Source of the DNA: Acidovorax sp.
GTDB lineage: Bacteria; Pseudomonadota; Gammaproteobacteria; Burkholderiales; Burkholderiaceae_C
Assembly: GCF_022763525.1 (NCBI RefSeq)
Contig: NZ_JALEGG010000191.1
Location: 1-38,154, forward strand
Reading direction: 5' to 3'
DNA length: 38,154 bases
The translations under genes were made by a program, and so were the position numbers. The notes beneath the pieces are model-generated. The model made no database searches, was not told the origin of the DNA, and saw nothing but the letters and a program-made list of their open reading frames with translations. This document shows positions 1 through 38,154 of the stretch, in pieces; within the stretch, counting starts at the first letter, position 1; the number at the start of each line of letters is the position of its first letter.

Positions 1-495
1 GACGCTGGGCTCGCCCGGCAGCTCCAGCAGGTAGCCGTGGCCGTGCTCCATGAGGCGACCCACCCAGCCCCGGCCGTGCACGCAGGGTATGGGCGTGATG
101 TGGCCGCCCAGCGGGAGCGGCACCGGCTGGCGGGCCGGCCCCGTCAGCGGCAGCACCTGCAGGCCCCGCTGCGCGAGGTAGCCGGCATCGCGCGGCATGC
201 AGATCACCGGAATCTGCCGCTCGCGCAGAAAGCGCTTGCCCTCGCGATCCAGGTGGTCGAAGTGGCCGCGCTGGCAGTGGGTGATGAGCGCGTGAGTTAC
301 GCGTTGCAGCAGTGCGTCCGCGTCCTCGGGCAACTCGACGATGGGATTGCGCTGGCGGCCCGCGCCCAGGTAGCGCAGGGCGGGCAGGCTGCCCCGGGGC
401 GCCAGCATCGGGTCCACCAGCAAGCCCACAGGCTGGCCCTGTGCGGGGGTGAATTCAAGCAGCACGGTGGCATTGCGCAAGTGAGTGATCTGCAT
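1..495 (-). CDS. MBL-fold metallohydrolase, 3' part missing
   Basis: The reading frame starts at the ATG at 495 and stays open for 165 codons to the window edge, so the C-terminus is outside. The protein begins MQITHLRNATVLLEF, resembling the first strands of UlaG-type beta-lactamase-fold hydrolases. The metal motif reads ITHCQRGHFDHLD: HxDH is present, but the first His of the usual HxHxDH is displaced by an insertion (H-x4-H-x-D-H). A later His lies in PCVHGRGW. The family holds cytoplasmic metal-dependent hydrolases (lactonases, phosphodiesterases, thioesterases); the substrate cannot be named. It diverges from the AraC-type regulator at 631, with 135 bp between the starts, which suggests that regulator controls it. 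The family is fairly sure, the reaction unknown. Confidence 0.8.
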   Translation of the reverse strand, partial: MQITHLRNATVLLEFTPAQGQPVGLLVDPMLAPRGSLPALRYLGAGRQRNPIVELPEDADALLQRVTHALITHCQRGHFDHLDREGKRFLRERQIPVICMPRDAGYLAQRGLQVLPLTGPARQPVPLPLGGHITPIPCVHGRGWVGRLMEHGHGYLLELPGEPSV

Positions 496-630
496 GGGGC
501 GGGCTCCAAAGCCAAAGGGAATGGTGTGGATTTTTGGGATACGCCGCCGCGGCGAGAATGGCCAGGTAGGACAACTTCTTTCCAATTTCTGCCACAGGTC
601 CTTTCACCTTTTCTCCCTATCCCTGCTCAC

Positions 631-1611
631 ATGCCTCCACCTCCCGTCCCTCCCCTGCGCCTGGCGCTGCTGCTGTACCCCGGGTGCATGCCCGCGGGCC
701 TGTTTGCCACGGCCGACCTGGCGCGTGCCGCCAACCTCCGCGCGCAGCGCGACGTGGTGACGACGTTTTGGGCCGGGATCGACCTGCAGCCTGTGCCCAC
801 CTGGCAAGGCCCCGCCCTCGCGCCCGCCGTGGCCCTGGCGCAGGCCGAGGTGGACGCGGTGCTGGTGCCGGGCCTGTGGCTTTCGTCGCCGGACGGCTGG
901 CAGGCGCCCGGACTGCAACAGCAGCTTGCACCCACCGTGGCCGCGCTGCGTGCCCTGCCCCGCCGCACGCACGTGTGGAGCTATTGCGCGGGCGTGGCGC
1001 TGGCCGCTGCCAGCGGCCGGCTGCGCGGGCGCAGCGCCACGGCCACCTGGTGGCTGCGCGCCGCACTGGAGCAGCAATTTGGCACGGTGCACTGGCGCTT
1101 TGACGAGCCCTTGGTGGAAGACGGCCCCGCCACCACCGCCACCGGCGCGAACGGACACCTGCCCCTCCTGCTGCATGCCCTGGCACAGCGGCTGGACGCC
1201 GCGGCGCTGGGCGATCTGCAGTCGCTGCTGATGCTGCCGCGCCCGCGCACCACCCATCCCGCGTTTGCGGGCCAGGACCTGATGGCCGTGACCGACCCCA
1301 CCTTGCGTCGCGCCGTGCTGTGGGTGCAGCGCAGCCCCGCCAGCGCACTGCGCCTGCCCGCGCTGGCCGAGGCGCTGGCCATGTCACCCCGCACGCTGGC
1401 GCGCCGGGTTCACGCCCACACGGGCTTGTCGGCTGCGCTGTGGATGCGGCGCATCAAGCTGCGCCAGGTGAGCGAGGCGCTGTGTGACACCGCGCGGCCC
1501 CTCAAGCGGATTGCCGAAGACCTGGGCTTTTCCAGCGAAGCCGGCCTGCACCGCGCCTTTCAGCAGGCCACCGGGCAGACACCGCTGGCCTACCGCCTGG
1601 CCCACGGCTGA
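631..1611 (+). CDS. GlxA-family AraC-type transcriptional regulator (DJ-1/PfpI domain plus HTH)
   Basis: This 326-residue regulator has an N-terminal DJ-1/PfpI-like domain (about residues 8-190) with the nucleophile-elbow motif WSYCAGVALAAASG, and a C-terminal AraC double helix-turn-helix (about 225-322). The latter contains LAEALAMSPRTLARRVHAHTG and IAEDLGFSSEAGLHRAFQQATG, the two recognition helices of the family. The open frame extends far upstream, but the ATG at 631 is chosen because homology begins directly after it and the upstream part runs antisense to the hydrolase gene. Such proteins sense small metabolites and bind DNA in the cytoplasm. The divergent hydrolase at 1-495 is the likely target. 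The ligand is unknown. Confidence 0.88.
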   Translation: MPPPPVPPLRLALLLYPGCMPAGLFATADLARAANLRAQRDVVTTFWAGIDLQPVPTWQGPALAPAVALAQAEVDAVLVPGLWLSSPDGWQAPGLQQQLAPTVAALRALPRRTHVWSYCAGVALAAASGRLRGRSATATWWLRAALEQQFGTVHWRFDEPLVEDGPATTATGANGHLPLLLHALAQRLDAAALGDLQSLLMLPRPRTTHPAFAGQDLMAVTDPTLRRAVLWVQRSPASALRLPALAEALAMSPRTLARRVHAHTGLSAALWMRRIKLRQVSEALCDTARPLKRIAEDLGFSSEAGLHRAFQQATGQTPLAYRLAHG

Positions 1612-1755
1612 AGCAACGCCCACCGCGCCACGCACTCGTTCACAAAGAGGCGCCGGGCATGCGCAAGGTTGCGATCAGGAATGGCCGCGGTCCCCGCCCA
1701 CAGCGGGTATCTTTGGCACTCCGGCGCATCGCGCCGCCCTGCCAGGAGCCTGCCC

Positions 1756-2601
1756 ATGCCGTCGCCCTTTGCCGCCACCCCGCCAACCTTCATGCAGCGC
1801 CTGCAGCCGTGGCAGCCGTCGGGCCAGAACCTGTCGCTGAACGATTTCGACGCCGGCGCCAAACCGTTCTCGATGGGCGACAAGGCCCGCGACAAGGCCG
1901 CAGTGGAAGAACTGGCGGTCGAGCTGGACGCGCTGCAAAACCTGTTCTACGCCGACAAGCGCTACAAGCTGCTGGTGGTGCTGCAAGGCACCGACACCTC
2001 GGGCAAGGACGGCACCATCCGCGGGGTGTTTGGCCGCATGAGTGCCCTGGGCGTGCATGCGGTGGGCTGGAAGGCGCCCACCGAAACCGAGCGCGCGCAC
2101 GACTACCTCTGGCGCATCCACCAGCGGGTGCCGCAGGCCGGCGACGTCACGGTGTTCAACCGCAGTCACTACGAAGACGTGCTGGTGCCCGTGGTCAACG
2201 GCTGGATCACGCCCGCCCAGCACCGGCAGCGGCTGGCGCACATCAACGACTTTGAACGCATGCTCAGCGAGACGGGCACCATCGTGCTCAAGTTCTTGCT
2301 GCACATCGGCTTTGATGAGCAGCGCGAGCGCCTGCAGGAGCGGCTGGACGACCCGGCCAAGCACTGGAAGTTCAGCATGGGCGATGTGGAGGTGCGCAAA
2401 CAATGGGCCGAATACCAGCGCGCCTACGGCACCCTGCTGGCCGACACCCACACGCCCTGGGCGCCATGGACCATCGTGCCCGCCAACTCGAAGACGCATC
2501 GCAACCTGATGATTGCCACCATACTGCGCGAGGTGCTGCAGACCCTGGACCTGCGCTACCCCACGGGCGACCCGCAACTCACGCACTTCACCGTGGAGTA
2601 G
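1756..2601 (+). CDS. ppk2: Polyphosphate kinase 2 family protein (polyP:nucleotide phosphotransferase)
   Basis: A 281-residue PPK2 enzyme, which moves phosphate between inorganic polyphosphate and nucleotides in the cytoplasm. It has the Walker A motif GTDTSGKDG at about residues 78-86 and the Walker B region FNRSHYEDVLVP, followed by a lid region rich in Arg and Lys. The FNRSHYEDVLV signature fits the PPK2 branch that includes class III enzymes (AMP and ADP phosphorylation) better than the FDRSWYNR form of class I. That sub-class call is inference. The ATG at 1756 has AGGAG at 1744-1748, and length agrees with the family. A longer in-frame start at 1669 lacks homology and is not used. The gene stands alone between the AraC regulator and gdhA. 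Confidence 0.9.
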   Translation: MPSPFAATPPTFMQRLQPWQPSGQNLSLNDFDAGAKPFSMGDKARDKAAVEELAVELDALQNLFYADKRYKLLVVLQGTDTSGKDGTIRGVFGRMSALGVHAVGWKAPTETERAHDYLWRIHQRVPQAGDVTVFNRSHYEDVLVPVVNGWITPAQHRQRLAHINDFERMLSETGTIVLKFLLHIGFDEQRERLQERLDDPAKHWKFSMGDVEVRKQWAEYQRAYGTLLADTHTPWAPWTIVPANSKTHRNLMIATILREVLQTLDLRYPTGDPQLTHFTVE

Positions 2602-2672
2602 CGCGGGCCGATCCCCTCGCAAACCCCGGTTCGACGCTCCTGCACCGTGCTGCATTGCAGCATTGGCGCGGC

Positions 2673-2702
2673 TTGCGGGACGATATGCAAAAAGCGCATA
2701 AT
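2673..2702 (+). promoter_or_regulatory. Candidate sigma-70 promoter of gdhA
   Basis: TTGCGG at 2673-2678 and CATAAT at 2697-2702 are separated by 18 bp and lie about 80 bp upstream of the gdhA start. Both hexamers are reasonable matches to the consensus. The assignment rests on sequence only. Confidence 0.4.
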
Positions 2703-2784
2703 CCCCAAACACTCCGGCCTTGGACACCCCAGGGAGCTGAGGCATACAGTTCGCCGTCTGAATCGATCCCACAAGGAAACTCAC

Positions 2785-4092
2785 ATGTCGCACCCCGTCG
2801 GCGCCCCCGCCGCGCAATCGCACCCCCTGCCCTCGTACCTGCAGGCCGACAACCTCGGCCCCTGGGGCATCTACCTGCAACAGGTGGACCGCGTCACCCC
2901 CTACCTGGGCCACCTGGCCCGCTGGGTCGAGACGCTCAAGCGCCCCAAGCGCGCGCTGATCGTGGACGTGCCGATCGAGCTGGACAACGGCACCATCGCC
3001 CACTTCGAAGGCTACCGCGTGCAGCACAACACCAGCCGCGGCCCGGGCAAGGGCGGCGTGCGCTTCCACCAGGACGTGACGCTGTCCGAGGTGATGGCCC
3101 TGTCGGCCTGGATGAGCATCAAGAACGCAGCCGTGAACGTGCCCTACGGCGGCGCCAAGGGCGGCATCCGCGTGGACCCCAAGAAGCTGTCGATGGGCGA
3201 GCTGGAGCGCCTGACGCGCCGCTACACCAGCGAGATCGGCATCATCATCGGCCCCAGCAAGGACATTCCCGCACCTGACGTGAACACCAACGGCCAGATC
3301 ATGGCGTGGATGATGGACACGTACTCCATGAACACCGGCGCCACCGCCACCGGCGTGGTCACCGGCAAGCCCGTGGACCTGGGCGGCTCGCTGGGCCGTG
3401 TGGAAGCCACCGGCCGCGGCGTGTTCACCGTGGGGGTCGAGGCAGCCAAGCTCACCGGCCTGTCGCTGGACGGCGCCCGTGTGGCCGTGCAGGGCTTTGG
3501 CAATGTGGGCGGCATCGCTGCCAAGCTGTTTGCCGAAGCCGGTGCGAAGGTGGTGGCCGTGCAAGACCACACCGGCACCATCTTCAACAGCAACGGCCTG
3601 GATGTGCCCGCCCTGCTGGCGCATGTGAAGGCACGCGGCGGCGTGGGCGGCTTTGCCGGCGCCGACGTGATGAAGCCGGAAGAGTTCTGGGGTGTTCCGT
3701 GCGAGATCCTGATCCCCGCCGCACTCGAAGGACAGATCACCAAGGACAACGCGGGCCAGATCAAGGCCAAGCTCGTGATCGAAGGCGCCAACGGCCCCAC
3801 CACCCCCGAAGCCGACGACATCCTGCACGACAAGGGCGTGCTGGTGCTGCCCGACGTGATCGCCAACGCCGGTGGCGTGACGGTGAGCTACTTCGAATGG
3901 GTGCAGGACTTCTCCAGCTTCTTCTGGAGCGAGGACGAGATCAACGCCCGCCTGGTGCGCATCATGCAAGAGGCCTTTGCCGGCGTCTGGCAGGTAGCCC
4001 AGGAGCACAAGGTCAGCCTGCGTACCGCCACCTTCATCGTGGCCTGCCAGCGCATCCTGCACGCTCGCGAAATGCGCGGGCTGTATCCATAA
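2785..4092 (+). CDS. gdhA: Glu/Leu/Phe/Val dehydrogenase family, glutamate dehydrogenase
   Basis: A 435-residue dehydrogenase that interconverts glutamate and 2-oxoglutarate plus ammonium. The catalytic-lysine motif [10 protein letters not shown] is near residue 125. The substrate-binding segment [13 protein letters not shown] precedes it, and the Rossmann glycine motif GFGNVGG is near residue 237. The length matches the short hexameric class (GudB/RocG-like), which usually prefers NAD; cofactor choice is not proven here. ATG 2785 is preceded by AAGGAA at 2774-2779; the open frame extends upstream but has no homology there. The gene appears monocistronic, with its own promoter candidate and a terminator at 4236-4274. 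Confidence 0.93.
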
Positions 4093-4459
4093 GCCGCCTG
4101 AGACGCCTTCAGCGCCTTCTTCGACGGGGGCGCATCCACTGGACTGGCGGGGGACCGCGCCTTGTGTTGAAGGGCGCTACCCACCCACCGCTCACGCCGG
4201 GCCCATCGTCTCAACCAGGACCATGGGCTCCCGCCAAACCGCCAGCCGCCGCGATCCGGCGCTGGCGGTTTTTCTTTGGGTGTGGCCCGGTGTTGTGCAC
4301 GGGCGACGGCGTTGGAGCGGGGCGCCGCCGCTCACCACGGTAAAACGACCGCACAGCCGGCGTTGAAACCAAAAGATACGTATACATACAAATCGTCATC
4401 TCTGGTCACAGAGACGCGTGAAAGACTGCCCGACTCCGTGTCCTTTTGGGAGATTCCCG
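4093..4459. other. Intergenic region between gdhA and the acyl-CoA ligase gene
   Basis: No gene is visible in these 367 bases. They hold a terminator hairpin (4236-4274) and, nearer the ligase gene, two small palindromes: ATACGTAT at 4376-4383 and an inverted repeat TCTCTG-GTCA-CAGAGA at 4399-4414. The palindromes lie 45-85 bp upstream of the ligase start and could be an operator for it. No clear promoter hexamer pair could be fixed. Confidence 0.5.
4236..4274 (+). terminator. Rho-independent terminator after gdhA
   Basis: An 11-bp perfect stem, AAACCGCCAGC (4236-4246) with GCTGGCGGTTT (4261-4271), encloses a smaller inner GC stem and runs into a T-rich stretch (TTTTTCTTT). It lies about 145 bp past the gdhA stop. 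Confidence 0.7.
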
Positions 4460-6106
4460 GTGGCCATCCCGTCCCTGCGCAGCCTGGTGGCGCGCTTTCT
4501 GCTCAACCGGCTGCGCACGGCGCGGTCGGTAGCCCGCCTGGCGTACCGCCGCCACCCCCACCAGCCCGCGCTGATTGACCGGCGCGGCACCCTCACCTAC
4601 GCCCAGCTGCAAGAGCGTGTGCAGCGCCTGCAGGCCTGGATGCAGGCGCAGGGCGTGAAGAAGGGCGATGTGGTCTTCACTTGGCTGCCCGAGACTGGCG
4701 AGCAATATGAAACCCGCCTCGCCACGTTCGAGAACGGCACCATCTTTGCCAGCTTCCACAAGCATCTGCCGGCCGACGCGGCGCTGGCCACCATCGTGCG
4801 GGTCAAACCCACGGTCTTCATCCACGACCCACTGCTGAGCGCGCCCATCCTTGCGGCCGTGCGCGAGGCCTTGCCTGGCTTGCGCATGCTGGCGCTGGGC
4901 GCAGACTACGAGCAGGCCCTGGCGCAACACGCGCCTGCAGCAAGCACGGCCGAGGTGCATGAGGACGACATGTTTGCGCTGCACATGACCTCGGGCACCA
5001 CAGGCCTGCCCAAGTCCGTTGGCTACAGCCACCGCAAGTACCTGGACAGCGTGCGCCTGATCTCGCGCTCCATCGACTTCAAGCCGCCTGCGGGCGGCCC
5101 CGACGTGAACATGCTCGGCCTGCCGCTGACCGGCCCTGGCTCGGGCCTGGTGCTGCCCACGCTGCTGGCGGGCGCGGCGCTGGTCATGCCCGAGGACTTT
5201 CGGCCCACCACGCTGGCGGGCCTGATCCAGAAGCACCGCGTATCGCGCGCGTTTCTCTCGCCCTCGGCCATCATCGACCTGCTGGACGAGCCCACGCTGG
5301 GCGAGTACGACCTCTCGTCCCTCACCCACGTGCCCTACGGCTCGGAGATGATGCCCGCGCCCAAGATCGCCGAGGCCATCCACCGATTTGGGCCCATCTT
5401 CCAGCAAGGCTATGGCTGCCTGGAGGCGCTGCCTCCCGTCACTTGGCTGCTGCCGCACGAGCACGTGGATGCCGACGGCAACCCGTTGGGCAACGAAATC
5501 CTCTCCACCGTGGGCCGCGTGATGCCGGGGGTGGAGGTCGTGATCCGCGACGATGATTTCAAACCCCAGCCCACGGGCCGCATGGGACTGATCACCGTGA
5601 AGACACCGGTGCGCTTTGATGGCTACTGGCTTGACCCCGAGAAGAGCCGCGAAACCCTGCGCGACGGCTGGGTGGTGATGGGCGACCTGGGCTACTACGA
5701 CGCGGCGGGCTACTTGCACGTGCTGGGCCGCAGCGCCGACCGCGTGGCGCGCAACGGCCAACTGCTGAACCCGCGCGAGGTGGAGGAGGTGGCCCACACG
5801 CATTCCGCAGTGAAGGAAGCCTGCCTGGTGCAGCATGGCCCGCTGGCGGTGCTGGTGCTGAGCCTGCGCCGCAGCTGGCGCACCGGGCACGACTGGGCGG
5901 CCCTGGAGCGCGACATCGCGCAGTACTTGGCGCACAAGCTGCCGCCTGCACTGCAGCCCGACGATGTGCGCATCGTGGAGGAGATCCCGCGCAGCTTCCT
6001 CAACAAGATGCTGCGTCGCGAAGTGCGGCTCATGCTTGAAGCCGCACCACCGCGCGCGGCTGCGCCAGCGACATCGCCCTCCACCCCCTCGTCCGTGGCC
6101 CCGTAA
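4460..6106 (+). CDS. AMP-binding acyl-CoA synthetase (acyl-CoA ligase family)
   Basis: A 548-residue adenylate-forming enzyme that activates a carboxylic acid with ATP and CoA. The phosphate-binding loop TSGTTGLPKS is at about residue 177. GYGCLEALPP stands where YGxTE is usual. MGDLGYYDAAGYLHVLGR and RVARNGQLLNPREVEE form the hinge and C-domain motifs, and the catalytic lysine is in RSFLNKMLR (about Lys516). The GTG start at 4460 has GGGAG at 4448-4452; an upstream GTG at 4418 is possible. The stop overlaps the next start by one base (TAATG), so it is translationally coupled to the MelB-type symporter. Substrate unknown; the context suggests an imported organic or fatty acid. The atypical GYGCLEA motif separates it from textbook long-chain ligases. 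Confidence 0.88.
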   Translation: MAIPSLRSLVARFLLNRLRTARSVARLAYRRHPHQPALIDRRGTLTYAQLQERVQRLQAWMQAQGVKKGDVVFTWLPETGEQYETRLATFENGTIFASFHKHLPADAALATIVRVKPTVFIHDPLLSAPILAAVREALPGLRMLALGADYEQALAQHAPAASTAEVHEDDMFALHMTSGTTGLPKSVGYSHRKYLDSVRLISRSIDFKPPAGGPDVNMLGLPLTGPGSGLVLPTLLAGAALVMPEDFRPTTLAGLIQKHRVSRAFLSPSAIIDLLDEPTLGEYDLSSLTHVPYGSEMMPAPKIAEAIHRFGPIFQQGYGCLEALPPVTWLLPHEHVDADGNPLGNEILSTVGRVMPGVEVVIRDDDFKPQPTGRMGLITVKTPVRFDGYWLDPEKSRETLRDGWVVMGDLGYYDAAGYLHVLGRSADRVARNGQLLNPREVEEVAHTHSAVKEACLVQHGPLAVLVLSLRRSWRTGHDWAALERDIAQYLAHKLPPALQPDDVRIVEEIPRSFLNKMLRREVRLMLEAAPPRAAAPATSPSTPSSVAP

Positions 6107-7500
6107 TGCACGCCAGCACACCCTCCAGCGCCCCCGGTTCATCGCCCCTCACCCTCGGCACCAAACTCAGTTACGCGGTCGGCAATGTCGGCCTGCAGAT
6201 GCTGATCGCCGCCATGAGCTTTCTGCTCATGATCTTCTACACCGATGTGGCGCTGGTGCCGCCGGCAGTGGCTGGCGCGGCGCTGCTGGTAGGCAAGGTG
6301 TGGGACACCGTCAACGATCCGCTGTTCGGCTGGATAACCGACCGCACCCGCTCGCGCTGGGGGCGCCACCGCGTGTACCTCATCTACGGCGCGATCCCGC
6401 TGGGCATTGCGGCGGCCGCAGTGTGGATGGTGCCGCCAGGGCTCTCTGCGATGGCGGCGTTTGTATGGATCGCTGTCACCTACACCCTGTTCGACACGGT
6501 GATGACTCTGGTGCAGCTCCCCTACCAGGCCATGGCCGCGAACATGACGCGGGATTACGACGAGCGCACCAGCCTCACGGCGTTCGCCTCGCTGGGTGCC
6601 CTGCTGGGCTTCATGGCAGGCAGCGTGCTCATGCCCGTCATGGTGCGGGCCGCGCCCGATGCGCGCACCGGGTACGCGCTGGCGGGTGCATGCTTTGGCC
6701 TGATGGCGGGCACGGCGATCGCCGTGGTCGCCTGGCGCGTGCGCGAGCCGCAGGCCAACGGCCTGCAGGCGCGAGCAGAGACAAACACATCCGCCTCGCC
6801 GCAGACGATGTGGGAAAGCGTGCGAGAGACCCTGCGCACCACGCTGCGCAACCGCCCCTTCTTGCTGCTGATGAGCGCGGCCACGCTGGTGCGCCTGGGC
6901 CTGACGCTGGTGCAGACGGCGCTGGCCTATTTCGTGATCTACCAGCTGCAGGGCGACAAAGGCGACCTGCCCCGCTACATGGGCACGCTGCTGGGCGTGG
7001 TGGGCGTGTCGCTGTTCGGGTGGAAGGTGGTGGTGGACCGCTGGGAAAAGAACCGTGCCTACATTCTGGGCCTGGTGCTGTGCGCCGCCGGGCTGCTGGC
7101 GCTGTACTGGGTGGGGCCGGGCGACCAGCGCAAGGTGATGGCCATCCTGGTGGTGATCGGCATCGGCATGGGCGCCCACTGGATCGTGCCCTTTGCCATG
7201 GTGCCCGACACCATCGACCACGGCCACATGCAGGCCGGAGAACGCCAGACCGGCATGTACTATGGCCTGTACGGCCTGATGGACAAGCTGGCGCGCACGC
7301 TGGCCACCGTGACGGTGGCGGGCATGCTGGACATCACAGGCTACGTGCCCAACGTGGCCCAGTCGCCCGCCGCGCTGCAGGGCATTGCGCTGGTGACCGG
7401 CGTGCTGCCCGCGCTGTGCTTGGCGCTGGCCGTTCCGCTGCTGGTGGCCTACCCCATCACACGATCGCAGCACGCGGACATCCTGCAAAAGACCCGGTAA
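6106..7500 (+). CDS. MFS transporter, MelB-like GPH cation symporter family
   Basis: A 464-residue inner-membrane carrier with about 12 hydrophobic segments. The N-terminal signature KLSYAVGNVG, then FYTDVALVPPAVAGAALLVG, then WDTVNDPLFGWITDRTRSRWGRHR is diagnostic of the glycoside-pentoside-hexuronide:cation symporter family. The Asp in NDPLFGWITDRT corresponds to the cation-site region of MelB. The start overlaps the stop of the acyl-CoA ligase gene, so the two proteins are probably made together and act on the same molecule. The family also includes lipid carriers (the vertebrate lysophospholipid importer MFSD2A is a distant member), so an acyl-type or organic-acid substrate is plausible. 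That is inference; a sugar substrate is not excluded. Confidence 0.88.
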   Translation: MHASTPSSAPGSSPLTLGTKLSYAVGNVGLQMLIAAMSFLLMIFYTDVALVPPAVAGAALLVGKVWDTVNDPLFGWITDRTRSRWGRHRVYLIYGAIPLGIAAAAVWMVPPGLSAMAAFVWIAVTYTLFDTVMTLVQLPYQAMAANMTRDYDERTSLTAFASLGALLGFMAGSVLMPVMVRAAPDARTGYALAGACFGLMAGTAIAVVAWRVREPQANGLQARAETNTSASPQTMWESVRETLRTTLRNRPFLLLMSAATLVRLGLTLVQTALAYFVIYQLQGDKGDLPRYMGTLLGVVGVSLFGWKVVVDRWEKNRAYILGLVLCAAGLLALYWVGPGDQRKVMAILVVIGIGMGAHWIVPFAMVPDTIDHGHMQAGERQTGMYYGLYGLMDKLARTLATVTVAGMLDITGYVPNVAQSPAALQGIALVTGVLPALCLALAVPLLVAYPITRSQHADILQKTR

Positions 7501-7546
7501 GGCGCCCTGCAATGGCAAACCGGTGCCACCATGGGCCCGTCGCGCG

Positions 7547-8692
7547 CTATGCGCCAGGCGTGGGCCCCACCGGCTCCGGTGGCACTACGCCGCGCATCGC
7601 CAGGCAAAAGGGCTGGACGCATTCCGCCCGCGCCGCGTAGGGGCAGCCCACCGTTTCGCACAGGCCCGAGGCGCCATTGCGCGCGCGGTCTTCCTCGCGC
7701 GGCACCTGGCCGCTGGCCTGCAGCACGGCCATCTGCGTCCAGGGGTCCAGCCGGCCGGACGTGGCTTGCTGCAGCAGGTCGCGGCCGTACACCGTGGCGG
7801 CCGGCTGCGGCTGGAAGTCCAGCACCAGCAGCGCGCTGGTGCGCGGCGCGGACGGCTCCATGCCCTGCAGCACCAACGCCGTCACCCCTGACTGCAGCGC
7901 TTGCGCGTTGCCTGCGAAGGGTACCTGCAGCGCGGCAGCCATTGGCACGGCAGCAGCAGAAGAAGCAGACGGCAGCGGCCCGGCGGGCGTTGCCTGCGCG
8001 GCCTGCGCCGCCAGCCAGGGTACCGGCACCCGCAGCGTGAGCGCAAAGCCGCGCGGCCCCTCGGGCGTCTGGGCCGTGCCCTGGCGCACCAGCCAGGTCT
8101 GCAGCGGCGGCTGTTCGGCATCCAGCGTGCCACTCTCCAGCGCCTGCGCGAGGCCCATGGGCCAGGGCTGGGCCGACACCACCCGCTGCGGCGCACCGCT
8201 GCCGGCCGTAACCTGCTGCACCACCACGCTCACCATGCGCATCAGCGGGGTGCGGAGGCCCGATGCAGGCCAGGCCGCTGCGCCAGCCGCCGAGGTTGCG
8301 GCAGGCGCCGCCACGGCGGGGGCACCAGCGGGGAGCGGCAACTGCGGCACCGGCCCGCGGGGCACGCTGGCGGCACTGCCCGCGCTCTTCGGGGCGGCGT
8401 CCGCACCTCCGCGCCGCGGGTCAAACCCCGCGCCCAGCTGCTCCCGCGCCTGCGCCGAGATGCTGGCCTTGTCTGCCGGTGCTGGCGTGGGCAGCGGCGG
8501 TGCCCCGGCGGGCGGCGACGAGGGTGTTGGCGGCGGCGCGGCAGGGTCCGCACCGGGCCGCGCCGGCACCGGCACCGGCGCGGGCTTGTCCAGCCCCAGC
8601 AGGGACGACTGCCGCTGCAGCGCCGCCTCGGCCAGGAACTGGGCCACGGGCGGGAGGGCAACGCTGCGGGAAGAATCGATGGGTCCGGCCAT
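7547..8692 (-). CDS. Uncharacterised Pro/Ala-rich protein with C-terminal four-Cys motif
   Basis: This 381-residue protein is not recognised. Residues 1-130 are low-complexity, rich in Pro and Ala, with one conserved-looking island (ISAQAREQLGAGFDPRR). A central part (about 160-310) has alternating hydrophobic residues as in a beta-sandwich (GFALTLRVPVPWL, TSALLVLDFQPQP). The C-terminus carries a symmetric cysteine motif C-x4-C-x7-C-x4-C (CETVGCPYAARAECVQPFC) that may bind a metal. The layout, long flexible N-part plus compact C-part, recalls flagellar hook-length proteins (FliK), but I see no FliK signature. No signal peptide. The ATG at 8692 is chosen because the upstream extension enters a dispersed repeat. 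It is convergent with the symporter gene. Confidence 0.65.
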   Translation of the reverse strand: MAGPIDSSRSVALPPVAQFLAEAALQRQSSLLGLDKPAPVPVPARPGADPAAPPPTPSSPPAGAPPLPTPAPADKASISAQAREQLGAGFDPRRGGADAAPKSAGSAASVPRGPVPQLPLPAGAPAVAAPAATSAAGAAAWPASGLRTPLMRMVSVVVQQVTAGSGAPQRVVSAQPWPMGLAQALESGTLDAEQPPLQTWLVRQGTAQTPEGPRGFALTLRVPVPWLAAQAAQATPAGPLPSASSAAAVPMAAALQVPFAGNAQALQSGVTALVLQGMEPSAPRTSALLVLDFQPQPAATVYGRDLLQQATSGRLDPWTQMAVLQASGQVPREEDRARNGASGLCETVGCPYAARAECVQPFCLAMRGVVPPEPVGPTPGA

Positions 8693-8770
8693 AGGGTCTG
8701 GATTCTGGAGTGATTTCGCGGGCGTGAACAGGGCGCAGCGCAGGCAAAGATTCGCCTCCGCATAAACTAT

Positions 8771-8820
8771 CAAATTCATAGCTGCTTGCGCTTGACTATC
8801 AAGCGCAAGGGGCCATTTGG
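8771..8820 (+). repeat. Dispersed boundary repeat, copy 1
   Basis: One of five related copies of about 48 bp. It contains a perfect hairpin TTGCGCTTG (8786-8794), loop ACTAT, CAAGCGCAA (8800-8808), flanked by ATAGCTGC on one side and GGCCATTTGG on the other. It lies between divergent genes, in the 156 bp separating their starts. Confidence 0.85.
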
Positions 8821-8848
8821 CTCACAACCCCCTGCCACCGGTCCCGCC

Positions 8849-9496
8849 ATGCCCCCATCCCACGCCACCCCAACCCAGCCCCCGCCCCACCCCTGGAGTG
8901 CACCCGCCCTGCTCGGCGCGGTCATCGGTTTTCTGCTGATGGGCGCCTGGGTCTACGCGCCCGGCTGGGAGCGCGCCTTCCGCTCCGACCACTCGCCCGC
9001 ATCGTGGCTTTCCGGCGCGCTGCTGCTGGCGCTGAGCACCACCGCCCTGCGCCTGACGGCTGAACGCTGCCTGCCCTGGCGGCTGGGCGTATGGCTGACG
9101 CTGGCGTTTGCGGTGCTGGCGGTGGACGAGCAGTTCATGCTGCACGAGCTGTGGAAGTTTCGCTGCCATGAATGGGCCGACGCCTGCCGCTGGGGCGCCG
9201 TGCGCGAGGCGCCGATGATTGCGGTGGCCGTGGTGGGTTTGTTTTCGCTGGCCTGGCTGCACCGTGCGCTGAGCCACCGCAGCACCCGCGCCCTGCTGTG
9301 GGTCGGGTTTGCGGTGGGATTGGCAGCGATAGGTGTGGACCAGTGGCCGGAGGTGCAGGCGCGTATGGACTGGCTGCCTGAGCTACCTGCGTTGTTGGCC
9401 ACGCTGGAGGAAGCGCTGGAGGTGGTGGCGGAGGCGCTGGTGTTGGGGGCGCTGCTGCGGGAGCCGGCCTATCATAAGTTTGTGCGTGAGGCCTAG
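8849..9496 (+). CDS. Integral membrane protein with DExxMLHE and EExxE motifs, unknown function
   Basis: A 215-residue protein with about six hydrophobic segments (such as LLGAVIGFLLMGAWVYA, WLSGALLLALSTTALRL and APMIAVAVVGLFSLAWL). Polar residues recur at membrane edges: LAVDEQFMLHELW after the third segment, GVDQWPE after the fifth and EEALEVVAEALVLG in the last. This pattern of paired acidic residues and His is shared by a group of uncharacterised bacterial six-helix membrane proteins and could bind a metal or act in catalysis. The ATG at 8849 is used; a start at 8786 would place its first residues within the dispersed repeat. No partner gene suggests a role. Confidence 0.75.
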   Translation: MPPSHATPTQPPPHPWSAPALLGAVIGFLLMGAWVYAPGWERAFRSDHSPASWLSGALLLALSTTALRLTAERCLPWRLGVWLTLAFAVLAVDEQFMLHELWKFRCHEWADACRWGAVREAPMIAVAVVGLFSLAWLHRALSHRSTRALLWVGFAVGLAAIGVDQWPEVQARMDWLPELPALLATLEEALEVVAEALVLGALLREPAYHKFVREA

Positions 9497-9545
9497 CACT
9501 TCAACAAAGAGCATAAAAGCCACTTGGGGCGGTCAGCCCGGCCGA

Positions 9546-9579
9546 TCGCAAAGCTATAGTGGTACCGCTCGCAAAGCTA
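9546..9579 (+). repeat. Short direct repeat upstream of the zinc-ribbon gene
   Basis: TCGCAAAGCTA occurs at 9546-9556 and again at 9569-9579, 23 bp apart, in the leader of the gene starting at 9633. The two-turn spacing would suit a protein binding site, but nothing else supports a function. Confidence 0.4.
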
Positions 9580-9632
9580 GTTGCGCAGAAATCAAACTAA
9601 ACGTTTGCACAACATTTTCGCTGCAGCCAAAG

Positions 9633-9962
9633 ATGGCCTATTGCCCCAACTGCTCCCAGCCTCTCGAGTCGACTAAGGTGTCGATTTGCCCACATTGCGA
9701 CGCGCTTTTTGGCCCGGGCAGTTCTTGGACGCCGCTAGCGACGCACCCTTCGGATCGCTCAAGTGGTGGGCGTTGGGGGTGCCTTGTCCCAGTGCTTGCA
9801 CTGGCAATCTGGCTCGGCATCGGCGTAGTAGCCATCGCTTCCGTAATTCCATACGGTGGTTCGAGTGGCTGGTGGGAGGTGTGGGGAATGTTTACGGGAC
9901 TACTAGTCCTGGCCAGTGGAATATGGTTCGTGAGCAAGGTCGTTGCCTTCTTTCGCAACTAA
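9633..9962 (+). CDS. Small zinc-ribbon membrane protein, uncharacterised
   Basis: A 109-residue protein starting MAYCPNCSQPLE with a second pair ICPHC, giving C-x2-C-x13-C-x2-C, a zinc-ribbon arrangement at residues 4-24. A segment ALFGPGSSWTPL follows, then two transmembrane helices (LVPVLALAIWLGIGVVAIAS and MFTGLLVLASGIWFVSKVVAF). The ribbon probably faces the cytoplasm. No function is known to me. The ATG at 9633 follows a weak purine stretch (CCAAAG). Base composition from about 9500 to 10140 is visibly less GC-rich than both neighbours, and codon choice is relaxed, so recent acquisition is possible. Confidence 0.7.
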   Translation: MAYCPNCSQPLESTKVSICPHCDALFGPGSSWTPLATHPSDRSSGGRWGCLVPVLALAIWLGIGVVAIASVIPYGGSSGWWEVWGMFTGLLVLASGIWFVSKVVAFFRN

Positions 9963-10161
9963 AGCTTCCCGACGGCAACTGCGGAGCAAGAGAAACTCCT
10001 ACCGCTTCGGGCATTCGCCGGCTTCGGTCGTTCGACTACGGCACGCCAATTGACACCAACGCTAACTGTCAGACCCTATGAGAGCTGGCGCCGACCACCA
10101 GTTTTCTCGCTGAGCGTTTGATTTCCCGCCCAATCGGCTGCCCTTATCCGATTCCCTCCAC

Positions 10162-11535
10162 TCACGTGCACTCCTCATCCACCCAAACCCCCGCCCGGAA
10201 CCACTGCCCGTTGACATTGACATACCACCAGAACTCAAACACCGGCTCGTAGCTCATGCTGCCCGGCGAGGGCACGTCGATGCGCAATATGTCCGCCACG
10301 CCGTCGCGGTCCAGGTCGATCTCGTGCACTGTGACCGCCGTGTTCTTGCGCTCGGGTTTCGGGCGGTAAGGCGGGTCGGCGGGCATCAGCCAACTGGTGG
10401 CGTAGCGTTTGGAGCGCGCCTTCACCGCGTCGGGCGGCAGCTTGCCGGGCAGCACCAGGCGGGCCAGGACCTGGGCGGTGTCGGACAGCTTGGCGTAGCC
10501 GCGCACGGGCTCAGCTTCTTCGCCGGGGTCGTCGAAGCCACGGCCGGGGTAGTGGCCGCCGCAGTAGTGCGCGTCGTTGCTGATGTCCCACGCGCGCTGG
10601 CGCACGGTGTGCGCGCCCACGAGGCCCTGGTGGGTGATGGCGTAAATGGTCAGTGGCGGAGCGAACGCCAGGTCGGCGGTGCCGACGTCCCAGAAGCCGG
10701 TGACGTATTCGATCTCGGGGCCGCTGTGGCGTGCAAACCGGCCCACGGGAGCGCCCGTGGGGATGACACTGGCGCGCGCACCGGACACGGCAGCCAGGCC
10801 ATCGGCATCGGTTTCGTGCAGCAGGGCGACGCCGGCGTGGGTGCGAAAGTACGACGGGGACACGGCAGGTAAGACGGGCTGCGCGGCCAGAGGCGCCACG
10901 GCCGGGATGTTGTCCTTGGCGCGGGTGGCCAGCTTCACGTCGTCCAGCGGGTTGACGGGCTGACCCCGGTCGATCTCCTGCTCGGGGCGCAGCAGCACGC
11001 CAGCGCGCAGGAGCTTCTTGGCGGCTTCCCACTCAGGGCGTTGGGGGTATTGCACGGGCGTATCGAGCGCGTGGGTCTTGGCCAGCGCGTTGATGTGCAG
11101 CGCGGCCGGCCGGGGCAGCGCGTTGCCATAGGCGCGCAGGCGGTTGGGCGATGGCGCCGCCCAGAAGGCGCGGGCCGCATCCTTGCCCGCCTGCGCCAGG
11201 GTGAGGGGCTGGTCGGCCAGCAGGTTGCAGGCGACGTGGGCCTGCAGCGGCTGGGGCAGCGGCGGGCCGAGACGTGCATCGCCGGCGTAGAGCACGGCGC
11301 ACCAGCCGTCGCGCTCGGTGAGCTGCTGCACCACCGTGTTGGCGGGCACCTGCGCCACCACGCGCGCCTGGGGCTGGGCGGCCTCGCGCAGGTTGACCCA
11401 GGAGCCTTGCACGTAGCGCGGCTTGGCGGTTGCCACGGTCGGCGTCTGTGCGTTGGCTGGCACCACCAAGGCTGCGCTCAACAAAGCAGCAGTGGCCCAT
11501 TGGCAGGCCCGCGTAGAGTGCACAAAGGTCTTCAT
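10162..11535 (-). CDS. Exported SH3b-domain protein with Ca-binding-like loop, unknown function
   Basis: A 457-residue protein with an N-terminal signal peptide (cationic start, hydrophobic core ATAALLSAALVV, predicted cleavage after PANA at residue 29). An SH3b-like domain follows at about 40-105 (WVNLREAAQPQARVVAQVP, then TERDGWCAV). The long remainder has no recognised fold. Near the end, EIDLDRDGVADIL is a DxDxDG calcium-type loop as in integrin/FG-GAP or dockerin repeats. It probably acts in the periplasm, perhaps at the cell wall. It starts 20 bp after the trhP stop and is probably the last gene of that transcript, although no functional link to tRNA modification is apparent. An upstream start at 11655 would overlap trhP and lose the signal peptide. 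Confidence 0.75.
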   Translation of the reverse strand: MKTFVHSTRACQWATAALLSAALVVPANAQTPTVATAKPRYVQGSWVNLREAAQPQARVVAQVPANTVVQQLTERDGWCAVLYAGDARLGPPLPQPLQAHVACNLLADQPLTLAQAGKDAARAFWAAPSPNRLRAYGNALPRPAALHINALAKTHALDTPVQYPQRPEWEAAKKLLRAGVLLRPEQEIDRGQPVNPLDDVKLATRAKDNIPAVAPLAAQPVLPAVSPSYFRTHAGVALLHETDADGLAAVSGARASVIPTGAPVGRFARHSGPEIEYVTGFWDVGTADLAFAPPLTIYAITHQGLVGAHTVRQRAWDISNDAHYCGGHYPGRGFDDPGEEAEPVRGYAKLSDTAQVLARLVLPGKLPPDAVKARSKRYATSWLMPADPPYRPKPERKNTAVTVHEIDLDRDGVADILRIDVPSPGSMSYEPVFEFWWYVNVNGQWFRAGVWVDEECT

Positions 11536-11555
11536 GCCCCAGCCCCGCACGAGGG

Positions 11556-12995
11556 TTACATCGCCAAGGCGGGCTCGGCCGCCGCCGCAGGCGGCTGCGA
11601 TTCGATCACGCGCGCCAGCAACGCACCGCTGTAGCGCGCGGGCAGCGGAATCCACACGCGCACGGGGCTGCCCTGGGCGACCTGCACGGGCTGGCCCTCC
11701 ACGTTGCGCATTTCCTGCAGGCGCACGGTGGTGTTGCCGCTGGGGTGCACCACCTCGATCAGATCGCCTACAGCGAAGTGGTTCTTGGTTTCCACCAGCA
11801 CCCAGTCGCCTTGCAAGCCGACATCGGCCAGGCCTTCGGTGCCCAGCACCTCGCCCACGTACTGGCTGCGCTGCGTGGCGGAGTGGCCGCTCAGGTAGTT
11901 TTGATAATCGTTGCTGGGCCGCCGCTCCAGCAGGCCGCCGGTGTAGCCGCGGTTGGACAGGCCTTCCAGCTCGATGAGCAGCTCGGGGTTGAAGGGGCGG
12001 CCCGCCACGGCGTCGTCAATCGCGCGGCGGTAGACCTGGGCGGTGCGGGCCACGTAGTACAGGCTCTTGGTGCGGCCTTCGATCTTGAGGGAATCCACCC
12101 CGATCTGCGTGAGGCGCGCCACATGCTCCACCGCGCGCAGGTCCTTGCTGTTCATGATGTAGGTGCCGTGCTCATCTTCCATGATGGGCATGAGCTGGCC
12201 GGGACGGCCCGCTTCTTCGATCAAATACACCTTGTCGGCCTTGGGGTGGCGCTCGCCGCTGCCGGTGGTGGAGGCAAAGGCCTGCTCGGCCTTTTGCTGT
12301 GCGGCCTCGAAGTTGAAGTCGCCTTCCATCTTTTGCGGGATGGCTTCGCCCGTGGTGGGGTCGATGTCGGCGTCGTGCGTAGCGTAGTTCCAGCGGCAGG
12401 CGTTGGTGCAGGTGCCCTGGTTGGGGTCGCGGTGGTTGAAGTAGCCGCTGAGCAGGCAGCGGCCCGAGTACGCGATGCACAGCGCGCCGTGCACGAATAC
12501 TTCCAGCTCCATGTCGGGGCATTCCTGGCGGATCTTTTCAATCTCGTCCAGGCTGAGTTCACGCGAGAGGATGATGCGTTCCACGCCCATCTTCTGCCAG
12601 AACTTCACCGCCGCCCAGTTGGTGGTGTTGGCTTGCACCGAGAGGTGCACCACCTGCTCGGGCCACTTTTCCTTGACCATCATGATCAGGCCCGCGTCGG
12701 CCATGATCAATGCGTCAGGTTTGCAGTCGATCACGGGTTCGATGTCGCGCAGGTAGGTGCGGATCTTGTCGTTGTGCGCAATCAGGTTGCTGGTCACAAA
12801 GAACTTTTTGCCGCGTGCGTGGGCCTCGTCGATGCCTTGCTTGATCTGCTCCAGGCGGAACTCGTTGTTGCGCGCGCGAAGCGAGTAGCGCGGCTGGCCG
12901 GCGTACACCGCGTCGGCGCCAAAGTCGTAGGCGGCGCGCATCTTGTCGAGCGAGCCAGCGGGCAGGAGGAGTTCGGGGGCTTTGAGCGTGGTCAT
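11556..12995 (-). CDS. trhP: U32-family tRNA hydroxylation protein TrhP (YegQ-like)
   Basis: A 479-residue U32 'peptidase' family protein. In E. coli the homologue YegQ was renamed TrhP: with prephenate it hydroxylates uridine 34 of tRNA to ho5U, the precursor of cmo5U and mo5U. The N-terminus PELLLPAGSLDKMRAAYDFG and the U32 signature EVFVHGALCIAYSGRCLLS are clear. The cysteines continue in GTCTNACRW and may hold an iron-sulfur cluster. Length agrees with YegQ (about 450) rather than with the longer RlhA type. ATG 12995 is used; a TTG four codons upstream is less likely. It lies 38 bp downstream of ttcA, placing two tRNA anticodon-loop modification genes together. Confidence 0.87.
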   Translation of the reverse strand: MTTLKAPELLLPAGSLDKMRAAYDFGADAVYAGQPRYSLRARNNEFRLEQIKQGIDEAHARGKKFFVTSNLIAHNDKIRTYLRDIEPVIDCKPDALIMADAGLIMMVKEKWPEQVVHLSVQANTTNWAAVKFWQKMGVERIILSRELSLDEIEKIRQECPDMELEVFVHGALCIAYSGRCLLSGYFNHRDPNQGTCTNACRWNYATHDADIDPTTGEAIPQKMEGDFNFEAAQQKAEQAFASTTGSGERHPKADKVYLIEEAGRPGQLMPIMEDEHGTYIMNSKDLRAVEHVARLTQIGVDSLKIEGRTKSLYYVARTAQVYRRAIDDAVAGRPFNPELLIELEGLSNRGYTGGLLERRPSNDYQNYLSGHSATQRSQYVGEVLGTEGLADVGLQGDWVLVETKNHFAVGDLIEVVHPSGNTTVRLQEMRNVEGQPVQVAQGSPVRVWIPLPARYSGALLARVIESQPPAAAAEPALAM

Positions 12996-13033
12996 GGGGT
13001 GGCCCAATCTAAAAATCGTCGGGAGTCAGAGGT

Positions 13034-13966
13034 TCAGCGGGGCATCAGCCGCAGGCCCGCGAGCATGCCCACGGCCTGCGCTGGAAACTCTTCGGCATCA
13101 AACGCCTTGTCGCCATCGGCGTCCTGCACGCCGTTGGGCACCAGGCCCTTGAAGTCGAACTGGCGCGGGTCCATGAAGTGCGAAGGCACCAGGTTGCGCA
13201 GCGCCACGGCCATGTTCTCGATGCGGCCGGGGTAGAGCTGCTGCCAGTCGCGCAGCATCTGGCCGATCTGCTTGCGCTGCAGGTTCTCCTGGCTGCCGCA
13301 CAGGGTGCAGGGGATGATGGGGAACTGGCGGTGCTCGGCCCAGCGTGTGAGGTCGTCCTCGGCCACATAGGCCAGCGGGCGGATGATGAGGTGGTCGCCC
13401 CGGTCGCTCTGCACCTTGGGCGGCATGCCCTTGAGCTTGCCGCCAAAGAACATGTTCAAAAAGAAGGTCTGCAGCATGTCGTCGCGGTGGTGGCCCAGCG
13501 CGATCTTGGTGGCGCCCAGCTCGTCGGCCACGCGGTACAGAATGCCCCGGCGCAGGCGGCTGCACAGGCTGCACATGGTCTTGCCTTCGGGGATGTGCTC
13601 TTTGACGACGCTGTACGTGTCCTGCGTTTCGATGTGGAAGGGCACGCCCACCCGGGTCAGATATTCGGGCAGCACATGGGCCGGAAAGCCGGGCTGCTTC
13701 TGGTCGAGGTTGACGGCGATAAGCTCGAACTTGTGGCCGTTGCGCTGCTGCAGCATGCGCAGCACGTCCAGCATTCCATAGCTGTCTTTGCCGCCCGACA
13801 CGCACACCATCACCTTGTCGCCGTCTTCAATCAGGCCAAAGTCGCCAATGGCCTGGGCCACTTGGCGCACCAGGCGCTTTTCGAGCTTGGTGGCCTCGTG
13901 CGTTGAATTGCTATCTTTTAGATAGCTTTTAGCGCTTGCTACTTCAGCGCTGGAGGCCGATTTCAT
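13034..13966 (-). CDS. ttcA: tRNA 2-thiocytidine(32) synthetase TtcA
   Basis: A 310-residue PP-loop ATPase that thiolates C32 in the tRNA anticodon loop with a [4Fe-4S] cluster. The PP-loop SGGKDS is at residues 57-62, with the cluster-binding pairs CSLC and CTLC further on. Homology to other TtcA proteins begins near residue 27 ([17 protein letters not shown]). The first 15-18 residues ([15 protein letters not shown]) are encoded by a copy of the dispersed repeat (13921-13966), including the start codon. The metH stop TGA touches this ATG with no base between (TGAATG), so translation is probably coupled. It is followed by trhP. Confidence 0.93.
13921..13966 (+). repeat. Dispersed boundary repeat, copy 2 (inside the ttcA 5' end)
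   Basis: Reads GATAGCTTTTAGCGC, then TTGCTACTTCAGCGC, then TGGAGGCCGATTTCATT, closely matching copy 3 in its left arm, right arm and GGCC-ATTT end. The hairpin arms here are less perfect than in copy 1. The copy provides the ATG and first codons of ttcA. Confidence 0.8.
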
Positions 13967-15031
13967 TCAAACCTCTGCGGGGTAGAACATCTTGCGCGTC
14001 GGCACGCCGTCCACCGCCTTGGCAATGGCGCCGATGTGGTCGGGCGTCGTCCCGCAGCACCCCCCCACGATGTTGACCAGCCCCTCGGCCGCGAACTCGT
14101 GCACCAGACGGCTGGTGACCTCGGGCGTTTCGTCAAAACCGGTGTCGCTCATGGGGTTGGGCAGGCCGGCGTTGGGGTAGCAGCTGATGAACGTGTCTTC
14201 GGCCACGCGGTTCAGCTCCTGGATGTAGGGGCGCATCAGCGTGGCGCCCAGGGCGCAATTGAGGCCGATGGCCAGGGGCCGCGCGTGGCGCACGCTGTGC
14301 CAGAAGGCCGTCACGGTCTGGCCGGAGAGGATGCGGCCCGACGCGTCGGTGACGGTGCCGCTGATGATGATGGGCAGGCGCTCGCCGCTCTTTTCAAAGA
14401 ACTCGTCGATGGCGAACAGAGCCGCCTTGGCGTTCAGGGTGTCGAAGATGGTCTCGACCAGCAGCACGTCGGCGCCGCCTTCGACCAGGGCCTCGGTCTG
14501 CTCGTAGTAGGCGGCGCGCAGGGTTTCGAAGTCGATGTTGCGCGCGCCGGGGTCGTTCACGTCGGGGCTGATGCTGGCCGTCTTGGGCGTGGGGCCCAGG
14601 GCGCCGGCCACGAAGCGGGGGTGATCGGGCGTGCTGTACTTGTCGCACGCGGCGCGGGCCAGCTGGGCGGATTTGAGATTCATCTCGCGCGCCAGCTCGG
14701 CCATGCCGTAGTCCTCTTGCGCCACGGTGGTGGCGCCAAAGGTGTTGGTCTCGATCAGGTCGGCGCCGGCGGCGAGATACCGCTCGTGGATGTCGCGGAT
14801 CACGTCGGGCCGGGTGATGGACAGCAACTCGTTGTTGCCCTTCACGTCGCGTGGAAAGTCCTTGAAGCGGTCGCCCGCGCCATCCGGGCCGTTGTAGCCC
14901 TCGCCCCGGTACTGCGCCTCGCCCAGCTTGAAGCGCTGGATCATGGTGCCCATGGCGCCGTCGAGGATGACGATGCGTTGGGCGAGGATGTCGGGCAGTT
15001 GCGCGGCGCGCGTGTAGGCAGGCGTTTTCAT
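13967..15031 (-). CDS. metH: Methionine synthase N-terminal module (homocysteine S-methyltransferase), split MetH
   Basis: A 354-residue protein matching only the homocysteine-binding module of cobalamin-dependent methionine synthase (E. coli MetH is about 1,227 residues). Motifs are [11 protein letters not shown], the zinc-ligand segments GLNCALGA and [11 protein letters not shown], and the substrate-site ETNTFGAT. It methylates homocysteine, with the methyl group supplied by a cobalamin/folate module that must be a separate protein. That partner is not in the window. The frame ends normally rather than by truncation, so this is a true split form, which I believe is common in Burkholderiales. 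A -10-like TACAAT (15043-15038) ends six bases before the ATG, so a leaderless transcript may add to operon transcription. Confidence 0.9.
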
Positions 15032-15052
15032 CCCCCGATTGTAGAAACCCGG

Positions 15053-15565
15053 TCAGCCACCGGGCCTGTCAGGGGTTTCAGCGCACACCAGCGTGTAGCG
15101 CTGCTTGGCCAGCCGCGTGGCGCCCAGGCGGTCGTAAAAGCGGATGGCGCCTTCGTTCCACACCGGCGTCTGCCACTGCAGCTGCTCGCAGCCCAGGGCG
15201 TGCGCCCGGTCCACGGCGGCCTCCAGCAACGCGCGGCCCAGCCCCCGGCCCCGCGCCGCCGGTTCGAGGTACAGGCAGTCCAGGTGCAAGAAGGGCCGCG
15301 CCGCCAGGGTGGCGTAGTCGAGGGTGGCGCTGGCGTAGCCCACGGCGTGCCCCTCCATCCAGCCCAGCCACGCATGGAGCCGCCCGGCCTCCAGCGCGCG
15401 CGCAAGCCGCTCGGCGTGGCCCTCGGCGTCATGGGGAATCTGCTCGTAGGCCGCGTGCGCCGCGCACAAGCAGGCCAGCACCCCTGCGTCGGCGGCCAGG
15501 GCGGGGCGCAAGTCCCAGCCCACCCAGCCGCGGGCGGACGGGCCGCCCATGGCGCGGGTCAGCAT
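15053..15565 (-). CDS. GNAT-family N-acetyltransferase
   Basis: A 170-residue GNAT enzyme that would transfer an acetyl group from acetyl-CoA to an amine. The core is visible as HLDCLYLEPAARGRGLGRALLEAA, with the R-G-R-G-L-G pyrophosphate-binding loop, followed by NEGAIRFYDRLGA, the usual C-terminal motif B. The substrate is unknown. The ATG at 15565 overlaps the end of the rhodanese gene by seven bases; a GTG at 15571 and an ATG at 15550 are alternatives. It lies 21 bp before metH, inside the same minus-strand gene block. Confidence 0.85.
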   Translation of the reverse strand: MLTRAMGGPSARGWVGWDLRPALAADAGVLACLCAAHAAYEQIPHDAEGHAERLARALEAGRLHAWLGWMEGHAVGYASATLDYATLAARPFLHLDCLYLEPAARGRGLGRALLEAAVDRAHALGCEQLQWQTPVWNEGAIRFYDRLGATRLAKQRYTLVCAETPDRPGG

Positions 15566-16029
15566 GCGCACTCGATGGCGGGCCGGGCGGCGGGCATGGC
15601 GCCGCGCTCGGGGCCGGTGGCGACGGGCTGGCCGTCGCGGATCCAGAAGTCCAGCCCGCCGAGCATCTCCTTCACCGTGAAGCCCAGGCGCGCCAGCTTG
15701 TACGCGCCCCGGGTGGAGCCGTTGCAGCCGATGCCGTCGCAGTACGTGACGTAGACCTTGCTGCGGTCGAGGTGCGCCGTGCTCTGCTCGTCCATGGTGC
15801 GATGGGGAAAGCTGATGGCGCCCGGCACGTGGCCCTGCTCGTAGTGGGCCGCGGAGCGGGTGTCGACCACGACGATGGCGTCGATGCCGTTGCGCAGGTC
15901 TTCGGCCACGTCCCAGGCATCGGCGTGGTAGCTGAGCTTGGCGGCCATGAAGTCCCGCGATTGCTCGGGCGTGGGCGCGGGAAAGGCCAGGACGGTGGAT
16001 GCGGGGGCGGCAGGCATTGTGGTGGTCAT
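15559..16029 (-). CDS. Rhodanese-like sulfurtransferase
   Basis: A 156-residue single-domain rhodanese. It has VVVDTRSAAHYEQGHVPGAISFPHRT, the CH2A-type motif, and the active-site loop YCDGIGCNGSTRGAYKL with the likely persulfide Cys at 97. A C-terminal segment LGGLDFWIRDGQPV completes the fold. Such proteins carry sulfane sulfur in the cytoplasm. The ATG at 16029 has a strong GGAGG eight bases upstream; a longer frame to 16083 lacks this. It heads the block ending with ttcA, trhP and the SH3b gene, and diverges from a MocR-type regulator. A role as sulfur donor for a neighbour such as TtcA is inference. Confidence 0.88.
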   Translation of the reverse strand: MTTTMPAAPASTVLAFPAPTPEQSRDFMAAKLSYHADAWDVAEDLRNGIDAIVVVDTRSAAHYEQGHVPGAISFPHRTMDEQSTAHLDRSKVYVTYCDGIGCNGSTRGAYKLARLGFTVKEMLGGLDFWIRDGQPVATGPERGAMPAARPAIECAC

Positions 16030-16099
16030 GGAAAAGTCCTCCGGGGTTGGAATTGCATTGCTGCGACAGGAGGAAGTGTCCACCGATTTGGACTGATCA

Positions 16100-16133
16100 A
16101 TAATGCCAATCTTGCCATTCAGATAAGACCAAT
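16100..16133. promoter_or_regulatory. Candidate MocR operator: tandem ATAA-(TG/GA)-CCAAT repeats
   Basis: ATAATGCCAAT (16100-16110) and ATAAGACCAAT (16123-16133) are direct repeats with 9 of 11 identities, 23 bp apart (about two helical turns). They lie in the 111 bp between the rhodanese and MocR genes, the second ending seven bases before the MocR start. MocR regulators typically bind such paired direct repeats, so control of both directions is plausible. Confidence 0.55.
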
Positions 16134-16140
16134 TTCATCT

Positions 16141-17595
16141 ATGAAGCCCCGGTTGCTGCTCACACTGCTGGAAGACGCCACCGGTGGCGGCCGGCGCGAA
16201 CGCCTGTGCGCGGCGCTGAGGGAGGCCGTGCGCACCGGGCAGGCCGTGTTGGGCGAGCGTCTGCCCTCCACGCGCGACCTGGCGCACGACCTGGGGCTGT
16301 CGCGCGTGACGGTAGAGGCCGCCTACGCCCAGCTGGAGACCGAGGGCTACCTGCACCGGCGCGTCGGCCAGGGCAGCTTCGTGGCCATCGACATGCAGCG
16401 GGGCGCAGCGTCGTCCGCCGCAGGTGCCGCACCGCGCCGGTCTCGCGCGGCCCGCACGGCGCCAGCGGCGGCGTTGCCCACGCTGTCCCGGCGCGGGCAG
16501 CGCATGGTCGACACCGGCGGCTGCGCCGAGCCCGACCGCGCCCGTGCCTTCGTGGCCGGCAGCCCGGACCTGCACGCGTTTCCGGTCGACCTGTGGCGGC
16601 AGCTGCTGCAGCGCCGCCTGCGGCAGGACGCCGGGCCCCTGCTGTTCTATGGCGACCCGCAGGGGCTGCCCGCGCTGCGCGACGCCATCGCGCGCTACCT
16701 CACGCAGTCGCGCGGCGTGCGCTGCCACGCGGGCCAGGTGCTGGTGCTGACCAGTTCGCAGCAGGCCCTGCAGCTGCTGGCCGCGACGCTGCTGGATGAA
16801 GGCGACACCGTGTGGATGGAAGACCCCGGCTACGCAGGCGCCCGCACCGCGTTCCGCGCGAACGGTGCCCAGGTGGTGGACATGCCGCTGGACGACGAGG
16901 GTGCGCAGCTGCTGCCGGCTTCGCAAGCGCCGCGGCTGATCTACCTCACGCCTTCGCACCAGTTCCCCACCGGGCGGGCCATGTCCCTGCGTCGCCGGCT
17001 GGCCTTCATCGCCCACGCGCAGGCCACCGGAGCCTGGCTGATCGAGGATGACTACGACAGCGAATTCCTCTACGACCACCAGCCCACGCCCGCGCTGCAG
17101 GGGCTGGACGCGCAAGGCCGCGTGCTCTACATCGGCACGTTTTCCAAGTCCCTGTTCCCCTCGGTGCGGCTGGCGTACATGGTCCTGCCCGAGCCGCTCG
17201 TGCAGCCCCTGGTGACCGCCCGCACCATCTACGACGGCCACCCTTCGCAGCCCATGCAGGCGGTGGCGGCCGACTTCATGGACCAGGGCCACTTTGCGGC
17301 CCACCTGCGGCTGATGCGCCAGCTCTACCGCAGCCGGCGCGACGCCCTTCTGCAGGCGCTGCACACCCACCTGCCCTGGGCCGAGCCGCTGGACAGCCGG
17401 GGCGGCCTGCAGATGGCCGTGCGGCTGACCGAGGGCAGCGAGCTGCAGCACACGCGCCGTGCGCTGGTACGCGGCATCGCCACGCCCAGCCTCAGCGAGC
17501 TCTACCATACGGCCCCCGCCATGGCGGGCTGGCGACTGGGCTTTGCCGCCCTCCCGCCCGAGGCGATCGAGTCGGCCGTTCGCGCATTGCGGTGA
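16141..17595 (+). CDS. MocR/PdxR-family PLP-dependent transcriptional regulator
   Basis: A 484-residue fusion of a GntR winged helix (about residues 5-75: LPSTRDLAHDLGLSRVTVEAAYAQLETEGY) with an inactive-type class I aminotransferase domain (about 130-484). The PLP-binding lysine is Lys336 in YIGTFSKSLFPSVRLAY; DDYDSEFLYD holds the aspartate that contacts the pyridine ring. A linker rich in Ala and Arg joins the two. The ATG at 16141 is chosen because the wHTH starts directly after it. It diverges from the rhodanese operon and probably regulates it, sensing an amino-group compound through PLP. A GabR- or TauR-like role cannot be assigned. Confidence 0.9.
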   Translation: MKPRLLLTLLEDATGGGRRERLCAALREAVRTGQAVLGERLPSTRDLAHDLGLSRVTVEAAYAQLETEGYLHRRVGQGSFVAIDMQRGAASSAAGAAPRRSRAARTAPAAALPTLSRRGQRMVDTGGCAEPDRARAFVAGSPDLHAFPVDLWRQLLQRRLRQDAGPLLFYGDPQGLPALRDAIARYLTQSRGVRCHAGQVLVLTSSQQALQLLAATLLDEGDTVWMEDPGYAGARTAFRANGAQVVDMPLDDEGAQLLPASQAPRLIYLTPSHQFPTGRAMSLRRRLAFIAHAQATGAWLIEDDYDSEFLYDHQPTPALQGLDAQGRVLYIGTFSKSLFPSVRLAYMVLPEPLVQPLVTARTIYDGHPSQPMQAVAADFMDQGHFAAHLRLMRQLYRSRRDALLQALHTHLPWAEPLDSRGGLQMAVRLTEGSELQHTRRALVRGIATPSLSELYHTAPAMAGWRLGFAALPPEAIESAVRALR

Positions 17596-17696
17596 AGACC
17601 CAGAGTCCGAGCCTGCCACGCGGGCGGGGCGGGTGCCCCGGCGGCCCGGCGCACAATAGCCCCTTCGCCAGCGTCCCGGCGCCCCCGGCTTTGTGG

Positions 17697-17746
17697 CCAA
17701 ATTGGCCTCCAGCGCTTGATTGACAAGCGCTAGCAGCTATCAATTT
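17697..17746 (-). repeat. Dispersed boundary repeat, copy 3
   Basis: On the minus strand it reads AAATTGATAGCTGC, then a GCGCTTG/CAAGCGC hairpin, then TGGAGGCCAATTTGG. It ends 11 bases before the TTG start of recQ. Confidence 0.85.
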
Positions 17747-17757
17747 CAGAGTATCCG

Positions 17758-19653
17758 TTGTCCGCCCGTCCGTCTCCCTCCACCTCGCCCGCCCACGCTG
17801 TCCTGCAGGACGTCTTCGGCTACGAGCAGTTCCGCGGCCCGCAGCAGGCCATCGTCGAGCATGTGATCGCCGGCGGCGATGCGCTGGTGCTCATGCCCAC
17901 GGGCGGCGGCAAGTCGCTGTGCTACCAGGTGCCGGCCATCGTGCGCCAGCAGCAGGGACGGGGCGTGACCATCGTGGTGTCGCCGCTGATTGCGCTCATG
18001 CACGACCAAGTGGGCGCGCTGCACGAGGCGGGGGTGGAGGCGGCGTTCCTCAACTCCACGCTGAGCTATGACGAGACGCAGGATGTGGAGCTGCGCCTGC
18101 AGACGGGCGGCATCACGCTGCTGTACGCCGCCCCCGAGCGGCTGAACACGCCGCGCTTCCTGGGCCTGCTGGACAGCCTGCACCAGGGCGGGCACCTGAG
18201 CCTGTTCGCGATCGACGAAGCGCACTGCGTGAGCCAGTGGGGCCACGACTTCCGGCCCGAGTACCGCGCGCTCACCGTGCTGCACGAGCGCTACCCCGGC
18301 GTGCCGCGCATCGCGCTCACGGCCACGGCCGATGCGCTCACGCGCGCCGACATCGTGGAGCGGCTGCAGCTCGAAGGCGCACAGCATTTCGTGAGCAGCT
18401 TCGACCGGCCCAACATCCGCTACCGCATCGAGGAGAAGAAGGAGCCGCTGGCCCAGCTGCTGCGCTTCATCGAGCGCGAGCATGCGGGCGACGCGGGCGT
18501 GGTGTACTGCCAGTCGCGCAAGCGGGTGGAGGAGATGGCGCAGGCGCTGTGCGATGCGGGCCTGAACGCCCTGCCCTACCACGCCGGCCTGCCCGCCGAG
18601 GTGCGCCAGCAGAACCAGGACCGCTTCCTGCGCGAGGAAGGCATCGTGATGGTGGCCACCATTGCGTTCGGCATGGGCATCGACAAGCCCGACGTGCGCT
18701 TTGTGGCCCATGTGGACATGCCCAAGAACATCGAGGGCTACTACCAGGAGACCGGCCGCGCGGGCCGCGACGGGCTGAACGCCGATGCCTGGATGGCCTA
18801 CGGCCTGCAGGACGTGGTGAACCAGCGCCGCATGATCGACGAGAGCCCCGCCAGCGAAGAGTTCAAGCAGGTGATGCGCGGCAAGCTCGACGCGCTGCTG
18901 GCCCTGGCCGAGGCCACGGACTGCCGCCGCGTGCGGCTGCTGGGCTACTTTGGCGAGCACTCCACGCCCTGCGGCAATTGCGACAACTGCCTGAATCCGC
19001 CCGCGGTGTGGGACGGCACGGACGCCGCGCGCAAGCTGCTCTCCACCATCTACCGCGTGCAGCAGGCCAGCGGCCTGAGCTTTGGCACGGGCCACATCAT
19101 GGACATTGTGCGCGGCAAGGACACCGAGAAGGTCAAGCAGTTCGGGCACGACAAGCTGTCCACCTTCGGCGTGGGCAAGGACTATGCGGAACCCCAGCTG
19201 CGCGGCGTGCTGCGCCAGCTGCTGGCCACGGGCGCGGTGGGCCTGCAGAAGGTGATGCTGGAGAGCGGCCACAGCTTTGACACGCTGAGCCTCACCGAAG
19301 GCTCGCGCCCCGTGCTGCGTGGCGAGGTGGCGGTGCAGCTGCGCGAATCCACTGCCGCCGCGCCGGCCAAGCGCGCGCGCACCCGCAAGGGCACGGGCAG
19401 CGCCCCGCCCGCCGCCGCGGCCAACCTGGGCCCGGATGCGCAGGTGCGTTTCATCAACCTCAAGTCCTGGCGCGCCGAGGTGGCGCGCGAGCACAACCTG
19501 CCGGCCTACGTGATCTTTCACGACGCCACGCTGGCCGCGATTGCAGAACGCGCGCCCGCCACGCTGGACGACCTGCAGGGCATCAGCGGCATGGGGGCGA
19601 AGAAGCTGGAAGCCTACGGGGCGGACGTGCTCCGCGTGGTGCGGGCGGGGTAG
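17758..19653 (+). CDS. recQ: ATP-dependent DNA helicase RecQ
   Basis: A 631-residue 3'-5' DNA helicase of recombination and repair. Walker A is PTGGGKS (Lys52), Walker B DEAH (Asp153) in [20 protein letters not shown], with GRAGRDG in motif VI. The RQC zinc site is C...CGNCDNC ([19 protein letters not shown], then NCDNC). A winged helix follows, and an HRDC domain occupies about 555-631 ([13 protein letters not shown]). The start must be the TTG at 17758: an in-frame stop lies 24 bases upstream and the next Met is inside motif I. No strong ribosome site precedes it; the sequence just upstream is the dispersed repeat, so expression may be low. It converges with the decarboxylase gene with nine bases between stops. 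Confidence 0.95.
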
Positions 19654-19662
19654 GCAGAAGGC

Positions 19663-21321
19663 TCAGGCTGCAACCGCCGCCCGCGCCCGCAACGCCCGGA
19701 TGCCTTCCGAAAACCGCCGCAGCGTGGGCGTGCTGTCGCCCGGCGGCACCATGAGCTCGATGAGCTGAAATCGCCCGCGCTCGGCAAACGCGGCATCCAG
19801 CGCCGCCTTGAACTGCGCCCGCGTGTGCACCCGGTGGCCGCGCCCGCCCAGCGCGTCGGCGGCCTGGGCCAGATGCCAGTCGCCCAGGGCGGCGCAGCGC
19901 GATTCGGTCTGGAAGGCGCGGATCATTTCCCAGGTCTGGTTGTTGAGCACGATGGCGATGGGGTCCAGCCCCAGGCGCGGGCAGTTGCCCAGCTCCCAGC
20001 CCGTCATTTGAAAGGCGCCGTCGCCCACCAGGATCAGGCTGCGCTGGCCCGTCGCCACCTGCGCACCGATGCCGGCCGGCACGCCGAAGCCCATGGAAGC
20101 GTAGTAGCCCGGGGCCACCAGCGGGGCGGGCAGCAGCTCCATCGCAGCAAACAGGCAGTCGCCAATGTCCGCGACGATGTTCATGGGGCCGTGCGCGCGG
20201 ATGCGGTCGTTGAGCGCGCGGGAGAGGTCGGCCGCACACACGGGCGCATCGTCGGCCACCAGGCCCTCGGGGCAAGCGGGCGGGGGCGGCAGGGCGCGCG
20301 GCGGCTTGGCGCCTGCGGCCGGGGCGCGGGCCAGCAGCGCCTCCACCAGCGCGGCCAGGGGAATGTTCGGGTACAGGTGGTGGCCCACGCGCACCTCGCG
20401 GTGCGCGGCGATGAGCGCGCGGCGGAAGTCCATGCGCTGGGCGCTCACGCCGAAGTTGCTGTCCGACAGGATGGCGCCCAGCATCACGGGCAGGTCGGAA
20501 TCGTCGAGCAGCGCGCTGGTCTCGGGCGCGCCCGCCACGCCGAGGTAGGTGCCGTGCAGCTGCACACCCGAGTGCACGCCCTCCTCGGCCAGCAGGCCCC
20601 GGCCCATGAAGGTGGTGAGCACCGGCAGCTGCAGCCGCCGCGCCAGCTCGGCCACGCGGGCCTCCAGGCCGAAGCGGCGCACCTCCACGTCCACCACCAG
20701 CACGGGGCGCTGGGCTGCCTGGATGCGGGCCATCCATTCGTCCGCGCACTCGGCCACGGCGGCAGTGTTGAACGGGCTCGCGGGCAGCACGGGCACCTCG
20801 GCCATGGGGTGCAGCGTCATGTCGCGCGGCACCTCGATGAGCACGGGCTGCGAGTATTCGCGGCAGCTGCGCAGCACGCGCGCCAGCTCGGCGGGCGCGG
20901 TGGCGGGGTCGGACAGGCGCACCTGGTCGCAGGTGATCTCGCGGAAGATGCGCCATTGCGAATCGACATGGCGCACCTGGTGGTGCAGCACCAGGCCCGA
21001 GTGCGCCTCGACCTCGCCGGGGCAGCCGGCCAGCACCACCAGCGGCGAGCGCTCGGCATAGGCCCCCGCCACGGCGTTGACCACGTTGAGCGCGCCCGCG
21101 CCGTAGGTGACGGCCACCACGCCCAGGCCGCAGTGCATGCGCGCAGCGGCATCGGCGGCAAAGCCCAGGGAGGGCTCGTGGCTGAGCGTGACCAGGGGCA
21201 GGATGCCGCTCTCTTCGATCTGCTTGAACAGGGGCAGGATGAAGTCGCCGGGGATGCCGAAGATCTCGCGCGCGCCATGGGTTTTGAGCGCGTGCAGCAG
21301 CTGGAGGCCGAGGGGGGTCAT
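19663..21321 (-). CDS. ipdC: Indolepyruvate/phenylpyruvate decarboxylase (TPP enzyme)
   Basis: A 552-residue thiamine-diphosphate enzyme decarboxylating aryl pyruvates to aldehydes; in Azospirillum the homologue makes indole-3-acetaldehyde for auxin and phenylacetate. The N-terminus (FGIPGDFILPLFKQIEESG, then TLSHEPSLGFAADAAAR with catalytic Glu49, then VTYGAGALNVVNAVAGAYAE) closely resembles Azospirillum IpdC. The TPP/Mg motif is VGDGAFQMTGWELGN...LNNQTW. An Ala/Pro-rich linker (about 330-350) separates the middle and C domains. AAGGAA precedes the ATG at 21321, and an FNR-type box lies about 79 bp upstream. Substrate preference between indolepyruvate, phenylpyruvate and benzoylformate cannot be told from sequence. 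Confidence 0.87.
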   Translation of the reverse strand: MTPLGLQLLHALKTHGAREIFGIPGDFILPLFKQIEESGILPLVTLSHEPSLGFAADAAARMHCGLGVVAVTYGAGALNVVNAVAGAYAERSPLVVLAGCPGEVEAHSGLVLHHQVRHVDSQWRIFREITCDQVRLSDPATAPAELARVLRSCREYSQPVLIEVPRDMTLHPMAEVPVLPASPFNTAAVAECADEWMARIQAAQRPVLVVDVEVRRFGLEARVAELARRLQLPVLTTFMGRGLLAEEGVHSGVQLHGTYLGVAGAPETSALLDDSDLPVMLGAILSDSNFGVSAQRMDFRRALIAAHREVRVGHHLYPNIPLAALVEALLARAPAAGAKPPRALPPPPACPEGLVADDAPVCAADLSRALNDRIRAHGPMNIVADIGDCLFAAMELLPAPLVAPGYYASMGFGVPAGIGAQVATGQRSLILVGDGAFQMTGWELGNCPRLGLDPIAIVLNNQTWEMIRAFQTESRCAALGDWHLAQAADALGGRGHRVHTRAQFKAALDAAFAERGRFQLIELMVPPGDSTPTLRRFSEGIRALRARAAVAA

Positions 21322-21393
21322 GGACGTGTTCCTTGCAGGTGGTGCCGTTGTGCGGCGGTGGCGGATGATCCACGCGGCGCGTCCGAGGCGGCT

Positions 21394-21407
21394 CTGATGC
21401 GCATCAA
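21394..21407 (-). promoter_or_regulatory. FNR/ANR-type box upstream of ipdC
   Basis: On the minus strand TTGAT-GCGC-ATCAG matches TTGAT-N4-ATCAA at nine of ten positions. A -10-like GATCAT (21370-21365) is at the spacing expected for a site centred at -41.5, the activating position. Confidence 0.6.
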
Positions 21408-21509
21408 ACCCAGCGGCTCCTAGCGCAAATTCGCAGGTTCGTTCTGTTTTCTACTTAGAAGCGCAACGAATCTGCGCGACGTGCCGGACAAACCCGGAGC
21501 CCCACCCGC

Positions 21510-22214
21510 TCAGGCCCGGCGCAGCGTGAAGGAGGGGAACCACGCGGCCAGTTGCTGCTGGTGCGCCGTGGTCAGCGCCCAGGCCGGTGCGCCAGGTGCG
21601 CGGCATTCCTGCAGCGCCCAGCGGCGAACGCCGCGCGCGGCCAGGGCTTGGGCCAGGTCCAGCAACTCATCCACACCAAACAGGCCCGCGTGCCAGGTGG
21701 TGCGGCATTCGTGGTCGGTGCCATAGGCCAGCAGCACCTCCAGCCCGGCCCAGGCGCGCGCGCCGCTGCCGGGTGTGGCGGTGATGGCGTTGTAGCGCTG
21801 CGGCAGGGCCTTGATGTCCAGACCCACCCAGTCCAGCTGCGGCAGCACGGCCGCCAGCCGCTCGGGGTACATGCCGCCGGTGTGCAGGGCGGTCTGCAGG
21901 CCCAGGCTGCGCACTGCGTTCAGCGCCACGCCCAGGCCCGCCTGCAGCGTGGGCTCGCCGCCCGAGAAAACCACGCCGTCCAGCAGGCCGCGCCGGCTTT
22001 CCAGAAACGCCAGCGCCTGCGCCCACGGCAGCGCGGGAGGCGCGGTGGCGTCCAGCAGTTCGGGGTTGTGGCAATACCCGCAGCGCCAGGGGCAACCCTG
22101 GCAATACAAAACGGCCGCGAGGCGGCCGGGGAAGTCGATGGTGGTGAGCGGTGTCATGCCGCCCAGCCGCAGCGCCGGGGCTGGCGGCGCCTCAGCAGGC
22201 GTTGCTTCCACCAC
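21510..22214 (-). CDS. nrdG: Anaerobic ribonucleotide reductase activating protein (radical SAM)
   Basis: A 234-residue radical-SAM activase that generates the glycyl radical on class III ribonucleotide reductase. The cluster motif is CPWRCGYCHN (CxxxCxxC), after GGMTPLTTIDFPGRLAAVLYC, which is typical of the NrdG2-type activases. FSGGEPTLQ is the SAM-binding GGE motif. The GTG start at 22214 overlaps the end of the glycyl-radical protein gene by 23 bases; ATG 22157 would remove conserved residues (LRLGGMTPL). The order, large NrdD, glycyl protein, NrdG, indicates one transcript. Confidence 0.9.
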   Translation of the reverse strand: MVEATPAEAPPAPALRLGGMTPLTTIDFPGRLAAVLYCQGCPWRCGYCHNPELLDATAPPALPWAQALAFLESRRGLLDGVVFSGGEPTLQAGLGVALNAVRSLGLQTALHTGGMYPERLAAVLPQLDWVGLDIKALPQRYNAITATPGSGARAWAGLEVLLAYGTDHECRTTWHAGLFGVDELLDLAQALAARGVRRWALQECRAPGAPAWALTTAHQQQLAAWFPSFTLRRA

Positions 22215-22401
22215 GCGTCTGCTCTGAAAAGAAGCGGCGCTCGGCGTGCTCGCCCTGCTTGCCGGTGTTGAAGCTGGCCACGGGGCGGTGGTAGCCCATC
22301 ACGCGGGTCCAGACCTCGCAGGGCTGGCGCTCGTCGTCGGTGAGCTGCGCGGCGGCGGCGCTGGAGATGGCGGTGTGTTCGGTGGCGAAAAAATGGCTCA
22401 T
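22192..22401 (-). CDS. Stand-alone glycyl-radical protein of class III ribonucleotide reductase
   Basis: A 69-residue protein matching only the C-terminal end of NrdD: LTDDERQPCEVWTRVMGYHRPV followed by ASFNTGKQGEHAERRFF. RVMGY is the glycyl-radical motif (candidate Gly36). The start ATG at 22401 has AAAGGA at good spacing. The large NrdD protein upstream stops before this segment, so the enzyme is in two pieces. The 98 bases between them contain a stop, a dispersed repeat and this gene's ribosome site, so it is a separate gene and not a frameshift. It probably binds the large subunit and receives the radical from NrdG, comparable in form to the spare glycyl protein GrcA of pyruvate formate-lyase, but here it seems obligatory. 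That is inference. Confidence 0.82.
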   Translation of the reverse strand: MSHFFATEHTAISSAAAAQLTDDERQPCEVWTRVMGYHRPVASFNTGKQGEHAERRFFSEQTRGGSNAC

Positions 22402-22441
22402 GTCGGATTCCTTTCGGAGGTGGTTGAATTGGTTTGCTTCT

Positions 22442-22489
22442 GTTTTGATAGCTGCCTGCGCTTGACTATCCAGCGCCAGGGCCACTTTT
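22442..22489 (+). repeat. Dispersed boundary repeat, copy 4 (between nrdD and the glycyl-radical gene)
   Basis: Reads GATAGCTGCCTGCGCTTG, ACTATC, then CAGCGCCAGGGCCACTTTTT. The hairpin is degenerate compared with copy 1. It lies in the gap between the two parts of the reductase. Confidence 0.8.
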
Positions 22490-22499
22490 TTCTCAGAAT

Positions 22500-24518
22500 C
22501 TAGGCAGCCAGACGCCGCCGCTTGGCGTCCAGCCGCTCTTCGTCGCAGCGGGGGCAGAACGGGTGCTCGCCCGCCAGGTAGCCGTGCGTGGGGCAGATGG
22601 AGAACGTGGGCGTGACGGTGATGTAGGGCAGGCGGAAGTTCGTCAGCGCGCGCTTGACCAGCTCGCGGCAGGCCGCGCCGCTGGAAACGCGCTCGCCCAT
22701 GTACAGATGCAGCACGGTGCCGCCGGTGTATTTGCCCTGCAGTGCCTCCTGCCGCATCAGCGCCTCGAACGGGTCGTCGGTGAAGCCCACGGGCAGTTGG
22801 GACGAGTTGGTGTAGTAGGGCTGCTCGGCCGTGCCCGCCTGCAGGATGGCGGGCCAGCGCTTCTTGTCTTCCTTGGCGAAGCGGTAGGTGGTGCCCTCGG
22901 CGGGCGTGGCCTCCAGGTTGTAGAGGTGGCCGGTTTCCTCCTGGAAGGCCGTCATGCGCTCGCGCACATGGTCGAGCAGGCGCACGGCCAAGCTGTGGCC
23001 GAAGTCGCTGGTGATGTCGTGCTGGTCCGCCGTGAAGTTGCGCACCATCTCGTTGATGCCGTTCACGCCCAGCGTGCTGAAGTGGTTGCGCAAGGTGCCC
23101 AGGTAGCGCTTGGTGTAGGGGAACAAGCCCTGGTCCATGAGGCGCTGGATGAGCTTGCGTTTGGTCTCCAAGCTCTGCTTGCCCAGCTCCAGGAGGCGGT
23201 CCAGCGCGGCAAACAGACCGGCTTCATCGCCCGCATGCAAATACCCGAGGCGTGCGCAGTTGATCGTCACCACGCCCAGGCTGCCCGTCTGCTCGGCGCT
23301 GCCAAAGAGGCCGTTGCCACGCTTGAGCAATTCACGCAAATCCAGCTGCAGGCGGCAGCACATGGAGCGCACCATGTTCGGCTCCAGCTCGGAGTTGATG
23401 AAGTTCTGAAAGTACGGCAGGCCGTACTTGGCCGTCATCTCGAACAGCCGCTCTGCGTTCTCGCTCTCCCACGGGAAATCCTTGGTGATGTTGTACGTGG
23501 GGATGGGGAAGGTGAACACCCGGCCCTTGGCATCGCCCGTGGTCATCACGTCGATGTAGGCACGGTTGATCAGGTCCATCTCGGCCTGCAGCTCGCCGTA
23601 GCTAAACGGCATCTCCAAGCCGCCGATCACCGGCACCTGCTCGCGCAGATCGTCAGGGCAGGTCCAGTCAAACGTGAGGTTGGTGAACGGCGTCTGCGTG
23701 CCCCAGCGCGAGGGCACGTTGAGGTTGTAGACCAGCTCCTGGATGCACTGGCGCACCTGCGCGTAGTCCATGCCGTCCTTGCGCACGAAGGGCGCCATGT
23801 AGGTGTCGAACGACGAAAACGCCTGCGCGCCTGCCCACTCGTTCTGCAGCGTGCCGAGGAAGTTCACGATCTGCCCCACGGCCGAACTCATGTGCCTGGG
23901 TGGCCCGGCCTCCACCTTGCCCGGCACGCCGTTGAGCCCCTCGTGCAGCAGCGTGCGCAGCGACCAGCCCGCGCAGTAGCCACTGAGCATGTCGAGGTCG
24001 TGGATGTGCAGGTCGCCGCTCCTGTGCGCCTCGCCGATCTCGGGCGTGTAGACGTGCGACAGCCAGTAGTTGGCCGTGACCTTGCCCGCCACGTTCAGGA
24101 TCAGCCCGCCCAGCGAGTAGCCCTGGTTGGCATTGGCGTTCACCCGCCAGTCGGCGCGCGTGAGGTATTCGTTGATGGAGCTTTCCACATCGACCAGCGT
24201 CTGCCTGTCGGCGCGTAGCGTGGCGTGCTGCTCGCGGTAGACGATGTAGGCGCGCGCGGTGGCCAGGTGGTTGGCGGCGATCAGCGTCTGCTCGGCCACG
24301 TCCTGGATCTGCTCGATGGTGGGGGCCTCGCCGTGGAAGCGGTGGATGAGCACCTTGGTGACCTGGGCGGTGAGCAGCACGGCCTCGTCCAGGGCGTACT
24401 CGCCCGTGGCGACGCCCGCGCGCAGCAGCGCATTGCGGATGCGCTCGGCATCAAAAGGAGCGCGCTGGCCGCTGCGGTCGATGACCTCGCGCGGCAGGCT
24501 GACAAGGGTGGACGCCAT
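22500..24518 (-). CDS. nrdD: Class III anaerobic ribonucleoside-triphosphate reductase, large part without glycyl motif
   Basis: A 672-residue reductase reducing ribonucleotides to deoxyribonucleotides without oxygen. An ATP-cone lies at about residues 5-95 (PREVIDRSGQRAPFDAERIR). The barrel follows with DLHIHDLDMLSGYCAGWSL, NFLGTLQNEWAGAQAF and RSMCCRLQLDL, which carries the active-site cysteine region. The C-terminus ends with the zinc segment ICPTHGYLAGEHPFCPRC, after which full-length enzymes carry the glycyl loop; here the protein stops 18 residues later and the loop is in the next gene. ATG 24518 is used; an open frame to 24581 runs into the NrdR operators. Control by NrdR and possibly FNR is visible upstream. 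Confidence 0.9.
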   Translation of the reverse strand: MASTLVSLPREVIDRSGQRAPFDAERIRNALLRAGVATGEYALDEAVLLTAQVTKVLIHRFHGEAPTIEQIQDVAEQTLIAANHLATARAYIVYREQHATLRADRQTLVDVESSINEYLTRADWRVNANANQGYSLGGLILNVAGKVTANYWLSHVYTPEIGEAHRSGDLHIHDLDMLSGYCAGWSLRTLLHEGLNGVPGKVEAGPPRHMSSAVGQIVNFLGTLQNEWAGAQAFSSFDTYMAPFVRKDGMDYAQVRQCIQELVYNLNVPSRWGTQTPFTNLTFDWTCPDDLREQVPVIGGLEMPFSYGELQAEMDLINRAYIDVMTTGDAKGRVFTFPIPTYNITKDFPWESENAERLFEMTAKYGLPYFQNFINSELEPNMVRSMCCRLQLDLRELLKRGNGLFGSAEQTGSLGVVTINCARLGYLHAGDEAGLFAALDRLLELGKQSLETKRKLIQRLMDQGLFPYTKRYLGTLRNHFSTLGVNGINEMVRNFTADQHDITSDFGHSLAVRLLDHVRERMTAFQEETGHLYNLEATPAEGTTYRFAKEDKKRWPAILQAGTAEQPYYTNSSQLPVGFTDDPFEALMRQEALQGKYTGGTVLHLYMGERVSSGAACRELVKRALTNFRLPYITVTPTFSICPTHGYLAGEHPFCPRCDEERLDAKRRRLAA

Positions 24519-24549
24519 GGGTGGACCCAATCTTGGTTGACGGTTAAAA

Positions 24550-24597
24550 ACACTACCTATGGTGTCCACGATACCCATCAAACACTATATGTAGTTT
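24550..24597 (-). promoter_or_regulatory. Two NrdR boxes upstream of nrdD
   Basis: ACACTACCTATGGTGT (24550-24565) and ACACTATATGTAGTTT (24582-24597) match the NrdR consensus (ACACwATATwTwGTGT-like). They are 16 bp apart, 32 bp start to start, which is the standard pair spacing. NrdR represses ribonucleotide reductase genes when dATP is high. Confidence 0.82.
24568..24581 (-). promoter_or_regulatory. Weak FNR-like site between the NrdR boxes
   Basis: TTGAT-GGGT-ATCGT on the minus strand matches the FNR consensus at eight of ten positions and fills the linker between the two NrdR boxes. Confidence 0.35.
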
Positions 24598-24628
24598 GAT
24601 CCCGCACAAACGGGCCATCCGCAGAGGC

Positions 24629-24653
24629 AAAAAAAACCGGCCTCGCGGCCGGT
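24629..24653 (-). terminator. Rho-independent terminator for the norB-hemerythrin transcript
   Basis: On the minus strand CCGGCC-GCGA-GGCCGG (24652-24637) is followed by eight T. It lies 145 bp past the hemerythrin stop and just before the nrdD promoter, insulating it. Confidence 0.85.
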
Positions 24654-24797
24654 CAAGGAAGGTGCCGTCAGGCCCTACCGATGGATTCAATGGATGGAGC
24701 AGGCGAGCTTTCTGCGACAACAGATGGACCGCAGGCCGGCCACGCAGCGCCGCTCGAAGACTCCGCCCGAACAGTTCGAAGAATGGTGACGCCAGAT

Positions 24798-25226
24798 TCA
24801 AAGGCAGCCAGCGGTCTCCTCCTCTTCGATGCGGGGATAGAAGTCATGGTCTTCGCGCTGCATGCGCTCGAACACGCGGCGCAGCACCACGTTGGCCTCA
24901 TTGCGGAAAGCTTGCGCGTCGCGCCGCACGCATTCGGCCCTGTTCCAGCGCCGAGCAAACGCGTCGTACGCGCTGGCAATCGACGCCATCTCACTCTGGT
25001 ACTGGCGGCCCATGCGCGCGAGTTCGGCGTTGCCGCCGCGCTGCAATGCGGGGTACAGCACCTGGTCTTCCACGGCCAGGTGCAGCTTGATGGTGCCGCT
25101 CATCGCCACGATGCCCTGGGCGATGCCCGTGGCGTTGGCCTCGACGCCCGCATGGGCCAGTGCGCGCAGGGCAGCAATGCTGCGCAGGATGTCGGTGTGC
25201 TGGTGCTTGAACTTGTCGAGATTCAT
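24798..25226 (-). CDS. Hemerythrin HHE-domain protein
   Basis: A 142-residue four-helix protein with metal-ligand residues spaced as in hemerythrins: KHQHTDIL near the start, then IKLHLAVEDQVLYPAL (H-x3-E) and REDHDFYPRIEEEE near the end. Such di-iron proteins bind oxygen or NO, or help repair iron-sulfur centres. It lacks the N-terminal ScdA domain of the YtfE repair proteins, so it is the simple type. It starts 81 bp after the norB stop on the same strand and ends before a strong terminator, so it is most likely in the NorR-controlled NO-response transcript. An upstream start at 25268 is possible but gives a Pro-rich non-homologous extension. Confidence 0.85.
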   Translation of the reverse strand: MNLDKFKHQHTDILRSIAALRALAHAGVEANATGIAQGIVAMSGTIKLHLAVEDQVLYPALQRGGNAELARMGRQYQSEMASIASAYDAFARRWNRAECVRRDAQAFRNEANVVLRRVFERMQREDHDFYPRIEEEETAGCL

Positions 25227-25307
25227 GGTCGCGTGTCCTGGTGGGAGGGGTGAAGGTGGCGCTGCCATCGCTTGTGGCGGGCAGCGCTGAGGGATGGGCC
25301 GACAGCC

Positions 25308-27587
25308 TCAGCGGGAGGCCCGCGCCAGCGGGGCGCCAGCGGCTTGCGGCAGACGCGAGCCGAACAGCCCGCTCACCACTTGCCAGGCCATGGCCAGCGC
25401 GCCGACGATGAAGACCACGTCGCCAAAGGTGCGCACCCAGCGCAGGGTCTGCATGAAGGGCTGCTGCATGAAGGCTTCGCCCCGGGCGTACCACAGGCCT
25501 TCGCTCACGCTGGCGTGGAACTGGAACAGGCCGATGGGCAGCAGGCTGGTGGCAATCATCAGCACCAGGCCGGCGTTGAGCCACCAGAAGCCCGTCTTCA
25601 TGATCCGTTCGCTGAACACCAATTGCGGGCGGATGTAGCGCAGCACCAGCAGCGTGAAGCCCAGCGCCAGGAAGCCATACACACCGAACAGCGCAGCGTG
25701 AGCATGCACCGGCGTGGTGTTGAGGCCCTGCAGGTAATACAGCGCAATCGGCGGGTTGATCATGAAGCCGAAGACGCCCGCGCCCAGCATGTTCCAGAAG
25801 GCCACGGCCACGAAGCACATGAGGGGCCACTTGAGGTTGGCCATCCACTTCGCGCGGTGCTGCAGGCGCCAGTGTTCCCAGGCCTCATGGCCCAGCACCA
25901 CCAGGGGCACCACTTCCAGCGCACTGAACGATGCGCCCACAGCCATCACCGGCGTGGTGGTGCCCGCGAAGTACAGGTGATGGAAGGTGCCGGGCACGCC
26001 GCCCAGCATGAACAGCGATGCCGAGGCCAGGCTGGCCGCCGTGGCCATGCGGGGCGACACGAGGCCCAGCGTTGAGAAGATGAAGGCCAGCGCCGTGGTG
26101 GCGAACACTTCAAAGAAGCCCTCGACCCACAGGTGCACCACCCACCAGCGCCAGTACTCCATCACCGACAGGTGGGTGCGCTCGCCGTAGAAGAAGCCCG
26201 CACCGTAGAACAGGCCGATGGCCACCACCGAGGCGGTGAGCAGCGCCAGCAGGTTCTTGTCGCCGGGCTGGCGGAACGCGGGCACGATGCCGCGCAGCAT
26301 CAGCACCAGCCAGAACGCCACGCCAGTGAATTTGCCGATCTGCCACAGCCGGCCCAGGTCCACGTATTCATAGCCCTGGTGGCCGAGCCAGAAGTTCCAC
26401 TCCGGCGGCATGATCTGCGCAATGGCCAGGTAGTTGCCGGCGAACGAGCCGACGACGACCACCACCAGCGCCCAGAAGAGGATGTCGACGCCCAGCTTCT
26501 GGTAGGCCGGGTCCTTGCCGCCATGGATCAGCGGCGCGAGGAACAACCCTGCGGCCAGGAAGCCGGTGGCGATCCAGAACAGCGCGCTCTGGATGTGCCA
26601 GGTGCGCACCAGCGCATAGGGAAACCACTGCGACACGTTGATGCCATAGAACTGCTGGCCTTCCACCGTGTAGTGCGCGGTGAAGCCGCCCAGCATGACC
26701 TGGAAGCTGAACAGCGCCACGATGAGGAACAGGTATTTGCCCAGGGCGCGCTGCGACGGCGTGAGCGGCACACGCGAGAGCGGGTCGTGCTTCGGCGGCT
26801 CGGGGTCGGTCTCGTCGTGTTTGCGCAAAAACGCCCAGCCCCAGACGAGGAAGCCCACACCGGCCATCATCACGACCACGCTCATCACTGACCAGACCAT
26901 GTTCTCGCCCGTGGGCTTGTTGCCGATCAGCGGCTCGTGGGGCCAGTTGTTGGTGTACGTTGCCGTGGTGCCAGGCCGTTCGGTGGCGGCGGCCCAGGCC
27001 GTCCAGAAGAAGAAGCCCGTCATCTGCGCCCGGCGTTCGCGGCTGGGCAGGGTGTTCTCCTTCATGGCGAAGTGTTCGCGGGTCTTCTGCAGCGCGGGCG
27101 CGTCGCTGAAGAGCTGGTCGTAGTAGTGGGCCGTGAGGGCAATGGCATCGGCCCGCGTGGTGGACACCGTGGCCACGCCCGTTTCGGGGTTGTAGGTGTT
27201 GGTGCGGTACTCCGTCTTCAAGCGGTCGCGCAGCACCGCCTTGGCGGCGGCGTCCAGCTCGGCAAACGACTTGCCGTGCGCGCGCTCGGCCGCCACTTCC
27301 AGCCAGTTCTCCAGCTCGCGGTGCAGCCAGTCGGCCGTCCAGTCGGGTGCCTGGTAGGCACCGTGGCCCCAGATGGAACCCAGCTGCATGCCCCCCACCG
27401 ATTGCCAGGCGGTCTGCCCGTCCAGGATGCTGTCGTGCGTGAACAGCACCTCCTCGCCGGCCGTGGCGAACTTGGCCGGGATGGGCGGCGCCGTGCGATA
27501 GACCTCGGCGCCGTAGTAGCCCAGCAGGCTGAAGGTGACGATGAGCACGCCGATCAGCGTGAACCAAAGCTTGCGGTAGTTACCCAT
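25308..27587 (-). CDS. norB: Quinol-dependent nitric oxide reductase (qNor)
   Basis: A 759-residue integral membrane enzyme reducing two NO to N2O with quinol electrons. Its length and the fused N-terminal cytochrome-c-like periplasmic part (about residues 35-220, without a CXXCH motif) mark the quinol type rather than NorBC. Catalytic-core features are YWRWWVVHLWVEGFFEVFA, GTFHHLYFAG and NTTPVHAHAALFGVYGF, which carry the haem and Fe-B histidines and the conserved glutamates. About 14 hydrophobic segments are present. ATG 27587 has GAGGAGG just upstream. It diverges from norR, with a sigma-54 promoter and three NorR sites between them; it detoxifies NO or completes denitrification. Confidence 0.95.
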   Translation of the reverse strand: MGNYRKLWFTLIGVLIVTFSLLGYYGAEVYRTAPPIPAKFATAGEEVLFTHDSILDGQTAWQSVGGMQLGSIWGHGAYQAPDWTADWLHRELENWLEVAAERAHGKSFAELDAAAKAVLRDRLKTEYRTNTYNPETGVATVSTTRADAIALTAHYYDQLFSDAPALQKTREHFAMKENTLPSRERRAQMTGFFFWTAWAAATERPGTTATYTNNWPHEPLIGNKPTGENMVWSVMSVVVMMAGVGFLVWGWAFLRKHDETDPEPPKHDPLSRVPLTPSQRALGKYLFLIVALFSFQVMLGGFTAHYTVEGQQFYGINVSQWFPYALVRTWHIQSALFWIATGFLAAGLFLAPLIHGGKDPAYQKLGVDILFWALVVVVVGSFAGNYLAIAQIMPPEWNFWLGHQGYEYVDLGRLWQIGKFTGVAFWLVLMLRGIVPAFRQPGDKNLLALLTASVVAIGLFYGAGFFYGERTHLSVMEYWRWWVVHLWVEGFFEVFATTALAFIFSTLGLVSPRMATAASLASASLFMLGGVPGTFHHLYFAGTTTPVMAVGASFSALEVVPLVVLGHEAWEHWRLQHRAKWMANLKWPLMCFVAVAFWNMLGAGVFGFMINPPIALYYLQGLNTTPVHAHAALFGVYGFLALGFTLLVLRYIRPQLVFSERIMKTGFWWLNAGLVLMIATSLLPIGLFQFHASVSEGLWYARGEAFMQQPFMQTLRWVRTFGDVVFIVGALAMAWQVVSGLFGSRLPQAAGAPLARASR

Positions 27588-27660
27588 GGCGGGCCTCCTC
27601 TTTCGGCAGAACAGCAGTAACAACAACGGGGCGACGCCAGCGCGTGCTGGCTGTGCGGGT

Positions 27661-27682
27661 GGCCGCCGCCTTCGGGGCGGCC
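27661..27682 (-). other. GC-rich hairpin in the norB 5' leader
   Basis: GGCCGCC (27661-27667) pairs with GGCGGCC (27676-27682) around a GCCTTCGG loop. It lies within the roughly 150-base leader predicted from the sigma-54 promoter. Its role is unknown. Confidence 0.45.
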
Positions 27683-27748
27683 TGGGGGCAGGGTGGTCTT
27701 AAGGTCATGGTGGGGATGGATGGGTGGATCAGGTTTGCTCCTTACTTC

Positions 27749-27763
27749 GCAAGCCCCAGGCCA
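27749..27763 (-). promoter_or_regulatory. Sigma-54 promoter of norB
   Basis: On the minus strand TGGCCTGGGGCTTGC has the GG and GC of the -24/-12 elements ten bases apart and matches TGGCAC-N5-TTGC well. It lies 162 bp upstream of the norB start and downstream of the three NorR sites, as an enhancer-dependent promoter should. Confidence 0.72.
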
Positions 27764-27792
27764 GGCACGTATCCCTTTCAAAACAAGCACTT

Positions 27793-27808
27793 ACACCGAA
27801 CACGGTGT
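27793..27808. promoter_or_regulatory. Inverted repeat overlapping the first NorR site
   Basis: ACACCG-AACA-CGGTGT is a perfect 6-4-6 inverted repeat that overlaps the first GGT-N7-ACC element. It may extend the operator or bind another factor. Confidence 0.35.
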
Positions 27809-27861
27809 TTATTACCCTCGATGAATCGGGTTTAATTCACCCCAACGAGGTAATAAAAACC
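27804..27861. promoter_or_regulatory. Three NorR binding sites (GGT-N7-ACC)
   Basis: GGT-GTTTATT-ACC (27804-27816), GGT-TTAATTC-ACC (27829-27841) and GGT-AATAAAA-ACC (27849-27861) fit the Ralstonia NorR element exactly. The last ends on the base before the norR ATG, which suggests that NorR limits its own synthesis while activating norB. Confidence 0.85.
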
Positions 27862-29421
27862 ATGGACCACAGTCCCCTACTGGCCGACCTGGCCACCGAC
27901 CTGCCCCAGGCCGTGCGCCTGCAGCGGCTGGCCGATCACCTGCGCACCCGCTTTCATTGCGGCGCCGTGGCCTTGCTGCAGCTGGAGGAGGGCCATCTGC
28001 GCCCCCTGGCGGTGGAAGGCCTGGTGCGCGAGGCCCTGGGGCGGCGCTTTGCGGTCAGCCAGCACCCCCGGCTGGCGGCTATCCTGGCGCGCCGCGAAGT
28101 GACCTGCTTCGACCACGACAGCACCTTGCCCGACCCCTACGACGGCCTGCTCGACACCCTGGTGGGCGAACCCCTGCCCGTGCACGACTGCATGGGAGTG
28201 AGCCTGTGGGTGGACGGCCAGCCCTGGGGCGTGCTGACGCTCGATGCACTGCAGACCGGCACGTTTGGCGAGGCGTCCCGCGCCGCACTGGCCGACTGCA
28301 AGGTGCTGGTGGAGGCGGCCGTACGCATCTCGCGGCTGGAGCGCGAGGTGCAGGCGCTGCGCAATGCGCCCCCCGCGCGCGGCCCCGACGACGAGCGCGC
28401 CCCGCGCGCGGGTGACGCCGACCTGGACATCGTCGGCCAGAGCGCGCCCCTGCTGCGGCTGCTGCACGAGCTGGAGGTCGTGGCGGGCTCGGATCTGCCC
28501 GTGCTGCTGCTGGGCGAAACCGGCGTGGGCAAGGAGCTTTTCGCCCGCCGGCTGCACCGGCAGTCGCCGCGCGCTGCCCGCCCGCTGGTTCACGTGAATT
28601 GCGCGGCGCTGCCCGAGTCGCTGGCCGAAAGCGAGCTCTTCGGCCACGTGCGCGGCGCGTTCTCCGGCGCGGTGACCGACCGCCCTGGCCGCTTCGAGGC
28701 CGCCGAGGGCGGCACGCTGTTCCTCGACGAGGTGGGCGAGCTCCCGTTGGCCGTGCAGGCCAAGCTGCTGCGCACGCTGCAGAACGGCGAAATCCAGCGC
28801 CTGGGGGCCGACCGGCCGCGCCGTGTGGACGTGCGCGTGATCGCCGCCACCAACCGCAACCTGCGCGAGCAGGTGACTGCGGGCGCCTTCCGCGCAGACC
28901 TGTACCACCGGCTGTCGGTGTACCCCGTGCCCATCCCGCCGCTGCGCGAGCGCGGCAACGATGTGCTGTTGATCGCGGGGCGCTTTCTGGAGCTCAACCG
29001 CGCCCGCCTGGGCCTGCGCAGCCTGCGGCTGTCCACCGCCGCGCAGGACGCGCTGCGCCGCTACCCCTGGCCCGGCAACGTCCGCGAGCTGGAGCATGTG
29101 ATCAGCCGCGCGGCGCTCAAGGCGCTGAGCCGCGGCGTGAACCGCACCGATATCGTGACGCTGGAGGCTGCCCTGCTCGACCTGGATGCCGAGGGTGGCG
29201 GCATGCCTCGCACCCCGCTGGCAGCTGCGGCTGCAGAAGAATCGCCCGTGCCCGCCACGGCCGGCGGCCCGCTGCGCGACGCCGTGGACGCCTGCCAGCG
29301 CCAGGCCATCGCGCAGGCCCTGGCCCGCCACCAGGGCAACTGGGCTCGGGCCGCACGCGACCTGGAAGTGGACGCCAGCAACCTGCACAAACTGGCCCGG
29401 CGGCTGGGCATCAAACCATGA
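27862..29421 (+). CDS. norR: NO-responsive sigma-54-dependent activator NorR
   Basis: A 519-residue enhancer-binding protein. The N-terminal GAF domain (about 20-180) keeps the iron-site residues of E. coli NorR: LPDPYDG, VHDCMG and TLDAL. The AAA+ domain (about 190-420) has Walker A GETGVGKE at about 218, the sigma-54 contact loop GAFSGA at about 265 (usually GAFTGA) and DEVGELPL. A Fis-type helix-turn-helix ends the protein ([19 protein letters not shown]). The ATG at 27862 is used; the frame extends upstream across the operators but without homology. NO binding to the GAF iron frees the ATPase to activate norB. Confidence 0.93.
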
Positions 29422-29427
29422 CTCACC

Positions 29428-29476
29428 AAAATTGATAGCTGCTTGCGCTTGATATACAAGCGCTGCGGGCCATCTG
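29428..29476 (+). repeat. Dispersed boundary repeat, copy 5
   Basis: AAATTGATAGCTGCTTGCGC followed by TTGATATACAAGCGCTGCGGGCCATCTGG. The hairpin GCGCTTG/CAAGCGC is intact. It begins seven bases after the norR stop and ends 57 bases before ilvA. Confidence 0.85.
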
Positions 29477-29533
29477 GATGTCCAACCTCATTTCGAGCGC
29501 AGCCGAGCCCCCGGGCTGCGCCACAATCGCGCC

Positions 29534-30733
29534 ATGCTGACCCTCCAAGACATCCGCGACGCCGCCACCCGCCTGCAAGGCCAGGTGCTGGACACCCCCT
29601 GTGTGGAATCCAAGACGCTCTCGCAGATCGTGGGTGCGCAGGTGTTCCTCAAGTTCGAGAACCTGCAGTTCACCGCCTCGTTCAAGGAACGCGGTGCGTG
29701 CAACCGGCTCGCGCTGCTTTCCGACGCGGAACGCGCGCGAGGGGTGGTGGCCATGAGCGCTGGCAACCACGCGCAGGGCGTGGCCTACCACGCGCAACGC
29801 CTGGGCCTGCGGGCGGTGATCGTGATGCCGCGCTTCACGCCCGGCGTGAAGGTGGAGCGCACGCGCGGCTTCGGCGCCGAAGTGGTGCTGCATGGCGACA
29901 CGCTGGAGGAAGCCCGCGCGCATGCTTACGCCCTGGCCGACGCCCAGGGCCTCACCTTTGTACACCCGTATGACGACGAGGCCATTGCCGCAGGCCAGGG
30001 GACGGCGGCGCTGGAGATGCTGGCTGCCCAGCCCGACCTGGACGTGCTGGTCATTGCCATCGGCGGCGGCGGGCTGATTGCGGGCATGGCCACGGCCGCC
30101 AAGGCGATCAAGCCCGGCATCGAGATCGTGGGCGTGCAGGCCTCGCGTTTCCCGTCCATGGTCAACGCGCTGCGGGGCACGAAGCATCCCCAGGGCACGT
30201 CCACCATCGCCGAAGGCATTGCCGTGGGCACGCCCGGCAAGATCACGCAGGAGGTGGTGAAGCGCCTGGTGGACGACCTGCTGCTGGTGGACGAAGGCGA
30301 CATCGAGCAAGCCGTGCTGATGCTGCTGGAAATCGAAAAGACCCTGGTCGAGGGCGCGGGCGCCGCGGGGCTCGCCGCGCTGGTGCGCCACCCCGAACGG
30401 TTCAGGGGCAAGCGTGTCGGGCTGGTGCTGTCGGGCGGCAACATCGACCCGCTGCTGCTGGCGGCCATCATCGAACGTGGCATGGTGCGCTCGGGGCGGC
30501 TGGCACGCATCAAGGTGAGCGCGCGCGACGTGCCCGGCGTGCTGGCCCGCATCACGGCCACCGTGGCTGACGCCGGTGCCAACATCGAGGAGGTGCACCA
30601 CCAACGCGCCTTCACCATGCTGGCCGCGCAGAACGTGGAAATCGAATTGGTGCTGCAGACCCGGGGCAAAGCCCATGTGGAAGAGGTGCTGGGCCAGCTG
30701 CGTGCGGGCGGCATGGAGGCCGCACTGATCTAA
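29534..30733 (+). CDS. ilvA: Threonine ammonia-lyase (threonine dehydratase)
   Basis: A 399-residue PLP enzyme converting threonine to 2-oxobutanoate, the first step to isoleucine. The PLP lysine is Lys51 in FTASFKERGACN, the phosphate-binding glycine loop is AIGGGGLIAG, and SAGNHAQGVAYHA is conserved. The C-terminal ACT domain (about 325-399: IKVSARDVPGVLARITATV) is single, as in the 400-residue type, not the two-ACT IlvA of E. coli. A -10-like CACAAT ends six bases before the ATG, without a ribosome site, so the mRNA may be leaderless. Whether it serves biosynthesis or catabolism is not decided by sequence. Confidence 0.92.
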   Translation: MLTLQDIRDAATRLQGQVLDTPCVESKTLSQIVGAQVFLKFENLQFTASFKERGACNRLALLSDAERARGVVAMSAGNHAQGVAYHAQRLGLRAVIVMPRFTPGVKVERTRGFGAEVVLHGDTLEEARAHAYALADAQGLTFVHPYDDEAIAAGQGTAALEMLAAQPDLDVLVIAIGGGGLIAGMATAAKAIKPGIEIVGVQASRFPSMVNALRGTKHPQGTSTIAEGIAVGTPGKITQEVVKRLVDDLLLVDEGDIEQAVLMLLEIEKTLVEGAGAAGLAALVRHPERFRGKRVGLVLSGGNIDPLLLAAIIERGMVRSGRLARIKVSARDVPGVLARITATVADAGANIEEVHHQRAFTMLAAQNVEIELVLQTRGKAHVEEVLGQLRAGGMEAALI

Positions 30734-30827
30734 GAACGTGTTTACGATCTAAGCTGCCACAAGGTTTTGTGCTCTGCCCGCCGCACCGCGGCTAGAATTG
30801 CGCAAGTTTTAAGCATCTGGAGACCCC

Positions 30828-30974
30828 ATGTCCGACCACAACACTTCCCACGCCGCCGCAACGCCCTCGACCGACCCCGTGGAGAACGTCGTCTCCGTGG
30901 TTCCCGTGGTGCTGCCGGTGGTGGGCGGCATCATGATGTTCCTGCTGGCGTTCATCGCCGTGTACATGGCCTGA
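30828..30974 (+). CDS. Small single-helix membrane protein of 48 residues, unknown
   Basis: The frame encodes [17 protein letters not shown], then a hydrophobic stretch rich in Val ([14 protein letters not shown]) and [14 protein letters not shown] to the end. It has GGAG at 30819-30822, five bases before the ATG, a -10-like TAGAAT at 30793-30798, and a strong terminator 24 bases after its stop. This complete transcription unit between ilvA and queC argues it is a true gene. A polar N-tail followed by a tail-anchored helix suggests inner-membrane location. Function unknown. Confidence 0.72.
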
Positions 30975-30997
30975 GCACCCAAGCCACCGCACCCAAG

Positions 30998-31020
30998 CCC
31001 CGCTGCGCGGGGTTTTTTTT
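30998..31020 (+). terminator. Rho-independent terminator after the 48-residue ORF
   Basis: CCCCGC-TGC-GCGGGG (30998-31012) followed by eight T. It separates the small gene from queC, whose start is 32 bases further. Confidence 0.88.
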
Positions 31021-31051
31021 CGCCCCTTTCTTCTCTTCTTCTGGAGCTCCC

Positions 31052-31783
31052 ATGCGACCCGGACACGCCCTTGTTCTCTTCTCCGGTGGACAGGATTCCA
31101 CCGCCTGCCTGGCCTGGGCGCTCACGCACTTTGCCCATGTGGAAACCATCGGCTTCGACTATGGCCAGCGCCACCACGTGGAACTGCAGGCGCGCAAGAC
31201 GGTGCTGGCGCAGCTGCGCGAGCGCTTCCCACAGTGGCGTGACCGGCTGGACGAGGATCACATGCTGGATCTGGCCGTGCTGGGCCGCATCAGCGACACC
31301 GCCCTGACCAGCGAGACCGAAATCCAGATGACGGCCGCCGGACTGCCCAACACCTTCGTACCGGGGCGCAACCTGCTGTTCTTCAACCTGGCTGCGGCCG
31401 TGGGCTACCGGCGCGGGCTGCACACCCTGGTGGGCGGCATGTGCGAGACCGACTTTTCGGGCTACCCCGACTGCCGCGACGACACGCTCAAGGCCCTGCA
31501 GGTGGCCGTGTCGCTGGGCATGGGCCAGCGCTTCACGTTCGAAACGCCGCTGATGTGGCTGGACAAGGCCGAGACCTGGGAGCTGGCGCGCACGCTGGGC
31601 GGCGACGCGCTGGTGGAGCTGATCATCACCGAGTCCCACACCTGCTACCACGGCGTGCGGGACACCCTGCACGCCTGGGGCTACGGCTGCGGCACCTGCC
31701 CGGCCTGCGCACTGCGGCAGGCAGGCTACGAACGGTGGATGGCGGGACGCCTCCCCGAGGCGCCTGCGACGCCCTCCGCCTGA
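31052..31783 (+). CDS. queC: 7-cyano-7-deazaguanine synthase QueC
   Basis: A 243-residue PP-loop enzyme making preQ0 from 7-carboxy-7-deazaguanine, ATP and ammonia, for queuosine in tRNA position 34. The PP-loop is FSGGQDS at residues 10-16. [14 protein letters not shown] is the QueC-specific segment, and the zinc site is C-x..-CGTCPAC ([20 protein letters not shown], then TCPAC). ATG 31052 follows GGAG at 31043-31046. It stands alone directly after a terminator, so its promoter is not obvious and may lie in the short T-rich stretch or depend on read-through. Confidence 0.94.
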
Positions 31784-31940
31784 AGGGAAACACACCTGTG
31801 GCCGGGCGGAGCCCGTTCCAGAGGTGCACGGCGCACTGGCTGGCGCGCGCCGGTTTCGTCGCGGGGCAGCCCATCCACGGGCTTGGGTGAGCCGTTTTAT
31901 CAGACATAACCTAATGCTTTTTTTGCATGGATTTAGGCCC

Positions 31941-31953
31941 TGTCTGACAGACA
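31941..31953. promoter_or_regulatory. Palindromic operator candidate in the pckG promoter
   Basis: TGTCTG-A-CAGACA is a perfect odd-length palindrome ending 17 bp before the -10-like TAAAAT, so it would cover the -35 position. The binding protein is unknown. Confidence 0.45.
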
Positions 31954-32071
31954 AGCGGTCGGTGGGTTCATAAAATCGACATCCCAGCCGACCCGCGGAC
32001 TCCGTGGAAACTCGCCTCCACCCCGTGGGGCTGCGACACGCACACCCGCCCGCCGACTGAGCACGAAAGCC

Positions 32072-32158
32072 GTTTTTTCAAAGGCAGCGCTCAGCATCTG
32101 CACGTGAGCCAGGCCTTGCCGCGATCCACCGGGGTCTGTCTGCTTCCTTTGAAAAAAC
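32072..32158 (+). repeat. 13-bp inverted repeat in the pckG leader
   Basis: GTTTTTTCAAAGG (32072-32084) and CCTTTGAAAAAAC (32146-32158) are perfect complements enclosing 61 bases, ending 26 bases before the pckG ATG. In RNA this would form a long-range stem close to the ribosome site. Confidence 0.65.
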
Positions 32159-32184
32159 TGTTTTTCAACTTAGGAAGCTCCCCG

Positions 32185-34056
32185 ATGAATGCACCCACCA
32201 TGCAGGGCCTGAATCTCAACGCCCCCGCCTACGTCAAAAACGCCAAGCTGCTCGCTTGGGTCGCCGACATGGCCGCCTTGTGCAAACCCGACAGCATCTA
32301 CTGGTGCGACGGCACGAAGGAAGAGTACGACCGCCTCTGCCAGCAGTTGGTCGACGCCGGCACCTTCAAGAAGCTCAACCCTGCCAAGCGCCCCGGCAGC
32401 TACCTGGCCTGGTCCGACCCTTCGGACGTGGCCCGCGTGGAAGACCGCACCTACATCTGCTCGGCCAAGAAGGAAGATGCCGGCCCCACCAACAACTGGA
32501 TGGCCCCGGCCGAAATGCGCGCCACGCTGCAACCGCTGTTTGACGGCTGCATGAAGGGCCGCACCATGTACGTGGTGCCCTTCAGCATGGGCCCGCTGGG
32601 CAGCCACATCGCCCACATCGGCGTGGAACTGACCGACAGCGCGTATGTGGCCGTCAACCAGCGCCTCATGACCCGCATGGGCAAGGCCGTGTACGACGTG
32701 CTGGGCGTGGAAGGCGAGTTCGTGCCTTGCATGCACACCGTGGGCGCGCCGCTAGCTGAAGGCGAAAAGGACACCACGAGCTGGCCTTGCAACCCCAAGG
32801 TCAAGTACATCGTCCATTACCCCGAAACGCGCGAAATCTGGTCCTATGGCTCGGGCTACGGCGGCAACGCGCTGCTGGGCAAGAAGTGCCTGGCCCTGCG
32901 CATCGCGTCCACCATGGGCCGCGACCAGGGCTGGCTGGCCGAACACATGCTCATCCTGGGCGTGACCAACCCCCAGGGCAAGAAGTACCACGTGGCAGCG
33001 GCCTTCCCCAGTGCCTGCGGCAAGACCAACTTCTCGATGCTGGTGCCGCCCGAGGCCGGTTTCGCCGGCTGGAAGGTCACCACCATCGGTGACGACATCG
33101 CGTGGATCAAGCCCCATGCCGACGGCAAGCTGTACGCCATCAATCCTGAAGCCGGCTACTTCGGTGTGGCTCCCGGCACCAACATGCACACCAACCCCAA
33201 CTGCATGCGCAGCCTGGACAAGGACGTGATCTTCACCAACGTGGCCCTGACCGACGACGGCGACGTGTGGTGGGAAGGCATGGAAAAGGACACTGGCAAG
33301 CTGCCGGACCACCTGATCGACTGGCAAGGCAAGGACTGGACGCCCCAGATTGCCAAGGAAACCGGCGCCAAGGCCGCCCACCCCAACTCGCGCTTCACCG
33401 TGGCCGCGACCAACAACCCGGCGCTCGATGCCCAGTGGGATGACGCCAACGGCGTGGCGATCGATGCCTTCATCTTCGGCGGCCGCCGCTCGACCACCGT
33501 GCCGCTGGTGACGGAAGCCCGCACCTGGACGGAAGGCGTGTACATGGCCGCCACCATGGGCTCCGAGACCACCGCTGCCGCCTTTGGCGCCCAGGGCGTG
33601 GTGCGCCGCGACCCCTTCGCCATGCTGCCGTTCTGCGGCTACAACATGAGCGACTACTTCCAGCACTGGCTCAACATGGAAGGCAAGATCACCGCCACCG
33701 GCAAGGCTGCGCCGAAGATCTTCTGCGTGAACTGGTTCCGCAAGGACGAAGCCGGCAAGTTCGTATGGCCGGGCTACGGCGACAACATGCGCGTGCTCAA
33801 GTGGATGATCGACCGCATCGAAGGCCAGGCCGCCGGCCAGGAAACCATGTTCGGCGTGGCTCCGCAATACGCCGAAATCAACTGGACGGGCCTCAACTTC
33901 AGCGCCCAGCAGTTCGATGCTGTGACCAGCATCGACAAGGCCGCGTGGGCCGAGGAGTTCAAGCTGCACGACGCGCATTTCGAGCAGCTGGCCTACCACC
34001 TGCCGCAAGCCCTGCTCGACACCAAGGCGCAGTTCGAGAAACGCGTATCGGCCTGA
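32185..34056 (+). CDS. pckG: GTP-dependent phosphoenolpyruvate carboxykinase
   Basis: A 623-residue enzyme converting oxaloacetate and GTP to PEP, the entry to gluconeogenesis. The kinase loop [13 protein letters not shown] is at about residue 274 and marks the GTP class, as the ATP class differs here. Mn and substrate motifs are [18 protein letters not shown] and [12 protein letters not shown]. The ATG at 32185 follows AGGAAG; a longer frame from a GTG at 32104 would overlap the leader repeat and has no homology. Length is normal. A long structured leader suggests regulation after transcription start. Confidence 0.95.
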
Positions 34057-34120
34057 CGCCGCGGCGCCCTGGAGCGGGCGCCGGCCAGACCGCAGGTGGC
34101 TCCCTCGGCCTGCGGCTTCA

Positions 34121-34161
34121 CAGACAAACCGCCCCGCGCTTGGCGCCGGGCGGTTTGTCTG
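34121..34161. other. Long perfect hairpin downstream of pckG, no T tract
   Basis: CAGACAAACCGCCC (34121-34134) pairs with GGGCGGTTTGTCTG (34148-34161) over 14 bp, with an inner GCGC stem. No T run follows, so it may act as an mRNA 3'-end stabiliser, or end transcription weakly. Confidence 0.6.
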
Positions 34162-34205
34162 GGCCTGCGCTTCGCTGCGCGGGCGCACGGCCCGCCACGC
34201 ACCCA

Positions 34206-34235
34206 TAAAAAAAGCCGCAGCGGCTGCTGCGGCTT
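34206..34235 (-). terminator. Rho-independent terminator for the minus-strand membrane gene
   Basis: On the minus strand AAGCCGCAG-CAGCCG-CTGCGGCTT (34235-34212) leads into a T run. It lies 47 bases past the stop of the gene at 34282. Confidence 0.85.
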
Positions 34236-34281
34236 CAAAACCTTGGGGACATTGCCGCAGACGCGGCAGTCAACGACTCGC

Positions 34282-34722
34282 TCAATAGTACTTGCGGATG
34301 TCTTCCACCGTAGCAATGCCCATGGCATGTTGCAGTTCGGCCATGATTCGGGGATCCTTTACCGCCACGGCCCAGGTACGCTCGTCTTCTGCGGCCAGCC
34401 GGCGGTTCTCGGCCCAGGTGTGACCGGCCTTCAACAGTGCAGCGCCAGCGCGGCGAGCCGGAGCGGTGAGCAAGGCCAGTGCCGCGAAGGCCACCAGCCA
34501 CAGCACCATCCATGCAGCCAGCAGGTGGCCTTCGCTCCAGGTGTCGATGACCTGATTTGCCACCACCAGCAATGCCGATACGACGGCCGCCAGCAGCAGG
34601 GTAGCGGCACCGCGGGCGCCGTCAAAGTTGGATGCGACACCCTTGAGTGCTGCGACGGCGTTTTCGGCGCGCACAACGCCGGGGTGTTCGGTGGGGTAGT
34701 CGACGTGGACAAAGCTGGTCAT
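34282..34722 (-). CDS. Small membrane protein, uncharacterised
   Basis: A 146-residue protein with a charged N-tail, two adjacent hydrophobic helices (GAATLLLAAVVSALLVVANQVI and LLAAWMVLWLVAFAALALLTA) and a polar C-terminal half (RLAAEDERTWAVAVKDPRIM, then AELQHAMGIATVEDIRKYY). Both ends probably lie in the cytoplasm. I do not recognise the family. The ATG at 34722 follows an AAGGGAAA ribosome site. It diverges from a LysR-type gene with three palindromes in the 125 bp between them, so LysR control is likely. A terminator follows. Confidence 0.75.
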   Translation of the reverse strand: MTSFVHVDYPTEHPGVVRAENAVAALKGVASNFDGARGAATLLLAAVVSALLVVANQVIDTWSEGHLLAAWMVLWLVAFAALALLTAPARRAGAALLKAGHTWAENRRLAAEDERTWAVAVKDPRIMAELQHAMGIATVEDIRKYY

Positions 34723-34778
34723 TTGGATTTCCCTTTTCTAACGCTTGTGGCGAGATTGCCGGGCGATGGGGTGATATT

Positions 34779-34843
34779 AGGGTTAACCCTTTGCCCATTC
34801 AAGTTTATATTTTGAATCATTGATATTCATGATCGTGATGAAT
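34779..34843. promoter_or_regulatory. Cluster of three palindromes between the membrane gene and LysR gene
   Basis: AGGGTTAACCCT (34779-34790, perfect), ATTCAA-N9-TTGAAT (34797-34817) and ATTCAT-N7-ATGAAT (34825-34843). The last two fit LysR-type T-N11-A sites. The third ends five bases before the LysR ATG. Confidence 0.55.
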
Positions 34844-34847
34844 CGCC

Positions 34848-35807
34848 ATGACGCCTATGAACTTCCGTTCGCTGGACCTGAATCTCCTGCGCGTATTCGA
34901 TGAAGTGATGGCCGAGCGCAGCCTCACGCGCGCGGCCCACAAGCTGTCCATCACCCAGCCTGCGGTGAGCAACGCCATGCGCCGTCTGCGCGATGCACTG
35001 GGCGACGAACTGGTGGTGCGCAGCGGCCAGGGCGTGGAGCCCACGCCGCGGGGACTGGCCCTCTGGCCCCCCGTGCGCGAGGCGCTGGCCCACCTGCAGG
35101 AATCCCTGGCGCCCGGGCATTTCGACCCGGCCACGGCGGAGTCCACCTTCGTGCTGGCGATGGCGGATGCCACGGCAGCCACCCTAGTGCCGGACCTGGT
35201 GCAGATCATCGAGCGCGAGGCCCCCGGCATCTCGATCCGGGTGCTGCCGCTGACCACCCGCGACCCGCGCCGCCAGCTGGAAGATGAGGCCGCCGATATG
35301 GCTGTGGGCTACTTCCCGGCGGCGCTGGCGGACCTCACGGCGCGTGCCCAATCGGGCGGCGCGGTGGTGTTCGAAAGCCGGCGGCTCTACGATGGGGAGT
35401 ACGTGTGCGTCATGCGCCAGGGCCACCCGCTGGCCGACGCGCCGCTGACCCTGGACGCCTACTGCGCTGCGCGCCACATGCTCGTGAGTTTTTCGGGGCG
35501 CCCTTTCGGCTTCATCGATGAAGCGCTGGCGTCGCTGGGCCGTGAACGCAAGGTGGTCATTACCGTCAACCAGTTCTTCACCGCTGGGCGGGTGGTATCG
35601 GGCTCCGACCTGCTGACGGTGCTGCCCCGCCACTTCGTACCCGTCACGGGCATCGCCGACGCCCTGGTGCAACGGCCTCTTCCGCTGGATGTGCCTCCCG
35701 TGCACGTGGACGCCCTGTGGCGCCGCCGCGGCCCACAGCAGGCCGCCATGATGTGGCTGCTGCACGCGCTGACCCGTGCGGCGCGCCGGACATTCCCCGA
35801 TGGATAA
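34848..35807 (+). CDS. LysR-family transcriptional regulator
   Basis: A 319-residue LysR protein. The winged HTH occupies about residues 5-65 (LNLLRVFDEVMAERSLTRAA, then HKLSITQPAVSNAMRRLRD). The effector domain follows with ADMAVGYFPAAL and RQGHPLADAPLTLDAY. The N-terminal style RSLDLNLLRVFDEV and the MRRLRDALGDELVVRSG segment fit the NodD/SyrM/LeuO-like branch, which often senses aromatic or small organic molecules. ATG 34848 is used, though ATG 34857 three codons on is possible. The divergent membrane protein is the obvious target; the palindromes between them support autoregulation. Confidence 0.9.
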   Translation: MTPMNFRSLDLNLLRVFDEVMAERSLTRAAHKLSITQPAVSNAMRRLRDALGDELVVRSGQGVEPTPRGLALWPPVREALAHLQESLAPGHFDPATAESTFVLAMADATAATLVPDLVQIIEREAPGISIRVLPLTTRDPRRQLEDEAADMAVGYFPAALADLTARAQSGGAVVFESRRLYDGEYVCVMRQGHPLADAPLTLDAYCAARHMLVSFSGRPFGFIDEALASLGRERKVVITVNQFFTAGRVVSGSDLLTVLPRHFVPVTGIADALVQRPLPLDVPPVHVDALWRRRGPQQAAMMWLLHALTRAARRTFPDG

Positions 35808-35841
35808 GAGGAATGTTGCGGGCCCGTAGACTCCACTCCAC

Positions 35842-36687
35842 ATGAATATCCAGCTCCTGTCCGACCTGCACCTCGAGGCCCACCCCCACTTCGTTCCGGA
35901 GCCGGCGCCTGGCGCCGACGTACTGGTGCTGGCGGGCGACGTGGGTTCGTACCAGGCGGGGTCGCAACTGGAGGATGCAGACTTTGGCCTGGCCCGTTTC
36001 TCGCCGCTGCCGCAGGGTGCCGGCTGGCCCACGCCAGTGATCTTTGTCCCCGGCAACCACGAGTACGACGCCCAGGACTTCGACGCAGCCCATGCGCGGC
36101 TGCGGCAAACGTGCGATCGCCTTGGCATCCTCTGGCTGGAGCGCGAATGCGTCCAACTGGAAGGCATTCGCTTTGTGGGAACCACGCTGTGGAGCGACTT
36201 CGACGCCTTGGCCGACCACGAAGGCTGCACCGACCTGGGCCGGCGGCTCAAGCTGCGGGAAAAAGCTTTTCGCGCCGCCAACTTCTACCTGCGCAAGACC
36301 GGCGGCACCCGACACGGGGACCTCTTCCTCGCCGAGCCCATGCGCGAACAGGCCCTGGCCTGCCGCCAATGGCTGGCCGATGCGCTGGCGACCCCGTTCG
36401 CTGGGCCCACCGTCGCCGTGACGCACTTTGCCCCCAGCCTGCGCAGCGCCGATCCGCGCTATGGCCTCGTGCCGGGCACGGCGGGTTTTTGCAACGCGCT
36501 GGACGAACTTTTGCCCTACGCGCAGCTGTGGCTCCACGGTCACCTGCATGCCCCCAGCGACTACACGGCAAGTGGGTTGAACGCCGACGGCACGGCTTGG
36601 CAGTGCCGTGTGGTGGCCAATCCGCTGGGCTATGCGCGCAAAGGCGAGCAGGCTGCCTTCCGGCCACAGCACTGCGTCGCCGTATGA
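35842..36687 (+). CDS. Calcineurin-like metallophosphoesterase
   Basis: A 281-residue phosphoesterase with the full metal-site set: SDLHLE (residues 7-12), LAGDVG, PGNHEYD, THFAPS and WLHGHLHAPSDY. These coordinate two metal ions for hydrolysis of a phosphate ester. The substrate is unknown; relatives range from protein phosphatases to nucleotide phosphodiesterases. It starts 34 bp after the LysR stop on the same strand, so both may be read from one promoter. No signal peptide, so it is cytoplasmic. Confidence 0.87.
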   Translation: MNIQLLSDLHLEAHPHFVPEPAPGADVLVLAGDVGSYQAGSQLEDADFGLARFSPLPQGAGWPTPVIFVPGNHEYDAQDFDAAHARLRQTCDRLGILWLERECVQLEGIRFVGTTLWSDFDALADHEGCTDLGRRLKLREKAFRAANFYLRKTGGTRHGDLFLAEPMREQALACRQWLADALATPFAGPTVAVTHFAPSLRSADPRYGLVPGTAGFCNALDELLPYAQLWLHGHLHAPSDYTASGLNADGTAWQCRVVANPLGYARKGEQAAFRPQHCVAV

Positions 36688-36797
36688 TGGCCCCATGGGG
36701 CCCTACCGCCCCGCAGCGCAGAGAAAACAAATGACGCAGGTCAAGACAACAGAAGTCCGCGCACGGTAGGCTGATCCATCCCTTTACGGAGAACACC

Positions 36798-37220
36798 ATG
36801 AACATCCTGCTCGCTGTCGACGGCAGCGCCTACACCAAGAAAATGCTGGCTTACCTGGCCACGCACGACGAACTGCTCGGGGGCAACCACCAGTACACCG
36901 TGCTCACCGTGCAAGCTCCCCTGCCCGCCCGCGCCCGCGCCGCGCTGGGCAAGGAAGTGGTCGACGCCTATCACGCTGAAGAGGCAGAAAAGATCCTCGC
37001 GCCCGTGTGCAAGTTTCTGGCGCGCCACGGCGTGGATGCCAAGCGCAGCGTCAAGGTGGGCCTCGTGGGCGAGAGCATTGCCAAGGTGGCAGACACCGGC
37101 AAGTTCGACCTGCTGGTGATGGGCTCGCATGGCCATGGCGCCCTGGCCACCCTGGTGATGGGGTCAGTGACCACGCAAGTGCTGGCGCACAGCAAGGTGC
37201 CGCTGCTGATCGTCCGCTGA
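36798..37220 (+). CDS. Universal stress protein, UspA family
   Basis: A 140-residue single-domain Usp. MNILLAVDGSAYTKKML is the first strand with the Asp that binds adenine, and GSHGHGALATLVMGSVT (from residue 109) is the G-x2-G-x9-G-S ATP-binding motif, so it is probably of the nucleotide-binding class. GGAG lies upstream of the ATG at 36798. A strong terminator follows. Its expression trigger is not shown by sequence. Confidence 0.92.
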   Translation: MNILLAVDGSAYTKKMLAYLATHDELLGGNHQYTVLTVQAPLPARARAALGKEVVDAYHAEEAEKILAPVCKFLARHGVDAKRSVKVGLVGESIAKVADTGKFDLLVMGSHGHGALATLVMGSVTTQVLAHSKVPLLIVR

Positions 37221-37234
37221 CCCGCTGGCCACCC

Positions 37235-37264
37235 AAAAAAGCCCTGCATTGCAGGGCTTTTTTT
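37235..37264. terminator. Strong terminator after the universal stress protein gene
   Basis: GCCCTGC-ATT-GCAGGGC (37241-37257) flanked by six A and seven T. The A and T runs on both sides allow it to work in both directions. Confidence 0.9.
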
Positions 37265-37294
37265 CGTCCAAATGAAACCGCACAGTTACAACAT

Positions 37295-37331
37295 AACCAC
37301 ATGGTTTACTACACGACCAATTGGTTATAAA
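37295..37331 (+). promoter_or_regulatory. Candidate promoter/operator upstream of the fasciclin gene
   Basis: AACCA-CA-TGGTT (37295-37306) and the perfect palindrome ACCAATTGGT (37316-37325) are adjacent, about 20 bp centre to centre, and run into a -10-like TATAAA (37326-37331). Shared AACCA/TGGTT half-sites suggest a repeated operator over the promoter. Confidence 0.5.
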
Positions 37332-37413
37332 TTCCCGCTGCGCCCATCCTGGCGTGTGATTCCCTGCGGGGAAGCTTGCCCTTCCCCACCACCATCCCAG
37401 CGAGGAGAGAACC

Positions 37414-38154
37414 ATGAACACTGCCTTGAACCGCCGTACCGTCTTGCTGGCCGCCGCCGTGGGCGCCAGCGCCACCCTGCTGCAAGCCTGTGGAGGGGGT
37501 AATGACGAGCCGCAGCGCAACATCGTCGAGATCGCCCAAGCCAACCCTGACCTGAGCATCCTGGTGGAAGCCGTGTCCGCCGCTGGCCTGGCGCCCAGCC
37601 TGAGCACCGGCACGCTCACCGTGTTTGCGCCGACCAACGCGGCCTTCGCCGCGTTGCTCAGCGAACTGGGAGTGACCAAGGAGGCCTTGCTGGCCGACAA
37701 GCCGCTGCTCACTTCAGTGCTGACCTACCACGTGCTCGGCAGCCGGGTCCCGCGTGCGGATGTGCCGCTGGGCAAGGCCATCACGCCCCTATCGGGCGGA
37801 TTCTTCAAAATCGAGTCGACCAATGGCCTGAAGATCACCGATGGCCGCAACCGCGTGTCCACCATCACGGCCACCGACATCGAGGCCAGCAACGGCGTGG
37901 TGCACTTGGTAGACCGGGTGCTGCTGCCCGCCAACAAGGACATCGTCGCCACGGCCTCTTCGCTGCCGGATTTCAGCATCCTCGTGGAGGCGGTGGTGGC
38001 CGCCGGTCTGGCCAGCACCCTGCAGGGCGCCGGCCCTTTCACGGTGTTTGCGCCCACCAATGCGGCGTTTGCAGCACTGCTGACCGAACTGGGGGTGAGC
38101 AAGGAGGCGTTGCTTGCCAACACTGCACTGCTGACCAAGGTGCTCACCTACCAC
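37414..38154 (+). CDS. Fasciclin (FAS1) domain lipoprotein, 3' part missing
   Basis: The frame is open for 247 codons to the window edge. It begins with MNTALNRRTVLLAAAVGAS and ATLLQAC, a signal peptide with lipobox Cys26 and a twin-arginine-like RR, so it is probably a lipoprotein, perhaps exported by Tat. Two FAS1 domains follow, about 37-170 and from 178, each with the motif LTVFAPTNAAFAALL or FTVFAPTNAAFAALL and later LTYHVLG or LTYH. FAS1 proteins mediate adhesion at the cell surface. The two domains are clearly a tandem duplication. ATG 37414 follows GAGGAGAG. Confidence 0.92.
   Translation, partial: MNTALNRRTVLLAAAVGASATLLQACGGGNDEPQRNIVEIAQANPDLSILVEAVSAAGLAPSLSTGTLTVFAPTNAAFAALLSELGVTKEALLADKPLLTSVLTYHVLGSRVPRADVPLGKAITPLSGGFFKIESTNGLKITDGRNRVSTITATDIEASNGVVHLVDRVLLPANKDIVATASSLPDFSILVEAVVAAGLASTLQGAGPFTVFAPTNAAFAALLTELGVSKEALLANTALLTKVLTYH

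Follow-up and report, generated by a model that had tools for sequence, protein, structure and literature searches.

Four described systems come close to the arrangement considered here. The first is the canonical class III ribonucleotide reductase NrdD/NrdG (T4, T. maritima and Prevotella copri), with its catalytic barrel, finger-loop cysteines, zinc segment, RVxGY-type loop and NrdG activase, for which the reviews and structure papers, in their accessible text, place the radical on the catalytic chain. The second comprises the short stand-alone glycyl-radical proteins GrcA/YfiD of E. coli and Y06I of phage T4, presented in the accessible text of PMC8683613 as spare parts of pyruvate formate-lyase, the T4 case being phage-borne. 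Third, NrdJa/NrdJb of Pseudomonas aeruginosa is a reductase made as two consecutive gene products (PMC4009431, PMC4860495). Finally, some phage nrdD coding sequences are in pieces (PMC3653736, PMC12363816), splits that the available passages mostly put down to introns, inteins or endonuclease genes, with one case left unexplained in PMC3653736. Statements from the literature refer to the accessible parts of these sources and of PMC2864759, PMC3019208, PMC9531940, PMC6805499, PMC5645315, PMC12284477, PMC4390871, PMC8463856, PMC11226230 and PMC9669993.

The sequence studied is Acidovorax sp. contig NZ_JALEGG010000191.1 (assembly GCF_022763525.1); the window is the whole stretch analysed, 38,154 nt. 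Its relevant features are as follows.

21510..22214, minus strand: nrdG activase of the NrdG2 type, radical SAM, 234 aa from GTG (TIGR02495, Pfam Radical_SAM)
22192..22401, minus strand: small glycyl-radical protein, 69 aa (Pfam NRDD 530-562, conserved core, pN < pS, related clusters)
22294-22296, within the small gene: codon of Gly36 in the RVMGY motif; Arg25, Cys28 and Arg33 are also conserved
22402..22499, minus strand: 98-nt spacer from the large-gene stop codon to the small-gene start (sequence)
22409..22414, minus strand: ribosome-site-like AAAGGA, 7 nt ahead of the small-gene ATG (sequence)
22500..24518, minus strand: nrdD large chain, 672 aa, with an ATP-cone (residues 11-99), the catalytic barrel, the finger loop MCCR (386-389) and the zinc segment C642/H645/C655/C658 (Pfam, NF006126 and TIGR02487 matches, invariant residues, predicted model)
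24550..24565, minus strand: NrdR-box-like palindrome 1, upstream of nrdD, with 2 mismatches to the consensus that we take to be that of the NrdR box
24582..24597, minus strand: NrdR-box-like palindrome 2, 32 bp from palindrome 1, with 1 mismatch to the same assumed consensus

The large chain is a class III catalytic subunit in all but one respect. It matches positions 2-537 of the 562 in Pfam NRDD (PF13597, 580.7 bits) plus the ATP-cone, a domain shared with the Prevotella copri enzyme, and it also matches NF006126 (1126.5 bits) and TIGR02487. MCCR 386-389, which corresponds to the finger-loop cysteine motif described in section 2.5 of PMC9669993, and C182, whose first-strand role is read from the alignment rather than from a structure, are invariant in alignment A2, as are C642, H645, C655 and C658, the predicted zinc ligands in the C..H ... 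C..C pattern. The chain ends in CPRCDEERLDAKRRRLAA directly after the zinc segment, and a search for an RVxGY motif along it found none. That motif lies on the small protein, which reads CEVWTRVMGYHRPV and has PF13597 as its sole Pfam family at E <= 0.01, matched at positions 530 to 562. The coverage of the two chains is thus complementary, and jointly they make up one complete NrdD. The sequence-only reading of this DNA, which had described an NrdD lacking RVxGY and a separate 69-residue radical protein with a ribosome site of its own, is borne out by the two open reading frames, their NRDD coverage and the AAAGGA ahead of the ATG. Its description of the small protein as the radical domain needs narrowing: the radical loop and tail are there, but comparison with Prevotella copri NrdD places the cut inside the glycyl-radical domain, between the zinc half and the radical loop and not before the domain, so that the zinc half stays on the large chain. 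The small protein is named 'nrdD' by NCBI, and the split is masked by this annotation.

The activase gene overlaps the small gene by 23 nt, its GTG start codon being putative, and its product scores 183.3 bits against TIGR02495 (NrdG2), above the cut-off, as expected of a dedicated class III activase. The site scan listed no promoter-like or terminator-like sites in the 98-nt spacer. Pairs of NrdR-box-like palindromes such as that upstream of nrdD arise at a mean of 0.1 in 10 shuffles of the window. A 31-bp pair also precedes the unlinked small-nrdG operon of locus L104, where shuffles give 0.9 pairs; taken alone, it is weak evidence.

Against this background the locus departs from each of the described systems. 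It shares the parts of canonical NrdD/NrdG, except that the radical loop is on a separate chain. It shares with GrcA/YfiD and Y06I a short glycyl-radical protein (69 aa with RVMGY), and the N-terminus, disordered in YfiD in the accessible account of PMC8683613, is variable here; however, the enzyme served by GrcA/YfiD has a radical glycine of its own and uses the spare after damage, whereas the large chain here has none, and the family is Gly_radical (PF01228) there and NRDD here. NrdJa/NrdJb is likewise divided between two genes but is class II, B12-dependent and without a glycyl radical. Unlike the split phage nrdD genes, each piece here is a whole gene, and the spacer of 98 nt is too short for an intron, intein or endonuclease element.

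We propose that the two gene products very probably form an obligate two-chain class III ribonucleotide reductase. The sequences directly show how the labour is divided, that this division is conserved, that the genes have translation signals of their own and that some genomes keep them in separate places; docking, radical transfer and obligate dependence are what we infer from them. The ATP-cone, the barrel with the cysteines that react and the radical domain's zinc half would come from the large chain, and just the radical loop with its tail from the small one. NrdG, the product of the next gene, would abstract a hydrogen atom from Gly36; the loop, now carrying the radical, would enter the open barrel formed by the large chain and lie next to the MCCR finger loop, where it would make the thiyl radical with which NTP reduction starts. 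As a further step, the small chain may be released and another take its place, either once oxygen has cleaved it or in the presence of dATP. Release under dATP is suggested because dATP already disorders the radical domain in the fused Prevotella enzyme.

Structure comparison agrees with the split but falls short of proof. The predicted model of the large chain aligns with class III reductases, and its aligned range is shorter than that of a naturally fused relative (L140) against 4coi (611 vs 631), 1h7a (569 vs 589), 4coj, 4col, 4com, 4u3e, 1h79, 1hk8 and 9d3x; the radical-loop alignment rests partly on poorly predicted residues, pLDDT being under 50 in the last 42 residues of the L140 model. 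It is not proof because the ranges are equal or nearly so against 1h78 and 1h7b (both reach 587) and 8p23 (716 for the large chain, 729 for the fused model). Both models stop early against entries in which the loop is not ordered (8p2s and others).

The split is widespread. Of 47 genomes of the genus, 24 (the studied one included) have the small gene, and the split form occurs in 28 of the 38 NRDD-bearing genomes of the class sample and in 43 of 45 in the family sample, the 43 including one genome with a fragmented large gene and one with an internal stop. Re-fused genes in the family sample, suggested by large open-frame values, were rejected when a stop codon was found between the parts. The fused form is commoner in the phylum-wide sample (41 of 57), after genomes G978 and G1045 were moved from fused to split on a check for a stop codon between the parts. 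The rule used scores L296 as split, though the terminus of this locus resembles the 'other' type. The same arrangement is found in complete plasmid records, in several phyla and in Cupriavidus necator H16, whose nrdDG is reported, second-hand in the accessible text of PMC2864759 and with reference to nrdD and nrdG, to be essential for complete denitrification. Cluster matching gave 5,925 related small-protein clusters. The presence of the small gene in 24 of 47 genomes and a mean pN of 0.030 against a pS of 0.253 over its 40-codon core (14 same-genus comparisons) place it beyond chance.

True fusions near the NrdD type of the window are found in L023, L030 and a clade of L105 with L140-L148 and L160, and a natural fusion in Acidiphilium keeps the small protein's CEVWTRVMGYHRP, preceded by a longer linker. 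Trees with three fused outgroup rows (one of them, L092, a long branch) require at least 4 state changes and nest fused groups within the split clade; one split followed by three re-fusions would be the simplest account. The fused alphaproteobacterial rows have spacing identical to the outgroup, which favours a retained fusion, whereas an AU test, its groups having been defined once the tree had been inspected, disfavours it (p 0.012). G978 and G1045, distant from the clade of the window, would represent one more split.

This history bears on whether the radical chain is exchanged. Since fission and fusion both look tolerated, the two chains may be required but permanently bound, the products of neutral gene fission re-fused in some lineages, a reading that we regard as a substantial if doubtful possibility. 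Extra and lone copies of the small gene make little sense on it, without entry into ready-made large chains. Three bacterial genomes have an extra copy away from the operon, among phage-like genes. Among viral loci (80 of 152 fetched, with 60 distinct 36-residue cores), 45 contigs, with near-copies and most short contigs left out, were searched along the whole record, and the small gene is alone in 44, although these contigs may be fragments and the absence of the large gene from them is not proof. Phage structural or packaging genes, identified with PHROGs, lie near 8 of the 10 viral loci checked (L195, L198, L210, L213, L216, L221, L222 and L223); L233 has replication genes only, and L247 gave no PHROGs match. 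A related phage family is filed under unknown function in PHROGs. Bacterial viruses are thus able to carry the small protein alone, and it may therefore be a swappable part; the viral and phage-like genes are candidate spare parts for host NrdD. Exchange after oxygen damage becomes more plausible given these copies. We tentatively suggest, at somewhat short of an even chance, that the small chain is an exchangeable radical cartridge: small chains cleaved by oxygen or released by dATP would give way to new copies, the large chain being kept in use, and phages and prophages would refill host reductases during anaerobic infection.

The other alternatives fare worse. The size and isolated radical loop of the small protein resemble GrcA (PMC8683613, accessible text), and it could serve as the spare of a different glycyl-radical enzyme, pyruvate formate-lyase for instance, with the large chain dead or non-radical. 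We consider this very unlikely: no PF01228 match was found in the 95.6%-complete genome, the small protein matches NRDD, and the large chain retains its active-site cysteines. In the same assembly the only two NRDD matches are the large and small chains, and the second or full-length NrdD that might have been the active enzyme was not found. The genome also has two PF02867 reductases, which means that the cell has reductases besides the class III enzyme.

Production of a single chain, whether through readthrough of the stop codon, a frameshift, splicing or an intein, is more improbable still. In 15 of 96 split loci both genes are in one frame, and a single in-frame stop lies between them in G978 and G1045, whose NrdD is of a distant type; but 81 of the 96 are out of frame (relative frames 0/1/2 in 15/33/48 loci), three different stop codons are used, and for 94 of the 96 small genes a ribosome-site-like match of at least 4 bases accompanies the start, the starts having been picked partly for such a match. 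Some pairs are also unlinked or reordered. The genes lie about 9 kb apart in G995 with other genes between, on different contigs in Campylobacter sp. G1080, and in the order nrdD-nrdG-cytochrome-like-small in Sulfuricurvum L112. With all three relative frames in use and the genes in some cases separated by 9 kb or placed on different contigs, the pair must act in trans, and the obligate two-subunit reading, put forward from the DNA of this one strain, is well supported by these loci, by the breadth of conservation and by the lack of a second NrdD in the genome searched. That a sequencing error or recent mutation broke a normally single-chain gene in this strain, as the end-to-end match of the two pieces to a single Pfam model might suggest, is already refuted by conservation well beyond the strain (24 of 47 in the genus, 43 of 45 in the family, complete plasmid records, several phyla and pN far under pS).

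In the literature searched, which did not extend to the 1999 C. necator study, we found neither a description of a two-chain class III reductase nor biochemistry of the large and small pair. The natural two-chain form, which occurs in Pseudomonas, Cupriavidus, Flavobacterium, Campylobacter and Akkermansia relatives, allows the installation of the radical, docking, damage by oxygen and allosteric control to be studied separately by combining parts. It is relevant, too, to the question, raised in the accessible text of PMC8683613, of whether there are spare-part proteins for glycyl-radical enzymes besides pyruvate formate-lyase. If the small chain is indeed an exchangeable cartridge, the viral copies would be spare parts of ribonucleotide reductase that phages carry.

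The anaerobic (class III) ribonucleotide reductase of this Acidovorax is a real, widespread and conserved two-chain enzyme. Its genes lie on the minus strand of the window in the order nrdD, 69-aa gene, nrdG:

22500–24518, minus strand: nrdD large gene, 672 aa
22192–22401, minus strand: small glycyl-radical gene, 69 aa
21510–22214, minus strand: nrdG, which shares 23 nt with the 69-aa gene

The large protein covers positions 2–537 of the 562 in the Pfam NRDD model and the small protein positions 530–562, and the two therefore add up to a single ordinary NrdD. An ATP-cone occupies residues 11–99 of the large protein, whose finger loop MCCR, C182 and zinc segment C642/H645/C655/C658 are invariant in an alignment of 36 sequences including that of the window; the chain ends 14 residues beyond the last zinc cysteine. 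Within the small protein, CEVWTRVMGYHRPV contains Gly36, the expected radical site; the ATG of the small gene lies 98 nt after the large gene's stop codon and is preceded, 7 nt upstream, by AAAGGA. The complementary coverage and the small reading frame with its own AAAGGA bear out the sequence-only reading that the radical loop resides on a separate protein. NrdG belongs to the NrdG2 type (TIGR02495), and nrdD is preceded by two palindromes, spaced 32 bp, that resemble NrdR boxes. Adjoining nrdD, at 24798–29421, are genes for a hemerythrin-like protein, a NorB-type nitric oxide reductase and a sigma-54 activator with a GAF domain, a denitrification neighbourhood.

A search of the genome found no second full-length NrdD beside the pair, and the split is not confined to this strain. 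First, the 4.87-Mb assembly, in 307 contigs and 95.6% complete, contains no NRDD matches beyond these two; its two PF02867 matches are reductases of another class or classes. Second, among genomes searched (own genome included; samples share some genomes), the small gene is present in 24 of 47 of the same genus. NRDD occurs in 45 of 299 genomes of the family sample (43 split, including one fragmented large gene and one internal stop; 1 fused; 1 scrap), in 38 of 369 of the class sample (28 split, including two large genes in contig fragments and one in two stretches within a single frame; 7 fused; 3 partial) and in 57 of 398 of the phylum sample (15 split, 41 fused, mostly in families f192, f193 and f200, and 1 partial). 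Third, in a survey of 80 named loci, the top-ranking of 582 related stretches, split NrdD is present in Pseudomonas, Stutzerimonas, Duganella and Acidovorax and also in Flavobacterium, Algoriphagus, Sulfuricurvum, Campylobacter concisus, Akkermansia and Lentisphaeria. Of 5,926 candidates of about 38–120 aa in a protein database clustered at 90%, 5,925 match the small protein at E ≤ 1e-3.

Neither readthrough nor any single rule of frameshifting could unite the two parts across loci, since three relative frames and three stop codons occur. In 96 of 109 loci scanned, both parts are separate on one strand (a few near-duplicates remain; 7 fused loci and 6 without a match to one part were left out), the frame of the small gene with respect to the large one being 0 in 15 loci, 1 in 33 and 2 in 48, and the large gene ending in TGA (75), TAA (11) or TAG (10). 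The genes can also be far apart. In genome G995, upstream of nrdD, the small gene is about 9 kb away and nrdG 8.4 kb; the genes in between, named by reading rather than by search, include hemN-like and regulator-like ones, and some are on the opposite strand; in Campylobacter sp. G1080, nrdD is on contig 39 and the small gene and nrdG on contig 53. The different frames and these unlinked genes support the proposal that the two chains act in trans, which is very probable. Gene order varies further in Sulfuricurvum L112 (nrdD, nrdG, cytochrome-like gene, small gene) and locus L351 (small gene, nrdD, nrdG), and at an Arcobacteraceae locus (L117:5091-5913) proteasome-assembly-chaperone-like and NifU_N genes separate nrdD from the small gene. 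The small gene and nrdG overlap in all eight annotated records listing both, and stay paired away from nrdD in G995 and G1080, with Sulfuricurvum L112 the exception; this overlap and joint relocation fit a role of the small chain as NrdG's substrate.

The small protein has a conserved core. Across 98 rows chosen by the motif [RS].[MVTCS]G[YF].RP, the N-terminus is variable, and beyond the selection motif all 98 share an R eight residues and a C five residues before the RVMGY arginine, as well as N, GK, E, R and F downstream of it. Mean pN in the core is 0.030 versus a pS of 0.253 (14 same-genus sequences, the comparisons not being independent).

The split may have arisen once and been followed by re-fusions, or may have arisen several times. 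At least 4 changes of state are needed both on a 52-row tree and on a 138-row one, the latter thinned from 174 rows once identical rows had been merged (seven fragmentary or distant loci had been left out beforehand, and four had no large match); the tests reject a single clade holding all split rows (p 0.00014) and disfavour a position of the fused alphaproteobacteria outside (p 0.012). Acidiphilium (L023), a single chain with eight additional linker residues that keeps the small protein's CEVWTRVMGYHRP, looks like a re-fusion; spacing is ordinary in the fused alphaproteobacterial group and L030. In two congeneric genomes (G978 and G1045; loci L111 and L352), a far type of NrdD with an RRITGY motif is divided before the radical loop by a stop codon and then an ATG behind AAAGGG, apparently a separate origin of the same arrangement.

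Several loci are irregular. At G636:C1:2564782-2565765 the small gene is intact and the large gene reduced to two matching pieces. On Bradyrhizobium japonicum plasmid pS11L-3 (L020) the match to the unannotated large gene begins only at residue 305, downstream of an IS3 transposase, and nrdD is probably interrupted. An NrdD open frame (L099, G180:C2:195225-200162) reaches 1021 aa through a candidate intein-like insertion of about 310 residues close to NRDD position 157. On the plasmids pAt1 of Allochromatium tepidum (L273) and pALVIN01 of A. vinosum (L025), neither an annotated nrdG nor the large nrdD gene lies near the small gene; a search of all of pALVIN01 gave the small match only.

Cupriavidus necator H16 has the split form on pHG1 (676 aa, 66 aa, NrdG). 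PMC2864759, citing Siedow 1999 and Cramm 2009, reports that H16 nrdDG is essential for complete denitrification and that a strain lacking the plasmid grows poorly on nitrate, improved by vitamin B12. As H16 has the split form, that form of the enzyme is very probably functional in vivo. The paper also gives C. metallidurans NrdDG as Rmet_5137 and Rmet_5139; the small gene sits between nrdD and nrdG there (in a record without locus tags), which would explain the skipped number.

The likeness to GrcA drawn in the sequence-only reading holds in part: the small protein would work partly like GrcA without belonging to its family, and a search of the genome for Gly_radical (pyruvate formate-lyase, GrcA) gave no match. 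The radical chain may be exchangeable, a testable proposal. The genes are already in databases, NCBI naming the small protein 'nrdD' and PHROGs filing a related family, phrog_4132, under unknown function. In the titles, abstract openings and passages searched, we found no description of a class III reductase whose radical loop sits on a bacterial protein of its own, though Siedow 1999 may mention one, nor of a phage copy of such a protein.

Extra small genes occur beside phage-like genes. Genome G313 has, besides the operon copy, one near genes for single-strand-binding and RecT-like proteins; in Arcobacteraceae G1077 the second copy adjoins XhlA/holin-like and reverse-transcriptase genes, and in C. 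concisus G1083 an endolysin gene. Extra and operon copies are identical at 50/55, 47/52 and 37/56 positions in three genomes. Among viral contigs, 152 of 174 pattern matches encode a relative; the motif is present in all 80 of these that were fetched (L192–L271; 60 distinct cores). At 8 of the 10 loci checked, genes for phage structure or packaging lie near the small gene, among them tape measure, tail fibre, portal, terminase and head protease; of the remaining two loci, one has replication genes only and one gave no match. Whole-record searches of 45 viral records found the small gene only in 44 and both parts in one, and a large-chain scan of viral contigs picked up 72 loci (24 classed by a rule as split, 18 as fused, 28 as other and 2 as cut), the small gene being visible in the fetched flank of 8 of the 24; some viruses therefore carry the pair, and many contigs the small gene alone. 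Annotated phage genomes gave just two weak matches in 50,697 records. Many viral NrdD chains (L285, L287, L292–L294, L296–L299, L301 and others), read by eye, have a thioredoxin- or glutaredoxin-like end with the motif APTL, and their radical loop is therefore not C-terminal.

A similar spare part, serving pyruvate formate-lyase, is carried by phage T4, and the authors of PMC8683613 suggest that others may exist for further glycyl-radical enzymes. The most interesting extension, prompted by the viral data, is that the small gene in viruses may, by analogy, be a spare part for the reductase, a testable proposal.
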